Shown: in pieces, positions 1 through 64,000 of the stretch
How the letters are laid out: each line of letters begins with the position of its first letter
Numbering within the stretch: position 1 is the first letter of the stretch
Source: Nitrospira sp.
GTDB taxonomy: Bacteria > Nitrospirota > Nitrospiria > Nitrospirales > Nitrospiraceae
Reading direction: 5' to 3'
Assembly: GCA_005116775.1 (NCBI GenBank)
Contig: SWDN01000003.1
Span: 325,905 to 389,904 of the forward strand
DNA length: 64,000 nt
Notes under the pieces: generated by a model
Seen by the model: the letters and a program-made list of their open reading frames with translations, nothing else
Told to the model about the DNA's origin: nothing
The model's database searches: none
Position numbers and translations under genes: made by a program

Positions 1-1
1 G

Positions 2-931
2 GAAAGCCGGCAACTTCATCTCACAAACCAGACGCTCAAACAGACACTCGAATCGAATGAGCAAGAACGACTGGCTCTTCAGGGACGCCTTGCTGAATTG
101 GATGCAACCTTCACGGAAGTGACTCGGCTGCGCGCGCGCGTGGAGGAGCTCGAAGCAGCCCAAGGACGAGTCCATTGGTTGGAAGTGCAACTCAGCGATC
201 GAGACGCAGAGCATCGAACCGCGCTACACCAACTCAACGACCAACTGATCGAGCGAGACCGGCGCATCGGCGAGCTGGAGCCCCTCGCCCAACGGCTTCC
301 TGAGCACGAGGAAACACGACAACCGTGGGCATCAACACAGGCGCATACGACTAAATACCGCGATGACCACATTGCCGCGTTGCAAGAGCAGCTCGCCGCG
401 CAAGACCAGCTCCATGCCCAGATGGGATTTGACAAGCAGCTCCTCAATGAGCAAGCGAAACAGATCGACGATCTACAGCGTCGTATTCAAGAACTCGACG
501 CGCACCGACAAGACCTTGAGCATCAACTTCTATCGGCAGGAGACGACAAGCAGAGAGAAATGGACCGCCTCCGCAAACGCGCGGTCGAAATGCAAGCTGC
601 TCTCCGTATGAAGACCGATGGAGGAGCCGTGCCTCCTCTCCAGAAGCCTCGTCAGAGTGGGGGCCAGCTCAGTCTATTGGTCGAGCAGACACATCCGGCG
701 AAAGAGAGACCGAAAGACGACCTGAGTCAGATTCATGGGATCGGTCCCGTCTTTGCGCGTACCCTGAATAAGATGGGGCTGTATTGCTTTTCCCAGATTG
801 CGAACTGGAAGCCAGAGGACATCGACAAGGTTGCAAAGAAGCTCTACACCGCCCCGGACCGGATCAAGCGCGACAACTGGGTTAATGAGGCCAAACGACT
901 GCACGAGCAGAAGTACGGCCAGAAACTCTGA
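2..931 (+). CDS. Coiled-coil protein with C-terminal COG3743-type HhH domain (5'-partial)
   Basis: The frame is open from the window edge, so the start lies upstream. The visible part is mostly Glu/Gln/Arg-rich heptad sequence typical of a long coiled coil. It ends in a compact domain from about 715 onward containing IHGIGPVFARTLNKMGLY, a helix-hairpin-helix of the kind found in COG3743 (predicted DNA-binding or 5'-nuclease-like) proteins. Related proteins often start with one membrane helix. The small gene at 2551 has exactly that kind of N-terminus and may be the front half of a paralogue. The function is unknown. A membrane-tethered coiled coil with a nucleic-acid-binding tip is the most I would infer. 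Confidence 0.75.
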   Translation, partial: ESRQLHLTNQTLKQTLESNEQERLALQGRLAELDATFTEVTRLRARVEELEAAQGRVHWLEVQLSDRDAEHRTALHQLNDQLIERDRRIGELEPLAQRLPEHEETRQPWASTQAHTTKYRDDHIAALQEQLAAQDQLHAQMGFDKQLLNEQAKQIDDLQRRIQELDAHRQDLEHQLLSAGDDKQREMDRLRKRAVEMQAALRMKTDGGAVPPLQKPRQSGGQLSLLVEQTHPAKERPKDDLSQIHGIGPVFARTLNKMGLYCFSQIANWKPEDIDKVAKKLYTAPDRIKRDNWVNEAKRLHEQKYGQKL

Positions 932-1426
932 CGCAGACCGCTCTGAGCATATCGTACACTTTCCGCCTGATTCCTGTCGCAATCACCTATTGAGGTGGGC
1001 TCTTTCATACATTGAAGACTGACGACCATGATGGAAAGTAATTTATGACCTTATCAACACAACTCATTGAAGCTGTGGAGCTATTTATCTGAAAAGGAAT
1101 GCCATCGCAGCATACCAGACATTGTCATTTTTATCGGAATGGAATAACACCGATAAACCATCTGCATCCAGTCAAATGAGTATTTGTCAATATATTTAAT
1201 GGGATAGATATTCTAACCTGCGCATTGCACCTGGCCATACCCGCTCGTCTTACTAAAAAACTTCAGACAGACTCCTGAAAAGCATCAATGCCACTCGATG
1301 AGCTGCCAAAGTTCCACAGACTGGGAAGATTTTTACCGGAAAGAACTGGCTCTCGGCACACTTTTCCCACTTTTCTGCTAGGTTTTACTGAGGCGGCATC
1401 AGCCTAGGTGGCCAAGTGGGTAACGC
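932..1426. other. Intergenic region, no gene seen
   Basis: About 495 bp, A+T richer than its surroundings in 1030-1260, with no convincing reading frame or RNA gene. It should hold the promoter of the OmpA-type gene that starts at 1427. I see no clear -35/-10 pair. Confidence 0.5.
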
Positions 1427-2554
1427 ATGAAGAGTGTTGCGATTTTAGCATCTGGAATTGTTGCGCTCGGCCTGTTGGCCTTGCTCTGTCTTCCACGCCA
1501 CGTCTCTACTGCACCGGCATCTGGGCCAGCTACACCGGCCAATTTTCATGCGCGCGTCGAATATGGAACACTCATTCTTCGCGGTTCGCTTCCCAGTGAA
1601 TCGATAAAGACTGCCATTCTGTTGCAAGCCCAAGAGCTCTACGGAACCACGCCAGGGAACGTTATCGATGAGTTGACGGTGGACCCAAGAGTGGGACCTG
1701 CCGCTTGGGCAGACAATATCGCTCAGATCCTCCCTGTCTTGAACCACATGGCGGAACGAGGCGCAATCATCATCGATGGCCGCACGATCGTCGTCAGCGG
1801 TCAGGTGGAAGGTCTCCGTACCAAGGCAGCCGTGCTACAAGATATTGCCGCCCTCACACAGACAGGGCTGGAACTGGAAGATCGTATTCTGGCAGGGAAA
1901 TTCACGACGGGCCGCTCCGCGAAGACTCCCTCTTCGACCACCCCATCCCAGAAAGCGCCCTCCTCCAAGCCTCCTGTACTGGTGGCATCTTCATCGCCAC
2001 ATGCGTCTTCCACTGCAGGACTGTCTCAAAAGATTCTCACTCCGAAGACGCCTTCGCAGACCGTGGCCCACACCCCCACAGCTTCCATGCCTCCTGCCTC
2101 ATCCCATAAGACCGCTCCCCTTGCGATGGCCCTAGCCCCAAAGGCTTCACCAGCAACTTCATCAGTGAGTGCGCCCTCTCCTGACTCGCTTCAAAAGAAG
2201 GTGAGTAAGGTCCTCTCCCGTTCGTCCATTGAGTTCGAATCAAAAAGCACCACAATGACCCTCAACAGCCTTGTCGTGCTGGATCAGCTCATTACCGAAC
2301 TCCGTCAATCCCCTCGCATAGCCATTGAGATCGGAGGGCATACGGATAAATATGGCGAGCCGGAATATAATCTTCAACTGAGCCAGCGCCGTGCTGACGC
2401 CGTGCGGCGCTACTTTACCAAGCACGGCCTAACCAACCAGATCACCGCTGTCGGCTACGGTGCCTCACGACCTCTGTCAGCGGCAGAGAATCGGGTCGGC
2501 CTCCAGCGCAACCGGCGCATTGAACTTCGACTGAAAGGACAGCCAGACCTATGA
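1427..2554 (+). CDS. OmpA-family peptidoglycan-associated protein
   Basis: 375 residues. Residues about 4-22 form a hydrophobic export signal or membrane anchor. Next comes a globular region (about 40-160) that looks like two BON-type halves (YGTLILRGSLPSE and GRTIVVSGQVEGL), as in OmpA proteins with a periplasmic BON module. A long Ser/Thr/Pro/Lys linker with repeated SKTPSQ-like segments follows (about 160-270). The OmpA C-terminal domain is at about 275-372, with the peptidoglycan-binding signature IGGHTDKYGEPEYNLQLSQR and a final RNRRIEL. Its job is probably to tie the envelope to peptidoglycan. The next gene overlaps the stop by an ATGA, so the two are translationally coupled. Confidence 0.85.
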   Translation: MKSVAILASGIVALGLLALLCLPRHVSTAPASGPATPANFHARVEYGTLILRGSLPSESIKTAILLQAQELYGTTPGNVIDELTVDPRVGPAAWADNIAQILPVLNHMAERGAIIIDGRTIVVSGQVEGLRTKAAVLQDIAALTQTGLELEDRILAGKFTTGRSAKTPSSTTPSQKAPSSKPPVLVASSSPHASSTAGLSQKILTPKTPSQTVAHTPTASMPPASSHKTAPLAMALAPKASPATSSVSAPSPDSLQKKVSKVLSRSSIEFESKSTTMTLNSLVVLDQLITELRQSPRIAIEIGGHTDKYGEPEYNLQLSQRRADAVRRYFTKHGLTNQITAVGYGASRPLSAAENRVGLQRNRRIELRLKGQPDL

Positions 2555-2901
2555 GCGCGTACATCAACCAAATGCTGGGGTGCCTGATTATTGCGGCTGG
2601 GATCGGCGGTGTAGTCGGATGGCTATTGCGGCACGTTTCCGCCGGCAAGAGTGCGCAATTACTCGCCGACGTGACCGCCATGATGCGTCTCAAAGAGCAA
2701 ATGCTGGAAAAGGCTCGGCATGAGCTGAGAGAGGCCACTTCGAAACTACAGGCCATCGAAAACCCAGCGGCCGCCCTTCAAGAAGCCGAGCTTCAGGCGA
2801 GCGCGCGGGATCGACACATCCGCGAACTCGAACAATGTGAACGGCAGCAGAACATCGAAGCAGAAGATAACGAATCTCTTCCTGCAGACAGAGCAGCCTG
2901 A
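2551..2901 (+). CDS. Short membrane-anchored coiled-coil protein, probably a truncated paralogue of the first gene
   Basis: 116 residues starting inside the stop of the OmpA-type gene (ATGA). Residues about 8-26 (LGCLIIAAGIGGVVGWLL) form one membrane helix, followed by a charged heptad region to about residue 95. The last 20 residues are low in structure, and the gene stops without the HhH domain that ends the related protein at the start of the window. I read it as the N-terminal half of the same family, with the C-terminal half missing. It could also be a genuine short anchor protein. Confidence 0.55.
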   Translation: MSAYINQMLGCLIIAAGIGGVVGWLLRHVSAGKSAQLLADVTAMMRLKEQMLEKARHELREATSKLQAIENPAAALQEAELQASARDRHIRELEQCERQQNIEAEDNESLPADRAA

Positions 2902-2983
2902 TCGTACCCCCATTTGCCAGAAAGATTTCTCCTGCGATGGGAGGAGTGTATCTCAGTTTACTTACCCATACCCTCACCCTGCA

Positions 2984-3340
2984 CTAGTCGAACGTTCTAG
3001 ACCATGGATCCCCTCCCAAGAGAAGAAGATAACGGTTGAGGCGAGCGCGAGCTTGTTCTTCTATCCCAATAAACTGGATACCAAATCGAAAACCTTGAAC
3101 CCAGCGCACCACGGCCAGAGACACACGCATGGACGGCTCGGATCCATGAAAAAGGAGCCGCACCTGAAGGTTATCGCCGACTTTGACTGGCAGGGAACTT
3201 TCCACTAAACAGCCACACTCCGACATGTCAAGAGTCCAGCCCTCACCCACCCGCAGACCCCGCGCAAGGGCGATGGAACACCGAAGCGTGACACGCTCAT
3301 GAGCCCGAGAGTCTCCGATTTTTATCTGGCGAGAAACCAT
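2984..3340 (-). CDS. PilZ-domain protein
   Basis: About 119 residues. The ATG at 3340 was chosen because AAGGAGG lies just upstream; the frame stays open further 5' but without a ribosome site. The protein is essentially one PilZ fold: RAHERVTLRC near the N-terminus supplies the basic c-di-GMP-binding region, DMSECGCLVES is the DxSxxG-type second motif, and GFRFGIQFIG is the typical last strand. It is expected to bind cyclic di-GMP and relay it to a partner. The diguanylate cyclase at 23.4 kb and the HD-GYP protein at 51-53 kb could make and degrade that messenger. No partner is encoded beside it. Confidence 0.75.
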   Translation of the reverse strand: MVSRQIKIGDSRAHERVTLRCSIALARGLRVGEGWTLDMSECGCLVESSLPVKVGDNLQVRLLFHGSEPSMRVSLAVVRWVQGFRFGIQFIGIEEQARARLNRYLLLLGGDPWSRTFD

Positions 3341-3487
3341 GGCGTGGCCCTCCTTCGACCTCTCCTGGACACCCGCACTGCGTGGCGCCACAACACTGGC
3401 TACTGTGTTACGGCATAACCCATGTCGTATGAGAAAGCCTATCCAGTGCGTTGCCTCTGCAAAAGACCTGAAGGAGTTACCTCGGAA

Positions 3488-3505
3488 GGGGGGGAGGGGC
3501 TGGGG
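3488..3505 (+). other. Potential G-quadruplex tract
   Basis: GGGGGGG-A-GGGG-CT-GGGG on the plus strand meets the pattern of four G-runs of three or more separated by short loops. It lies between the hydrolase stop at 3589 and the PilZ start at 3340, both on the minus strand, so the RNA of that strand would be C-rich. Confidence 0.4.
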
Positions 3506-3521
3506 AGCAGCCAGGCGCCAT

Positions 3522-3572
3522 TTTTGCTCGCAGAATGCGCACATTCTTGTCGTGCGCGTTCCGCGAGCAAAA
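3522..3572. repeat. Strong intergenic hairpin
   Basis: A 21-nt left arm (TTTTGCTCGC...GCGCAC, 3522-3542) pairs with 3552-3572 (GTGCGC...GCGAGCAAAA) with two mismatches around a 9-nt loop. The outer ends are A/T runs. No U-tract follows on the minus strand, so it is not a standard terminator, although it sits 17 bp past the stop of the minus-strand hydrolase gene. It could be a REP-like element or an RNA-stability hairpin. Confidence 0.55.
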
Positions 3573-3588
3573 GGACGACCGGTGCCCG

Positions 3589-5769
3589 TTAGTGTCCCAA
3601 TCTTCGCCAGGGAATCGGGCTTTTTCGTTCTTCCTCGTACTGTTTTTGGTCATGAATCTCAGAGTCTTTTTTGTCTCCCTCTTTTTTCTTGCCCGGCAGT
3701 ACCCAGTAGTCGAGATCGAACCATTCATTCGAGAGGGCTTTCACAAACCCCATTTCAGTGCTGGGCCGTTCTAGATCCTGACGGAATGCGGTGGAAAACT
3801 CGCTTCGCACATAGACGTCGAAGACGATCGGTTCGGCGAGAGACTGTCTGAACGGTGTTTGATGGAGGGTCGAGACCTTCCCTGCGATTTGAGAGATCGT
3901 CGCGTTACGGGAACCCAGATGATCGAACACATCGTAGAACCATAGCTGCGCGTGATCGTTGAACAGGCCCGCGAGGCCGCCGAAGAGATATTTTGGTGGA
4001 CCTAATATGAGCGTATCTAACGCTCCCGCATAGGTGCCGGCAACGATCCCGATTTTTGAGACGATGTCGTCGGCACCACCGCTGTCTGTATTCAGAAAAA
4101 TATGAAAGGCATTGGGGAAGCGTTGATCCACGTAGGCCTGGCCGACATTAGGGCCGGCCACCCCTAGCACTTTCTGCACGGAGTACCCGTGGTTTGCGAG
4201 GATTCGTGAGGCGCTGGCGCTCCGTTGCACGCCGCCGCTGTGACCGGAGAGGTAGAGCCGATCGCCCTGCCCTGCGTGACGCATGATGTACTCCGCCTCG
4301 TTATACCCAGGTCCATGCGAGAGATTGAGCATCGACCACAGTACATCGGTGATTGTCCCATGGCGATAGGGAGGACTATAAATGTCGTAGTCCGGGTACG
4401 CCGCTCTGGCCCATGCCGCCCACAGCCCCGTGTCTTGTCCCCATTTATCACCGCCATAGATTCCCCGTGACAGAAAAATCTTTTCGCAGACACGGTCAGG
4501 CTCTGGCGCAAAATCCCAATCCATGTACTTGGGGCCGGTATTGAACTGAAAGGCCTGGCCGACAAACGGCACTTCGCTGATGAGGTTCACCAGGCCCAGT
4601 AAAAAATAATACGAGGGCTTATGTCCGATCTCCACTTCAAGCGCATTCCATACCATTCGAATACTTTTCGCAGGGTAGTAGAGGGGGTTGTCCCGGCCAA
4701 ACAGCAATCCGGCAACGGTACTGAAGGGCATCTTGGCCAATTCGAAGACGGCATTCTTGACGCCGATGGCCACGGCAAAGGGATAGCCGGTCCAATAGAG
4801 CATGCTCCGAGTGTTGGAAAGCTCAAGGGCAGCGGTCTTCGCATTTGTGATGTCGCATTCGTACTGTGCTTTGTCTTGGTCCGGCACACCGCTCTTTATG
4901 CTGTGTGCAAGAATCGGCTGCGGCGTCGCCTCGTTGGCATAATCTAATTCGTAGCCGAGATATTCCCTCGTGATCGCCGGCTCATCTTTGAGGCTCGACT
5001 CAATATTGAGCGTATCCATGAAATAGAACCGTACCCCATAGCGAATCAGAGTATCGTCTTCATCCCAGGGAATCTCATACCCCAATACAAAAAAGTGCAC
5101 ATTGCGCATCCTCTCGGTTCGTACCTCCTTGACTCTCACGCGGAGCCGATCGGTCAGATCACCCTTATCGTCGTCCTTATACTGGTACAGATCCTTCTCG
5201 TTCGCATAGGACAGGATTTTGTACAACGGCCTGGGTTTGGTTGAGCATGCCTGCTCTGTGGTTTCAGGGTTCCCGACCCACTGTGAACGGCGATCGCACT
5301 GCCCCTCACTGACAATAAGTCCTTCGACCTCCCCCACTCGCTCGTCCGCAACAACCGGTACTTTTCGGATCAGTTCTCGAGCAAGTTTCCTCGATGTCAG
5401 ATACTCGTCAAATCGTCGCAGGTCCTGATCCGGATCTGTTGCATCGTACGCGTAAGAGGCAAGCCATTTGACCGACCCCTCGTTTAGTGGAGTGTACTTT
5501 GGGGAACAGGCGAGTACTGTGCGATGGAGCTGGCGCTCAAGCGCGATTTGGAAATTGCGAATCGTCCAGGCGCCGGCTCCCAACGGGCCGAAATCCCCTT
5601 TCAGTGTCTCATCCACCTCAGACTTCAACACCACGGTACAGCCAGGCTTCTGAACGGCGGACTCCGTTTCCAGCGCGAGATGATATGGCAGATCTGACGC
5701 GCAACCCTGCAACAAGAGACAAAGCCCCAGAATAAAAGAACCGATCCACTACATCCTTGGCATCGTCAT
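3589..5769 (-). pseudogene. Lipoprotein-type alpha/beta-hydrolase with an in-frame TAG in its signal peptide
   Basis: The natural start appears to be ATG at 5769, six bases after GGAGG, giving MTMPRM, then TAG (5751-5749), then WIGSFILGLCLLLQGC, a lipoprotein signal with lipobox LLQGC. The next usable start, TTG at 5715, would leave only four residues before that Cys and no signal peptide. Downstream the frame is open for about 708 residues. It contains a hydrophobic stretch (about 305-385, counted from 5715) and a serine-hydrolase nucleophile elbow, YLSGHSGG, with Ser at about 493. The product is probably an outer-membrane-anchored esterase or lipase-like protein of unknown substrate. It lies 71 bp after the papain-hydrolase gene in the same direction, so they are likely co-transcribed. 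The TAG could be a true nonsense mutation or a base error. Confidence 0.65.
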
Positions 5770-5840
5770 ACGCTCCCTCCATCCTCACTCACACCAACGC
5801 GCATCGAGTCTGCGCGTTCAACGAAATTTCAAGTCATCGC

Positions 5841-7760
5841 TTAGATCGATTTTCCCTTCATGAGTGCAATCACGCTCGTCATGGTGACTGCGTCGTCGTC
5901 GAATCCACCATGCGTCGTGCTGGTCGATTCCTTGCCTGGCGCAGCCCAGGTAGAGACGTTCGGCAAATTCTTCGATCCAATGTGGTCGTTGAAATATTTC
6001 TCCATGCCAAGTATCGGCGTCGTCTGTCCTTGTTCCAACGATTGCGATACCAAATAGAGCAGCGAGCGGCTGTAGCCGAGAATCGGCTTGCATGTTGGAT
6101 CTTTCTGCTCCATGTCGTCGGATAGATGGAACTGATTGAAGCGCTTGACCTTGCCGCTTTTGATGGCAGGGACCACGGTCGTATTGAAGAGATCGACCCG
6201 CACCGCCGGCGCCATAAAATTCACGCTTTCGAATGTCCAGCCCTGGCCCCCCAGACGGTCGACGACATGACTGTGTAGGATTGCCCCGGCTGAGTGGCCG
6301 ACAAGATGCAGTCTCACCTTGGAGAGATCGGCAAAATACGGCGATTGCTGGCAGGCTCTATAGAGCTTCATGCCTCCACTCTCAGCCGTATTGGAAATCG
6401 CGTCTGCATTCTGTTTCATCTCCCTCCAGATCGCCGTTCCCGGTGTCGTCAAAAGTTTTTCGAGCCGTTCGTTCCACCAACTTTTGACGCCGTCTAAGAA
6501 TCCGCCGGCCGGACGGGTCTGACCCGCTAAGACATCTTCGAGACGCCCCTTGAGTGTGGCCCAGAGGTCTGTTTCCCACATCAGGAAGATCGGAAAAATT
6601 CGCTGTTCATACAATGCCGGAATCCATTTCGCCGCTGTTTCTCCCGCCGTATCCTCAGAGGTGAGACCTCCGTGCGCGTAAATGGCGATATCCAGAGGAT
6701 CGTTCTTTCCCAAATTCCATGCGGTCCGTGCCTTACCGAGATGGTGCGTAACGAGCGCATCGATGTCGGACTCCTGGGTGCGAAAATCGCCCGTATTGCT
6801 GAGCCGTCCGTTGTTCTCCATGTTGATGATGAACGGGCTGATCTCCCGCCTACGCAAGGAAGACTCTCCAGCGAGCTGCACTTTACCGGCTTTCATACGC
6901 AATGTCGGCGACTGCGCGATCGTGAGATGCAGGTCCGTTACCACGCCCAGCTGCGCGACCCAACAATCCATCGCATGGTCGAGCCAATCTTCATACCGCA
7001 ATATGGCGCGGCCTTTTGTGCCCCACTTCGTCCCCCACGAGTTATGCACGATGAATCCATCTTGGGTATAGCCGACGATCGCAAAGGCATGGCCACCGTC
7101 GCTGGGGTTTGCCTTCCGGTGTGGAATCGTCCAATAGCCGCCTTTGGCCTGTGATCTGTTTGAGGATTCGCCATCCCAGCCGGAGTGACAGACCGCGCTG
7201 ACATAGAGAATGCCGATCTCGTTGAGTGCGACATGCATATCCGTAACCGACCGCGTGTCGACGCGGTAATAGGCCCCGAGTGGGCGCTGAACGGCATCGA
7301 GCCACCAGTCGTCTGCCGATTTTTTCACTGGGTCTGTCGGCATCTGTTGCGAGGTCCACAGCCGATCCGAGCAGGCGCCATGCTTGTACCAACCCTTCAT
7401 GGCGCCGCGCAGACTCGACCCGGTATCGACGTCTGGATCACCGGGAAACTCGTCATAGCGCCGAGCCATCGAATACATCATGAATGGGGACACGCAGCAA
7501 TCCAGCCGCTTGCGTTTCGCGGTATGCTGCAAGTGATACACGACACTTGCCAAGGCGAATCCTGTACAGGCATTGGTCTGTTTCTGATTGAGCACAGGAA
7601 TATTAGTCTTTGGAACCACCGTCAACCCTGGAACCACAGCGACCGGCGGCATATAGACCCTATCGCGAAGATCGAGACGATCGGGAACCACATTACGTAT
7701 GAGAACCCTTGAAGCCCTTGGCTTCTTCCCTCTTTCAGCAATGATCTTTTTCCTCTCCAT
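5841..7760 (-). CDS. Papain-family (C1A) cysteine protease fused to an alpha/beta-hydrolase
   Basis: 639 residues, ATG preceded by AAGGAG. The first half is a C1-type peptidase with a complete catalytic set: oxyanion Gln61 and Cys65 in LNQKQTNACTGFA, His224 in DGGHAFAIVGY, and Asn240 in VHNSWGTKWG. The second half (about 330-639) has YAHGGL (about 361-366, probable oxyanion loop) and the nucleophile elbow LVGHSAGA with Ser490. The very basic N-terminus (RKKIIAERGKKPRASR) is not a signal peptide, so export is unclear. The protein thus carries two hydrolytic centres of different chemistry. The downstream gene encodes a second GHSxG hydrolase with a lipoprotein signal. The protease domain may process or regulate the hydrolase; the target is unknown. 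Confidence 0.8.
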   Translation of the reverse strand: MERKKIIAERGKKPRASRVLIRNVVPDRLDLRDRVYMPPVAVVPGLTVVPKTNIPVLNQKQTNACTGFALASVVYHLQHTAKRKRLDCCVSPFMMYSMARRYDEFPGDPDVDTGSSLRGAMKGWYKHGACSDRLWTSQQMPTDPVKKSADDWWLDAVQRPLGAYYRVDTRSVTDMHVALNEIGILYVSAVCHSGWDGESSNRSQAKGGYWTIPHRKANPSDGGHAFAIVGYTQDGFIVHNSWGTKWGTKGRAILRYEDWLDHAMDCWVAQLGVVTDLHLTIAQSPTLRMKAGKVQLAGESSLRRREISPFIINMENNGRLSNTGDFRTQESDIDALVTHHLGKARTAWNLGKNDPLDIAIYAHGGLTSEDTAGETAAKWIPALYEQRIFPIFLMWETDLWATLKGRLEDVLAGQTRPAGGFLDGVKSWWNERLEKLLTTPGTAIWREMKQNADAISNTAESGGMKLYRACQQSPYFADLSKVRLHLVGHSAGAILHSHVVDRLGGQGWTFESVNFMAPAVRVDLFNTTVVPAIKSGKVKRFNQFHLSDDMEQKDPTCKPILGYSRSLLYLVSQSLEQGQTTPILGMEKYFNDHIGSKNLPNVSTWAAPGKESTSTTHGGFDDDAVTMTSVIALMKGKSI

Positions 7761-8118
7761 AAGGACTCCTTTCAGGATGTGGCCAGATGGCGGTTCGCAT
7801 TCTCAGCCGATTCACTCACTCCGTCAAGCATCGATCAGACAGATCGCCTTACAAATACCAGCATTTCGCAATACTGAATGTCCGTCGAAAGCACACTCCG
7901 GCGAAGTCCCCCTCATGAGATATGACGGCATGGCTTTTCATACCTTCTGCACATGCGAGACAACTCAGCATCGTTTGACTTCCCCTTCCTCACACTCATA
8001 GAATCTTGCCGTAAAATCATGCGTGGTACGCGAAAACGTAACGGGTTCGGCGCATGAACAGTGGACGATTCTAGGTTCCAACAGGTGGCGTTGAGTAGTC
8101 ACTTAGGGAGGTGATGTT
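7761..8118. other. Divergent intergenic region with promoter and leader
   Basis: About 358 bp between the divergently transcribed protease-hydrolase gene and the guanidinase-like gene. The only signal I can name is the TTGACT/TAGAAT pair at 7975-8004. It would give a leader of about 108 nt before the TTG start at 8119. No riboswitch fold was recognised in that leader. Confidence 0.5.
7975..8004 (+). promoter_or_regulatory. Sigma-70-type promoter
   Basis: TTGACT (7975-7980), an 18-bp spacer and TAGAAT (7999-8004). Most of the block, including the first half of the spacer, also occurs in front of dnaE at 11652-11681. Transcription would begin near 8011 and read into the ureohydrolase gene. Confidence 0.6.
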
Positions 8119-8843
8119 TTGGCTAAAGAGCGGAAATACCGAGGCGAGGTTCCCCTGCATGACAACTATGGTCCAGAAGCGAAATATGCTGTCGAGGCAG
8201 AAGCGCTTTTGCCCACTACGAAGTACGAGGAAGAAGTGGCTCGGGGTCTGGAGTTAGGCGTGGAGTCGCTCAGAATCTCCTTGGCGGCAAGAAGCTCGGC
8301 ATCATTCACTTCGATCGGCATGTGGACACGCAAGAGACCGATCTCGACGAACGCATGCATACCACTCCTTGGTTCCACGCCACCAACATGCCGAACGTTC
8401 CATCTAAAAACCTCGTGCAGATCGGAATCGGCGGCTGGCAGGCGCCACGGCCCGGCGTGAAGTCAGGGCGTGAACGCCAAACCACCATCATGACCGTCAC
8501 CGATTGCGTGGAGATGGGGATTGAGACTGCGGCAAAACGAGCGCTCGAAGTGGCCTGGGACGGAGTCGATGCGGTCTGGCTCAGTTTCGATGTTGATTGT
8601 TTAGACGCCGCGTTCGTGCCGGGAACCGGCTGGCCTGAACCAGGAGGGTTCTTACCGCGCGAAGTGCTGAAGTTCCTTCAGATCATCGCGGACAGCAAGC
8701 CGATCGCTGGGATGGAAATTGTGGAGTGCTCGCCTCCCTACGACGCAGCTGAAATCACCAGCCTCATTTCTACTCGTGTGATCTGCGACGTCTTGGCGTG
8801 CCAGGTGCGATCCGGCCACTTGCCGAATCGGAAAAAGCGGTGA
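8119..8843 (+). pseudogene. Guanidinase/agmatinase-type ureohydrolase, broken by internal deletion and frame change
   Basis: Translation would begin at TTG 8119 after AGGGAGGTG. The first frame gives a normal-looking N-terminus (AKERKYRGEVPLHDNYG...) to about 8260. The rest of the enzyme continues two frames over, from about 8270 to 8843, with LGGKKLGIIHFDRHVD and FDVDCLDAAFVPGTGWPEPG, the two Mn- or Ni-binding motifs of the arginase family (DxHxD and DxDxxD). About 130 residues that normally lie between these parts, including the first metal-binding GGDH motif, are absent. The C-terminal half most resembles the guanidine hydrolase branch (Sll1077-like) as I remember it, and guanidine use is known in comammox Nitrospira. 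The frame change means no full-length product is made from this sequence. Confidence 0.75.
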
Positions 8844-8862
8844 GCACACGGTGAACGATCCG

Positions 8863-10302
8863 CTAGCATCTGCGGACTTTGTCTGCCAAAACATACAGGG
8901 TCGTGACGCCTAGAATACTGCCCAAGACCAACGGGACAGCCCAGAGCTGCCACCAGGGCGCATCGGGAGAGACGGCGTAGACGCGAGGCCAGGCAATATT
9001 CACAAATTCAAATAGCGACCAGAGGAAGGCCGCTACATTGATCGCCAATCCCCACCCTCCTAGCTTCAACTCACCCAGCGCTGGGTTCCAACGGCCCGTG
9101 AGCCGAGTATAGAGCCCGACCCCGGTCGTCATCGCGAACATGGCGTACAGCCCGCCTGTGCCGAAGGCGATTATTGTGGCTACTGCTCCATCGTTCAGGC
9201 CGAACAGCAGTCCGAGCCCCGCCAACAGCACCACGCAGATCACTGCATTGCGTGGAATCTTGGAGGCCGTCACCCAGCTGAACATCGAAGGCATGTTGCC
9301 CTCGCGAGCCATGGAGTACACAATGCGCGAGGTGTATTGCACCATGGAGGCCCCGCACGCCAGGAACGCGACCATGACAATCGCCAGAAAGGGCGTTTCT
9401 GCCCAGGCGCCAAAGCTACTGACAATCACAGGTGTGACGGGATCGGACGTCGCGCTGGTATGCACCAGGGCTTCTCGATTGAAGCTCAAGGTCAGAGCGG
9501 CGGAGTTAAAGAGCACCACCCCTCCCACCATGCAGAGAGATAAAAAGATCGCGCGCGGGACCATCCGCTTGGGATTATGGGTTTCTTCCGCAATGGTAGA
9601 GCAGGCATCGAACCCGATGAAGGCCCAACCAGAAACGGCGAGCGCCGCTAAGAAAGCGGCCGTTTGGCTGGGCGCAGTCCCCGTGCCGAGATGCTGAAAT
9701 AGTTCTGAAAATGAATGCTGCCTGAAAAAGAAAAACAGCAGCAGCGCCACGCCGAACGACCCGACGATTTCCGCATAGACACCCAGTGAAATCAACAGTT
9801 TAAACACATTCACGTGAGCCAGATTGAGGAGCGTACAGAGCAATAAAAATATGGCGCCCCATAGGACGAAGGTGAGTCCTCCTCCACTCTCGAATCCAAA
9901 GAACAGCGCAAGCCACACCCCACCGGTATAGGCAGTCGTGGTGAGCATGGCGATCGTGGAACTGACGTAAATGACCCCGGCATATTTTCCCGTGGTGGCG
10001 CCTCCGAGCTGCCGTGCCCATTTGTACGCACCCCCCGCAATCGGAATCTGAGAGGATAGCTCAGCGTAGACCGTCGCCACCAACATCTGCATCACCAGAC
10101 AGAGCGCCAGGGCCCCAAACCAACCGCCTCCCGTCACTATCGTCTGCACGCCGATGATGGCATAGAGTCCCGCCACCGGTGAAACGGTGGCGAAGCCAAT
10201 GGTCAGGCTATTCCAGAGGGTCAGGCTGCGGTTGAGTGTCCCGTCTACAGGCTGGGAGGTTGCATGAGGAAGAATGTCCGGACTCTCCTTCGTTGCCGTC
10301 AC
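8863..10302 (-). CDS. APC-superfamily amino acid/amine permease
   Basis: 479 residues with about 12-13 hydrophobic helices. The first helices carry the APC pattern TIGFATVSPVAGLYAI and ELSSQIPIAGGAYKWARQLGG, and AFIGFDACSTIAEETHNPKR is the typical helix-6 region of amino acid and polyamine transporters. The gene converges on the ureohydrolase with 19 bp between stops. That pairing suggests uptake of a nitrogenous substrate (guanidine, agmatine or a related amine) for the hydrolase. Substrate cannot be read from sequence. The gene looks intact. Confidence 0.8.
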   Translation of the reverse strand: MTATKESPDILPHATSQPVDGTLNRSLTLWNSLTIGFATVSPVAGLYAIIGVQTIVTGGGWFGALALCLVMQMLVATVYAELSSQIPIAGGAYKWARQLGGATTGKYAGVIYVSSTIAMLTTTAYTGGVWLALFFGFESGGGLTFVLWGAIFLLLCTLLNLAHVNVFKLLISLGVYAEIVGSFGVALLLFFFFRQHSFSELFQHLGTGTAPSQTAAFLAALAVSGWAFIGFDACSTIAEETHNPKRMVPRAIFLSLCMVGGVVLFNSAALTLSFNREALVHTSATSDPVTPVIVSSFGAWAETPFLAIVMVAFLACGASMVQYTSRIVYSMAREGNMPSMFSWVTASKIPRNAVICVVLLAGLGLLFGLNDGAVATIIAFGTGGLYAMFAMTTGVGLYTRLTGRWNPALGELKLGGWGLAINVAAFLWSLFEFVNIAWPRVYAVSPDAPWWQLWAVPLVLGSILGVTTLYVLADKVRRC

Positions 10303-10633
10303 AATTCGATCTGCCCTGGCGACAAGTTACTCTACTCAGGCAGAGGAAAGAAATAAGGAGGTTGTTCGTTCACAATAACAGAACACCGAGTGGACTCACG
10401 TGAGCCGACCGTGAAATCGCAACACACCATTTACGTTCACGTTGTGCGGGATTATCTGCTGAGGGGAATCTTCGACAATGCTAGAGGGAACGGTAGGTCT
10501 GTTTCGATTTTGAGATAACCAGCCCTGCGACTCATTCGGAATCACGAGGCGTTTTCAGCATGGATTCTAAGTGAAGCGCGTACGACTCGGCCTTCTTCCG
10601 TAACGTCGACGTATCAGCGAGGGCACGAACACG
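10303..10633. other. Intergenic region upstream of the permease
   Basis: About 330 bp holding the 5' side of the permease and the 3' side of the next minus-strand gene. It includes a small palindrome (ACTCACGTGAGT-like, near 10395-10406). No gene or recognisable riboswitch. Confidence 0.4.
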
Positions 10634-11272
10634 TCATGAAAGCCTCTCCGGGAACTGCTTCACCAGAGCCTCTGTTATCGTATCTGCAATGACGTAGACA
10701 TGTTCTCGCATCATTTTCCAGGTTTCATCTAGACGCGCATATTCCTTCTTCTTGTACTGGTTGATTTGGAGCACATGGTGCGCGCCATGCGCGGCAATCA
10801 GCCCCCGAACGGTGGATTCCGGCAGATAGGGATTGATTCCGCTCAAGAATGTGCCGAAGTCATTGGCATTGGACGCCAAGCGTGCCAACGCAGCATCCTG
10901 CTGACTCTTATTCCCTGCAACGGTAGCCTCCGAGTATTCCCTCACCGCGCTAATATTGATGTCCAGCAGGCTCAAGAACTTCTGCGACCGAGCTTCACCA
11001 TAGAATGGTGTCAGCATACTCGCGATCTGTTTCGTATTCGCGTCGACTTCCTTCTTGACGACATTGCGCTCCGCCGGACTGCTCGTCGAGTTGCTCAATA
11101 CAGCGTGCTGCACCCAATAGATGTGCCCAAGCCAGAGATCGCGGTGGGTCTGTTTCATCTCCGCCACACGGGTCGGATTCGCAGTTTCGGCTGCATGAGT
11201 GTCAAAGTCATAGCCCACCATGCCAGCGAGCACAAGTACCAACACTGCCATAGGTTGAAATGTCTTGCTCAT
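10634..11272 (-). CDS. Exported helical protein of unknown function
   Basis: About 212 residues from the ATG at 11272, which follows GGAAAG; alternatives at 11284 and 11317 would add up to 15 residues. Residues about 7-27 are a Sec signal peptide (VLVLVLAGMVGYDFDTHA). The mature part is predicted all-helical, with conserved-looking TRVAEMKQTHRDLWLGHIYWVQHAV and GLIAAHGAHHVLQINQYKK, both His-rich. No CxxCH heme site is present. It may be a periplasmic four-helix-bundle protein that binds a metal or ligand through those His residues. I do not recognise the family. Confidence 0.65.
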   Translation of the reverse strand: MSKTFQPMAVLVLVLAGMVGYDFDTHAAETANPTRVAEMKQTHRDLWLGHIYWVQHAVLSNSTSSPAERNVVKKEVDANTKQIASMLTPFYGEARSQKFLSLLDINISAVREYSEATVAGNKSQQDAALARLASNANDFGTFLSGINPYLPESTVRGLIAAHGAHHVLQINQYKKKEYARLDETWKMMREHVYVIADTITEALVKQFPERLS

Positions 11273-11317
11273 AGAGCTTTCCATCACGGCGTGTTCCAAG
11301 GCGATACTGAACTCCAT

Positions 11318-11582
11318 TCGTTCAAAATCACTGAGAATGCATTCGATGTCACGCAGAGATACAGTACACTATCCACAGTCGAATATGAAGTGTTCTGAGT
11401 GGATGATCAAGAATTCTTCATGATCCAAACGGGTTCCGGCACGCGCTCCTCGACGGTCTCGCCCCTCGTGCGTGAGTCAGCCACGGCATTGCAGAGGAAT
11501 CTTCCTGAATACGAGGAGCTAGAACTAAGAAAATGGTCTGCCATGGAAATTTACAGATGACGGAGGCGACATTTTAGGCATA
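11318..11582. other. Intergenic region upstream of the GC-rich repeat
   Basis: No gene seen. It separates the divergently transcribed exported-protein gene from the repeat and promoter in front of dnaE. Confidence 0.4.
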
Positions 11583-11650
11583 GTGCGCCGAGACGCGCTC
11601 TTCTCCCTCGCGAGCACAGGAGATCAACGGGCTGCCCTCCCCTCTCCTCG
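11583..11650 (+). repeat. GC-rich dispersed repeat, copy 1 (degenerate)
   Basis: Contains CGCGAGCACAGGAGA followed by an (A/T)CAACGGGCTGCCCTCCCCTC-like tail, clearly related to 18166-18226 and more distantly to 28475-28535. It ends directly at the -35 box of the dnaE promoter. Confidence 0.5.
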
Positions 11651-11651
11651 T

Positions 11652-11681
11652 TTGACTTCCCCTTCCCTGCCCTCCTAGAAT
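11652..11681 (+). promoter_or_regulatory. Sigma-70-type promoter predicting a leaderless dnaE mRNA
   Basis: TTGACT (11652-11657), 18-bp spacer, TAGAAT (11676-11681). The start codon ATG is at 11688, seven bases after the -10 box and about where transcription should begin. There is no room for a Shine-Dalgarno sequence. Confidence 0.65.
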
Positions 11682-11687
11682 CCCGCC

Positions 11688-14039
11688 ATGGCGTCGTCCT
11701 TTGTCCATCTCCATCTCCATACTCAATTCAGTCTGCTCGACGGCGCGAATCAAATCGAGCCGCTGATCCAGCAGATTAAATCGTTCAATCAGCCGGCTGT
11801 CGCAATGACCGACCATGGGAACATGTTCGGGGCCATCGAGTTCTACCGCAAAGCCAAAGAAGCAGGCATCAAACCGATCATTGGCTGCGAAGCCTACATG
11901 GCTCCTGGTAGCCGCTTGGCCGCCAAAGACAGCGGTCTCGCCCACAACGACTATTATCACCTAATCCTCTTGGCTCGAAATCTAACTGGCTATCAGAATC
12001 TGATCAAGCTAGTGAGCAAAGCATACCTTGAAGGGTTCTATTACAAGCCACGAATGGATAAGGAAATTCTTAAAGATCACCACGAGGGTCTGATTGCCCT
12101 ATCAGGCTGCTTGAGTGGCGAGATTCCCTACCTTATCGGCCAGAAGGATATGGATGGCGCGATGGCTGTGGCCGGAGAGTTTCAGGAAATATTCGGGAAG
12201 GAACACTTCTACCTCGAAGTGCAGGCGAATGGGTTGGACCATCAACGAGTCGCGAACAGCGGTCTGCTTGAGATTGCCAAGAAAATGGAGATTCCTCTGG
12301 TTGGTACGAATGATTGCCACTATCTTAAGAAAGAAGATTTCCGTCCACACGAACTGATGCTGTGCCTGCAAACAGGCAAGACGATCAGCGATCCCAATCG
12401 CATGAAGTTCGACACAGATCAGCTCTATGTGAAATCGACGGAAGAAGTCACAGCCGCATTCATTGAGTTCCCCAATGCGGTCACCAATACCTGTCGGATT
12501 GCGGACAACTGCGACCTTCAACTGGCGCTGAACAAAACACATCTCCCACAATATAAAGTTCCAGAGGGATTCACCAGAGAAACCTATCTGGAGCGCCTGG
12601 CGTTGGACGGATTGGCGGCTCGGCTCAAGGAGAGACCCAGTCAGATTCTGCCGGCTACTTATGAGCTGCGTCTGCGTGAAGAGCTGTCGATCATTTGCGC
12701 GATGGGATTCGCCGGCTACTTTCTTATCGTATGGGACATCATCAAGTTTGCCCGCTCCCGCAACATTCCAGTCGGCCCAGGCCGAGGCTCTGCCGCCGGG
12801 AGTCTCGTCGCCTATGCGCTACGCATCACGGATCTCGATCCCCTCGTCTACACGCTCTTGTTCGAGCGGTTCCTCAATCCTGAGCGCGTGTCCCTCCCCG
12901 ATATCGATATGGACTTCTGCATGGAACGCCGGGGCGAGGTCATCAACTACGTGGTCGACAAGTACGGTAAGGACCACGTCGCCCAGATTATTACGTTCGG
13001 GACGCTCGGAGCGAAGGCTGCGATCCGGGACGTCGGCCGCGTGCTGGAGATTCCCTATGCTGAAGTCGATCGCGTGGCCAAGCTCGTCCCGAATCAGCTC
13101 AACATCACGCTCCAGCAGGCGCTCGATCAAGAACAGAAACTACGCGATCTCGTCGAGACCGATACACGGGTGAAAGAATTGATGAGCATCGCCCGTTCTC
13201 TCGAAGGACTGGCTCGCCACGCCTCAACTCACGCCGCCGGCGTCGTGATTTCAGAAGGGCCGCTTACGGACCATGTGCCGCTCTACAAAGGAGCCAACGA
13301 CGAAATCGTCACCCAATACTCGATGGGAGACGTCGAAAAGATCGGCGATCGCGCTATCGTCGGAGGCTTTGCCCGATTCAACGACCGGTCGATCATGGTC
13401 ATCGGCCATCAAAAAGGTAAGACCCTCAAAGAACGGATGCAACGAAACTTCGGCATGCCGAACCCAGAAGGCTATCGAAAAGCTCTGCGACTCATGAAGA
13501 TGGCCGAGAAGTTTGGACGCCCGATCGTGACCTTTATCGATACACCGGGTGCCTACCCAGGCATCGGTGCAGAAGAGCGCGGCCAAGCTGAAGCCATTGC
13601 CCGCAATCTGTTTGTCATGTCCCGACTCGCAGTGCCGATCATTTCCATCGTCATCGGCGAAGGCGGCAGCGGAGGAGCGCTGGCATTGGGCGTCTCAGAT
13701 CGCGTCCTCATGCTGGAGCACGGAGTCTATTCGGTGATTTCTCCGGAAGGGTGCGCTGCCATCCTGTGGGACGATCCAGCCAAAGTTCCCGATGCCGCCG
13801 CCGCACTGAAAATGACGGCGAAAGATCTGGTCGACCTCCATATCGTGGATGAAGTGATTCCCGAACCGCTCGGCGGCGCCCATCGAGACCTCAATGCCAT
13901 CACCGATCGAGTCGCCAAATCTCTCAGCAATCAACTTTCTCAGCTCAACGACCTCTCCCTCCCTGAATTACTGGCTCAACGAGATCAGAAGTACCGATCC
14001 ATCGGAGCTGTGGACGGGTTGGCCGCTATTCCTCAGTAA
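11688..14039 (+). CDS. In-frame chimera: DnaE N-terminal half joined to AccA C-terminal two-thirds
   Basis: 783 residues. Residues 1 to about 553 are DNA polymerase III alpha: PHP domain with [13 protein letters not shown] and HGNMFG, the polymerase motif [10 protein letters not shown], and catalytic Asp405 and Asp407 in PDIDMDF. At codon 553 (near 13344) the sequence passes without a break into acetyl-CoA carboxylase carboxyltransferase alpha: [61 protein letters not shown], ending near [10 protein letters not shown]. The cut falls just before the KxDFLGL segment that carries the third catalytic Asp of DnaE. It removes the rest of the polymerase and about the first 100 residues of AccA. Neither activity is expected. 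The likely ancestor is adjacent dnaE and accA genes with about 2 kb lost between them. Confidence 0.9.
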
Positions 14040-14079
14040 GCCCTGTGTCGAAGTCCTGAATACTTCGGTCTTCCCACCT

Positions 14080-15309
14080 TCAGCCTCTCCCGCGCTTGGT
14101 GAACCAATCCACTGCCCCAAGGCCGGCGGCGCGGCCAGCGGCGAAACAGGCAGTCAATAGGTAGCCTCCCGTCGGCGATTCCCAATCCAACATCTCGCCG
14201 GCACAGAACACACCTGGTAGACGGCGGATCATCAACTGTGCGTCAAGCGCTTCGAACAACACTCCTCCGGCCGTACTGATCGCTTCCTTCAACGGACGAG
14301 GCGCTATCAGTTTCACCGGCAAGGATTTAATCGCAATAGCCAATCGAGCCGGGTCTGCAAAGTCATCTTTTGAAATCACTTCACGAAGCAACCCTGCCTT
14401 AACACCTTCGATATTGGCCTGCCGCTGAAGATGCGCTGCCATCGTGCGCTTGCTGCGTGGACGCGATAAATCGTGAGTCAGGCGAGGGATATTGCGGTCT
14501 GGGGCCAGGTCGAGCCGCAACGTCGCCGAGCCATTCGCCAGGATCTCATTGCGAAGCGCGGCGGATACCGTGTAGATCACCCCGCCTTCTACACCGGTTT
14601 CTGTGATGACACACTCTCCTGGATGCCAGGACTCGGCGCCGGTATGACTCCGTAGCACGACGGCCATAGACTTCACCGGATGCCCGGCAAACTTCATCCG
14701 GAAATGCTCGCTCCAGCCGACATCGAAACCACAGTTCGCCGGTTGCAATGGGGCGATCCGAACCCCGCGCTCTGCCAGCAACGGCACCCAGGACGCATCG
14801 GAGCCGAGTTTCGGCCAACTGCCTCCACCGAGCGCGAGCACCACTACATCGGCCTGGATAGATCGATTTCCCTCCGGCGTGGTAAAGCGCAGAGCCCCCT
14901 TCTCGTCCCAGCCAATCCACCGGTGTCTGACATGGAATTGGACGCCGGCCCTCCGCAATGCGCGGAGCCACGAACGCAGCAACGGCGCGGCCTTTAAATC
15001 CTTAGGAAATACGCGACCGGAAGTGCCCACAAATGTCTCAATGCCGAATCCACGAGCCCAAGCCTTGAGCGCGTCAGGTCCGAACGTCGCAATGAGCGGC
15101 GCGATCTGCGCCCGCCGTGCCCCATAACGCGAGAGAAATTTCTCAGACGGTTCTGAGTGCGTAAGATTCAGGCCGCCTTTCCCTGCCAGGAGAAACTTGC
15201 GACCGACCGATGCCATGGCGTCGTAGAGATCGACCTGCGCGCCGGCAGCGCGTGCCACTTCTGCGGCCATGAGTCCGGCCGGTCCTCCACCGACAATGAC
15301 AATCTTCAT
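14080..15309 (-). CDS. BaiN/HI0933-type FAD-dependent oxidoreductase
   Basis: 409 residues. The N-terminus MKIVIVGGGPAGLMAAEVA is a dinucleotide-binding GxGxxG site followed by an acidic residue ending strand 2 (QVDLYD). VGRKFLLAGKGGLNLTHSEP is the signature of the HI0933/TIGR03862 flavoprotein family. The C-terminal FAD motif is VFCAGEMLDWESPTGGYLLT. The family is widespread, often near RNA or cell-wall genes, with no settled physiological reaction. The gene is intact and convergent with the preceding gene. Confidence 0.8.
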   Translation of the reverse strand: MKIVIVGGGPAGLMAAEVARAAGAQVDLYDAMASVGRKFLLAGKGGLNLTHSEPSEKFLSRYGARRAQIAPLIATFGPDALKAWARGFGIETFVGTSGRVFPKDLKAAPLLRSWLRALRRAGVQFHVRHRWIGWDEKGALRFTTPEGNRSIQADVVVLALGGGSWPKLGSDASWVPLLAERGVRIAPLQPANCGFDVGWSEHFRMKFAGHPVKSMAVVLRSHTGAESWHPGECVITETGVEGGVIYTVSAALRNEILANGSATLRLDLAPDRNIPRLTHDLSRPRSKRTMAAHLQRQANIEGVKAGLLREVISKDDFADPARLAIAIKSLPVKLIAPRPLKEAISTAGGVLFEALDAQLMIRRLPGVFCAGEMLDWESPTGGYLLTACFAAGRAAGLGAVDWFTKRGRG

Positions 15310-15461
15310 CTGTATCCTGATAAATGTTGGCTGGATAGTGAGCGGGCAAGAGATCAGGCCAAACGTCGCAGAACCCTACACGCAGAGCTGAAATAGGTCA
15401 AGCGCTGGAGTGCGCAACACAAGATTTCACAACTCGGAACGAGCTATACTCTCGTGCAACA

Positions 15462-15776
15462 ATGGATGAACAAGAACCTCTACAAGTCATTGAACTTCGA
15501 ATCAGTTACCGCTACGCGACCGCACACCCCTGGGTGATCCAGGCCGTTGGAGGATTTTTATCGGCCTATTTCATGGAGTATCCAGGATTTCGAGTGCAAC
15601 GATACATGGAGGAATTAGAGTCCGGTACGCACTTATGGATCTGTGAGATACCGCCCAACATGAAAGTTCTCAGGCTTCTGAAGCGACTGAAGGAAGATAT
15701 TCCCCCATGCCTCACCCAGCAAATCGCCACCGATCCACCAGCGCGGCCACGGTATCTCATCGATTGCCCTGAATAA
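15462..15776 (+). CDS. Conserved-looking small hypothetical protein
   Basis: 104 residues, no signal peptide or membrane helix, with alternating strand- and helix-like segments (PLQVIELRISYRYATAHPW; HLWICEIPPNMKVLRLLKRL). It is accepted as real because it is the only good frame in the gap, has a protein-like composition, and is followed within 5 bp by a 3'-end repeat, as other genes here are. I do not recognise it. Confidence 0.55.
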   Translation: MDEQEPLQVIELRISYRYATAHPWVIQAVGGFLSAYFMEYPGFRVQRYMEELESGTHLWICEIPPNMKVLRLLKRLKEDIPPCLTQQIATDPPARPRYLIDCPE

Positions 15777-15780
15777 GACA

Positions 15781-15863
15781 GGTTGATCTCGTTTATTTGG
15801 TTGATTTGGTTCATCTGGTTAGATTCACTCAATCAAACTAACGAGGCAAACCAGATAGACTGG
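15781..15863. repeat. TTTGGTT-type 3'-end hairpin repeat, copy 1
   Basis: Left arm of about four degenerate 9-mers (TTTGGTTGA, TTTGGTTCA, TCTGGTTAG) and a partly complementary right arm (AATCAAAC, GCAAACCAGATAGAC). It lies between the convergent ends of the small hypothetical gene and galE and could act as a bidirectional terminator. Confidence 0.7.
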
Positions 15864-15888
15864 AGATCAATATGATGGTTGCAGGGGA

Positions 15889-16908
15889 TCAGCTCTTGAA
15901 GCCGTGAGGGTTCCTACTCTGCCAGCGCCAGGTGTCCGCGCACATCGCTTCGATTCCACGCTCCGCACGCCAGTCCAATAATTCAAACGCCCGTTGTGGG
16001 TCGGCATAGCATGAAGCCACGTCACCGGGACGCCTGGGTGCAACCTTGTAAGGCACTGCCCGCCCGCTTGCTTGCTCAAATGCCCTCACAATATCCAAGA
16101 CGCTATACCCTATGCCCGTGCCTAGATTCACGGTCAAACATTCGGCTCTCTCCTGCATTCCTTCCAGAGCCTTTAGTGCTTTGAGGTGCCCTAGAGCCAG
16201 ATCCACGACATGAATATAATCCCGCACTCCCGTCCCGTCCGAGGTGGAGTAATCGTTGCCCCATACATTCAGACAAGCTCGCCGCCCCACAGCAACCTGA
16301 GCCACGACAGGCAATAAATTATTCGGGATACCCTGAGGGTCCTCCCCGATCAAACCGCTGATATGAGCGCCTGCCGGATTGAAATACCGCAAAATGCCGA
16401 TCTTCCATGAGGGGTCGCTGCGGTGCAGATCGCGCAAGATCTCCTCAATCATCAACTTCGTTTGGCCATAGGGATTCGTAGCAGAGAGTGGATGGTCTTC
16501 GGTCAGCGGCAGCCTGATCGGATCGCCGTAGACGGTGGCGGAGGAGCTGAACACCAGAGTGTTCACTCCGCATTCCTTCATCGCTTCGAGCAAACGCAAC
16601 GTGCCGACCACGTTGTTGTCATAATAGGCCAGCGGTTGCGCCACCGACTCCCCCACAGCCTTGAGGCCGGCGAAGTGAATCACCGCACTGGCCCCGCTCT
16701 CGCGCAAGGCTGCGACCAAGACCGCACGGTCGCGAATGTCACCCTGGATAAACGGCACCCTCTTCCCTGTAATGCGCTCCACCCGCGCGATAACTTCGGG
16801 ATGACTATTGCTCAAGTTATCGAACACCGTGACGTCATACCCTGCCGCAAGCAGCTCCACGCAGGTATGCGACCCGATATAACCGGCGCCGCCGGTGACA
16901 AAAATCAT
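15889..16908 (-). CDS. galE: UDP-glucose 4-epimerase
   Basis: 339 residues, full length for the family. The N-terminal GGAGYIGSHTCVELLAAGYDV binds NAD. Ser in VFSSSATVYG and the YxxxK pair in NPYGQTKLMIEE form the short-chain dehydrogenase catalytic set. YFNPAGAH and RDYIHVVDLALGHL are typical of GalE. It interconverts UDP-glucose and UDP-galactose, feeding LPS and exopolysaccharide sugars. It stands alone, with 3'-end repeats on both sides. Confidence 0.93.
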   Translation of the reverse strand: MIFVTGGAGYIGSHTCVELLAAGYDVTVFDNLSNSHPEVIARVERITGKRVPFIQGDIRDRAVLVAALRESGASAVIHFAGLKAVGESVAQPLAYYDNNVVGTLRLLEAMKECGVNTLVFSSSATVYGDPIRLPLTEDHPLSATNPYGQTKLMIEEILRDLHRSDPSWKIGILRYFNPAGAHISGLIGEDPQGIPNNLLPVVAQVAVGRRACLNVWGNDYSTSDGTGVRDYIHVVDLALGHLKALKALEGMQERAECLTVNLGTGIGYSVLDIVRAFEQASGRAVPYKVAPRRPGDVASCYADPQRAFELLDWRAERGIEAMCADTWRWQSRNPHGFKS

Positions 16909-16983
16909 GTGTCCTTGCCTCAGTGAGAGATGACCGCAGCCTATCCAGCTGAATCAGCAACGTCAAGGAATGAACGTGAACCG

Positions 16984-17035
16984 TGTATTTGGTTTATCTG
17001 GTTAGCTTCGCTCAGCCAAACAAACCGAATAACGT
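16984..17035. repeat. TTTGGTT-type 3'-end repeat, copy 2 (short)
   Basis: TATTTGGTTTATCTGGTTAGC pairs with GCCAAACAAACCGAATAAC across a short loop. It begins 25 bp beyond the stop of the DUF3422 gene (minus strand) and lies upstream of galE. Confidence 0.65.
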
Positions 17036-17059
17036 TTTTCCTATTAGGCTTGAGGCTTC

Positions 17060-18073
17060 TCAGATACTGGGGGGTATGGCTTCGCTGGAGAATTTCTTGT
17101 GGAGAAGTTTCCGCCCAATAATCGTAATCCCCAATGCAAGGCCGATCGAGAATGGAACGAACAATGCGGCGGCAATATCCGCATCGCGCAGCCATCCCAT
17201 TGCATGAAGACCCTTGAAAATATAGGCCATGAGCCCGCTGAGATAGTAAGCGATCACGATAACTGACAATCCTTCGACCGTGTACTGGAGGATGGCTTGG
17301 CTCTTCGTTGTCTTATCGACGCTCATCAAGAGCGTCAGGTTCTGAGATTGCAACATGAGATCGACACGGGCGCGAATAATAGAGATCGTTCCTTCAAACC
17401 CGCTACGCAGTGTCTCCATTCGCTTCAGGAGTTGTTGATAGCCCTCCGCGACCCCAGTGATCCCACTGAGGACATACTCGGATATGGGGCGATACAGAGG
17501 AAGCGGCCGTTCGTCGAGCGATGCCAGTGTCCGATGCACAATCTTGTCATAGGGGATCGAGGCAGACAGTTCGAAGTGCAATCGGCCGGACAGCCGAGTG
17601 GTTTTGAGCAGGTCCTGCGTCAGCCCATTGAGCCAGCGCTGGAGAGTTAGGGAATCGGCATGACCAATGTGTTCGCTGATAATTTCACGCTGCTTCAAGT
17701 GTACCTGCTCAAACTTGTACGCTTGATCGACCGCAGCCGAAAACAACGGCTTTTGCATGAGCAACAAATGGTAGTAGGTTTCGATCCGGACAATGGCATC
17801 GACAATATCTTTCAAGTGAGACCTGCTGGACATGCCTGACCCGACACTGACCCAATAGCGCTCGCGCTCATGCTCATCCGGTGTAAAGCTGGTGACCAGC
17901 GAGGTTTCCTCATCGAGAATCCGGCTGCCATAGAGGATCGGACCGGGAAACTTCCGGCTAAACGCCTCACTGGCCGGCAAGGGCTCAGCCATCAGTACGA
18001 TATCGACCAGCGACAGGCTACGTCGTTCTGCAGATGGCGTCAACTCGCCGGGGAGTGGAACTCCAATTGAGGA
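17060..18073 (-). pseudogene. DUF3422 membrane protein, 5' end missing
   Basis: Recognisable DUF3422 sequence runs from about 18073 to the stop. It starts inside the family's middle region (PLPGELTPSAERRSLSL), continues through the RIETYYHLLLM helix and the long coiled coil, and ends with the two closing membrane helices (VEGLSVIVIAYYLSGLMAYIF and AALFVPFSIGLALGITIIG). About 110 residues that normally precede this are absent. The frame stays open to 18379, but that extension resembles nothing in the family and runs antisense into prfC. I therefore read the gene as having lost its front at about 18.07 kb. Function of the family is unknown. Confidence 0.65.
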
Positions 18074-18142
18074 GCAATGCTTCACCTCCCCCGTAAATGC
18101 CCTTCTCCAGGCGAGGCCGTTGGGGGTGGTCTCCACTGCGCG

Positions 18143-18235
18143 CGTCCAACGAGGGCCTTCCGAGACCGCGCGTTGCGCGAGCACAGGAGACCAACAGGCT
18201 ACCCTCCTCTCCCCTTCCTGTAGTTTTCTCCTCTG
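18143..18235 (+). repeat. GC-rich dispersed repeat, copy 2
   Basis: Core CCGCGCGTTGCGCGAGCAC is shared exactly with 28475-28495. The following AGGAGACCAACAGGCTACC matches 11615-11635 closely. It sits between the broken DUF3422 gene and prfC. Confidence 0.6.
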
Positions 18236-18305
18236 CCAGGTGTTAAAACATACCTCCGATACCCCATCCGGTGACTCGTATAGAAGTATAAAAGAAGGAA
18301 CGTCC

Positions 18306-19931
18306 ATGTCTTTGCCGATTGAAAAGTCGTCGTCCGATGAGTTGGCGCGAGAAGTCGCCAGACGACGCACCTTTGCCATTATTTCGCACCCAGACGCAGG
18401 AAAAACTACGCTGACCGAGAAGCTTCTCCTCTACGCCGGCGCAGTGCACCTGGCCGGAGCGGTGCATGCGCGGTCCAATCAGCGTGCGTCGAAGTCGGAT
18501 TGGATGGAATTGGAACAGGCGCGCGGAATTTCGATTACTTCTACCGCGCTCCAGTTCGATTATCAGGGTGTGCGGGTCAATCTGCTCGATACACCAGGCC
18601 ACCAGGACTTCAGCGAAGACACCTACCGCACCCTCATGGCCGTCGACAGCGCAGTGATGGTCCTGGACTGCGCCAAAGGCATTGAGCCTCAAACCAAGAA
18701 ACTCTTCGCCGTCTGCCGCAAACGCAACATTCCGATTATGACCTTCATCAATAAAATGGATTTGCCGGGGCGCCATCCCTTCGACCTGATGGAGGAAATC
18801 GAACAGACCTTAGGTATGACAGCGGTCCCGTTCAATTGGCCGATCGGGGAAGGGTCTGGATTTCAAGGATTGTACGATCTGCAAGATCCTCAAGTCCTCT
18901 TCTTCCAGAAAACCTTGCACAATCAGCGGCGGGCGCCGATGCGTGTAGAAACGTTTCCTCATCCAAGCCTGGCCGAGACGCTCGGAGAAGCCTATGGCCC
19001 GCTGCAAGAGGAGATCGCATTGCTGACCGGCGCGGGCACGAAGTTCGATCACGACCGCTTTCTCGCTGGACAACTCACCCCGGTTTTCTTTGGAAGCGCC
19101 CTGACGAACTTCGGGGTCGAACCGTTCTTAAACGGGTTTCTCAGACTTGCACCCCCGCCAGGACCACGCATGAGCTCAGAGGGTCCGGTACAACCGACAG
19201 ACGAGAAGTTCTCCGGCTTTGTCTTCAAAATTCAGGCGAACATGGATCCACAACACCGTGATCGGATGGCATTTTTACGTATCGTCTCCGGTCGATTTGA
19301 GAAGGATATGATGGTCCATCATGCGCGCCTGGATCGAAAGATCCGAATGACGCGACCACACCGGCTCTTCGGCCGTGATCGAGAAACGATTGAGGAGGCC
19401 TACCCGGGTGACGTCGTCGGACTGGTGAACCCCGGCCTCTTTGCCATCGGCGATACGCTCTGCTCTGATACGCCTCGCTTCTTCGATGCAATTCCGCTTT
19501 TCCCCCCTGAATGCTTCGGGGTACTTCGAAGCCAAGACCTCGCCAAGCAGAAGCAATTCCAAAAGGGACTCCAGCAACTCGAAGAAGAAGGAGTCATGCA
19601 GGTGTTCTATTCACCGGATCATGTTCGTCGAGAACCGATCTTAGCCGCGGTGGGAGAACTGCAGTTCGATGTCGTCGCCTCGCGCCTCGAAACAGAATAT
19701 GGTGTCAAGACTACTGTTGAGCGGATGCCCTTTGTTCTCGCCCGCTGGGTGACCGGTGACCCAGACGTGATCGCCAGGATCTACTGGCCGCAGGACACGC
19801 GCCGGCTCGTAGACAAGGATGGCAGGATGGTGATGCTCTTCGGTTCCGAACGGCTGCTCGCGTACTGCGCGAAAGAATATGCATCCCTCAAGTTTCAGTT
19901 GCGTGAGGAAGTTGGAACAACAGAAAGCTAA
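18306..19931 (+). CDS. prfC: Peptide chain release factor 3
   Basis: About 541 residues from the ATG at 18306, preceded by AGAAGGA; an upstream extension of the frame lacks family similarity and crosses the repeat. GTPase motifs are intact: P-loop SHPDAGKTTLTEKLL, switch I around ARGISITST, DTPGHQDFSEDTYR and NKMD. The C-terminal RF3 domain is present (VGELQFDVVASRLETEYG). It is a class II release factor that recycles RF1 and RF2 from the ribosome using GTP. The gene is complete and appears monocistronic, ending before a 3'-end repeat. Confidence 0.95.
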   Translation: MSLPIEKSSSDELAREVARRRTFAIISHPDAGKTTLTEKLLLYAGAVHLAGAVHARSNQRASKSDWMELEQARGISITSTALQFDYQGVRVNLLDTPGHQDFSEDTYRTLMAVDSAVMVLDCAKGIEPQTKKLFAVCRKRNIPIMTFINKMDLPGRHPFDLMEEIEQTLGMTAVPFNWPIGEGSGFQGLYDLQDPQVLFFQKTLHNQRRAPMRVETFPHPSLAETLGEAYGPLQEEIALLTGAGTKFDHDRFLAGQLTPVFFGSALTNFGVEPFLNGFLRLAPPPGPRMSSEGPVQPTDEKFSGFVFKIQANMDPQHRDRMAFLRIVSGRFEKDMMVHHARLDRKIRMTRPHRLFGRDRETIEEAYPGDVVGLVNPGLFAIGDTLCSDTPRFFDAIPLFPPECFGVLRSQDLAKQKQFQKGLQQLEEEGVMQVFYSPDHVRREPILAAVGELQFDVVASRLETEYGVKTTVERMPFVLARWVTGDPDVIARIYWPQDTRRLVDKDGRMVMLFGSERLLAYCAKEYASLKFQLREEVGTTES

Positions 19932-19980
19932 TTGGCACAACCGTCCTACCGTTCCTCTTCACTCCGCGACACATCAATAG

Positions 19981-20076
19981 GTCGTTCGTTTCATTGATCT
20001 AGTTTGTTTGGTTTATCTGCTTAGTCTGGTTCAACCAAATAGACGAGACAAACCAAACAGACCAGCACGACCAACC
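19981..20076. repeat. TTTGGTT-type 3'-end repeat, copy 3
   Basis: Left arm TGATCTAGTTTGTTTGG plus TTTATCTGCTTAG; right arm CAACCAAATAGACGAGAC plus AAACCAAACAGACC. It starts 50 bp after the prfC stop. Confidence 0.7.
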
Positions 20077-20432
20077 ACCCCTCATTCTTCACTGTCGTAC
20101 GCTGTACTCAAACGACTACAGCATCTATCCTCTCAGAAACGCTGAGTTTGACTCAGCGATCTACCGTAACCTCTACAGTTTCCCTACACAATGCCATTTT
20201 CTCATTTCTTCCACGGGTGATTTTCCTCGATTATTGCTCCACTCCTTCTCCTCCTGCGCGGCACATGACTTGCGTAATCACCACAGTGCGAAGGTGAATG
20301 GTCTACCGCTTCGAGATCTCCTCGAGTGGTCGTGTTCGCTGAACAATCTGACATAGACCTGAGCACAGAAGCTGTGAGCTTCTCCGGGAATGGTTTGCCT
20401 GCTGCCGTGGAGAACACAATAGGAGTATCCGT
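20077..20432 (+). other. Leader region of the BACON-protein gene
   Basis: About 355 bp without a gene. It contains a perfect 7-bp palindrome, CGCTGAG TTTGA CTCAGCG (20140-20158), and a GAAGCT...AGCTTC stem near 20370. AGGAG lies 8 bases before the ATG. A cyclic-di-GMP riboswitch was considered but its conserved core was not found. Confidence 0.45.
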
Positions 20433-21425
20433 ATGAACTGGATAAGAGCCATCGCCGGTGTCCTTGTGTTGTGGTCGAGTGCTGCGTGGGGTGCCACGTT
20501 GACGTGGAATGCCAACAATGAACCGGACCTGGCAGGATATCGCGTCTATCGATGCAGTCAGCAGCCCTGCACGCAAACGTCTGGTAATGCGTCTTCTCTC
20601 GCCACACTGGGAACGGCAACGAGTTTCAATATCGGAACGCCGGCAGTGACTCAGTACTATTTCATTACGGCCTATGATTCGGCTAATAATGAGTCGAGCG
20701 CAAGCGGTCTCGCAACCTACACACCCGCCGGAGCTCCGCCACCAGTCGTGCCACCGGTCATCGGGGCAAGTCCGACAAGCCTCTCCTTTGCTTCGACACA
20801 GGGTGGCGCCAACCCTGCGACCCAGACCTTGAGCATCAGCAATACGGGGGGCGGCATGCTCAGCTGGACCACCAGTGAGAATGCCGCCTGGTTGACGCTG
20901 AGTCCATCTTCGGGGACCGGAAACGGAGCCGTGACATTGACGGTGACCACTGGCAGCTTGGCAGCCAGTACGTATCGCAGCACTGTGACAATAAACGCCT
21001 CAGGAGCCTCTTCAGTCAGCGTACCGGTGACGCTCATTGTCGCAACAGCCCCAGTGCCACCGGCCATCGGGATGAGTCCTACGAGCCTCTCCTTTACCAC
21101 AACGCCGGGCGCCAGCCCCGCGACCCAGACCTTGAACATCAGCAACCAGGGGGGCGGTACCTTAACCTGGGCGGCAAGCGATAATGCCCCCTGGCTGACG
21201 TTGGATCGGATTTCCGGCACAGGCAATAGCGTGGTGACAGTAACTGCGGCAGGCGCCTCGACCGTCGGAACTTACAATGGCAGTATCACGCTCAGTGCCA
21301 TCGGAACCTTCTCGGTCACCGTGCCGGTGACGTTAACCATTGTCGCTACAGCCCCCCCTCCACCGCCGCCTCCCCCGGCAGCCCCACCGACTCCAAGCGG
21401 CCTGTACATCAGTGCCGTACAGTAA
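20433..21425 (+). CDS. Secreted FnIII-BACON repeat protein
   Basis: 330 residues. A Sec signal peptide (IRAIAGVLVLWSSAAWGA) is followed by a fibronectin type III domain (about 22-95, LTWNANNEPDLAGYRVYR). Two BACON-like domains follow, each opening SPTSLSF and containing an AxWLTLxxxSGTGN motif (about 110-205 and 212-305). A Pro-rich tail ends the protein. Such proteins are usually exported to the surface and bind carbohydrate or other proteins. No enzyme domain is attached, and the tail of about 25 residues carries no sorting signal I recognise. Confidence 0.8.
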   Translation: MNWIRAIAGVLVLWSSAAWGATLTWNANNEPDLAGYRVYRCSQQPCTQTSGNASSLATLGTATSFNIGTPAVTQYYFITAYDSANNESSASGLATYTPAGAPPPVVPPVIGASPTSLSFASTQGGANPATQTLSISNTGGGMLSWTTSENAAWLTLSPSSGTGNGAVTLTVTTGSLAASTYRSTVTINASGASSVSVPVTLIVATAPVPPAIGMSPTSLSFTTTPGASPATQTLNISNQGGGTLTWAASDNAPWLTLDRISGTGNSVVTVTAAGASTVGTYNGSITLSAIGTFSVTVPVTLTIVATAPPPPPPPPAAPPTPSGLYISAVQ

Positions 21426-21480
21426 GACCTGTTGAATGTAGGGATCAGTAACGTGTTCTTACAGGATAGCTGAGCGAGGT

Positions 21481-21545
21481 GGGTTGATCTGGTTCATCTG
21501 GTTGGTCTCGTTTGTTTGGTTGAACGAGACCAACCAGATAACGGT
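21481..21545. repeat. TTTGGTT-type 3'-end repeat, copy 4 (near-perfect hairpin)
   Basis: TGGTTGGTCTCGTTTG (21500-21515) pairs almost perfectly with GAACGAGACCAACCA (21522-21536). It lies between the convergent ends of the BACON gene and the SF2 helicase gene. Confidence 0.75.
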
Positions 21546-21553
21546 CTTCTTCT

Positions 21554-21577
21554 GGCGGACTTTTTTGAGCATCCTGC
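21554..21577. repeat. Half copy of the GGATGCT palindrome
   Basis: GGCGGACTTTTTTGAGCATC followed by CTGC matches the right end of the complete element at 46685-46809. It abuts the stop codon of the minus-strand helicase gene. Confidence 0.6.
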
Positions 21578-23160
21578 TAGGCTCGACCGCCGTCAAAACC
21601 GGTATCTCGCCATTTTTCCAGCAGCGCAATGCGGCGCACGAGCTGCGCGACGGTTGCCTGATCGACTCGGCCACCGGTTCGTTTGATGAGTTCTGCATTG
21701 AGTCGGCGATGATCGATCCCAACCTTTCGCGCCACAGCGCCGACGAGGGCGCGATGCAGATCCCGCAACTCATTTTTCTTGTCATGGAGCGGCACGCTCA
21801 ATTCCACAGCATCTTTGCCGGAGCCTACCGATTCCACTTCATCTCCTCCAATGAGTGCATCCATCCTGGCTACCCCATGCAAGGGGATGTACTCTTTCAA
21901 GGACGTGGCGGCTGTACCGAACAATGTTCGCTGCACGGAGGGCATGACGTCCTCCAGTACATGGTCTCGTTCAGCCTTGATCTGTCTTGCATAGTGAACA
22001 AGCGTGGCGTCTTTCGGAAGATAGAGCCAAGCCCGCTGCGGCATCGGCACATGCTCTTGCATCCGGACGAATCGCCCGACGACTTGCCGGAAATACATTT
22101 CTGTCAGGACGTTTGTGGCATAGACGCCGATACGGAGCCTCGGAATATCGACACCCTCGCTCACCATGTTCACCGCGACGAGCCACTGCTGGGTCTTATG
22201 ACGCGCAAACGTGGCAATCGTTTTTGAGGCAGACGGATCGTCTGAAATAGCCACCTGCGCGCAGCTTCCCGTGATACGTTCCACCAGATTCGCCACCTGC
22301 CTGGCATGGTCCTGATTCATGGCGACGATAAGCCCACCGGCATCCGGCTGCTCCTGTTTGCGGAGCCGACGCAACTCGGCATGAGCATCGGTGATGACCG
22401 GGCCCAGCCAGCTATCTTGCAAGAGTGCGGTCTTCAGCCGCTCACGCTGCAACTCGAAGGTGAGCCCATCCTCAAACGTCGCTCGATGTTCCCGACCTTC
22501 CGAGAGCCACGTCAATTCTCCCTCGTAACTCGGAAAGAGAATCGGACGGCAGACGCATTCGCGAATCGCGTCGGCATACCCATACGTGAAGTCAGCCAGG
22601 CTTTCTCCCTGCTCATACGTCACGTAGGGAATCGGGTTATTGTCGGAGCGAAAGGGAGTGCCAGATAGGGCCAGACGAAACACCGCCTCTTCGAATGCCT
22701 CCCGCAACGCATTGCCCCAATCCTTTCCTTCGCCCGCATGATGCAACTCGTCGAAGATGAGCAGTGTGGGACGATTCCGGCACGCTCGCTGAAATACGCC
22801 AGGCGCAAGACAGACTTGTTGATACGTCACGACTGCGCCATGGTAATCGCGCGCTTCAATAGCCTGCTCGTTCGTCAGAGCCGGGTCCAGTTGAATTCCC
22901 ACCAGGCCGGCAGCGGTCGCCCATTGCGTGCGCAGATGATTGGTCGGACAGATGACCAGCACACGGCTGACCACGCGATCTGCCAAATACTGATGGGCAA
23001 TCCGAAGGGCGAAGCGTGTTTTTCCTGAAGCGGGCGTCGCCGTTGCAAGAAAATCAGGGCGAGCATGAGTGAGCACGCTCGACACCGCGCGGGCCTGCCA
23101 TTCACGCAGTTTTGCCGTCCAGGGAGACAGAGTCACAAGATCCTCCACCGATGGGGACAC
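21577..23160 (-). CDS. Superfamily II DEAD/DEAH-type helicase
   Basis: 527 residues. Motif I is TPASGKTRFAL, motif Ia TNHLRTQW, motif II FDELHHAG, motif III LSGTPFRSD. The second RecA lobe has VNMVSEGVDIPRL and VVGRFVRM (motifs V and VI). The layout resembles COG1061 helicases and the helicase subunits of some restriction systems. No nuclease, methylase or defence partner is encoded nearby, so I call it only a DNA/RNA helicase. The C-terminal 100 residues have no known domain. The gene looks intact. Confidence 0.8.
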   Translation of the reverse strand: MSPSVEDLVTLSPWTAKLREWQARAVSSVLTHARPDFLATATPASGKTRFALRIAHQYLADRVVSRVLVICPTNHLRTQWATAAGLVGIQLDPALTNEQAIEARDYHGAVVTYQQVCLAPGVFQRACRNRPTLLIFDELHHAGEGKDWGNALREAFEEAVFRLALSGTPFRSDNNPIPYVTYEQGESLADFTYGYADAIRECVCRPILFPSYEGELTWLSEGREHRATFEDGLTFELQRERLKTALLQDSWLGPVITDAHAELRRLRKQEQPDAGGLIVAMNQDHARQVANLVERITGSCAQVAISDDPSASKTIATFARHKTQQWLVAVNMVSEGVDIPRLRIGVYATNVLTEMYFRQVVGRFVRMQEHVPMPQRAWLYLPKDATLVHYARQIKAERDHVLEDVMPSVQRTLFGTAATSLKEYIPLHGVARMDALIGGDEVESVGSGKDAVELSVPLHDKKNELRDLHRALVGAVARKVGIDHRRLNAELIKRTGGRVDQATVAQLVRRIALLEKWRDTGFDGGRA

Positions 23161-23408
23161 TCTGAGCTACCCCCGATTTCGTACTGTCTCTCATTGGAGA
23201 CTCTGCAAATTGCGCCATCACTCGACAAAGCGCATCACGCATCTCCAGCCCTGCCAATCTGCACTCTTTCGCTTCACGCTGTATTCAAAGGAAATTCGGG
23301 GAATGAAACGGAGCAGCAATCGGCACTTTTCTTGCGTTGCTTCTTCCTTACTTTATGATAGACGCAGCCTTACTGAGTCTGTCTCACAAGAGGACCTCTC
23401 GTAGCCGA

Positions 23409-25577
23409 ATGGAAAATCAGACCCCTATTGCCAAGACTCCATCCGTTTTCGGTCATGCGCCCTCGCTCATTTCCGTCACGACAAACCGATTTCCTGTGTG
23501 GATGAGCCGTCATCCTATTCAATGGCTCGTCTCCGTGGCCGCTCTCATCGCGCTGCTGACGCTGCTATGCCTGGGCTGGATCGCGTACACGGTCCAGCAT
23601 GGGCTCATCCAGTCCAGTGGGGAGCGCCTCGTACAAGCAGCCACACATGCCGCACAGCAGTTAGACTCATCAATCCTGGAACGATATCGCGATATACAGC
23701 TCCTCTCGACGACTCCGATGGTCCAAGGCCAGAGCCCAGAGGCGCTGAAGGCCTATCTCCGCAGACTGGCGCGCAGCCATCCAGCCTATCGATGGATTGG
23801 TGTCACAGATTCGCAAGGAAAAATTATTGCCTCAACAGATCCCTCCCTCGATTCACCGGACCAGAGCCGGCATCTCTGGGTTCAGCAAGCACGCACCCTT
23901 ACCGACGCGAACATTCTGGACGCACAGACAGGCGAAACATCTGGAGAGACCTTGGCTATCACGATCGTCGCGCCCCTACATAGTCCCGATCGGAAATTTC
24001 TCGGCGCCATCTCGGCAGTGCTGGACATCCCTTCTCTGATGACCCCCCTGAACACGACGGTAGATACGCTCAAGAGCTCCGAATGGACCGGAAAATCGCA
24101 TGTGGAATATCATGTCGTCAACAAGAACGGTGATCTGGTGGCCAGCTCGACGGTGTACGAGGGTGGCAATCTTAAACAGCTCGGCCTCCCTTCAGCAGCA
24201 TTAGTGAAGCAACAAGAGCGGGGTTTCATCGAGGAGACGGATCTTCACCGCGGCATCTCCGTCATTACCGCCTATGCGCAGGTTGCCGTAGCCAACACCG
24301 CCCCTCCTCAATCCTGGGGCATCTTGATTCATATCGATCGTGAAAATGTCCTGACCCCTATTCGGTCGTTTCTTAAGGAATTGTCGGTCCTGGCCATTCT
24401 GATACTTCTTCCCTTGCTTGGTCTTGTGTTGGGAATGACCAAGACGCTTCACGAAGAATTGAGCGCCACAAAACGGGAATTCCAGCGAGCCTCCGACGCA
24501 GAAACGGTGCTCAGGAAACGAACCGAGACTCTCCATGCGCTGATCGTGGCCGCACAGTGTTTGGCCGCTGAACAACATATCGACGGATTGCTCCGCCAAC
24601 TCCTTCATCTGGCAAAGCAGAACACCGGCGCGCGGTATGCAGCCCTTGTTATTTACGAAGGCAATACGCATGCATCGATACAGTTCTTGACCGCTGGAAC
24701 CGATGAGGCAGCGGCCCACGCCATCCGGCTGATTCCGTTCAGTCAGATAACGCAGGAATTCCTCAGACAAGGGAATGGCGTCATCCGTCTGGCTCATCTG
24801 AGAGCACATTGGGACGCCAGCGAGCTTCCCCAAGAGCATGCCCCTTTGACGTCATTTCTCGGCGTACAGATTCGGTGCCATGACCAATCCTTCGGCCACC
24901 TCTCTCTCGCTAACAAAGCGACGCCTCACGGCGACAAAGGCGAGTTCAGCGCCATGGACGAACAGCTTCTCATCACCCTCGTCGCCCAGGCCGGCACCGC
25001 AATCCAGAATCTGCAACTTCTCCATGACTCCAAGCAGCAGGCCAGACACGATTCCTTGACCGGGTTGCTGAATCATTCGACGACATTGACAGTCTTAACC
25101 CAGGAACTTTTACGGGCGGAACGAAGCCGTCAACCTCTTGCAATCCTCATCGCCGACCTCGACCATTTCAAGCAAGTCAACGATACCTACGGCCATCTCA
25201 TAGGCGATCTTGTCCTTCGAGAAACTGCAAAGCGCCTCCGCGAAGCCTCACGCCTCTACGATCTCGTCGGACGGATCGGCGGCGAAGAATTCTTGATCGT
25301 CGTTCCCAATTGCGATCTGGATGCGTTACGAGAATGCGCCGAACGCTTTCGATCATCCATCAGCAACCAGCCGTTCGAGACACAGAACGGACCACTTGCC
25401 GTCACAGTGAGTATCGGCGCAACGGTCTGGTCGTCCGAACACCCGGTGAGCCAAGACCTCTTGCGCAAGATGGCCGACTACGCTCTCTACCGCGTCAAAC
25501 ATAACGGCAGGAACGGGGTAGACATCGTTCCTCACCCGCAGGTAGTTGAGATGAACGAGATGAGAAAAACAGCGTAA
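23409..25577 (+). CDS. Diguanylate cyclase with periplasmic sensor and GAF domain
   Basis: About 722 residues from ATG 23409, the best of several possible starts. Helix 1 (about 37-60) and helix 2 (about 325-345) bracket a periplasmic dCache-like region containing YRWIGVTDSQGKIIASTDP. A coiled coil leads to a GAF domain (about 375-530) and a GGDEF domain with active site GGEEF. An RxxD inhibitory site (RLYD) lies five residues before it, so feedback by c-di-GMP is likely. It should make c-di-GMP in response to an external signal; the PilZ protein at 3 kb and the HD-GYP protein at 51 kb are possible receiver and degrader. It is monocistronic. Confidence 0.88.
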   Translation: MENQTPIAKTPSVFGHAPSLISVTTNRFPVWMSRHPIQWLVSVAALIALLTLLCLGWIAYTVQHGLIQSSGERLVQAATHAAQQLDSSILERYRDIQLLSTTPMVQGQSPEALKAYLRRLARSHPAYRWIGVTDSQGKIIASTDPSLDSPDQSRHLWVQQARTLTDANILDAQTGETSGETLAITIVAPLHSPDRKFLGAISAVLDIPSLMTPLNTTVDTLKSSEWTGKSHVEYHVVNKNGDLVASSTVYEGGNLKQLGLPSAALVKQQERGFIEETDLHRGISVITAYAQVAVANTAPPQSWGILIHIDRENVLTPIRSFLKELSVLAILILLPLLGLVLGMTKTLHEELSATKREFQRASDAETVLRKRTETLHALIVAAQCLAAEQHIDGLLRQLLHLAKQNTGARYAALVIYEGNTHASIQFLTAGTDEAAAHAIRLIPFSQITQEFLRQGNGVIRLAHLRAHWDASELPQEHAPLTSFLGVQIRCHDQSFGHLSLANKATPHGDKGEFSAMDEQLLITLVAQAGTAIQNLQLLHDSKQQARHDSLTGLLNHSTTLTVLTQELLRAERSRQPLAILIADLDHFKQVNDTYGHLIGDLVLRETAKRLREASRLYDLVGRIGGEEFLIVVPNCDLDALRECAERFRSSISNQPFETQNGPLAVTVSIGATVWSSEHPVSQDLLRKMADYALYRVKHNGRNGVDIVPHPQVVEMNEMRKTA

Positions 25578-25635
25578 CCGCTCTATCGCTCCTCCACTAC
25601 GCAAGAGCACAGAAGATCCGTAACCCACCAATTCG

Positions 25636-26304
25636 TTATCCCCATCGCATTTTTAATTCAGGGAACTTTGCCTTGTAATCGGCATGACTGGTACGAATCA
25701 CATTCAAGGCTTCTTCGCGACCATACAGGCTCGTAATTTCCACTTTATGCTGGATAGTGCCAGGCGCACTTTTGTAGGTTAGGAAATAGTGCTGCAGTCG
25801 GTCGATGAGCGACAATGGAACCTGGCTGATATCGGTATAGCTTCCGTAGGTCGCATCATCTTTCATGACGGCGATAATTTTGTCATCCGCTTCGCCATCG
25901 TCGGCCAAACTGAACCCTCCAATAGGCAAGGCCGTGAGAAGAATGTCGCTGTGTGGAATGGTCTTCTCAGTAAGCACACAGATATCGAGGGGATCACCAT
26001 CCCCCACAACGCCCGTACGCTTAGCTCGTGCGGCAAACAATGCTGCGACGCCTTCACCGGAATAGGTTTGTGGCACCAGTCCATAATAGACAGGACAATA
26101 ATTGGAGAAGCGCTGAGGTCGATCAACTTTGAGGAAACCACTTACCTTATCAACTTCATACTTCACCGTATCAGTCGGCACGATTTCAATGTATGCCGTC
26201 ACCACTTCCGGGGCCTGGTCTCCAATAGGAACCCCATGCCAGGGATGCGCTCTGAACATCAGGCTCATCAGTCGTAGCACAGAATCGGCTTGGTTGCCGC
26301 TCAT
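25636..26304 (-). CDS. ppa: Inorganic pyrophosphatase
   Basis: About 222 residues from ATG 26304, preceded by GGAGGGAG. The family I signature GDGDPLDICVLTE supplies Mg2+-binding Asp residues, and YGLVPQTYSG and DDKIIAVMKDD are the usual flanking motifs. It hydrolyses pyrophosphate to drive biosynthesis. It is slightly longer than the about 175-residue E. coli enzyme, with an extended C-terminus, as in some family I members. Confidence 0.9.
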   Translation of the reverse strand: MSGNQADSVLRLMSLMFRAHPWHGVPIGDQAPEVVTAYIEIVPTDTVKYEVDKVSGFLKVDRPQRFSNYCPVYYGLVPQTYSGEGVAALFAARAKRTGVVGDGDPLDICVLTEKTIPHSDILLTALPIGGFSLADDGEADDKIIAVMKDDATYGSYTDISQVPLSLIDRLQHYFLTYKSAPGTIQHKVEITSLYGREEALNVIRTSHADYKAKFPELKMRWG

Positions 26305-26559
26305 AACTTCTCCCTCCATTGACTGCTCTGAAAATAGGAGCCGACTGCGTAGGACGGATGGGTATTGGACAGGAGGAGAGTTGTAGCTGTCGCCCAGCGA
26401 TCCAGACCCACACTATTGCGCACCGATCATCGTGTCTCGCACGAAGTCTCAGGCTACTATCAGACTTAGATAACCCTCTGGGACTTCCTAATTCTTCTTA
26501 AAAAGGCTGGCATGGTGACCCTCCACTACAGGCATTAAACGAACCTGGGGAACCTTCAG

Positions 26560-28326
26560 CTACCTCCCACCCCGTGGTTGCTCCAGAAACAGTCGCACCG
26601 CTACTTTCTGCCCTTTGATTCTGGTTCGACTGAGAGTTGCGATAATCTCTCGTGCCAAGACTTCAGGCACCTCTACCAGTGAAAACCGATCCATCACTTC
26701 GACAGCCCCGATCACGTTTGAATTAAGTCCGGCCTCGTTAGCAATCGCCCCGACGAGATCGCCTGGCCTGATACCGGCTTCCTTGCCTGCGCCGATATAC
26801 ACCTTGGCCATACCCGCTGTCCGTCCACCGCGACTAGGCTGGGTGAAGGATCTGCCAGGCCCTTCTCTGGGCATCATGCCGCCAGCCCGACCTCGTGGAT
26901 CTCCCATGGGACGGCGAGCCATTGACGGCCTCTCCGGAGGCCTGGACGACAGTGCCGGGATATCCTGTTCTTTGCGCTCCCCACCCTGTATGCGAAAAAG
27001 GAGTTTCATAGCTGCCGCCGCCACCTCCAGAGGATCTCCCTGTTCGGTGAGCGATGCCGCCACGGCCCGGAACAGGTCCAGGTCGCCGGCTGCAAGCACC
27101 TCTTCAATGGCACTCTTGGTTCGCGCAAGCCGCTTTGTGCGAAGGTCTGCGACGGTCGGCACTTGCGTGACGACAATTTTGGCTTTCGTAAGCTGCTCGA
27201 TGTTCCACAACAGCCGTTGCTCGCGCGGGTCGATGACGGTGATCGCCGCTCCCTCACGCCCAGCCCGCCCCGTCCGACCGATCCGATGGACATAGCTCTC
27301 CGGCGATGTGGGCAGATCGTAGTTCACCACGTGCGAGACAGACGGAATATCCAGCCCTCGCGCCGCCACATCGGTGGCGATCAGGAGTTCGGTCTGCCCG
27401 GACCGGAACGAATTCATCACGCGATCGCGCTGAGGCTGATTCATCCCGCCATGGATGGCTTCGGCCTTGTGCCCACGTCCTGTCAACATGGCGGTGAGTT
27501 CATCCACTTCGATCCGCGTGCGGCAAAACACGAGAGCCGACTTCGGAGCTTCCATATCCAAAATGCGAGCCAGCGCCGCTTCTTTATACTGCCGAGCCAC
27601 GATATAGGCTGTTTGATGGACACGCGGCGCAGCCCCCGCTTTGAGCGGCTCCTTAGCGATCTTGATCTCGACCGGTTCCTTGAGATGGCGTTTGGCAATG
27701 GCGGCGATCCGTGACGGCATGGTGGCGGAGAACAGCGCGGTCTGCCGCTCTTTAGGCGTCTGTTCCAAAATAGCGTCTAGATCCTCGGCAAATCCCATGT
27801 CCAGCATCTCATCAGCTTCATCCAGCACGACCGTCTGAATCGTCTTGAGCTGCAAGGTCTTTCGTCGGATATGATCCAGCGCCCGTCCGGGCGTTGCGAC
27901 GATGACATCGACCCCGCGCCTGAGCGCATGGAGCTGCGGGCCGATGGCCTGCCCTCCGTAGATCGGAAGCACCGAAACCCGCAACTCTTTGCCATAGCGT
28001 GTGACGGCTTCGCCGACCTGTATGGCCAACTCTCTGGTCGGTACAAGGATCAGTGCGGAGGGACAGCGCCGCGCTGAATGGGCGATGCGCTGGACCAGCG
28101 GCAACGTGAAGGCCGCCGTCTTACCAGTTCCGGTCGCCGCTTGGCCCAAGAGATCGCGGCCAGCCAACAACGGAGGGATAGCTTCCCGTTGGATCGGCGT
28201 GGGCTCTTCATAGCCCAACGTGTCGAGGGTGGTCAGCAAGGCTGCTTCCAAGCCCAGCGCCGCGAAACCTGGAGAAAAGCCCTTCGCAGACGTTTCTGTC
28301 GGTGGATGCGTGGTGTCATGCTTCAT
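26560..28326 (-). CDS. DEAD-box RNA helicase with DbpA-type RNA-binding domain
   Basis: About 588 residues from ATG 28326. All core motifs are present: Q-motif GYEEPTPIQREAIPPLL, ATGTGKTAAF, PTRELAIQVGE, DEADEMLDMGF, SATMP, TDVAARGLDIPSVSHVVNYD and HRIGRTGRAG. The C-terminal about 75 residues (KVYIGAGKEAGIRPGDLVGAI) form a DbpA-like RNA recognition fold, preceded by an Arg/Gly/Pro-rich linker. This is the DeaD/CsdA layout, implicated in ribosome assembly and cold-stress RNA unwinding. The gene is complete. Confidence 0.88.
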   Translation of the reverse strand: MKHDTTHPPTETSAKGFSPGFAALGLEAALLTTLDTLGYEEPTPIQREAIPPLLAGRDLLGQAATGTGKTAAFTLPLVQRIAHSARRCPSALILVPTRELAIQVGEAVTRYGKELRVSVLPIYGGQAIGPQLHALRRGVDVIVATPGRALDHIRRKTLQLKTIQTVVLDEADEMLDMGFAEDLDAILEQTPKERQTALFSATMPSRIAAIAKRHLKEPVEIKIAKEPLKAGAAPRVHQTAYIVARQYKEAALARILDMEAPKSALVFCRTRIEVDELTAMLTGRGHKAEAIHGGMNQPQRDRVMNSFRSGQTELLIATDVAARGLDIPSVSHVVNYDLPTSPESYVHRIGRTGRAGREGAAITVIDPREQRLLWNIEQLTKAKIVVTQVPTVADLRTKRLARTKSAIEEVLAAGDLDLFRAVAASLTEQGDPLEVAAAAMKLLFRIQGGERKEQDIPALSSRPPERPSMARRPMGDPRGRAGGMMPREGPGRSFTQPSRGGRTAGMAKVYIGAGKEAGIRPGDLVGAIANEAGLNSNVIGAVEVMDRFSLVEVPEVLAREIIATLSRTRIKGQKVAVRLFLEQPRGGR

Positions 28327-28474
28327 AGAATTTTTTGGCAGCCTTTGTAAATCGTTTCCAGCGTGATTGATGACCAAACGATGACCGACTTCGCTTTCAC
28401 TCTCTTACTCAAGCGAGTGGGCCAAGGTTGCTCTCCAATTGTGCACGTCTTTCTCACCCTCTTCATCCTTCGGA

Positions 28475-28535
28475 GGCCGCGCGTTGCGCGAGCACGGGAG
28501 AGCACCTGGCCCTACTCGCTTCTCTCCTCTGGCAG
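28475..28535 (+). repeat. GC-rich dispersed repeat, copy 3
   Basis: Carries the CCGCGCGTTGCGCGAGCAC core followed by GGGAGAG and a pyrimidine-rich CTTCTCTCCTCTGGCAG end that also occurs as TTCTCCTCTGCCAG near 18228. It overlaps the 3' end of the small gene at 28512. Confidence 0.6.
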
Positions 28536-28718
28536 TTGGATCGGCCCTGCCCACTCCCCTTTGGCCAGCATTACTTCCTGAAATCCGCCATCTGGCCATT
28601 GAAACTGTCCAACCTCGTCGATTTGCACAATGAACGCATCCGCTTCGTGCGCCGGACCACGAAACCAATACCAGCCGGCTGCCGTCGGCTTATCCTTAGC
28701 CCATCGATAGTCCACCAT
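28512..28718 (-). CDS. Small Trp-rich hypothetical protein
   Basis: 68 residues with a cytosolic, aromatic composition: YRWAKDKPTAAGWYWFRGP near the start and EWAGPIQLP near the end. The pattern resembles small single-domain proteins that pair WYWYRG with a closing W.GPI.LP, common in phage and genome-island neighbourhoods. It ends inside the GC-rich repeat. Function unknown. Confidence 0.5.
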   Translation of the reverse strand: MVDYRWAKDKPTAAGWYWFRGPAHEADAFIVQIDEVGQFQWPDGGFQEVMLAKGEWAGPIQLPEERSE

Positions 28719-28785
28719 GCGTCTGTTTCCGTTTCGCTCTCATCACGAGTCTGATAGAGTCTCTCGTGTGAAGCACGACCCTATC

Positions 28786-31032
28786 ATGTCTACACTTCCA
28801 ATAGAAGATGCGTTGCCCGGTCTTTGTTGTGCCCTGACAGAGGGTCGCAATGCGCTGCTGACTGCCGCGCCCGGCGCAGGAAAAACGACACGCGTGCCAC
28901 TGGCCCTGCTCGATGCGCCTTGGCGTCTTGAAACCCAACGGCTCTTCCGATCGGACCTCCGTCTTCTCGTCATGTCGGCGACATTAGACTGTGGACCCAT
29001 CGCGAGTCTCCTAGGCCATGCGCCTGTAATCATCTCCGAAGGGAAGATGTTTCCAGTAGAGATTCGCTATCTAGATCAGCCGCTGTCCGGACATCTCGAT
29101 GCGGCGGTTGTCCAATCGATCCGGCGCTCCCTCGCGCAAGATCACGGGAGTCTCTTGGTCTTTTTGCCCGGCATGGCAGAGATACGCCGTGTCGAACGGA
29201 AACTCCTCGATCTCAATTTGGGACCGAACATCCTTATCGCGCCGCTCCATGGCGATCTACCGCAAGAGGCACAAGACCGAGCCATCGCGCCTGCTGAACC
29301 TGGCATAAGAAAGGTCGTGCTGGCCACCTCCATAGCCGAAACCAGTTTGACGATCGACGGAGTGCGCGTCGTCATCGATGCCGGTTTGTTGCGTGTGCCT
29401 CGCTTCGATCCGCGATCAGGCCTGACGAGACTGGATACTATTCGCGTCACTCAAGACTCAGCCGAGCAACGCCGTGGCCGAGCCGGGCGACTCGAACCGG
29501 GCATCTGTGTGCGCCTTTGGACCGCTGCAGAGCATCAGTCGTTGGCCGCTCGTCGCCCACCAGAAATGCTCGACGCCGATCTGACACCACTGGTGCTCGA
29601 ACTGGCCCTCTGGGGCACAACCAATCCAGCCGAATTGTCCTGGCTCACGCCCCCACCGCCAGGAGCGGTGGCCCAGGCTAGAGAATTGCTCATCACCCTC
29701 AGCGCGTTCAACCCCGATGGACAGATCACTGCTCATGGAAGACAGATGGCTGAGCTATCGCTCCATCCTCGCCTCGCGCACATGTTGCTCAAATCTGTGT
29801 CGTTACAACTGAGCCCTATGGCCTGTGAACTGGCGGCACTCCTCAGCGAGCGAGATCTCCTGCGAGGCCCCCCTGGCTGGCGTAACAGCGATCTACGGCT
29901 CCGTATAGACGTCTTACACGGACAGCACGATCACGCAGCCGGCGCCACCATCGATCGAGCCGCCTGTCTCCGAATCAGACGCATCGCCGACCTGTGGGAT
30001 CGACAACTCCCACGGTCAGCTCGCTTGGATCGACACGATAACCTTGATGAGGTCGGGCTCTTGCTGGCCCTCGCCTATCCAGATCGCATCGCCCAACGCC
30101 AAGGTGGACAAGGTGGAATGGCCGCGCGCTACCTCATGGCCAATGGCCGAGGCGCACTCTTTGCGCAACCAGACCCACTCGGGTCGGAAGACTATCTCGT
30201 CATCGCCGACTTAAACGGCGGTCAGCAATGGGCTAAGATCGATCTGGCTGCGCCTATACGGCTTCACGATCTTGAAACTCTGTATGCCGATCACATTCAA
30301 GTCGAGGATGCCGTGTCGTGGGACGACACAACTCAGGCGGTGCGAGCCACACGACAACGCCGATTGGGTTCACTGATTCTGTCCGAACAGGGACTCTCGA
30401 AACCGGATGCTTCGGCCATTTCAAAGGCGCTTATACAAGGTATTCGTCAGGCCGGGCTCGACAAGCTGTCTTGGACTACTGAACTTCGTCAGTGGCAGGC
30501 GCGAATAGCATTCCTTTGCCGAATCGAAGGGCAAGACTCACGATGGCCCGATCTGTCCGATGACGCATTACGACACACGCTCGACGACTGGCTTGGTCCC
30601 TTTCTTTCTGGAATCACGACGCTCGACCGCGCCACCAAACTCGATCTCACCCGGCCGTTGCACGCGCTCCTCTCCTGGGAGCAATCACGCCAACTCGAAC
30701 GATTGGCCCCCACGCATCTGACTGTGCCGAGCGGATCGAGCGTTCGTGTGGAGTATGAGACGCTCGATCTCCCCATCCTGGCTGTGCGATTGCAAGAAAT
30801 GTTCGGCTGCAAGGACACGCCCCGTCTCGTCGATGGAAAAATTCCGGTCATGCTGCATCTCCTGTCACCGGCTCGAGGGCCCGTCCAGATTACCAAAGAC
30901 CTGGCCAGCTTCTGGGCCAATGTCTATCAAGAAGTCCGCAAAGAACTCCGTGGCCGCTACCCCAAACACTCCTGGCCGGAAGATCCCCTAACCGCCCCGC
31001 CGACGTCGAAAACGAAACGAAAAACGCAATGA
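28786..31032 (+). CDS. hrpB: HrpB-type DEAH helicase with motifs II and Ia deleted
   Basis: About 748 residues from ATG 28786. The P-loop LLTAAPGAGKTTRVPLALLDAPW is normal, but the sequence then jumps within about 10 residues (RLETQRLF) to RSDLRLLVMSATLD, which is motif III. Motif Ia (LEPRRLAA), the segment up to GILTRML, and the DEFHER Walker B box, about 90-110 residues, are missing. Everything downstream is conserved: GDLPQEAQDRA, TSIAETSLTIDGV, QRRGRAGRLEPG and the HrpB C-terminal domain. Without the DEAH box the protein should not hydrolyse ATP. The deletion keeps the frame. Ancestral role: ATP-dependent RNA helicase of uncertain function. Confidence 0.85.
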   Translation: MSTLPIEDALPGLCCALTEGRNALLTAAPGAGKTTRVPLALLDAPWRLETQRLFRSDLRLLVMSATLDCGPIASLLGHAPVIISEGKMFPVEIRYLDQPLSGHLDAAVVQSIRRSLAQDHGSLLVFLPGMAEIRRVERKLLDLNLGPNILIAPLHGDLPQEAQDRAIAPAEPGIRKVVLATSIAETSLTIDGVRVVIDAGLLRVPRFDPRSGLTRLDTIRVTQDSAEQRRGRAGRLEPGICVRLWTAAEHQSLAARRPPEMLDADLTPLVLELALWGTTNPAELSWLTPPPPGAVAQARELLITLSAFNPDGQITAHGRQMAELSLHPRLAHMLLKSVSLQLSPMACELAALLSERDLLRGPPGWRNSDLRLRIDVLHGQHDHAAGATIDRAACLRIRRIADLWDRQLPRSARLDRHDNLDEVGLLLALAYPDRIAQRQGGQGGMAARYLMANGRGALFAQPDPLGSEDYLVIADLNGGQQWAKIDLAAPIRLHDLETLYADHIQVEDAVSWDDTTQAVRATRQRRLGSLILSEQGLSKPDASAISKALIQGIRQAGLDKLSWTTELRQWQARIAFLCRIEGQDSRWPDLSDDALRHTLDDWLGPFLSGITTLDRATKLDLTRPLHALLSWEQSRQLERLAPTHLTVPSGSSVRVEYETLDLPILAVRLQEMFGCKDTPRLVDGKIPVMLHLLSPARGPVQITKDLASFWANVYQEVRKELRGRYPKHSWPEDPLTAPPTSKTKRKTQ

Positions 31033-31178
31033 TGTGGGTTAGGGCAGGCAACGAGCCGACTCATCCCGACTCGCGCAGGGAACGCATGTTCCGTCAACGT
31101 TCGATGCGTGGAAATTAGATGCTCTCTCAGTGGCCCACCGCGCCTATGGTTGCAGACGGACGGCTCGGGCGCAAGGTT

Positions 31179-31457
31179 TCATACTGGAATGTCTCGCGTG
31201 CCGTCGTATGATGTTCTCGATTGGTGGGAGAGCTTCACGATATCGCCGTCCTTGATCACCGTATCTTCGCCGCTTACTTTTTTGTTTACGGCAATCATCA
31301 ATTCTCGGTTCAAGAGGAACTGTAGCAACGAGCCCCTGCGATCCTGGTTCGCCTCGATGAGTTTTCTGACCGTCGTCGGCCCTTGAATCTCACATTCAAA
31401 TTCTGTTTCCCCGACCGCATCGCGTAGGGTTAATCCAAATATCAACACCGTGACCAT
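31179..31457 (-). CDS. ThiS/MoaD-like beta-grasp protein without the C-terminal Gly-Gly
   Basis: 92 residues. The fold signature is short and clear: VTVLIFGLTLRDAVG at the start and NKKVSGEDTVIKDGDIVKL before the end, the usual last strand of sulfur-carrier proteins. ThiS and MoaD end in Gly-Gly; this protein instead continues for 14 residues (SHQSRTSYDGTRDIPV). It may be a non-carrier relative or need trimming. No ThiF/MoeB-like activating enzyme is nearby. Confidence 0.6.
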   Translation of the reverse strand: MVTVLIFGLTLRDAVGETEFECEIQGPTTVRKLIEANQDRRGSLLQFLLNRELMIAVNKKVSGEDTVIKDGDIVKLSHQSRTSYDGTRDIPV

Positions 31458-31467
31458 AGCTTCCTCG

Positions 31468-31546
31468 TTATTTGGTTTGTTTGGTTGATTTGGTTCATCT
31501 GGTTAGTTTCGAGCAACCAAAAACCAGACAAACCAAATAAACAAAA
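31468..31546. repeat. TTTGGTT-type 3'-end repeat, copy 5
   Basis: The most regular copy: TTATTTGGTTTGTTTGGTTG, then ATTTGGTTCATCTGG, pairing with CAACCAAAAACCAGAC and AAACCAAATAAAC. It starts 6 bp beyond the stop of the GlcD-GlcF-type gene. Confidence 0.75.
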
Positions 31547-31551
31547 CACAC

Positions 31552-34377
31552 CTACAAGCGGTCGGCTGCTTCGTAGGCATCTTGAATCAGTTGCGCCACA
31601 TGTTTGACCTCCGCCGTGCCCTGTAACCCAGTACGCAGTTGAATCATGCAGGCGGGGCAACTGGTGGCCACCACGTCGGCGCCGCTCTGTTCGACGGCCT
31701 GCCGCTTGCGCTCGACAATACGTTGCGACGTCTCGAAGTCCTTTACGAGATAGGTTCCGGCACCGCCCGCGCAGCGATCGGCGTCCGGCATCTCGACATA
31801 TTCGACGCCCGGCAAGCCGGCTAAAATCTTGCGAGGCTCTTTCGTCACTCCTGCGGCGCGCAGATGACAGGAGGAATGGTAGGCCACCTTGCACTTGGCA
31901 GGCTGCCGACTGGCCATGGCCGGTTTTACCGGCGACTGCGCGACGAACTCTGAAATATGCGTAACCCGTTTTGCCAAGGCTTGAGCAGCCTCCTGCTCCG
32001 GCTCCCCCGTAAACAACGTGGGATAATCCTTCAACGCGAGGGTGCAAGAGGCGCAACCGGTGACGACCGTATCGTACTTCGCCATGGCTGCGAGATTGAC
32101 CCGCGCCCCTTCTTTGGCTAATGCGCGATGTCCGTAGGTTTCGATCGGTGTCCCGGAACAGCGTTGCGGCGGCAGGTCCGGCTCGACTCCATGTTTTCGC
32201 AGTACGGCAATCACCGCATCCCCCACCCCATCGTCGAAATAGTTCGCCGCACAACCGTGGAAATAGGCCACAGGGGACCGAGGCCCTCGCGTGGTCTGAG
32301 GAATCAACTCGGGATAGCGGTCTCGGAGATGGCGTTGTGCCAATCGAGGTAACACCAGCTGGGGGGATAATTGTGCTGTTTCGGCAAGACCGCGCATGAA
32401 TGGCTTTGTCAGACGATCGATGAGCCGCCGCATCAGTGGTCGATCCCACAGGAATTGATACCTTGCAAGAAACTTTAAGAATCGTCCAAATCGCGCTGTT
32501 TGCGCATGATAATAAAATATCGCTCCAGCTGTAAGATTTGGGTGCTCAGCGCGCCGGTCCAAAATAAGCTGAGACACATCGACGCCGGCGGGACAGGCGG
32601 TACGACAGGATTTGCAATTGAGACAGGCCTCCACCACTCGTTTTGAGTTGAGATAGCTGTAGTTCTTATCGGTGACGATCTCGAACCAGCCGCGCGAACT
32701 CATATCTTCCGATTGAAACACGTCGTAGACCGGGCAGACGGCATTGCACTTGGCACAGGTCGCACAGGGTTTCGACAGTCGCTCATAGTCGATATGGTCC
32801 GTGAAGGGCCGGTCGCTGATCTTGACGCCTGGGTTTAGCACTCCTGAGGGATCGAAACTCTGCTTCACTTGTACAAACACATCGTACAGCTCCGGGCCGA
32901 ACATGGTCTTCACATATTCGGCTCGCACCCGGCCATCTCCATGCTCCCCGCAGATCGAGCCGCCGAAGCGATCTATGACTGTCTGGTGAATCTCGTGATA
33001 GCCCTGTACCATTTTCTGAAAATCGCCCTGATCGTTTACGTCGAGCAAGGGAATGATGTGAGCGTTTCCATTTCCGATATGACCAAAAATCGCCACCGGC
33101 ACGCGCTGCCCTGCAAAGAACTCTCCCAAATAGCGAATCAGTTCGCTGATTCGATCTGCCGGCACCACCACGTCGTCGACAAAGTTGATGGGCTTCTTCT
33201 TGGGATCGAATCGATAGAGCGTGGGATAGAGCGCCTTGCGAGCCTTCCACAATTGGTCCCGCTGATCGGGGTCAAAGGCGATCACAGGATCGGATGCGAG
33301 GAGATAAGAGCGGCAGAGCTGAGTCATACGTTCGGCCTGCGCACGGAGATCGGCCTGGTCGGCGTCGGCATCCAACTCGATCAAGAGTGTGGCCGCAGCA
33401 TCAATCGGGATGCCATGCTTCGCCCGCCCGATCAGATTGAGCGTGTTGGCATCCATTACTTCCAACGCGCTCGGACATAACTCCAGTAGTTTCGGCACCG
33501 CGTCGCCCACATCTTCCAGACGATGAAAATGAATGAGCGATGTGAGGGTTGCGCGAGGCTTTTCAACTAGTCTGATCGTCGCCTCGCTGAACAGACCGAG
33601 CGTACCTTCGCTGCCGACAAACAATTTAGGAAGGTCGAAGCGGCCTTGTGCCATTCCATCGACGAGCCCGAAAAGATTGTAGCCGCAACTGTTTTTGCTG
33701 ACGGCCGGGCGTTTCTGTGCAATCAGACCGGCATGGTCTCGGAGCAGCGACCGCAAAACGTGAAGAGGCTTGTGGGCCTTCAGCAGATCGGCGAAGACCG
33801 GATCGTCGAGCCGATAGGCCTTGGCATCCAGCCATTCACCGGATTGCAGGCAGACACGGAGCGCCTCCACATTGTCTTTGACCGCGCCATAGCGCAGCGT
33901 GTGGGGACCGGATGAATTATTCGCCAACATTCCGCCGAGCTTACACATGTCACCGCTGGATGGATCTGGCCCGAATAAAAGCCCCTGCCGGCCCAACTGC
34001 TTGTTGAGTTCGGCCAGAACAATCCCCGGCTGCACCCGAGCCCAGCGCTCTTCGTAATTTAACTCCAGTACCCGACTCAGGCGCGAGACGTCCAGAATAA
34101 TGCCGGACCCAATCGCCGAGCCAGTTAGGTTCGTGCCGGCAGCGCGAGGCGTCAGAGGTATACCGTGTCCCACGGCATAACGAACGGTAGCAGCAATGTC
34201 CTCCTCAGACTCGACAAGCACAACCGCCTTCGGCATCATGCGATAAATGCTCGCATCCACCGCATAGGCCCTGAGCGTCGAGTAATCATCTTTTACTTTG
34301 TCTGCGCCCACTGCGGCACGGAGGTCGGAAGCGATGGCGTGGGAACGTTCAGGCAGAATAAGAGTAGGTGCAGTCAT
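31552..34377 (-). CDS. FAD-linked oxidase fused to Fe-S (CCG) subunit, glycolate/D-lactate dehydrogenase type
   Basis: 941 residues. Residues about 1-480 are a GlcD-type FAD-binding PCMH domain (LTPRAAGTNLTGSA, NSSGPHTLRYG) plus the FAD-oxidase C-terminal domain (FGHIGNGNAH, GEHGDGRVR). Residues about 540-620 hold two 4Fe-4S sites, CATCAKCNAVCP and CLNCKSCRTACP. The rest is a GlpC/GlcF-like region with two cysteine-rich motifs (YHSSCHLRAAGV...DRCAGGAG and CFHGC-like YFHGCAANY). This fused layout is that of D-lactate/2-hydroxyglutarate-type dehydrogenases feeding the quinone pool. The adjacent 2-hydroxyacid dehydrogenase suggests a shared 2-hydroxyacid substrate. Complete. Confidence 0.88.
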   Translation of the reverse strand: MTAPTLILPERSHAIASDLRAAVGADKVKDDYSTLRAYAVDASIYRMMPKAVVLVESEEDIAATVRYAVGHGIPLTPRAAGTNLTGSAIGSGIILDVSRLSRVLELNYEERWARVQPGIVLAELNKQLGRQGLLFGPDPSSGDMCKLGGMLANNSSGPHTLRYGAVKDNVEALRVCLQSGEWLDAKAYRLDDPVFADLLKAHKPLHVLRSLLRDHAGLIAQKRPAVSKNSCGYNLFGLVDGMAQGRFDLPKLFVGSEGTLGLFSEATIRLVEKPRATLTSLIHFHRLEDVGDAVPKLLELCPSALEVMDANTLNLIGRAKHGIPIDAAATLLIELDADADQADLRAQAERMTQLCRSYLLASDPVIAFDPDQRDQLWKARKALYPTLYRFDPKKKPINFVDDVVVPADRISELIRYLGEFFAGQRVPVAIFGHIGNGNAHIIPLLDVNDQGDFQKMVQGYHEIHQTVIDRFGGSICGEHGDGRVRAEYVKTMFGPELYDVFVQVKQSFDPSGVLNPGVKISDRPFTDHIDYERLSKPCATCAKCNAVCPVYDVFQSEDMSSRGWFEIVTDKNYSYLNSKRVVEACLNCKSCRTACPAGVDVSQLILDRRAEHPNLTAGAIFYYHAQTARFGRFLKFLARYQFLWDRPLMRRLIDRLTKPFMRGLAETAQLSPQLVLPRLAQRHLRDRYPELIPQTTRGPRSPVAYFHGCAANYFDDGVGDAVIAVLRKHGVEPDLPPQRCSGTPIETYGHRALAKEGARVNLAAMAKYDTVVTGCASCTLALKDYPTLFTGEPEQEAAQALAKRVTHISEFVAQSPVKPAMASRQPAKCKVAYHSSCHLRAAGVTKEPRKILAGLPGVEYVEMPDADRCAGGAGTYLVKDFETSQRIVERKRQAVEQSGADVVATSCPACMIQLRTGLQGTAEVKHVAQLIQDAYEAADRL

Positions 34378-34430
34378 AATTGAATGGCTTATTCATTCTA
34401 GACAGTATCGAGAGACCAGCACAAGCCTGA

Positions 34431-34460
34431 CCTCTAACGAAACAAACCAAAGAAATCAGA
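34431..34460. repeat. Degenerate TTTGGTT-type fragment
   Basis: Only the AACGAAACAAACCAAAGAAA half is visible. It lies between two divergent starts, unlike the full copies, which follow stop codons. Confidence 0.4.
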
Positions 34461-34487
34461 TACTCATCCTGCTACAATCTGCGCCCT

Positions 34488-35453
34488 GTGACCCATACAC
34501 GCCCCACTCTCTACCTTTCACGCCTCCTCCCCGATCCCGTCATGTCCATTGTGCGGGAGCAGTTCCGACTGGCGCAGGAACCGCTCGATACGTTGCCTAC
34601 TCCATCGGCGCTTCGCGAGGGACTCTGTCAGGCCGACGCAGCCATCGTGACGTTGGGCGATCGCATCGACGCCGAGACCATTCATGCAGCCACGCGACTG
34701 AGAATCCTGGCAAACTATGCCGTGGGGTATAACAACGTCGATCTGGCTACCGCGCAAGCGCGTGGGCTGGTCGTCACCAATACTCCGGACGTCTTGACGG
34801 ATGCCACTGCCGATTTGACTTGGGCGTTGCTCCTGGCAGTGGCCCGCCGTGTCGTTGAAGGGGATATCCTCGTTCGATCCGGTGGTTGGACAGGATGGAG
34901 CCCCACTCAGCTTTTAGGGGCAGAGATATCAGGAAAGACGCTGGGGATTATCGGCATGGGACGAATCGGGCAAGCGGTGGCTCGTCGCGCAGTGGGATTT
35001 CGTATGCCGGTGCGCTACCACACCAGACAACCTCAGACCGGCCGCTCTTTCCCCTCCGAGTGGGAATATCGTTCGCTACAAGATCTGTTGGGAGAATCCG
35101 ATGTCGTGACAATCCATGCCCCTCTGACGCCGACCACCCACTATCTGATCGGCGCACGAGAGTTGGCATGGATGAAGTCTACCGCCTGTATTGTCAATAC
35201 TGCTCGTGGTCCGATCGTCGATGAAGGCGCGTTGGTGCATGCGCTGAAAACCGGAATCATCGCCGGGGCTGGACTCGACGTCTATGAACGAGAACCGGCT
35301 ATCCACGCAGGGTTGGCACAGCTGAAGCAAGTGGTGCTACTTCCCCATCTGGGATCAGCCACAGTGGATGCCAGGGTTCAGATGGGACTGGTGTGTTTGA
35401 AGAATATTCACGCCGTGCTGGATGGACATCCAGCGCCCAACATGGTTTGCTAG
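34488..35453 (+). CDS. D-isomer-specific 2-hydroxyacid dehydrogenase (glyoxylate reductase-like)
   Basis: 321 residues, starting at GTG 34488. NAD(P)-binding site LGIIGMGRIGQAVARRA; catalytic Arg in NTARGPIVDEGALVHAL, Glu in DVYEREP and His in LPHLGSAT. It reduces a 2-keto acid (glyoxylate, hydroxypyruvate or similar) to the D-2-hydroxyacid. The head-to-head GlcD-GlcF-type gene could oxidise such products. A TACAAT -10-like box at 34473-34478 lies nine bases before GTG, so the mRNA may have almost no leader. Confidence 0.88.
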   Translation: MTHTRPTLYLSRLLPDPVMSIVREQFRLAQEPLDTLPTPSALREGLCQADAAIVTLGDRIDAETIHAATRLRILANYAVGYNNVDLATAQARGLVVTNTPDVLTDATADLTWALLLAVARRVVEGDILVRSGGWTGWSPTQLLGAEISGKTLGIIGMGRIGQAVARRAVGFRMPVRYHTRQPQTGRSFPSEWEYRSLQDLLGESDVVTIHAPLTPTTHYLIGARELAWMKSTACIVNTARGPIVDEGALVHALKTGIIAGAGLDVYEREPAIHAGLAQLKQVVLLPHLGSATVDARVQMGLVCLKNIHAVLDGHPAPNMVC

Positions 35454-35507
35454 CAGGCTGTGCACACCAGAGGATTTCCTCTGACAAACATGTCCAGCTT
35501 CCTGTTA

Positions 35508-37292
35508 CTACACAAGGCGAAACGTGGAAGGAGACTCGACCGGAATACTCCGCGACTGAATGGACTCCAGTCTTTGTGGCACATCGTGGAAGGTCGGAAT
35601 CGATTCGTAGATCGCGGCAGCCTGACTCCACTGTTCTTGGACTTCGTAGAGTAAGCCGAGTTCGTAGCGGATGGCTTGCGCTTTGGCTCCTTGGCACTTC
35701 GGGTCTTGCAGCAGCAGTTCGAGCTGAGCGCTCGCCGACGGGCATTCACCCTGTTCTTTCAAACACACTGCGAGCATGAGACAAGAATCTGAGAACATAT
35801 TCTGGCTCTTCATCGAGAGCGAAAATTCTTCCTTGGCTTCATCCAGCAATCCCATGTTCTTGTAGGCGACGCCCAGCGTATAGTGCGTCTCCGGATCAAT
35901 CTCGTTTGCAGGCGGGACAGACACCAACGGCTCGACGGCAGGCTCCGAGGCCGGGGCCTTCGGGGAAAATGTCGAGGCCCATTTGCCGACCAAAGGGCTG
36001 GCCGGGGCTAGTTGTTTCACTTTTGCATAGAGGTTCGCCGCATGGGTTGAACGTTCATCCTGCGGATGTATCAGGAGCAATTCGAGCGCGCGGGCATATT
36101 GCAAAGCTGCTCCAGCGGTATCGCCCTTGGCTTCAAGCAGGGAGCCGAAAAGTTCCCGAGTTTCCGTCTGATCCGGTTGTGCTGCCACGACACGGCTCAG
36201 CCATGCTTCTGCCTCTGTTTGCTGACCAGCCTCCATATAAGCCTGAAACTGTTCAGCGATTGAACGCGTTGGACCTGAGTCTGATGCAGACGATACCAGT
36301 GCCGCCTGATCGTCCGACTCGGCGCTCGATGCAACCTGATCCGACTCTATCGAATACGATGGCTCTGATTGAGCTGGTGCAGGCTCCGGCTCGTCGAGAG
36401 AAGAACGATCACTGTGGGGCGGCGCGGACTTGGACGGCGCATTCCATCGATCGTCAGGTGTCGTTCCCGTCCACGAAAACCCAGAAGAACGTTCCGGCAC
36501 CTGAGCGGCTGCTTCCATCGGCGCCTGGGGTGATGCCGCCGCGGAAGCTTCAACAGAGTCCTCACCCTTCATCAGCACAGAGAGCTTCGCGACGATGGGG
36601 TTGTCCGGAGCGAGTGATGTGACTTTTTCAAACAGCTCCTCATGGAGTGTCGGCATGCCAGGCTCTGGATGTTGGAGTAAGAGCTCAATGGCCTTTCCAT
36701 ACTGGAGCACGGCATTCTCAGCATCGCCTTTTTCTTCGTACAGCGATGCGTAGAGTTCAAGAATCGCCACCGACTGTGGTTGAACCGCCAAAAAATCGGT
36801 GATCAGGGCTTCAGCCTTCTCATAATCTTGTGCCCGCAAGGCCGCTCCAGCGAGGTAGCGATATTCACCGAATGCCACCTGAATGTCTCCGCGTCGCAAA
36901 TGCAACTTCGCGAGCAACTGACAGACCTCTGGGTTGCCCGGCTCTTTGGTCAGCATTTGGTTCAGAATGGCCTCAGCCCCGGCAAACTGTTTTTCTTCGA
37001 TGCGGTGGGCGGCCTCCGACAACAGATTGAGCGGCTCAGTGCTCTTGGAGGCACCTCCTGCTGAGCCGGCTTCCGTCTTGGCATCGCGTCTTGGACTCCC
37101 ACCGGTCTTTTTGTAATGATCAATGAACTGCGTGGCTTCATGATTGGCGGGATCGATCCGTAAGACAGCTTGATAGGCGTCCTTCGCCTCGGCATAGCGC
37201 TGCTGGGCAGACCGCTCCCGCCCTAGCTGCAAATAGACTGTCGTGGCTTCGTCCTGCCTATTCTCTTGCAGGCACAATTCTGCGTTGTGCAT
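35508..37292 (-). CDS. TPR-repeat scaffold protein
   Basis: 594 residues made of tetratricopeptide-like helical pairs, in two blocks (about 1-240 and 345-580) separated by a Pro/Ser/Glu-rich linker. Typical units read AKDAYQAVLRIDPANHEA and AILELYASLYEEKGDAENAV. No catalytic domain, signal peptide or membrane helix. The frame stays open further 5' (ASLKKRSAQRSQNSAA) without a good start, so the true N-terminus may be longer. It probably scaffolds a protein complex; partners cannot be named from context. Confidence 0.75.
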   Translation of the reverse strand: MHNAELCLQENRQDEATTVYLQLGRERSAQQRYAEAKDAYQAVLRIDPANHEATQFIDHYKKTGGSPRRDAKTEAGSAGGASKSTEPLNLLSEAAHRIEEKQFAGAEAILNQMLTKEPGNPEVCQLLAKLHLRRGDIQVAFGEYRYLAGAALRAQDYEKAEALITDFLAVQPQSVAILELYASLYEEKGDAENAVLQYGKAIELLLQHPEPGMPTLHEELFEKVTSLAPDNPIVAKLSVLMKGEDSVEASAAASPQAPMEAAAQVPERSSGFSWTGTTPDDRWNAPSKSAPPHSDRSSLDEPEPAPAQSEPSYSIESDQVASSAESDDQAALVSSASDSGPTRSIAEQFQAYMEAGQQTEAEAWLSRVVAAQPDQTETRELFGSLLEAKGDTAGAALQYARALELLLIHPQDERSTHAANLYAKVKQLAPASPLVGKWASTFSPKAPASEPAVEPLVSVPPANEIDPETHYTLGVAYKNMGLLDEAKEEFSLSMKSQNMFSDSCLMLAVCLKEQGECPSASAQLELLLQDPKCQGAKAQAIRYELGLLYEVQEQWSQAAAIYESIPTFHDVPQRLESIQSRSIPVESPSTFRLV

Positions 37293-37623
37293 CGCCGCCG
37301 AATTTTGACTTCTTTGAGCGGACCGTTTTTTTAACGATGCAGCCGTCCGAGCATAATCGCACGCATGAATCGGTTCGTATTTCCCGCATCAAGACAGGAG
37401 ATTTCTTGTTTTGTGGATCTGCTCTATATCCTTGACAAAAACCAAACCTCTGGTAAACCTGAAGAGGCACTTATGTATTGGCCACTATAAAACTATTGGA
37501 CAACATCGCCTGACCATCGGGTAAACAAGGGATCGCCCTTAGCGATGCGCCATTGATGGCGGCATACAACATATATCACCGAAGACATATCTCAGGAGTC
37601 AACACACACCAGGAGGTACCGCA
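37293..37623 (+). other. Divergent intergenic region with promoter for the HAMP receptor gene
   Basis: About 330 bp. The only clear element is TTGACA at 37432-37437 with TAAACC at 37454-37459 (16-bp spacer). AGGAGG precedes the ATG at 37624. No other gene seen. Confidence 0.5.
37432..37459 (+). promoter_or_regulatory. Candidate sigma-70 promoter
   Basis: Perfect TTGACA -35 with a weak -10 (TAAACC) at 16 bp; the leader would be about 155 nt. Confidence 0.4.
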
Positions 37624-38802
37624 ATGTTTCGGAATCTGAAAATCGGAAGCAAACTCGTATTGCTTGGACTTATATTCAGCATACCGGTCGCTGTCCTCCT
37701 GTTCTTGCTTATCAAGGAGCAAAACATCGCGATCGAGTTCGGTCAGAAGGAACGCTTGGGTGTTGAATACATCAATCCGGTTCGACACCTGCTCCATGAC
37801 ATTCAGAAGCATCAAGTCGCGTTTCTCAACGGATCGTCTGAAGCTTCTGCACTGGAGAAACAAATCGAACAGGATATTCGATCGGCCCAGGAGGTCGATA
37901 GTCGTTATGGGAAAGATTTAAAAACAACCCACGGCCTATCTGGGCTGGTAGAGAAGTGGTCTACGACAAAATCCTTAATTCTTCGCAGTTCCAGCAATGC
38001 CAAACCTGAAAATATCAACTCGGCGTATGACGACATCATCGACAAGTCGATCTTGCCACTCATCATCCAGGCGGGAGATACCTCGAATCTCATCTTGGAC
38101 CCCGATCTCGATAGTTACTATGCGATGGATAACGTCGTCCTCAATTTGCCTGCACTTGGGCAATTGATCGCTCAGACCAACGCGCACGTCGCCGACCTGA
38201 TTGCGACACGTGAAAACATGGAATCTAAGAAGCAGCTTATATCGTTCCTTTTGGCGAGGATCGAGCCGACAGTGGAGCGGTTAAACACCGGACTTCAGAC
38301 CGCCATCAATCAGAATCCTTCCTTGCGCGGCAAGCTCTCTCTCCCCCTTCGCACACACCTCGAGGCAGTGAAGGCCTTCGACGATACAATCCGACGCCAG
38401 GTCTTGGACGCGGGACCGAGTGAGTTCGCAAAACTCGATCTGAAGTCCATGAGCGCGAACGGTTTGAAAACCCTTGAGTCCAATTATGCGATGTATGACG
38501 TCACCATAGGCGTCCTTGACGACCTGCTCGCCACTCGCATAGGCGGCTTCAATCAACGCCGTGGAGCTTCGCTAGGCGCCGTCGGTATCAGTATTGTTTT
38601 TGCCGCGCTGTTCGTTTTCTCAATTGGACGCAGCATCAGCAAGCCACTCGCCGAACTTAGAGAAGCAATGGATCGTATCGGCAAAGGAGACTTGAATACC
38701 CCGACCAACATCGATCGGAAAGATGAAATTGGTCAGCTGGCAGGGGCGATCAACCGGCTGCAAAAAACTCTACAAGGCGGCGGTAAAATGAAGGCTGCCT
38801 AG
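37624..38802 (+). CDS. Membrane receptor with HAMP domain but no signalling output
   Basis: 392 residues, AGGAGG seven bases before ATG. Helix 1 (about 12-30) and helix 2 (about 318-338) enclose a large helical periplasmic domain (about 32-315). This is followed by one HAMP domain (SISKPLAELREAMDRIGKGDLNTP) and the chain ends 30 residues later in KMKAA. There is no methyl-accepting, kinase or GGDEF domain. The layout suggests a sensor that works through a separate partner, or a chemoreceptor that lost its tail. The stop is followed by a hairpin. Confidence 0.75.
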   Translation: MFRNLKIGSKLVLLGLIFSIPVAVLLFLLIKEQNIAIEFGQKERLGVEYINPVRHLLHDIQKHQVAFLNGSSEASALEKQIEQDIRSAQEVDSRYGKDLKTTHGLSGLVEKWSTTKSLILRSSSNAKPENINSAYDDIIDKSILPLIIQAGDTSNLILDPDLDSYYAMDNVVLNLPALGQLIAQTNAHVADLIATRENMESKKQLISFLLARIEPTVERLNTGLQTAINQNPSLRGKLSLPLRTHLEAVKAFDDTIRRQVLDAGPSEFAKLDLKSMSANGLKTLESNYAMYDVTIGVLDDLLATRIGGFNQRRGASLGAVGISIVFAALFVFSIGRSISKPLAELREAMDRIGKGDLNTPTNIDRKDEIGQLAGAINRLQKTLQGGGKMKAA

Positions 38803-38854
38803 AAACCACGTTTACGGAATTGTATAAAGAAGATTCCCGCAGCAGCTTACTCCG

Positions 38855-38881
38855 CCTTCGTAGCCACTTTGGCTGCGAAGG
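38855..38881. terminator. Hairpin between convergent genes
   Basis: CCTTCGTAGCC (38855-38865), ACTTT loop, GGCTGCGAAGG (38871-38881): an 11-bp stem with one T-G wobble. It lies between the HAMP receptor stop and the end of the cobalamin operon. There is no T-run on either side, so termination is only suggested. Confidence 0.45.
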
Positions 38882-38982
38882 CCGGAAGCGGCGGGGCATC
38901 CTGCCGGCGACAACACGACCGGTTTTCCCCTTGCACCCATTCTCATATTGATCTTTGTGAAACCAATCAGCGGCGCCTGTCT

Positions 38983-40515
38983 TCATCGACCGTCACACAA
39001 CGGATAGATCGCGCGCATGTTGACACACGCTTCCAGGTGATCAGCCCATCGATCCATCTCGGCACTCAATTGTGTTGCGACAAGTTGAGACGCATGAAGA
39101 GAAAGAGGCGCGAGCCCCTTTCGGGCACGTGCGCGATTCAACCAACCCCTGCGGAACTCAACTTGATCGAACAGACCATGAATGCTGGTGCCCCAGACAC
39201 GGCCATCTTCGCTCGCAGCACCCTCCTCATTCATCGCATTGCCTTCCCGGATTTCAGATGCTTCGATGTGAAAACAAGGGTTGACGGTTCCACGACTGGT
39301 GCGTCCCATGTGGATTTCATACCCACAGACCGACGCTTGCTGTTCCACGCCACGTAGCAACGATACGGCTCGCACCTGCCGGCAGATCTTTGGCGCATCG
39401 AGTTCCGTCGTCACATCGAGATACCCTAATCCTCTTGACGTGCCTCCTCGCTCTAAGCCTTTTGGATCGGCGATCTCTTGCCCAAGCATCTGATAACCCC
39501 CACAGATCCCGACTAGCTCACCTTTACGCTGCACATGGGACTCCATGGCAGCCGGGAACCCAGAAGCCACAAGATAGTCGAGGTCTTCAAGTGTATTCTT
39601 GCTCCCAGGAAGGATCACCACGTCGGCTCCTCGGAGATCATCCGGCGAAGCAGCAAATCGAAGCGCCACATCTTTCTCAGCAGCCAACGCATTAAAGTCC
39701 GTGAAGTTGCTCATACGAGGCAGCAGAACCACCGCCACGTTTGTGAGATCAGGCTTAAACTGAACCGATTGTGAGCGACCGAGATCCAGACTATCTTCTT
39801 GATCCAGCCGAAGGTCTCGAAGAAACGGGACGACTCCGAGAACTGGAATACCCGTGCGCGCCTCAAGAATACGAACACCATCTTCAAACAGTCGACGATC
39901 TCCGCGGAACTTATTCACAATCACGCCGCGCACACGGCGACGTTCATGAGGCGCCAACAAGTCGAGCGTCCCGATGATCTGGGCGAAGACCCCGCCCCGA
40001 TCGATATCTGCCACCAACAAGACTGACGCATCGGCCAACTCGACCACAGGCCAATTCACCATGTCTCGATCTCGAAGATTGATCTCCGCGGCGCTCCCCG
40101 CCCCTTCGATCACGACACACTCATACTCGGTGGCCAGTCGCGCATAACACTCTCGAACAACGTTGAAGAGTGTCTCTTTCCTCTCAAAGTAAGCGAGCGC
40201 GTCCAGCGCCTCGTACACCTTTCCTCTCACAACGACCTGGGACCGTGAGTCGGATTCAGGCTTCAACAGGATGGGATTCATATCTACTGTCGGCTCAATC
40301 CCACAAGCCTGAGCTTGCAGTGCCTGTGCCCTGCCGATCTCTCCACCATCAAGCGTCACGAAAGAATTCAGCGCCATGTTCTGTGCTTTGAACGGCGCAA
40401 CCCGCACACCTTTGCGTGACAAGAGTCTGCAGATCCCAGCGACAATGAGGCTCTTCCCCACGTCGGAGCCGGTCCCAAGAATCGCAAGAGCGTTGGTCGA
40501 TCCCTCAAACATCAT
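38983..40515 (-). CDS. cobQ: Cobyric acid synthase
   Basis: 510 residues, complete. N-terminal ATPase part with GTGSDVGKSLIVAGICR and PFKAQNMALNS; C-terminal glutamine amidotransferase with ICGGYQMLGQEI (nucleophile Cys replaced context GICGGYQ) and VWGTSIHGLFDQ. It amidates four side chains of adenosylcobyrinic acid a,c-diamide using glutamine and ATP. Last gene of the cobT-cobS-cbiB-cobD-cbiZ-cobQ run; its start overlaps the cbiZ stop. Confidence 0.92.
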   Translation of the reverse strand: MMFEGSTNALAILGTGSDVGKSLIVAGICRLLSRKGVRVAPFKAQNMALNSFVTLDGGEIGRAQALQAQACGIEPTVDMNPILLKPESDSRSQVVVRGKVYEALDALAYFERKETLFNVVRECYARLATEYECVVIEGAGSAAEINLRDRDMVNWPVVELADASVLLVADIDRGGVFAQIIGTLDLLAPHERRRVRGVIVNKFRGDRRLFEDGVRILEARTGIPVLGVVPFLRDLRLDQEDSLDLGRSQSVQFKPDLTNVAVVLLPRMSNFTDFNALAAEKDVALRFAASPDDLRGADVVILPGSKNTLEDLDYLVASGFPAAMESHVQRKGELVGICGGYQMLGQEIADPKGLERGGTSRGLGYLDVTTELDAPKICRQVRAVSLLRGVEQQASVCGYEIHMGRTSRGTVNPCFHIEASEIREGNAMNEEGAASEDGRVWGTSIHGLFDQVEFRRGWLNRARARKGLAPLSLHASQLVATQLSAEMDRWADHLEACVNMRAIYPLCDGR

Positions 40516-41272
40516 GAGAACTTTTTATGGGCCGAGATACCGCACGGCGAACCTGCCAACGCGCATAACGATCAAGCCCCTCTGCGACAGCCGTCTCAAT
40601 CGCTCGCCCGACGAGTTCACCGAAAATCGTGTGGGTGCCACTATACCGCTGAGGAGGCCCCTCTCCACTTACGACCACGACTGCGTCTGTTCCGGTTCCT
40701 GTCGCCCCCGATCGTCCGGTCCAACTCTTTACCTTGGCTCGTAGCAAGACCGCCGTTTTCGCTTCTGTTGCCACCTGCACCACTCCAACCATCGCCGAAG
40801 CGGACAGACGAGCATTGGTCACAAGAATCAGATTGATCGTGCCAGGATGCGTCTCGCTGTCGGCATGCTGTTTCGGCGTCGCTGCTTCCCCCGCCCGCAC
40901 AGCATTCGAAGTCCCAACCGTCACAAATCCTTCAACCCAGATATTCTCATTGGCCTCTCGCACCGTTACCAAATCTGCAAGCGACACGGCCGTCATAAGG
41001 CCGACGAATTTGTCGCAGATGCCGAGCGATGTCGCCAGCTTGCTCAGCGTCCTGGCAGGATCTGCACATCGCGCGTTTGCGCCAATATCGGGACCATCTA
41101 TGTCAATTGGTTTGGCCGCTACTTGATGGTTCAAGATATACCTGGCTCGCGTGATCCCTCCCGCCCTGGGAGCGGAGGAAAGAACAGATCGACGGCTCCC
41201 CAGATCGACAATAAGCGTGTTCCCTCTGACTCTAAAGGACGTCTGCATCGTGTGCCTGCGTACCTTCCTCAT
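40505..41272 (-). CDS. cbiZ: Adenosylcobinamide amidohydrolase
   Basis: About 255 residues from ATG 41272, which overlaps the cobD stop (ATGA). Family features: WVEGFVTVGTSNAVRAGE, GTINLILVTNARLSASAMVG, TEAKTAVLL and GTGTDAVVVVSG. CbiZ removes the aminopropanol arm of adenosylcobinamide (or pseudo-B12), letting the cell rebuild the nucleotide loop from salvaged corrinoids. Within a biosynthetic operon that also has cbiB it points to remodelling as well as synthesis. Confidence 0.85.
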   Translation of the reverse strand: MRKVRRHTMQTSFRVRGNTLIVDLGSRRSVLSSAPRAGGITRARYILNHQVAAKPIDIDGPDIGANARCADPARTLSKLATSLGICDKFVGLMTAVSLADLVTVREANENIWVEGFVTVGTSNAVRAGEAATPKQHADSETHPGTINLILVTNARLSASAMVGVVQVATEAKTAVLLRAKVKSWTGRSGATGTGTDAVVVVSGEGPPQRYSGTHTIFGELVGRAIETAVAEGLDRYARWQVRRAVSRPIKSSHDV

Positions 41273-42363
41273 GACTGTATCTTCCTCAAGCAACCTCCAA
41301 GAGCTGCTATCAATCGTCGATTCTCTTTCGCGGTCTTGATTGCCACACGAATCATCTGCGTGGTCAGACCCGGCAACGCCGAACAGTCTCGGACGAGCAG
41401 GTCTTCAGAAGCCAGGCGGTCAGTCACCTCACCGGCGCAAGTCCATGCAGGGAGCTCGATCAACACAAAATTCACGGCTGATGGGTATGCTCGCATGGCA
41501 GGCACCGAACGGAGTCCGCACATGAATCGCGAGCGCTCCTGTTTCATGAATGTGCGGCTTCGTGCCGCATAGGTACGATCGCGCAGCACCGAGAAGGAAA
41601 CATCTTGGACCAGTGAGTTCACCGACCAGGGTGGCTGCCGATCCTGTATCTGACCCACAACCTTGCTTGCGGCAAGGAGATACCCGATTCGAAGACCCGG
41701 CATCGCATAGAACTTTGTCAGACTGCGCAAAACCATCATGCGCGGATACTCATTCAGCATCGAGACAACGGACTGTGTCTGACAATAGTCAATAAAGGCC
41801 TCATCGACAATTAACCACGCCTGCTGCCGATCGGCGGCCTCGGCAAGCTCGCGCACACACCACCGGTTCATCACTCGCCCGGTCGGGTTATTCGGATTGC
41901 AGAGGAATACCGCGTCGAATCTCGATCTTCCGGCAGTGAGCTCTTTGAGAACGTCTTGTACGGGAGGGCGAAAACGTTCCTCTCGTCTGGCGTGAACATA
42001 CTGGACCACGCTTCCTGCATCCGTCAGCGCATGCGCGTACTCCTCAAACGTGGGACCGATAATGAGCGCGGACTCGATCGCGAGCGCACGAGGCAGCAGG
42101 TGAATCAGTTCCGTCGAGCCGTTGCCGACGAGGATCATGTCCGGATCGACGCAACAATGCTGCGCTAATGCGTGTCTGAGCTTCCAACAAGCAGGGTCCG
42201 GATAGTGCACAATCTGTTGAAGCGCAGAACGAATCGCACGAACCCCGGACGCAGGAAAACCCAGCGGATTGATGTTCGCGCTAAAATCCACAATCTGATC
42301 GACGGAAATCCGCCGTTCACGGGCCACTTTGTGAACATTCCCTCCATGAGTGGGTTGCGTCAT
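41269..42363 (-). CDS. cobD: L-threonine-O-3-phosphate decarboxylase
   Basis: 364 residues from ATG 42363, overlapping the cbiB stop by ATGA. It is a fold-type I PLP enzyme: VGNGSTELIHLLPRAL, NPNNPTGRVM, and the PLP-binding Lys in RSLTKFYAMPGLRIGYL. The N-terminal THGGN...FSANINPLGFP is diagnostic of CobD/CobC rather than histidinol-phosphate aminotransferase. It makes (R)-1-amino-2-propanol phosphate, the linker joined to cobyric acid by CbiB. Confidence 0.88.
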   Translation of the reverse strand: MTQPTHGGNVHKVARERRISVDQIVDFSANINPLGFPASGVRAIRSALQQIVHYPDPACWKLRHALAQHCCVDPDMILVGNGSTELIHLLPRALAIESALIIGPTFEEYAHALTDAGSVVQYVHARREERFRPPVQDVLKELTAGRSRFDAVFLCNPNNPTGRVMNRWCVRELAEAADRQQAWLIVDEAFIDYCQTQSVVSMLNEYPRMMVLRSLTKFYAMPGLRIGYLLAASKVVGQIQDRQPPWSVNSLVQDVSFSVLRDRTYAARSRTFMKQERSRFMCGLRSVPAMRAYPSAVNFVLIELPAWTCAGEVTDRLASEDLLVRDCSALPGLTTQMIRVAIKTAKENRRLIAALGGCLRKIQS

Positions 42364-43322
42364 CCCCTCACCATGACAAGCCATCCCATCCCCAAGAGAA
42401 CTCCCAAGAGACTGGTCCAAATCATGAGCGTGAGCGCTCTGCCAATGTGATCCCTCGTCAGGGGCTGACCCGGATCACCAAGGCATGGGCGTTCAACAGG
42501 AAAACCGTCATAGCGATTGACCCCTCCCAATTGCACCCCCAGCGCGCCTGCCATCGCCGCTTCCGGGCGCCCACTGTTCGGACTGGGATGTCGTTCGCCG
42601 TCACGAAGCAAGATGTTCCAGGCGCGCTGCATCGCATCCCAGGATCGCGAAACGATTCCCACAGACAGGACCAGCAAGAATGCCGTAATACGAGCAGGAA
42701 GAAAATTTGCCACGTCATCCAAACGCGCCGACGCCCAACCGAACCAACGATACCGATCGTCCAAATGGCCGATCATCGAATCCAACGTGCTCACCGCCTT
42801 ATACGCAAGAGCCAAGGGAGCCCCTCCGAGCGCTAAATAAAATAGCGGCGCCATGATACCGTCAGCCGTGCTTTCCGCAATCGTTTCTACCGTTGCGCGG
42901 ACAATGTCAGATTCGCTCATCTCCTCAGTATCTCGTCCGACAATCTTCGCAACTGCCGTGCGCGCTTCTGCCAAGGAGGCGGATTCAAGCGCCCGTTGTA
43001 CCGCTAAGACATGATCGATCAGATCGCGAGCCGCAAGCGTAGTCCAAGCGATCAACACAGCAACTGCGCTTCCCCATAGAGAATCGATTGAATGACCCAA
43101 CCAGATGAGCGACGCACCACCCGCATAGGCTCCACAGGGCAAGGCGACAGCCAGCAACAATCCTGCGATCCGTTGTTTGGCGGGAGAGAGCAGGAGTCGA
43201 TAGACCAGCCGGTCGCACCGATCAACGAGGAACCCCATCCAACGCACCGGGTGTGGAAACCAACGAGGGTCTCCGACCGCAGCGTCTAACAGACAGGCCA
43301 CTGCGAGTTCACCTCCGGTCAT
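42360..43322 (-). CDS. cbiB: Adenosylcobinamide-phosphate synthase
   Basis: 320 residues, integral membrane. N-terminal ACLLDAAVGDPRWFPHPVRWMG is the family hallmark, with AESTADGIMAPLFYLALGGAP and STLDSMIGHLDDRYRWFG in the middle. It joins cobyric acid to aminopropanol (phosphate). Overlaps cobS by ATGA and cobD by ATGA. Confidence 0.92.
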   Translation of the reverse strand: MTGGELAVACLLDAAVGDPRWFPHPVRWMGFLVDRCDRLVYRLLLSPAKQRIAGLLLAVALPCGAYAGGASLIWLGHSIDSLWGSAVAVLIAWTTLAARDLIDHVLAVQRALESASLAEARTAVAKIVGRDTEEMSESDIVRATVETIAESTADGIMAPLFYLALGGAPLALAYKAVSTLDSMIGHLDDRYRWFGWASARLDDVANFLPARITAFLLVLSVGIVSRSWDAMQRAWNILLRDGERHPSPNSGRPEAAMAGALGVQLGGVNRYDGFPVERPCLGDPGQPLTRDHIGRALTLMIWTSLLGVLLGMGWLVMVRG

Positions 43323-44080
43323 CGGAAGAGCGCCACGGGAACGATCACAATAAAAAGAATCTCTGAAATTTCGTTCGTCGCCCCCAGCAAGTCACCTGTG
43401 ACGCCGCCGAACATACGATGAAACCAGGCTGTCAAAAGGCGAATGAGAATTGCGCCGATGAGAAGACAGCACACCGCAGCCCATGGACCCAACGACAGCG
43501 TCAACGCCAGCCCTGCCGTGATGGTTGCCGCACACACGTGTAGCCAGGACACATGCGCGAGGAACGGTTGCGCCAGTCCTCCTTCCGATCGAGCATAGGT
43601 TACCTGAAACGCCCCCACGACCATCGCCCATCGCCCGACCACCGGCATACTCATCAGCACCGCGATATGCTCACCGGTCGGCAGAGCATTGAGCCCTGCA
43701 TACCGTAGGACAAGCGCAAGAAACAGCCCTGTCGCCCCGATTGCGCCAATGTGCGCGTCCTTCATAATCGCCAGGCGCGCGTGCGCGGTTCGCCCACCCG
43801 CCAGGCCGTCCACCATATCGGCCAGGCCGTCCAGATGAAGACCGCGCGTGATCGCGACAAGCAGAACGATCAATACGATATTCGTGACCTGGGAAGAAAA
43901 GACCTGCGCCAGGGCCATATCTCCTGCAGCCAGTACCGCTCCAAGCAGACAGCCGACCGTAGGATACCAGCTCATGGAGGCAGCCAACTCCTCCGGCTTG
44001 GCATCGTGGGTCGAACGGCTGAGCGGAATGGCCGTCAGAAACTGCCAGGCAAACAGAAACGTTCGCAGCACCGCGGTCAT
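43319..44080 (-). CDS. cobS: Cobalamin-5'-phosphate synthase
   Basis: 253 residues with about six membrane helices. The active-site region TRGLHLDGLADMVDGLAGGRTAHARLAIMKD matches the CobS Asp-rich motif DGxADxxDG. It joins adenosyl-GDP-cobinamide to alpha-ribazole-phosphate. Overlaps cobT by ATGA upstream. Confidence 0.92.
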   Translation of the reverse strand: MTAVLRTFLFAWQFLTAIPLSRSTHDAKPEELAASMSWYPTVGCLLGAVLAAGDMALAQVFSSQVTNIVLIVLLVAITRGLHLDGLADMVDGLAGGRTAHARLAIMKDAHIGAIGATGLFLALVLRYAGLNALPTGEHIAVLMSMPVVGRWAMVVGAFQVTYARSEGGLAQPFLAHVSWLHVCAATITAGLALTLSLGPWAAVCCLLIGAILIRLLTAWFHRMFGGVTGDLLGATNEISEILFIVIVPVALFR

Positions 44081-44742
44081 GTGTGACGCTCTGACACGCC
44101 TGCCTCGTCGAACGTGGCCATCTCCGTGAGAATCTTGATGGCCGCAAAGACCAAACTCATACCGAGACAGGCGCCGGTGCCTTCCCCCAGACGAAGATCG
44201 AGATCCAACAGCGGCTTCAATCCAAGGTGGTCCAATATCGCCTGATGGCCTCGTTCGACTGACTGATGGGACGCAATGAGATAGTCTTTGCAGCGCGGTT
44301 GCAGACCCACGGCAATCAAGGCGGCAGCTCCAGCGATAAATCCGTCCAACACGATTGGAATGCGAGCCGCTGCCGAACCAAGTATCAATCCGGCCAGGCC
44401 ACCGATTTCCAACCCACCCACTGTGGCAAGCACCTCCATCGCATTCGTTGAATCGGGTCGATGAAGAGCGAGCGCCCGTTGAATCACATCGATCTTGCGC
44501 GCATGACCGACGTCGTCAATCCCTGTTCCCCGTCCTGTAACCTCAGCGACCGGTCGGCGCGTCATGACCGCTGTGATTGCCGAACTGGCCGTCGTGTTAC
44601 CGATCCCCATCTCGCCGGTGCCGATCAAGCCGACTCCCTGCTGAGCCGCTACGGTGGCCAGCTCGATCCCGACTTGAAGCGCCTGCTCCGCCTGAGCAAG
44701 ACTCATCGCCGACTCCACCAGAAAATTCTTCGTGCCGGGCAT
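44077..44742 (-). CDS. cobT: CobT (nicotinate-nucleotide:DMB phosphoribosyltransferase), 5'-truncated
   Basis: 221 residues against about 350 in the family. The retained part runs from GTKNFLVESAMSLAQAEQAL to the end and includes GTGEMGIGNTTASSAI, VLDGFIAGAAAL, ASHQSVERGHQAIL and the catalytic Glu region RLGEGTGACLG. The front about 130 residues, including part of the dimethylbenzimidazole-binding region, are absent. The ATG at 44742 is probably an internal codon. The lost part coincides with a matching loss in lptF 26 bp away, so one deletion appears to have removed both 5' ends and the promoter region between them. Confidence 0.85.
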   Translation of the reverse strand: MPGTKNFLVESAMSLAQAEQALQVGIELATVAAQQGVGLIGTGEMGIGNTTASSAITAVMTRRPVAEVTGRGTGIDDVGHARKIDVIQRALALHRPDSTNAMEVLATVGGLEIGGLAGLILGSAAARIPIVLDGFIAGAAALIAVGLQPRCKDYLIASHQSVERGHQAILDHLGLKPLLDLDLRLGEGTGACLGMSLVFAAIKILTEMATFDEAGVSERHT

Positions 44743-44767
44743 GATTTTTTTATGAATCAGTCCTGGA
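44743..44767. other. Junction between truncated cobT and truncated lptF
   Basis: Only 25 bp separate the first recognisable codons of two divergent genes that both lack their 5' ends. It includes a T7 run but no ribosome site for either gene, no promoter, and no duplicated or inserted DNA. Confidence 0.7.
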
Positions 44768-45586
44768 ATGCAGACTGCGGGCTTGAGCCTCTTTCGATTG
44801 GCTCGTCCCGTGCTGCTTTTCGCCTTGCTCGTGTTCGGGCTGACAGTATGGTTAGCCCAGTGGGGTCAGCCCTGGAGTTCCACAAATCTGAAGAAAGTGG
44901 CGCTGAATCTCCTTCGCGATCAGCTCGTGCTGGCGCTGGACCGAGGAACATTCAACGAGCCTATTCCCAAGATCATGATCTATGTGCCGGATGGAACTCC
45001 CGATCAGGCCACAACCCGTATCTTTGTCTCTGATGAGCGAAAGGCCGACGATCCACGCATCATCGTGGCGCAACATTACGAAGTCATCATGGATACCTCC
45101 GCCGATCAAGTCGCTTTGCGCCTTCAGCATGGGGTCATTCATAGCCGACCGAATCAGGCCGATCAATACGAGCATGTATCTTTTGTCAGTTACGATCTGA
45201 AGCTCCCGCTCAACCAAAGCGGCTACTCCGCCACGGAGGAACGCCCATCGTACGACGCCATTATCGGCCAACTCGCACAATCCCAGTGGCGTGACCCGTC
45301 CGCCCTTCGACGATTGATGGAGTATTACAAAGATCTGGCCTTTCCGACCGCCTCACTGATATTTTGCCTGTTAGGCATCCCCGTCGGCATAGCCTCGAAA
45401 CGATCCGGTCGAATCGGCGGATTCGCGGTAGGCGTACTTGTCGTCATCATCTACTACATGTTGAATATTGCCTGCGAATTCCTCGTCACGACGGCAAGCC
45501 TACCGCCCTTTGCCGGCGCCTGGATACCCAACGGCCTGTTCGCTGTGACCACCGTGGTGTGGTTTTCCATCGTGAGCCGCCGGTAA
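44768..45586 (+). CDS. lptF: LptF (LPS export permease), 5'-truncated
   Basis: 272 residues against about 360 in the family. The chain starts at MQTAGLSLFRLARPVLLFALLVF, which corresponds to the third helix region of LptF/LptG. The amphipathic N-terminus and first two helices (about 85 residues) are missing. The beta-jellyroll (about 45-165) and the last three helices (FPTASLIFCLLGIPVGIASK onwards) are intact. With LptG and LptB it would form the inner-membrane ABC exporter of LPS. No ribosome site precedes the ATG. Confidence 0.82.
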   Translation: MQTAGLSLFRLARPVLLFALLVFGLTVWLAQWGQPWSSTNLKKVALNLLRDQLVLALDRGTFNEPIPKIMIYVPDGTPDQATTRIFVSDERKADDPRIIVAQHYEVIMDTSADQVALRLQHGVIHSRPNQADQYEHVSFVSYDLKLPLNQSGYSATEERPSYDAIIGQLAQSQWRDPSALRRLMEYYKDLAFPTASLIFCLLGIPVGIASKRSGRIGGFAVGVLVVIIYYMLNIACEFLVTTASLPPFAGAWIPNGLFAVTTVVWFSIVSRR

Positions 45587-45590
45587 CCTT

Positions 45591-46682
45591 ATGCCCATTC
45601 TCTTCCGCTATATCCTTCGCGAATACGCCAAAATCTTCATGATGTGTTTCAGCGGCCTGATGACGATTTATCTCGTCATCGATTTCTTCGAAAAAGTGCG
45701 CCGCTTCCTTCGCTACGACGCCGACTGGCTCGACATTCTGACATATTTCCTACTCAAGGTTCCTGCAATCTCTTTCCAAATTGCACCTCTGGCTATCCTC
45801 ATGGCGACATTGCTCACCTTCGGATTACTCTCCCGGGGTCACGAGATTACGGCCATGCGCAGTTGCGGCATCAGTTTACTCTGGATTACTTCCCCATTTG
45901 TTGCTTTCGCATCAGGAATTGCCCTTGTGCTCTTGCTCTTCAGCTCCACTGTCATTCCGTTGGCCGCAATCAAGTCGGAAGAAATTCGAATCACGCGCAT
46001 TGAGAAAAAACCACCCGTCGAAGCCGTAAAACTGAAACAGCCCTGGATGAGAGTGGGTGCCGACAGCCTCATGCATGTCACAAGCGTCTCTGTCGGTGGG
46101 GAACTCTTAGGCGGCGTGCGGCTTTTTCAATTCGACCGCAATTTTCAATTAACCGGGCTGACTGAAGCCGACGAAGCCCGCTACAGTGACTCCTCGTGGA
46201 TCTTGCACGAGGGACGTCACCGACAGTTTTCTCCTGATGGAACGATGTCGACGACCACCTTCGACCAGCAACCTATCGCGATGGCCCTGATTCCCGATGA
46301 CTTCACGACATGGCTCGCCGGGGACACTGAATTCATGACATTCCACGATATTCGGGCCTACTCCAGACGCCGATACCAGCAAGGCGCTCAGGCTATGCGA
46401 CTTACAACAGACTATTACAGCCGAATCGCATTTCCCTTCGTCACCGTCGTCATGGTCCTTGTGGGCATTGCATTGAGTCTGCGCCGGAGCGGGACCAGAG
46501 GGGGCAGCATGGCGATGGGCATTGGACAGGCTCTCGCTATCGGCTTCTGCTATTGGACGACACACTCTATCGCCATTGCCCTCGGCCGTGGCGGAGTCTT
46601 GACACCCTTGATCGCCGCCTGGATAGCCAACACGCTTTTCATGAGTGTCGGCCTGTATCTCATGCTCAAGGTGCGGTATTAG
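45591..46682 (+). CDS. lptG: LptG (LPS export permease)
   Basis: 363 residues, full length. Starts PILFRYILREYAKIFMMCF and has helix 2-3 LRSCGISLLW-like sequence, a periplasmic jellyroll (about 115-270) and three C-terminal helices. Partner of LptF in the LptB2FG complex that takes LPS out of the inner membrane. Four bases after the lptF stop; its intactness makes the lptF truncation stand out. Confidence 0.88.
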   Translation: MPILFRYILREYAKIFMMCFSGLMTIYLVIDFFEKVRRFLRYDADWLDILTYFLLKVPAISFQIAPLAILMATLLTFGLLSRGHEITAMRSCGISLLWITSPFVAFASGIALVLLLFSSTVIPLAAIKSEEIRITRIEKKPPVEAVKLKQPWMRVGADSLMHVTSVSVGGELLGGVRLFQFDRNFQLTGLTEADEARYSDSSWILHEGRHRQFSPDGTMSTTTFDQQPIAMALIPDDFTTWLAGDTEFMTFHDIRAYSRRRYQQGAQAMRLTTDYYSRIAFPFVTVVMVLVGIALSLRRSGTRGGSMAMGIGQALAIGFCYWTTHSIAIALGRGGVLTPLIAAWIANTLFMSVGLYLMLKVRY

Positions 46683-46684
46683 AT

Positions 46685-46809
46685 CAGGATGCTGAAAAAG
46701 CCCGCCAGCTTCGTTCTCGCATCGCTCAGAGGCTCCAACGTACCACAAAGGTACGCCTCCGTCTCTTCTCTCGCTGCGGCCTTGCTGAACGGCCTTTTTG
46801 AGCATCCTG
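46685..46809. repeat. Imperfect palindromic element with GGATGCT ends (MITE- or REP-like)
   Basis: 125 bp. The left end CAGGATGCTGAAAAAGCCCG and the inverse of the right end (CAGGATGCTCAAAAAGGCCG) agree at nearly all positions. A central GTACCACAAAGGTAC forms the hairpin tip, and the arms are partly complementary throughout. It begins 3 bp after the lptG stop. A half copy lies at 21554. No transposase gene is in the window. I recall similar elements in other Nitrospira genomes. Confidence 0.75.
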
Positions 46810-46911
46810 CGTGGTGAAGCTTCTGCGACGGATCATCAATTGGCTTGTTGACTGCTCCCAGCACTTCCGGTAAGTACAGGGGGCTCAGTTCACCAAAAGG
46901 ATTTCAGCAAG

Positions 46912-48168
46912 ATGCGCTCGCGTGTCGTCGTCACAGGATTGGGAATCGTCTCTCCGATCGGAATCGGAGTGAGTCAATTTTGGAAAGCCGCCCTCGCCGG
47001 GCAATCCGGCATCTCGGCCATTACGTCGTTCGATCCCTTTCCGATGGACGGCTATCGTTCCAAGATCGCAGGCCAGGTGCATGACTTTTCCGTCGAGCGA
47101 TTTCTCGACTCAGCCCATGGCGAACGCGTAGACCGATACGCCCAGTTTGCTCTTGTATCGACAAAGGAAGCATTGGCCGACTCAGGCCTCCAGATGGCAA
47201 AGGAAAACCCTCACCGTGTCGGGGTCATCGTCGGAGCGGGCATGGGAGGAATGGTGATGGGCGAGCGTGAAATCACACAACTCTATCAGCAACAGAAACC
47301 CCATCGCGTTCATCCGAATTTTATCCCCGTCATCACCCTCAACTCGGCTTCCGGCATTGTCGCGATGGCCTACGGCGCCAAGGGTCCTAACCTGACCATC
47401 TCCACGGCATGTTCCTCCAGCGCCCATGCGCTCGGACAGGCGCTCCATTGTATTCGCGAGGGACGAGCCGATGTTGTGATCGTTGTGGGCGCGGACGCTA
47501 GTATTACTCCTCTCGTCTTTGCCGGATTTTGCTCCCTGCGCGCGCTTTCATCAAAATTTAACGACCATCCACAGAAGGCCTCTCGCCCCTTCGAGCGATC
47601 ACGAGACGGTTTCATTATGGGAGAAGGCGCGGGAACGCTCATCTTGGAATCGGCTGCTCACGCCAAAAAACGCCGTGCGAGAGTCTATGCCGAAATTGCC
47701 GGCTACGCCGCCACCAGCGAGGCCTATCACATGGTGATCCCTCGTGAAGACGGCGTGGAAGTCGCCAATACCATGAAGCTGGCTCTCGCCGATGCCGGCG
47801 TAACCCCGGCGCAGGTGGATTACATCAACGCGCATGCGACATCGACAACCATCGGCGACGCCGTCGAAGCCAAAGCCATTAGACAGCTATTCAAATCACG
47901 CGCAGACAAGCTTGCCATCAGCGCCACCAAGTCGTTGATCGGTCATACGCTTGGAGCTGCCGGCGCCATTGGAGGCATCGCTTCGGTGCTGGCCCTCCAC
48001 ACAGGCCAGATTCATCCGACAGCCAACTATGATGAGCCGGATCCGGTTTGTGCATTGGCTGGACTCTCCTGCTCAGTGCAAGAACGTCGCTCAGAAGTGG
48101 CGCTGTTGAATGCCTTTGGATTTGGCAGCAACAACGCCGCTGTGGTATTCAAACAGGCGACGAAGTAG
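46912..48168 (+). CDS. fabF: 3-oxoacyl-ACP synthase II
   Basis: 418 residues, AAGGA before ATG. The Cys-His-His triad is visible: Cys in STACSSSAHAL, His in NAHATSTTIGD and His in TKSLIGHTLGAAG. N-terminal RVVVTGLGIVSPIG is typical of KAS I/II. It elongates acyl-ACP. Its place between lptG and acp/lpxD suggests supply of acyl chains for lipid A, although a specialised synthase is equally possible. Confidence 0.9.
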   Translation: MRSRVVVTGLGIVSPIGIGVSQFWKAALAGQSGISAITSFDPFPMDGYRSKIAGQVHDFSVERFLDSAHGERVDRYAQFALVSTKEALADSGLQMAKENPHRVGVIVGAGMGGMVMGEREITQLYQQQKPHRVHPNFIPVITLNSASGIVAMAYGAKGPNLTISTACSSSAHALGQALHCIREGRADVVIVVGADASITPLVFAGFCSLRALSSKFNDHPQKASRPFERSRDGFIMGEGAGTLILESAAHAKKRRARVYAEIAGYAATSEAYHMVIPREDGVEVANTMKLALADAGVTPAQVDYINAHATSTTIGDAVEAKAIRQLFKSRADKLAISATKSLIGHTLGAAGAIGGIASVLALHTGQIHPTANYDEPDPVCALAGLSCSVQERRSEVALLNAFGFGSNNAAVVFKQATK

Positions 48169-48169
48169 C

Positions 48170-48261
48170 AGGTTGATTTGGTTTGTCTGGTTTATTAAGT
48201 TTGTTTGGTCGGACGAAGAAACAAACCAGATGAACCAAATCAACCAAACAAACCAAATAAC
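48170..48261. repeat. TTTGGTT-type 3'-end repeat, copy 6
   Basis: GGTTGATTTGGTTTGTCTGG on the left pairs with AACCAGATGAACCAAATCAACC on the right (48221-48243, written here in parts: AACCAGATG, AACCAAATC, AACC). It begins 2 bp after the fabF stop and lies before acp. Confidence 0.75.
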
Positions 48262-48294
48262 GTCCTTTAAGAGAACGACGGAGAACATCGACTG

Positions 48295-48618
48295 ATGGCA
48301 ACTGATCCCACCATATCGCTGAAGATCTGCACTGCCTTGGGCGAGTACCTGAAACGCGATCACACTACCATACTGGTGACACAACATCTCCGTGACGATT
48401 TGGGGCTTGACTCGATGGCCGTGATCGAACTGCTGTATCGCATCGAGGAGGCCTTCGATCTTCAAATCCCCGACCAAGACCTGGTTGGGCTGACGACAGT
48501 CGGTCATGTCGTCACCTATGTTGAGAAGCGGTTGGGGAAACCTGCCTCACCGGCTCGAACCAAAAAACCGGCAACACCGTCTAAGCCGAAGGGCAAGAAA
48601 AAGTCCTCATCTCTATGA
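48295..48618 (+). CDS. Acyl carrier protein
   Basis: 107 residues. The phosphopantetheine Ser is in [19 protein letters not shown]; the fold spans about 8-80. An unusual Lys/Pro/Ser-rich tail of about 27 residues follows, and a basic tail is atypical for an acidic ACP. Neighbours suggest it serves the fabF/lpxD pair. Overlaps lpxD by ATGA. Confidence 0.88.
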
Positions 48619-49709
48619 CAACGCAGGCACGCAGTCCTATCTCACTGAGACAGATCCACGATGTGGTCGGCGGAGAACTTGTGGGGTCGCCGCAGACTTC
48701 GATTACGAATCTGGCCGGTTTTGAAGAAGCAGGCCCAAACGATTTGACCTTCGTCACAACGAATCGGATGCTCAAGACGGGCCGGCCTGTCTCTGCAGGA
48801 ATACTCCTCGCCCACCGGCGCCTGGCAGAGATTGTCAATCCTCACATCGTCGTCGCCAATCCTGCACTGGCCTTTGCCCAAGTCGCCCGCGCCTTCTTTT
48901 GCCCCGTCCCTCCTCCCCGTGGCATTGCCGCCAATATTGTTCGTGGCATCGACACCCGTATTGGCCCCGATGTCTCGATCTGGCTCGGTGTCTCTCTAGG
49001 AGACCGGGTTACGATCGGAGCGCGAGTGACGCTCTATCCTGGCGTCTTTGTCGGCGACGACACGACCATCGGGGACGATGCGCTCCTCTATCCGAATGTC
49101 GTCGTCCGGGAAGGCTGCACCATCGGCGCACGAGTGATTATCCATAGCGGCACGGTGATCGGAAGCGACGGATTCGGCTATGTGCAGGATCAAGGGCGGC
49201 ACTACAAAATTCCACAGCTCGGCGGAGTCACGATCGAACACGACGTCGAGATCGGCGCAAACGTCACGGTGGATCGAGCCACTCTCGGTCAAACAGTCAT
49301 CAAACAAGGCACGAAGATCGATAATCTGGTCCAGATCGCCCATAACGTCACGATCGGCGCCCATTCCATCCTGGTGGCACAGGTCGGCATCGCCGGCAGC
49401 ACACGCGTGGGACACCATGTGATGATCGGTGGACAGGCAGGGTTGGCAGATCACATCGTCATCGGAGATCAGGTCATGATTGCCGCTCGCGCGGGTGTCA
49501 ATCGCAGCCTCGAACCGAACCAGATCGTGTCAGGGGCGCCCGTGATGCCTCATGAAGTCTGGGTAAAAGCTCAAGCCGTGATCCCACGACTCCCTGAACT
49601 CCGACAGACCATCCGCACATTAGAAGCTAGGGTGAAGCAGCTTGAAGCGTCGCGCTCGATACCTGCAGCCTCCAAAACGAAGACCAAGAAAATAAAACGT
49701 GAAGCTTGA
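48615..49709 (+). CDS. lpxD: UDP-3-O-acylglucosamine N-acyltransferase
   Basis: 364 residues. An N-terminal uridine-binding domain (about 1-100) precedes a left-handed beta-helix of hexapeptide repeats (about 105-320; [20 protein letters not shown]). The catalytic His lies in [11 protein letters not shown] and GFGYV is a conserved pocket motif. It adds the N-linked acyl chain from ACP in lipid A synthesis. The Lys-rich C-terminal tail resembles that of the adjacent ACP. Confidence 0.92.
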
Positions 49710-49717
49710 TAACCGGC

Positions 49718-49760
49718 TACGAGACAGATCAGATAGGCCAGATGAACCAGACAGACTGGG
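49718..49760. repeat. TTTGGTT-type 3'-end repeat, copy 7 (degenerate)
   Basis: Contains GAGACAGATCAGATAGGCC and AGATGAACCAGACAGACTGG, recognisable as a right-arm-only copy. It fills the gap between the convergent stops of lpxD and the following gene. Confidence 0.5.
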
Positions 49761-50288
49761 TTACTCCACCACGCCGCGCCAACAAAACAGCTTCGCCCAA
49801 TAAAATCCAGCCCATGGCACCAACAAAGCCGGAAGCAGGCTGAGATCGCCGTACACATAGGCCGCTGCTGTTGAGGAAAAGAGTAGAATTGCTCCGGCAA
49901 TTGAGATTGCCGTGACAAAGCCTCGTCCCGGATGCTCGATGGTCGGCTCCTCAAGTTCTGCTTTTGACTGGGTCTTCCTGTTGCGTTGCGCGATCGCTGT
50001 CCTCATCTTTGCGGCATACACTTCGGGAAATGTTTTAAAGAGATAGCGATGATAGCGCGCCTGCGCGAACCCACAGGCCGCGCCAATAACGAGCAAGACC
50101 GAACTGCTGAGAAATGTCACCCAGCTGTAGGTATGGCTTGCCACTAATTGATAGGCGAGCGACCCCAACCCACCGACCATGCAGATCAGTCCGATTGTTC
50201 CAGCAGGAAGGAGGATATGGGATCGGACATAGTAGCGGGCTTGCTCGTCGATCTTCTCCGGTTTCAACACCGTCACAAGTTTCGGCAT
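49761..50288 (-). CDS. Hypothetical membrane protein
   Basis: About 175 residues from ATG 50288. Four hydrophobic segments (about 24-45, 56-80, 123-143, 148-165), in two pairs separated by a basic cytosolic loop (KMRTAIAQRNRKTQSK). No known domain. The adjacent lpxD may only be a neighbour. Confidence 0.6.
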   Translation of the reverse strand: MPKLVTVLKPEKIDEQARYYVRSHILLPAGTIGLICMVGGLGSLAYQLVASHTYSWVTFLSSSVLLVIGAACGFAQARYHRYLFKTFPEVYAAKMRTAIAQRNRKTQSKAELEEPTIEHPGRGFVTAISIAGAILLFSSTAAAYVYGDLSLLPALLVPWAGFYWAKLFCWRGVVE

Positions 50289-50960
50289 CGATACGATCTC
50301 CCAACAAACAGGCTGCGCGGTCATGGTGGAGCGCAGATCTGACAGCTCGACCTTCCCAAGACGGCGGCATCATACCATCCTTCCTCTGCATGTTACATGG
50401 ATGAAAAGAAAACATTGCCGCGCTGTATTGCTGCCTGATCCCACAGGACACTCCATTCCATTGATTGGATGCGAGATTGTGGATGAGAGATGCGAAACCG
50501 TAGACACCGTGCCGAGTTCACATCGCATATATCCTCATCTGCCCACACCACAGCACAACGAGAAGCGCCGGCAGTAAAATACTGCTTCCCAACTGGTCAT
50601 TCGCCGATTGCACCACGAAGCCCTGCGAAGAAAAAGGCGATAGAGGTGCCGAACACCCACACAGTGTTTCTCTGTGTCCACAAAAGATGTGTATGGGCTG
50701 TGGATAATCATGTGGATGAGCAAGCAAACCGATGCCGTATCACGGCACATCACTCATTGCCCAATCGGTAGGCAACACAATCTGTGCAATTTCACCAGGA
50801 TGCGATCCTTTAGCAGAAAATCTGGTTGGGCAAAAGAAGCAGATTCAGAACGTCCTGGGATAGGCTTGATGATTTGTCGTACAGAACTGTGCAGAATGGC
50901 AGGGCTGAGCAACCACCGCCGATGAGCAATTGCAACACGAACGCACATCATTCATATGGG
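50289..50960. other. Long intergenic region with a DnaA-box-like cluster
   Basis: About 670 bp without a convincing gene. DnaA-box-like nonamers: TGTGGATGA (50478-50486), GTGTCCACA (50674-50682), the perfect TGTGGATAA (50699-50707), and TGTGGATGA (50711-50719). A palindrome ACACAGTGTTTCTCTGTGT lies at 50660-50678. There is no dnaA or dnaN nearby. Confidence 0.5.
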
Positions 50961-53063
50961 CTAGATAGCCAGGATTGCGCTTATCGCCGACCGCTCGACG
51001 CGCCCGATATTGCCCCATTGTTCTGCCATCGGGATCAAGGCATGGATCCGCGTCTCGACAGTTTCCAGTCGCTGCGCCAAGGCCGATGTTTTTCGATAGG
51101 CGGCGACCATCAGAAAGGACCGCAGCCCTTGTAAAAACATGGTGATCATCGTCGCCTGAACATGGCTGGCCAGATCGTGGAGGGTTTCGACTTGTTCGAG
51201 AACTGGATCGAGCTGAGATGCCGTCACAAAATCTGTCGCCCCACTCGCCCGCAATCTCTCAAGCGTGGAACTGATGATGGGAACACGATGACGAACTTCT
51301 TGAAGGAATTCTTCGTCGAGTTGGTCAAGTTCAAAGATGATTCGTCCAACGGCGGCGACATTGAGATGATCGGCCTCCTGCTCGGCTCGTTGGATCACCG
51401 CCTCCAACACGTCGCGGGCCGGCTGCATGGAGCGGGCACGAGCTTGCTGGAGATCGCGAAGGGCTTGAATAAGCGGAACGCTTGATTTCCCGGTGAGCGA
51501 AGCCTGCAACATCTGTAGCTGAGGCGCTTCAGCTTGCTCCTGCGCCAAGGCAGGAAGATCCGGCAAGGATTGACTCACCGATTCCACAGGAACGTCTTCG
51601 CGCCCAGCCTGTTCGGCGTCCCGATCTCCTGCTAAGCGACGCACGGCCAGATGGATTCGATCCAATCCCTCTTGAAGCGATTGAAGCGCTGCCGTCATGG
51701 CGCGTGGTTCTTGTCGTCCGACATCATAGAGAATTGGAAGCAGACTCGATGCCATCTGCTCCACAGTTGTGAGCTGCACCGTCGACGCAGATTTAGCGAG
51801 ATTGGTAATCCCCTGCAAAAGAATTCCATAGAGTTTCGGACGCACCGTTCCGTTGGATTCTTGCGCAAGCTGTTTCACCGCCATCTGAATTTGGGCCAGC
51901 CATTCGTGCGCTTCGAGGGCAAACAATCCGATCACTTCCTTTTGAAAATTGACATCCTCAAGGTCTTGCGCCGGAGGACCATCACTCCATCGATCCTTGC
52001 GAGACTGTGACTCAGGCCCACCTTCCAGGGCAGGCGCCATTGATGTCCTAGACTCGACAGCGCCTTGGATCGCGCTCGCCAGCGCGTCCAAACCTTCCAA
52101 CAGCGATGTAAACTGTTCTGACACCGATGGAAGAGCATCTGACGTTCTGATTCGCGTCTCATTTGCCGGAGACCGCACGCGTGCAATGTCAGGAGATTCG
52201 AGTGTTTCGATGATCGACACGAGAGGGGTGCAGCTGAGGTCGACCTGCCGCCCCTCTTGCCCATAGGCGGCATCGCCCTCGACCCATACAACCGGGCGCA
52301 GTGGATAGCGCGTATTGACACGCATGACTGCCCCAATCTCTCCAGTGGTTAACCGTACCGAGGTGCCCAGTGGATACGCCGACAGTTGTTCAACCAAGGC
52401 CTTGATGACCTCGCGAGGGAATGACGTCCGTTCCGCCACCATGAGCTCCCGCACCGCTTCATGGGGGAAAAAGCGTCGACGATACCCGCGCGGGCTCACG
52501 AGGGCGTCGAAGATATCCACCACACCGATGATTTGCGCAAACTCGCAGACTTGCCGTCCCTTCAGTTTGTTTGGATATCCCTGTCCGTTCCACCGCTCAT
52601 GCGCCTGCCGCACCACTTGCGCGAGCCACTCGTATTGCTGGCCTGCCTTCCGAATCGTTTGATAGCCAAGTTCTGGATGTTGCTCAATCAATGTACGCTC
52701 ATCCTGCGTCAATCGGCCCGACTTCGTAATCAGCGATTGCGGCACGGCAAAGAGACCGATGTCGTGCAGCAGCCCTGCAAATGTAAGCTGCTCCAACTCT
52801 TTCCCGTGATATCCCAACCGAGCCCCTACTTTTGTTGCCAGAATCCCGACATTCACAAGGTTCGTAATCAGCGGAGGACCCGAGGGGCCGCTCATCGCCT
52901 GAACGACTAATTGGTCGCTTCTCTTCAGTGACTCAGAAATCTCCACCGCAAGAGCAGACAAGGCCCCTAAATCGAGCGGCTCTTGCCGCTGCACGGCAAG
53001 AGCCACGGCAGTCAATCGCTCCTGCGCCAAACCATACAAGTCCGTCATGTTGGATCCGCTCAT
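50961..53063 (-). CDS. HD-GYP domain protein with Hpt-like C-terminal part
   Basis: 700 residues. HD-GYP phosphodiesterase features: HDIGLF with His100/Asp101, QAHERWNGQGYP with GYP at 162-164, and the surrounding helices (about 60-230). The C-terminal part (about 375-700) is helical and shares the LFALEAHEWLAQIQMAVKQL type start with the protein encoded at 53987. It is thus a probable c-di-GMP hydrolase coupled to a chemosensory-like module. Last gene of the chemosensory run. Confidence 0.8.
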   Translation of the reverse strand: MSGSNMTDLYGLAQERLTAVALAVQRQEPLDLGALSALAVEISESLKRSDQLVVQAMSGPSGPPLITNLVNVGILATKVGARLGYHGKELEQLTFAGLLHDIGLFAVPQSLITKSGRLTQDERTLIEQHPELGYQTIRKAGQQYEWLAQVVRQAHERWNGQGYPNKLKGRQVCEFAQIIGVVDIFDALVSPRGYRRRFFPHEAVRELMVAERTSFPREVIKALVEQLSAYPLGTSVRLTTGEIGAVMRVNTRYPLRPVVWVEGDAAYGQEGRQVDLSCTPLVSIIETLESPDIARVRSPANETRIRTSDALPSVSEQFTSLLEGLDALASAIQGAVESRTSMAPALEGGPESQSRKDRWSDGPPAQDLEDVNFQKEVIGLFALEAHEWLAQIQMAVKQLAQESNGTVRPKLYGILLQGITNLAKSASTVQLTTVEQMASSLLPILYDVGRQEPRAMTAALQSLQEGLDRIHLAVRRLAGDRDAEQAGREDVPVESVSQSLPDLPALAQEQAEAPQLQMLQASLTGKSSVPLIQALRDLQQARARSMQPARDVLEAVIQRAEQEADHLNVAAVGRIIFELDQLDEEFLQEVRHRVPIISSTLERLRASGATDFVTASQLDPVLEQVETLHDLASHVQATMITMFLQGLRSFLMVAAYRKTSALAQRLETVETRIHALIPMAEQWGNIGRVERSAISAILAI

Positions 53064-53100
53064 AGTCTGAAACCACCTTCAGGGAAGGTTCGAGCCACCA

Positions 53101-53907
53101 TTATATGACTTGCCCGACCCGTTCAACGAGCCGATCGTCGATCTGTGTGACACTCTCGATCGCTCCAGCAAAGAGACATTGATCGCAGAGCGCATTGATG
53201 AGTCGCCCGATCCCTTTGCTCTGTTCGTAGATCCCTGCCATCGCCTCTTTGGTAAACACATCTGTCCGCTCTGTCACGGACCTCATGCGAGCGACAATAT
53301 ACGACGTCGTTTCCTCTGCCGTGAAGGGGCCTATATGTGCGCGAACCGCGATCCGTTGATTCAACTGGGGAATCCCTGCAACGCGACGACGCAGTTCCGG
53401 CTGACCAATCAGCACAATCGTTAATAGAAAACAATCGTTGAGCTGAAAATTCGTCAGCAATCGGAGATCCTCAAACCCTTTGGCGCTTTCAATCGCTTGC
53501 GCTTCATCCACAATCAGCACTGAACTGATCCCGCGTTGGGCATTCGATTGTAGCCGCTCGTTTAGTGTCTGCAACCGCCTTCCTTTCGACCGCATACGCC
53601 CAAGCCCAAACTGAGACAACACCTCATCCAGCAATTCGGATGGAGACAAGGCGGGATTGGCCACAAGGGCAACATCGTACCGGGCAGGCAACAGCCCAAC
53701 GATCAATCGACGACTCAGCAAGGTTTTTCCGCACCCGACGTCGCCGGTAAGAAGAAGCAGACCCTTGCCGGTCTGAACCCCATAACTCAACCACCGATGC
53801 GCCGCATCATGTTGTGAGCAGGGCACATAGAATCGAGGATCCGGCACATTGTCAAACGGGAAGGCTCGGAGCCTCCAATATTTCGTATAGTCCACATCAA
53901 CACTCAT
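53101..53907 (-). CDS. ExeA/GspA-like AAA ATPase
   Basis: About 268 residues from ATG 53907. N-terminal YWRLRAFPFDNVPDPRFYVP is typical of ExeA-type ATPases. Walker A LLTGDVGCGKTLLSRRL, Walker B SVLIVDEAQAI, and a sensor region IGQPELRRRVAGIPQLNQRI. The family assists type II secretion assembly or cell-wall remodelling; here it lacks a peptidoglycan-binding domain. It is placed between the Hpt-like and HD-GYP genes. Confidence 0.78.
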   Translation of the reverse strand: MSVDVDYTKYWRLRAFPFDNVPDPRFYVPCSQHDAAHRWLSYGVQTGKGLLLLTGDVGCGKTLLSRRLIVGLLPARYDVALVANPALSPSELLDEVLSQFGLGRMRSKGRRLQTLNERLQSNAQRGISSVLIVDEAQAIESAKGFEDLRLLTNFQLNDCFLLTIVLIGQPELRRRVAGIPQLNQRIAVRAHIGPFTAEETTSYIVARMRSVTERTDVFTKEAMAGIYEQSKGIGRLINALCDQCLFAGAIESVTQIDDRLVERVGQVI

Positions 53908-53986
53908 CCCGCCATCATTATCGATCACGATGTTCGGCCCCGCCAGCGGTTTCGACAGCCCGATGAGGAGAGTTCAGACATATTCA

Positions 53987-54934
53987 TTACAGGTGGCCGG
54001 CAGGAAGCAACCGATCAACCGCGTCGCATTGAGCTTTCTCATATTCCACCCATTGGCGGGCAACGCCGCTCATGACCTGCAGCCGTGCCTTGACCGAATC
54101 CACCCGCGTGGCAGCCAGAAGCGCTCGACCTTGCACCACCACGGTCAACAGACTGTGCAAACCTGTAAAAAATGACACCGCCGCACTCGCATTCGCCTGC
54201 TGCGCTTCTGTGCGCAACTGCGCGACATCTTGAAGCGAAGCTTCGAGCGCCATCTTGCATGAGGAGCCTATGTCCCTATCCAACTTGAGCGCATCCATAT
54301 TCCGCACAATCTCAGGAATCTTTTCGTCAACCGCCCTCAGAAACACTTCGTCCGCCTCGGACGCTCGCACAAGATACCCTTGAATGACAACAGGATCGAT
54401 GCGATCTATACCGGCTTGAACCTGTCCTTCCACTTGCTCAATCAAAGTGCGGATGACGTTACGTCCTGCTGTACCATCGGGAAATTTCGTGCGTTGTAGT
54501 TCCTGAAGCGTTCGCAAAAACTCGCTGGATGAAAGACTTGGACGGGCCTCCTCAGTCACCGTGTCACTCGACACGTCCTCGAATGCGATACCCGTTGCAC
54601 GAGTCAATGCAGTATGGATCTGCCCGAGCTGTTTACACAGCGAGAGGAAGTCCTGAACGGAAAGTGATTTCTGCGGGTCCTGAAGAGCGATAGCAAAAGG
54701 AATTGCTTCGAAGCTGACCTGCGCGACATCGGGAAGATTCAGCGTGGCTGCAGATCCGCCAAGATTCGTCAATCCAGCCGATATCGTCCCAATCAGCTTC
54801 GCATGACGTTCCGGCGCCGGCCCCTGTTGCAACTCATCCAGAGCGACATGAATGTTCTGGAGCCATTCCTTCGCTTCTTGAACAAACAGATCGATCAGCT
54901 CTTTCTGGAAGTCATCCGAGGAGTCGGCAGCCAT
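53987..54934 (-). CDS. Hpt-like helical protein
   Basis: 315 residues. FVQEAKEWLQNIHVALDEL resembles the first helix of Hpt domains, but the HxxKGxA phosphoacceptor motif is absent. The chain is nearly all helical and shares its layout with the C-terminal part of the HD-GYP protein downstream. It may be a degenerate phosphotransfer or scaffold protein. Confidence 0.65.
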   Translation of the reverse strand: MAADSSDDFQKELIDLFVQEAKEWLQNIHVALDELQQGPAPERHAKLIGTISAGLTNLGGSAATLNLPDVAQVSFEAIPFAIALQDPQKSLSVQDFLSLCKQLGQIHTALTRATGIAFEDVSSDTVTEEARPSLSSSEFLRTLQELQRTKFPDGTAGRNVIRTLIEQVEGQVQAGIDRIDPVVIQGYLVRASEADEVFLRAVDEKIPEIVRNMDALKLDRDIGSSCKMALEASLQDVAQLRTEAQQANASAAVSFFTGLHSLLTVVVQGRALLAATRVDSVKARLQVMSGVARQWVEYEKAQCDAVDRLLPAGHL

Positions 54935-54986
54935 AACATTGGTCTTTCATAGGACGAACGATTCGCGAGAAAAGATGAGTACGGGA

Positions 54987-56213
54987 TCAGGGCCGTCGCT
55001 TGCCATTCCCCAGCTGAGAAGCCAACCCTGCAATCTCGCCAAGCTTTGTCGCCATTTCCTCGAATCGTTTAGAGGCTTGTTCGGCTGCCAGTTCAGTTTC
55101 AGAAACACGCTTCATCAAAAGACTATTTCGCTCTCGCTCGGTCTGAAGCAGTGCCTCCCCTTCCTGAACCTTCTGCAATGCGCGCTCAGCTTCGGAAAGG
55201 CGCGCGGCAAGATCTCGATTGGTGTGCTGTTCGGCAGCCAGCGTTTGCTCCAACGCACGCACTTGCGCGGAAGCCTGCTCACCCTCGGCCACACGACGAG
55301 TTAGATCGCTCGTTTGCTCTTGCTCCAGCGCAAGTTGTTTTGCCAACACCTGTGATCGGGTCACCGCCTGTTCCATCTCAGCCATTTGTTCAACCAATTG
55401 AGCCGCAGCCTGGCGCTCGGCGTTTAGAGCCGCTTCCAATTCTTGAACACGGCTCGCGCCCGCTTGCAACTCGGCGAGACGCGCGGCCTGTTGGGCTCGA
55501 TCTTGCCGTTCTTTCTGAAGCTCGGCCTCGAGCTCCTGCACCCGTGCAACAGCGCCGTCGGTCTCTGCAAGCTGCTTCTTCAGCTGAGCAATCCGCTCTC
55601 GCTCCCCTGCCAATATCGACTCGAACTCCTGAGCACGGCCCACTTGTCCTTCGAGTTGTGCCACTCGCTGCGCGCTTCGCGTTGCGCGATCTCGCTCAGC
55701 CAATAATTCTTCCTCCAGCGGCTTCAATCGTGCAACAGCCCGACGATAGCCATCTAATTGTTCGTCGCTTACACGTGAACTTTGAGTCGACTCGATCGGC
55801 TGAGCCACCTTCTCAACACTCTTAACAGTAGGGGCCACGGTGCTTTGCCGCTTAGCCAATAATTCCAATACTCGATCCTTGAGAGAGGTGCCTTGGAACG
55901 GCTTTTTCAGGACTCCATCCGCGCGACAGGATTCCGCCTGCTTTGTCACCTCATCATTCACGATGCCGGAGATGAGAAGCACAGGCGTATTCGCCAGCGA
56001 CCTCTGTGCGCGCACGAAGGCGCACACTTCATAGCCGCTTTTGTCCGGCATAATGACATCGGACACGACCAAATCAGGAGTCTCTTTGGCCAAATACGCC
56101 AATGCTTCCTCGCCGTTCGCAGCAAGCGTGACTCCAAATCCGGCCTCCGTTAGCAACCGTTCAGCGACTTTCCTGACCGCGATACTATCGTCGGCAATCA
56201 AAACTTTTGTCAT
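54987..56213 (-). CDS. Response regulator with long coiled-coil tail
   Basis: 408 residues. REC domain (about 1-120) with phosphoacceptor Asp52 in LVVSDVIMPDKSG and Lys in KKPFQG. The remaining about 280 residues are repeated Ala/Glu/Gln-rich heptads (VQELEAALNAERQAAAQL). No DNA-binding or enzymatic output. It may act as a phosphorylation-controlled polar organiser for the chemosensory array. Confidence 0.78.
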   Translation of the reverse strand: MTKVLIADDSIAVRKVAERLLTEAGFGVTLAANGEEALAYLAKETPDLVVSDVIMPDKSGYEVCAFVRAQRSLANTPVLLISGIVNDEVTKQAESCRADGVLKKPFQGTSLKDRVLELLAKRQSTVAPTVKSVEKVAQPIESTQSSRVSDEQLDGYRRAVARLKPLEEELLAERDRATRSAQRVAQLEGQVGRAQEFESILAGERERIAQLKKQLAETDGAVARVQELEAELQKERQDRAQQAARLAELQAGASRVQELEAALNAERQAAAQLVEQMAEMEQAVTRSQVLAKQLALEQEQTSDLTRRVAEGEQASAQVRALEQTLAAEQHTNRDLAARLSEAERALQKVQEGEALLQTERERNSLLMKRVSETELAAEQASKRFEEMATKLGEIAGLASQLGNGKRRP

Positions 56214-56237
56214 AATGAATACCTTCCTTCAGACCTC

Positions 56238-56705
56238 TTACCGTGTGACGGCATCTTGTATCGACCGTCCCAATCTCTGCAATGCCACAATAGTCACGTC
56301 ATGCTCACCGATCGTGACGGAACCCAACGATTCGATATCCCTGCCGCCACTGGATCGTATGGCAGCCACTTCTACAGTTTCGAGAGACGGCACATCGGCA
56401 TCAATGCAGATGGCCATCGGCCCATCGAGGTGTCGAACCTCCAAACACAAGAGTGGATCTCCTTGCACCGTACGATTCAGTCTTTCCGCCAAGTCGTACA
56501 CCGGCATAGCACGATTGTCGCGCTTCAGAATAGCCCGTACAAACGGTGTCCCACTCGGCACCTGAATAGTTTGAGTCCAGGGAGACACCCCTCCTACATC
56601 TTCAGTCCTTGCTGCCAGCCTAATTCCACCGACGGAAAATACCACCACATTCCACGACCGTTTCGCGCCCTGAACCTGATGTTGTCCACGACTAGCCCTC
56701 AGCAT
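56238..56705 (-). CDS. CheW-like protein B
   Basis: 155 residues. WNVVVFSVGGIRLAARTEDVGGVSP is the opening of a CheW fold; the usual GxxxPVVDLR is reduced to NRAMPVYDLAERL. Its start overlaps the previous gene's stop (ATGCTGA). A second, divergent CheW beside the next one, probably for a distinct array contact. Confidence 0.7.
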   Translation of the reverse strand: MLRASRGQHQVQGAKRSWNVVVFSVGGIRLAARTEDVGGVSPWTQTIQVPSGTPFVRAILKRDNRAMPVYDLAERLNRTVQGDPLLCLEVRHLDGPMAICIDADVPSLETVEVAAIRSSGGRDIESLGSVTIGEHDVTIVALQRLGRSIQDAVTR

Positions 56706-57217
56706 GATTCACCAAGTGTTACTGGGGTTGCCCTCATCGACTGTTCTACCTGCCCACGAGGCGCAGCCTCTGCGCTCGACAACTCCCCTAGCGCCCACGA
56801 AGGGTTCAGGATTAATACTAACTGATCCTGATACAGCATCATCCCTCCGAACCAGTTGCGCTCATCGCCTCGAAACTGGGCCGGTAACGGCAAACATTCA
56901 TTCGGCTCTACATCTATCAAGCCCACGACCTGTTCTACAGCCATCGCACCCTGGGAACGTCCGGTCGAATACAACACCGTCCTCATCTCAGGACCAGACA
57001 GGTCGGCAACGATTGACAGCTGCCGGGCAAGATCCACCTGTCGATATACGCTCCCAGCCTCGGTCACGGTCTGTTCATGACCAGCCTCTTCTGACGTAAG
57101 AACCCCGCGAACCCCAGTTGCAGGCAGAGCCAAATAACTGAGCCCTACACGAACAACCAGGAAACTCGCCGTCTGCAACGGCCTGGTTGTCGAATTCTGG
57201 CGGCCTCGCAAACTCAT
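56699..57217 (-). CDS. CheW-like protein A
   Basis: 172 residues. FLVVRVGLSYLALPATGVRGVL is the CheW opening, and MMLYQDQLVLILNPSWAL the last strand-helix. It lacks the canonical linear motif VxDLR. Overlaps the next CheW-like gene by 7 bp. Confidence 0.7.
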   Translation of the reverse strand: MSLRGRQNSTTRPLQTASFLVVRVGLSYLALPATGVRGVLTSEEAGHEQTVTEAGSVYRQVDLARQLSIVADLSGPEMRTVLYSTGRSQGAMAVEQVVGLIDVEPNECLPLPAQFRGDERNWFGGMMLYQDQLVLILNPSWALGELSSAEAAPRGQVEQSMRATPVTLGESC

Positions 57218-57283
57218 AATTGATTCATCCTGGTCTACGGCTCACTGCCATGACATTGTCCGACAATTGGGCACGGCAGCCCA

Positions 57284-60200
57284 TTACTGGCGCACAGCGA
57301 CTTCTTTACCGATCCAGCGCTCGATTTCCTGGATCAAAGCCCGCTCTTCGACAGGCTTGGCAATATAGGAACTCGCCCCAATATTGAGAGCCATTTGGCG
57401 GTGTTTATCGCCGGCCCGCGTCGTCATAACGATGACTGGTGTCTGCTGTGTTTGCTCACGGCTGCGCAGTCCCTGAATCACTTCAAAGCCATTCAACTTA
57501 GGCATTTCAAGATCGGTAATGATCAGCTGATACTGTTGTGAAGCGGCCTTTCGAAGCCCCTCCTCTCCATCGACCGCTGTATGAACTTCATACCCAGCCG
57601 ACTCCAACATTCGACCGACAAACTTTCGAATGCTCAAGGAGTCGTCGATCAGGAGCAGCAATCGCTCTGCCGCTTTCGGCTCTGAGGTCTCGGTATAGGG
57701 AGCCAACAAGTCCGTCGAGGCCATCGTATTAAGCGCCACGTCTGTCGCCGCAAGGGCTTGAGCCTCTCGCCCCAGCAATCGAGCAGGATCCAGAACAAGA
57801 ACCACCCGTCCTTCCGGATCGATGGTCGCACCGCCGAAGCTGGAGCGGTTCAAAGACTTCAACGACCCCAGCGGCTTAATGACGATTTCCTGCCGACCGA
57901 GCAATTCATCGACCACGATGCCGATCATCCCGGATGCCGTTCGCACAATGACTACAGGTTTCCCGATTTCCACAGCCACCGTGCTTCGACTCAGGATCTG
58001 CTGGAGCGACTGCACTTCTATCGCCTCGTCACCGATATGTAATATCGATCGTTCGCCCACCCGTTGATGTACGCTCGGAGTCAACATGGTGACTTCACGC
58101 ACCGCAGGCAACGGAATCGCATAGCACTCCCCTCCGGCTCGGACCATCAGAGCCGTGGCAATCAAGAGCGTGAGTGGAAGGCTGAGAGTAAACTTCGTCC
58201 CTACCCCTCGAATAGATTCGACATCGATGTGGCCGTTCATGCTTTCAATGACACGCTTGACCACATCCATACCGACCCCTCGCCCAGCCTGATCGCCGAC
58301 CTGGTCAGCTGTGGAGAATCCCGGCATGAAAATATACTTGATCACTTCAGACTCGGGTAACGAACGGGCCACCTCCGGACGGATCAGCCCCCGTTCGACC
58401 GCCTTAGCTCGAATTTTTTCGACGTCAAGCCCTGCACCATCGTCTTCGACTTCAATCAACACCGCATTTCCACGATGCGCCGCATGAAGATAAATCGAGC
58501 CAGCCGCCGGTTTGCCTTTTGCCACGCGAATAGCTGCCGATTCGATCCCGTGATAGACCGCGTTGCGCACAAGGTGAATCAACGGATCGACAAGCCGCTC
58601 CACAACGCCCGTATCAACGTCGGTATGTTCACCAGACGTGATCAACGTCACTTCTTTCCCCGTTGCTCGCGCCATCTCACGCGTCGCGCGGCGGAATCGT
58701 GTGAATGGCGTCCCAATCGGCACCATGCGGGCTCGCGCAATTTCATCCCGCATACCGAGGGTCAATTGCGCCAAATGACTCATATCTTCATGGGAACGGC
58801 GAATCGACCCGCTCAACTGCGTCATCGACTCTGAAATATCTGCAGTCACTTCGCTGATCCGACGTGCCAAAATATTGAAATCGTCGTACTTGTCGAATTC
58901 AAGACTGCCGAAATCGCTCAGGCCATTGAATCCTGGAATCGGATCGGCTGCCGGAGAGGAAGTGGCACTCGGCAGTGTAAACGTGTGTTTCTCCTCGAAC
59001 GAATGGACCGATTCCACCAGCCGTCCTTTGTACGCCAATACCTGCTGCGAGAGTTGCTCCAATATATGCAGCCGCTGCTCAAGCCGCCCTCGGCCGATCA
59101 CGAGCTCACCGACAAGATTCAACAGCCGTTCCAGTCGATCGCGGCTCACGCGGATCACTTCTCGATCTTCTCCCGCTTTGCTATCGGTGGTTTTCCCCTC
59201 TTCCGCCTTGGCGGATTCGACTGTTTCTTGATCGTGTGGTTCCTCGCTCACAGGCGCAACGGTGCGCGCGGCGCCTGAATCAGACGATACCATCTGACTC
59301 GCTGCCGGCTGATCGAGCCGCTTGAGTTCTTGCATCGTGTCGGAAAACCGTTGACGCAGCATTCCAAGTGTCCCGGGATCTCGCCGCATCAATAGACGGA
59401 CCACGTCAACCGACCGCAACAGCACATCCGTATGCCCAGGGAGTATCGTTACACGCCCCTCGCGCACGGCTCCCATGAAATCTTCGACGTAATGCATCAG
59501 ATCCCCGACCGACTGGAATCCCACGGTATACGCAGACCCTTTGAGCGTATGAGCCGTCCTGAAGAGTTGGTCGATCACTTCCGCACTGTGTGCTTCTTTT
59601 TCAAGGCGAAGTAATTGGGCTTCAAGCGATTCTAAGTATTCTTGGGCTTCCGGTGCGAAATACGACAGCACTTCGGCGTCGAGATGAGGCAATAGATATT
59701 CGTCCGTCAAGGGACTCGATACCGGCAATGCCTCCACTCCGGAATCTGGGGGTTCACTGAAGTCTTCCACTACAGACGTCACAACGTGAATTGCCGAAGC
59801 AGGTGGAGCTTCAACCTGGGGCAACAACGCCACTGACTCTCCGTTACAGGCTTGCACAAGCGCATGAATCACATTAGGCACATCATGCTGTAACTGGACA
59901 ACTTTGCCGCCGTCTCGGCTCAACAGAAGCCGAATGACCTCGACCGCAAGATCGATGGTCTTGAGCAGATCGGGCAAGAGGAAAATCCGGCCCTCCCGGA
60001 CCGCGATCAGACACTGTTCAACCGGACTGGCCACATCGCAGACCACCGTGAATCCAATCGTGTGTGCAGAGCCCTTGAGCGTGTGGGCCATGCAATAGAG
60101 CCGATAGATAGATTCATCATCCCTCGCATCCTCCCGTAAGCGATGAAGAAGCCCTTCCATGGTCTGCACATACTCATTAGCCTCCGGAACGAAGTACGAG

Positions 60201-60670
60201 AGAACCTCGGCATCGAGACTCGGCACGAGATAGTCCGGCGCAAGCGTTGCCGGCTCAGACGATGTCGAACTGGGCACTGCCGAAAATAGTCCAGCGACTT
60301 GGCTTTTCCATTGCGCGCTGATCTCCAGGTCTTCGGCTCCCCCTCCTGCAATCACCTGCAGCTGGGTCTTAAACGACACCGCTACCCCTTGCAATATCTC
60401 CAAAGCCTTCGGCCAGAGAGCTGCTTCTATGGTCGGCGCCTCTTCCAACGTCGATTCGAGCAACGACCCCATCAAGGCCAACCCCTCATAGCCATACAGC
60501 CCAGACGCCCCTCGGATCTTATGTGCCCATACATACTGTTCCTGCAGTTGTGCCGGTGTAGGCTGTGAGCCATCGAGGGGATGGAGTGCCTTTGTCAGTA
60601 CGTCCAACGCCTCCGACGCTTCGAGAACGAAGATGTCGACGAGGCCCTGCCGGTCGAACTCTGAGCTCAT
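57284..60670 (-). CDS. CheA-type hybrid histidine kinase with three Hpt-like domains and a REC domain
   Basis: 1128 residues. Hpt 1 (around His50, AHKIRGASGLYG), Hpt 2 (His196, AHTLKGSAHT) and Hpt 3 (His374, AHTLKGSAYT). The dimerisation and kinase domains follow (about 505-900): N box HLVRNAVYHGIE, G1 EVEDDGAGLD, G2 GFSTADQVGDQAGRGVGMDVV. Then a CheW-like domain (about 905-990) and a REC domain (about 1005-1125, acceptor Asp in IITDLEMPKLNGF). Multiple Hpt domains and REC at one end are a ChpA/PilL feature, pointing to type IV pilus or surface-motility control. Confidence 0.88.
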   Translation of the reverse strand: MSSEFDRQGLVDIFVLEASEALDVLTKALHPLDGSQPTPAQLQEQYVWAHKIRGASGLYGYEGLALMGSLLESTLEEAPTIEAALWPKALEILQGVAVSFKTQLQVIAGGGAEDLEISAQWKSQVAGLFSAVPSSTSSEPATLAPDYLVPSLDAEVLSYFVPEANEYVQTMEGLLHRLREDARDDESIYRLYCMAHTLKGSAHTIGFTVVCDVASPVEQCLIAVREGRIFLLPDLLKTIDLAVEVIRLLLSRDGGKVVQLQHDVPNVIHALVQACNGESVALLPQVEAPPASAIHVVTSVVEDFSEPPDSGVEALPVSSPLTDEYLLPHLDAEVLSYFAPEAQEYLESLEAQLLRLEKEAHSAEVIDQLFRTAHTLKGSAYTVGFQSVGDLMHYVEDFMGAVREGRVTILPGHTDVLLRSVDVVRLLMRRDPGTLGMLRQRFSDTMQELKRLDQPAASQMVSSDSGAARTVAPVSEEPHDQETVESAKAEEGKTTDSKAGEDREVIRVSRDRLERLLNLVGELVIGRGRLEQRLHILEQLSQQVLAYKGRLVESVHSFEEKHTFTLPSATSSPAADPIPGFNGLSDFGSLEFDKYDDFNILARRISEVTADISESMTQLSGSIRRSHEDMSHLAQLTLGMRDEIARARMVPIGTPFTRFRRATREMARATGKEVTLITSGEHTDVDTGVVERLVDPLIHLVRNAVYHGIESAAIRVAKGKPAAGSIYLHAAHRGNAVLIEVEDDGAGLDVEKIRAKAVERGLIRPEVARSLPESEVIKYIFMPGFSTADQVGDQAGRGVGMDVVKRVIESMNGHIDVESIRGVGTKFTLSLPLTLLIATALMVRAGGECYAIPLPAVREVTMLTPSVHQRVGERSILHIGDEAIEVQSLQQILSRSTVAVEIGKPVVIVRTASGMIGIVVDELLGRQEIVIKPLGSLKSLNRSSFGGATIDPEGRVVLVLDPARLLGREAQALAATDVALNTMASTDLLAPYTETSEPKAAERLLLLIDDSLSIRKFVGRMLESAGYEVHTAVDGEEGLRKAASQQYQLIITDLEMPKLNGFEVIQGLRSREQTQQTPVIVMTTRAGDKHRQMALNIGASSYIAKPVEERALIQEIERWIGKEVAVRQ

Positions 60671-60720
60671 CCCTGTCCTTTCACGCCCGGACTATCCAGC
60701 GGACAATCCGGAATGCCAGC

Positions 60721-62595
60721 TTAGGCTAGTTTGAACTGGGCAACGGAAGACGTCAGCCCTGCGGCGAGTTTTGCCATATCTTCGACGGTCGCGCGAGCCG
60801 AGTCCGTCGCTTTTTGCGTCTCCAGGGTACCTCCGGCAAACTCCTTGATCGAGCGGCCCACCTGGTCCGTTGAGGCCGTCTGGCTTACCGCGGCGCTCGC
60901 GATGGTCTTCGCTAACTCTGACGAACGTTGGGCGATTCCAGAAATTTCTTTGAACACTTCGCCTGTACGCAGCGCGGATGCCGACCCTGCTTCCACCGCC
61001 TGCGTCTCGTGCTCCATCGCCACGACCGCATCTTGCGTTTCCGTCTGAATCACTTTCACGAGGTCCGCAATCTCTCTGGTGGCGCCCGTAGAGCTTTCGG
61101 CCAACTTTCTCACCTGATCGGCGACCACGGCAAATCGAGCCCCGGCTTCGCCGGCGCCGGCCGCCTCGATGGCTGCGTTCAACGCAAGCAAATTCGTCTG
61201 ACTCGCAATATCGCGAATGGTCGACACGATTTGTGAAATTTCCAGCGATCGATCACCCAGCGCTTTGACCTGTTTTGACATGCGTTGCACCGACGCGCGA
61301 ATACTCTGCATGTCCTGCACGGTCTCCTGCACGGCCACGCGGCCACGTTCCGTCGCCTGCAACACTTGATTCGCAGACTCAGACGAGGCGCCGGCGGTCG
61401 TCGCCACTTGGCGCATTTGGGACGCCAGTTCTTCAACCGCGCCCAGTGTCTTGACCGATTCATCGGCTTGCTGCTTCGCGGTGCCGGACATCTGACTCGC
61501 GTTGTCTCGAAGCACACCGGCCGATGCGTTGACGCGTTCGGCCGACTCACGGACTTGTTTCATCAACTGCGCAAATCGCTGAATCATCAGGTTGAACGCG
61601 TCGGCCATGTTCCCGAACATGTCCGCTGTCACTTCTCCGCGCTTCGTCAAATCCCCTTTTCCGACGTCCGATACCAAGACGAGGAAGACCATCAACCGTT
61701 TTTGCAACTCGTCGCGCTCACTCTCCGCCTTGGAGAGAGCTGTCGTGATGTAATCCAACATGCTATTGAAACCTGTCGCCATCTGACCGATTTCCTCTTT
61801 CGTCGTGACCTTCGCACGGGATTGGTAGTTGCCGGAAGCGGCCAACTGCGCAATCTGCGCGATATGGGAAAGGTTCTTCGAGAAGAATTGAGAAATCCAA
61901 TATCCGATGCCGAGTCCAAGAGCCACCGCAATGATTCCAACGGTGATCGTCAGAATCATCGCGTTAGTCGACAAGGATTGGGCATCTTCGTTAAGGTCCT
62001 TCGCCACATCGTGCAGGTCCTGAACTTGTTCATGATAGCGCGCGAGGACGTGATCGAACGGCTGCTGTAAATTCACCCTCAAGGCCAAGACCCCCAGCTC
62101 TCGCATATTCTCAGCCTGCGCCGGCGTCAGATTTTTTCCAAAACTATCCGCGAACGCGCTCAATGCTCCTTCCGAATCTTTAAAGTATTGCTCGATAGCC
62201 GGCTTCAAAATCGCCAAGTCCTTCGTCTCGTCACGGCCTGATCGAGACACCCGGAGCACCGTCGCTGAATAGTCGGTGATCACCTGATTCACCTTTTCGC
62301 GATACGGCGCTAAGCGCTTGAACTCCGCCACGAAGTCCGCGTGCTTCGTGATACTCGTCATGGTGGTCAAGACCTGATGGTGCGACGTGAGCGCCGCGCC
62401 CATTTCAGCGAAATCGGATAATGGAACCGTATAGTCGACATATACGGCCTGCGACGCTTCGCTCAACTTCTGGAGCGTCACCACTCCGATGGCCGCCATA
62501 ATCACGATCACGAAACTGACGAGACCGAAGCTTATAAGCAGCTTTGTCCGCGTCTTGAGATTGTAGAATGCATTGCTGTGAGCTACCTTGACCAT
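60721..62595 (-). CDS. Methyl-accepting chemotaxis protein
   Basis: 624 residues from ATG 62595, preceded by AAGGAGG. Helix 1 about 19-43, periplasmic helical bundle about 44-205, helix 2 about 206-232 ([21 protein letters not shown]), HAMP about 233-285 and a second HAMP-like unit, then a long methyl-accepting signalling domain ending in SVAQFKLA. The hairpin tip is [35 protein letters not shown], split here as [16 protein letters not shown] and [15 protein letters not shown]. It closely resembles PilJ-type receptors of Pil-Chp systems. No CheR or CheB gene is near. Confidence 0.9.
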
Positions 62596-62658
62596 CACGT
62601 CCTCCTTCTCTCTGATCGTACCCTCTGCTATATGCACGCTCTGCTTGCTGTTCGGTTG

Positions 62659-63186
62659 TTAGCCCGTTTCCTCGAAATGTGAAAGCACCACCGACGTTTC
62701 CAGCACGCCTCGGAGCCGATCCTCCAACTTGACCACTGTCGACACGAAGGGAAATGCCCCTTCTGTCGTTCCGGCTGGAGCTGGAAGAAATTGATCCGCA
62801 GCAATGGTGCGGATTTCCGGAACTGTGTCGACCAGAACGCCGACCTGCCAGTTTGAATGACGCACCACAACGGCATATCGCAGGGCTGCTCCAGCATCTA
62901 AGCCGAACATGGGTCTAAGATCGAGCAACGGGATCACCGTGCCTCGAAGATTCGTGACGCCTACTAATCCAGAGGGTGTTCCAGGCACCGGAGTGATGGA
63001 TTCGACGACGAACACTTCTCGCACACTTTTCAGATCGATCGTGAACAGCTCTCCCCCCATAGAGATAATGGCGGCCCGCATTGTGGCTGAGGGCCCAGCT
63101 GTCCGGGGAAGATCGGATCCGGACGAAGACGTTCCTTGTGCAATCGAGGCGCGATCTTCAACCATCGAACGCCGGGCGGAATCCAT
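62659..63186 (-). CDS. CheW-family adaptor
   Basis: 175 residues. FTIDLKSVREVFVVESITPVPGTP, VTNLRGTVIPLLDLR and VDTVPEIRTI are typical CheW motifs, closest to PilI. It couples the receptor to the kinase. Five bases after the CheY-like gene. Confidence 0.85.
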   Translation of the reverse strand: MDSARRSMVEDRASIAQGTSSSGSDLPRTAGPSATMRAAIISMGGELFTIDLKSVREVFVVESITPVPGTPSGLVGVTNLRGTVIPLLDLRPMFGLDAGAALRYAVVVRHSNWQVGVLVDTVPEIRTIAADQFLPAPAGTTEGAFPFVSTVVKLEDRLRGVLETSVVLSHFEETG

Positions 63187-63191
63187 CAGCG

Positions 63192-63554
63192 TTAGCCCAT
63201 CACCTTCTTCACGGCGGCCAGCAGATCTTCAGCCTTAAACGGTTTGACGATATAGCCATTCGCCCCTTGTTGTTGTCCCCAGAACTTATCGCTCTCGTTG
63301 CCTTTCGAGGTGCAGAGAATGATGGGGATATTCTTGTATCGATCATCGCTCTTTAAATCACGACAGGCTTGAAATCCATTGCGCCCTGGCATCACCACAT
63401 CCATGACGATGAGATCCGGCTTTTCGTTGGCCAACTTGTCTTCCAGTTTCTCTGAACTGGGAAAAGAAACGACCGTGTGATTGGCCGCCTTGAGGCAGCC
63501 TTCGATCAGCTGAAGTTCGGCATACGAGTCATCGACGACAACGATCTTGCTCAT
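63192..63554 (-). CDS. CheY/PilH-like response regulator
   Basis: 121 residues from ATG 63554 (GGAGAT seven bases before). Phosphoacceptor Asp52 in LIVMDVVMPGRNGF, Thr in LCTSKG, Lys in VKPFKAEDL. The sequence FWGQQQGANGYIVKPF is like PilH. Single-domain output or phosphate sink for the array. Confidence 0.88.
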   Translation of the reverse strand: MSKIVVVDDSYAELQLIEGCLKAANHTVVSFPSSEKLEDKLANEKPDLIVMDVVMPGRNGFQACRDLKSDDRYKNIPIILCTSKGNESDKFWGQQQGANGYIVKPFKAEDLLAAVKKVMG

Positions 63555-63622
63555 GTGACATCTCCATAAAATGGTTAAATATCTGCACACCCGTAGAAGT
63601 GGCCATACAACAAGGCCTCGTC

Positions 63623-64000
63623 TTATTTCAACGGAAGGATCACACTGACCGCCCCAGCCAAACTGCCCTCCTTCCACCCTTCCTTTTTCATTCCAGCAAT
63701 GTCTTGCTCTCCCTTCGGGGCGCCGTGGCAGCTGAGGCAGGACGCAGACGCGTATTCAGGATCCATCATGCGCAGCACTGGCCTTCCATCGACTACTGTG
63801 CTGCGAACATAGACTTGGTCCTTCGGATGGCGCGGATCGCTGAACATCCGAAGCACTTCCTGCTCGAACTCGTCCGGCTTGCTTTTCTGAGTCCGATAAT
63901 CGACCCCCGTCAGTTTCATGCGAACACCGGTCTTCTTATAGAAATGTTCGCCGACACGATGGGCAAACACGGCATGGAGAAAGCCCTTGAACCCGACCCC
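63623..64000 (-). CDS. DUF3365/Tll0287-like heme-binding protein (5'-partial)
   Basis: The frame is open to the window edge, giving at least 126 residues. CLSCH is a CxxCH heme c attachment site; MKLTGVDYRTQKSKPDEFE and GFKGFLHAVFAHRVGE match the Tll0287 heme-binding fold. In other bacteria this domain is often the sensor part of histidine kinases or chemoreceptors. It may be a periplasmic redox or gas sensor linked to the array. Confidence 0.72.
   Translation of the reverse strand, partial: GVGFKGFLHAVFAHRVGEHFYKKTGVRMKLTGVDYRTQKSKPDEFEQEVLRMFSDPRHPKDQVYVRSTVVDGRPVLRMMDPEYASASCLSCHGAPKGEQDIAGMKKEGWKEGSLAGAVSVILPLK

Follow-up and report, generated by a model that had tools for sequence, protein, structure and literature searches.

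Genes and features of the locus

The window, by which we denote the whole stretch of 64,000 nucleotides of a Nitrospira sp. contig that was analysed, encodes on its reverse strand a protein of 639 amino acids that we call P1 (5841-7760). The open reading frame (ORF) is intact, with an ATG start and no internal stops. The host genome is a 70%-complete metagenome-assembled genome (MAG) with a single copy of P1. Around P1 the window encodes P2, an arginase-family protein, an amino acid permease and an OmpA/BON protein, and among the neighbour genes checked no wall hydrolase or caspase adjoins P1.

Features of the P1 locus. Coordinates are positions in the window and (-) denotes the reverse strand. 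Residue numbers refer to P1. The basis of each assignment is given in parentheses.
5841..7760 (-): P1, fusion of a predicted xylellain-type C1A protease and a predicted alpha/beta-hydrolase, 639 aa (ORF, Pfam, phmmer, AlphaFold2, Foldseek, VIA-align)
6945..7691 (-): peptidase domain, residues 24-272 (phmmer, Foldseek and VIA-align against xylellain)
7659..7688 (-): N-terminal motif VPDRLDLRDR, residues 25-34 (alignment with xylellain's N-terminal segment)
7584..7586 (-): oxyanion Gln59 (invariant in the alignment of relatives)
7566..7568 (-): predicted catalytic Cys65 (invariant in relatives)
7089..7091 (-): predicted catalytic His224 (invariant in relatives)
7041..7043 (-): predicted catalytic Asn240 (invariant in relatives)
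5844..6872 (-): alpha/beta-hydrolase domain, residues 297-639, with a YAHGG oxyanion loop at 361-365 (Pfam scores, separate model, fold search)
6291..6293 (-): nucleophile Ser490 in GHSAG (conserved in relatives)
5910..5912 (-): catalytic-type His617 in THGGFDDD (conserved in relatives)
3589..5769 (-): P2, GHSGG hydrolase-like protein with a lipoprotein-type leader (ORF, motif, alignment; the longest ORF runs from a TTG at 5715)
5749..5751 (-): in-frame TAG, codon 7 of the P2 leader (the relative L030 has a Gln codon there)

The AlphaFold2 model of full-length P1 has a pLDDT of 85.8 and a pTM of 0.82. Since full-length relatives with 31-86% identity are found in several phyla, chance can be ruled out as the source of the fusion. 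Our literature search, mostly limited to open-access papers, returned no description of a papain-hydrolase fusion. P1 represents a real and conserved family of protease-hydrolase fusions that is undescribed in the literature searched. Neither P1 nor P2 matches any of the PADLOC anti-phage defence models; the caspase-bearing relatives described below match the PADLOC caspase model.

The protease half

The Pfam family Peptidase_C1 scores 21.1 bits on P1, barely above its cut-off of 20.7. The best solved relative is xylellain (PDB 3ois), which is found by sequence (phmmer 4.9e-12) as well as by fold (Foldseek 5.6e-15; VIA-align Z 28.0 and rmsd 3.8 over 241 residues). Gln59, Cys65, His224 and Asn240 are all invariant, in 78/78 relatives. 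The initial annotation had listed Gln61, Cys65, His224 and Asn240 as the C1A catalytic set; the last three hold, but the true oxyanion glutamine is Gln59, which lies six residues before Cys65, whereas Gln61 is variable among relatives. The catalytic set, the fold and sequence match and the N-terminal segment are all present, and by these the protease half is assigned to papain family C1A, xylellain type.

The N-terminal motif is as invariant as the catalytic residues: D27, D30, R32 and D33 are kept in all 77 relatives that have a letter there. In the structure of xylellain the N-terminal segment reportedly acts as a block on the active site, and nucleotide binding is said to influence activity. 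Because a segment of this kind is invariant in the family, latency is the natural guess for P1.

The hydrolase half

The matches listed by the first fold search all fell on the protease half, and the hydrolase half was therefore folded alone, which gave a model with a pLDDT of 89.3 and a pTM of 0.89. Its best VIA-align Z is 13.4, with many alpha/beta-hydrolases above 11, and its first Foldseek match is the DDHD domain of Nir2 (E 2.6e-4). No Pfam family exceeds its cut-off on this half (Abhydrolase_3 reaches 14.3 against 25 bits, and DUF900 has no match), and the PDB profile search gave only matches with E > 1; DUF900 matches 19 of 32 relatives weakly, the best with E 1.1e-4. In the alignment of the hydrolase domain Ser490 and His617 are each kept in 71/74 members, and conservation is strong at every one of the five YAHGG loop positions. 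With its nucleophile elbow and late histidine, the modelled C-terminal half of P1 fits the alpha/beta-hydrolase superfamily. The predicted catalytic acid is either Asp548 or Glu551. The initial annotation, which had described a single protein combining a papain-like protease with a GHSAG hydrolase and had pointed out the YAHGG oxyanion loop and Ser490, is borne out by the intact ORF, the fold and the residues conserved in relatives.

Three members have lost the serine (L080, L081 and L231). In two of these, L081 and L231, a gene combining a GDSL-lipase and a caspase adjoins, and a Tle1-type phospholipase gene adjoins the relative L229. The serine losses beside GDSL-lipase and caspase, together with Tle1 beside L229, are consistent with a lipase role and indirectly favour a lipid as the putative target.

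P2 and its relation to P1

Searches of Pfam and NCBIfam returned no match for P2, and the PDB gave none that was convincing. Its leader is hydrophobic and ends in QGC, and its likely start is the ATG at 5769, which is followed by the TAG at 5749-5751. Three readings of P2 in the window follow: the gene is broken, it starts at the inner TTG and lacks most of the leader, or the stop comes from a base error in the assembly. The initial annotation of this next gene as a GHSxG hydrolase with a lipoprotein signal is right as regards the motif (GHSGG) and the type of leader, although the leader is interrupted here. A common origin of P2 and the C-terminal half of P1 was also considered and is unsupported beyond the surroundings of GHSxG (profile comparison, probability 8%).

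Two further irregularities were seen nearby. At 11688-14039 (+) DnaE residues 1-553 are followed in a single ORF by AccA residues 84-320. The two are separate genes in relatives (L032), and the host genome has no other DnaE match. The joined ORF is most likely an assembly deletion in the MAG, and, lying 6 kb from P2, it shows a disturbance of assembly or genome in the vicinity. The arginase-family gene at 8119-8843 (+) is apparently split into overlapping frames (8119-8460 and 8322-8843), and in relatives such as L030 it is a single ORF of 382 aa.

One reading takes P1 and P2 together as a Nitrospira-specific envelope effector made of two genes. The genes are indeed adjacent in the window, in G197/L030 and in L027, and 2.7 kb apart in G248/L032, which makes four Nitrospira assemblies with both. 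However, among 295 Nitrospirota genomes P1 is found in 23, a count that takes in a few protease-only matches, and P2 in 4, so that most P1 carriers do not have P2, and no P2 homologue was found near P1 outside Nitrospira. P2 also occurs without P1 in G009, and the host genome has a second P2 copy on another contig, again without P1 (L104:1231-3198, corresponding to G000:C13:21293-23137; 47% identical). In addition, the P2 leader is interrupted in the window. A functional unit was rejected on this distribution (23/295 against 4/295, with each gene also found alone), and we regard it as very unlikely. In a few Nitrospira P2 accompanies P1 as a lineage-specific partner, and the pair is not a conserved unit; the adjacency raised in the initial annotation, or a spacing within 3 kb, was seen in these four assemblies.

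Distribution of the P1 family

The nearest named relatives of P1 are Nitrospira MAGs. The fusion as such is found in Nitrospirota, Pseudomonadota, Acidobacteriota, Rokubacteria and Bacteroidota and on plasmids, with full-length relatives in Nitrospira, Gallionella and other Pseudomonadota, Acidobacteriota, Rokubacteria, Ignavibacteria, Xanthocytophaga and Pseudomonas; the plasmids are those of rhizobia and Eleftheria. Family matches, which include some single-domain matches, were found in 16 of 398 sampled Pseudomonadota genomes and 8 of 199 Acidobacteriota genomes. P1 of the window is 72-73% identical to the Gallionella copies and 36% identical to the copy of N. moscoviensis, and because of this difference the gene has very probably crossed phyla. 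By its distribution, which includes plasmid copies, the fusion is old and mobile.

A phage origin was considered and rejected: the phage records give matches only to the xylellain-like protease, and none spans the fusion. One contig classed as viral (L114) carries a full-length P1 relative at 7824-10217, as well as an ORF at 1884-2996 that looks integrase-like by eye. This single copy is insufficient to call P1 a phage gene.

Partners of the P1-family hydrolase

Whole ORFs of distant relatives were read and their partner domains were then confirmed with Pfam. GH19 is joined to C1 and the hydrolase in one protein in L059, L196/L220 and L200/L224, and a PF11860 muramidase is joined to them in L195/L219 (E 2.5e-61). 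In L205, L206, L215 and L217 one protein combines Amidase_2, the P1-family hydrolase and a caspase. These proteins represent, as judged by their domains, a sister architecture in which a caspase stands in place of the papain domain.

Similar enzymes are encoded by adjacent genes: GH19 in L037 and L041, an amidase in L074, CHAP in L079 and L081, and in L231 an M15 domain within the GDSL-caspase protein of the next gene. Caspase genes adjoin in L049, L081, L231 and L232 and lie near in L076. A caspase gene is paired with the hydrolase in the relatives L229, L230, L238, L240 and L232, and in L232 it directly follows the P1-family hydrolase. The families among 41 close same-strand neighbours include caspases, M15, SLT and Tle1. 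The neighbour set was called by a simple ORF picker. As a small control we used 34 distant genes of the same loci; the 25 families listed for it include no caspase, wall hydrolase or lipase.

In the tree of the hydrolase domain (334 columns) only about 14 of the 74 members carry a wall-hydrolase partner, and the fusions and adjacencies fall on at least six separate branches. As the tree is a single FastTree run with midpoint rooting, we read this as recruitment several times and not as an exact number. Peptidoglycan hydrolases and caspases are the recurring partners of the P1-family hydrolase, and the gene content of the family suggests a strong genomic signature of envelope destruction.

Other genes were also seen near members of the family. 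Haem peroxidase and/or cytochrome P450 genes lie beside or near L074, L078, L080 and L228, which suggests fatty-acid oxidation chemistry. FGE/SUMF1-type genes lie near two P1 relatives (L222:2894-4006 and L081:5961-8006), a theme common to caspase conflict systems.

These data bear on a reading of P1 as a regulated processing enzyme, in which the protease would mature or switch the attached hydrolase on an envelope or storage ester and no killing would be involved. In most relatives protease and hydrolase are permanently joined, activation of a paired enzyme by a protease is proven for pro-nucleases (PMC12799240), and the haem peroxidase or P450 genes hint at lipid chemistry. Nevertheless, this reading does not account for why unrelated peptidoglycan hydrolases and caspases were recruited again and again, nor for the very patchy distribution across phyla, with closer copies in Gallionella than in N. 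moscoviensis. We therefore consider it unlikely.

Secretion and contractile systems

A scan of N-terminal hydrophobicity found no clear signal peptide in P1, in the wall-hydrolase partners or in the fused forms. Within the first 45 residues hydrophobicity peaks at 0.7 in P1 and at 2.2 in the P2 leader, and a few partners are borderline with 1.5-1.8. P1 could also be a nutritional or housekeeping exoenzyme, and a content of protease, esterase and wall hydrolase would suit a scavenger of dead cells as well. However, neither the family nor the fused wall-hydrolase forms have a signal-peptide-like N-terminus, and the distribution is rare and mobile, which makes this reading extremely improbable.

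A signal-less protein may instead be cargo: P1 would then be a toxin that a contractile injection system (eCIS, tailocin or T6SS) delivers into a competitor, where it digests envelope and proteins. This candidate looked strong from two loci: in L041 the genes for P1, an endolysin-like GH19, tail sheath and tail tube stand in a row, and in L039 P1 adjoins the sheath gene. In G009 a sheath ORF precedes the P2 homologue by about 1.9 kb, and one of the eCIS-associated toxins for which cytotoxicity has been reported, EAT17, is an alpha/beta-hydrolase (PMC11297309). Yet cargo failed as a general answer in the genome-level tests. In Nitrospirota the sheath family PF17482 does not track P1 (6/23 carriers against 53/272 non-carriers, Fisher p 0.42), and in the genus Nitrospira five out of six P1 carriers lack it, namely the host genome (70% complete) and four others. 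T6SS VipB is found in 1/17 carriers against 1/20 non-carriers and in none of the window's genus. Moreover, no immunity-like neighbour recurs at the P1-family loci examined. As a reading of the family as a whole, cargo seems improbable to us; P1 may still serve as contractile cargo in the Nitrosomonadales clade of L039 and L041, the only clade in which we met such a link.

Some further clusters were observed. Minimal clusters at L107:13255-17744 and L109:2531-5911 have a tail sheath (in L107 also a tube and GH19), with other tail genes not obvious, and a P1 relative is adjacent. In another genome of the Nitrospira family (L105) a contractile injection cluster (14381-20000) has a stand-alone xylellain-like protease (10924-11694) about 2.7 kb upstream.

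Proposed function

Our preferred reading, to which we give a probability of roughly 0.45, is that P1 is a cytosolic, latent, multi-headed hydrolase for breaking down a cell, that is, for triggered self-lysis from inside. The conserved N-terminal segment would probably keep the papain-type protease inactive, as it reportedly does in xylellain, and the alpha/beta-hydrolase would probably attack ester-linked envelope material, most likely membrane lipid. Once freed from the N-terminal latch, P1 would cut proteins and envelope esters, and in many relatives an added peptidoglycan hydrolase, either fused or encoded by the next gene, would finish lysis, so that a protease, a lipase-like enzyme and a wall cutter act together. 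Such a set, once triggered, could dismantle the producing cell from inside as programmed lysis or as a conflict response.

The reading of P1 as a self-lysis enzyme rests on the relatives, because the Nitrospira locus offers no trigger, sensor or conserved neighbour. A point against it is that signal-less wall hydrolases would equally suit an injected weapon. The initial annotation had suggested a secreted antagonistic effector pair as one possibility; the antagonistic or destructive part comes close to our reading, while secretion does not agree with the N-terminus, nor a pair with the distribution.

We also put forward, tentatively and with some doubt, a wider proposal, in which P1 would be the papain-type branch of an unrecognised one-chain lysis family. 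Its members would combine a latent cysteine protease (papain or caspase), a dedicated alpha/beta-hydrolase and interchangeable peptidoglycan hydrolases, with the N-terminal latch, possibly nucleotide-sensitive, as the trigger. If this were true, bacteria would carry a self-contained lysis tool, one polypeptide against protein, lipid and cell wall, and papain-type proteases would join caspases as partners of the P1-family hydrolase. It would also tie scattered 'C1 family peptidase' annotations of soil and water bacteria and rhizobial plasmids to one function and provide a simple system for how a latent bacterial cysteine protease gets unlocked.

Comparison with known systems

Xylellain, the C1A peptidase of Xylella fastidiosa (PDB 3ois), resembles P1 in fold (Z 28), catalytic set and PDxxDxRD motif, but it consists of the protease alone (about 290 aa), to which P1 adds the hydrolase domain. 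The PGAP1-type eCIS toxin EAT17 shares the alpha/beta-hydrolase, which serves there as a toxin; it is linked to eCIS, whereas P1 does not track contractile systems (PMC11297309). The protease-activated nucleases of Hachiman, AVAST and canu (PMC12799240) likewise represent a protease with a second destructive enzyme, repeatedly acquired. Their partner is an MBL-fold nuclease and their activation by cleavage is proven, while such activation would be hypothetical for P1.

Closer in content are the metacaspases fused to Amidase_2, one of them also with a GDSL lipase and termed 'a highly destructive weapon' (PMC3501461). That survey lists four amidase fusions, of metacaspases only. Like the P1 family, these fusions bring protease, amidase and lipase into one protein, but in the P1 family the middle enzyme is an alpha/beta-hydrolase, and the family further includes papain-type versions that carry GH19 or a muramidase.

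Caspases paired with alpha/beta-hydrolases are a theme documented for bacterial conflict systems (PMC7159879). The VMAP and GAP1-N1 systems described there pair a cysteine protease with an alpha/beta-hydrolase as P1 does, and the order of hydrolase then caspase in L232 is similar. P1 differs in having a papain-type protease in a single chain, and no MoxR, vWA or VMAP genes were noticed among the selected neighbours scanned. Because the window locus has no caspase, with P2, the arginase-family gene, the permease and OmpA/BON as neighbours, we describe P1 as a protein that may work like these systems and do not file it as a member. By analogy, P1 is best read as a papain-type counterpart of the known caspase-hydrolase conflict modules.
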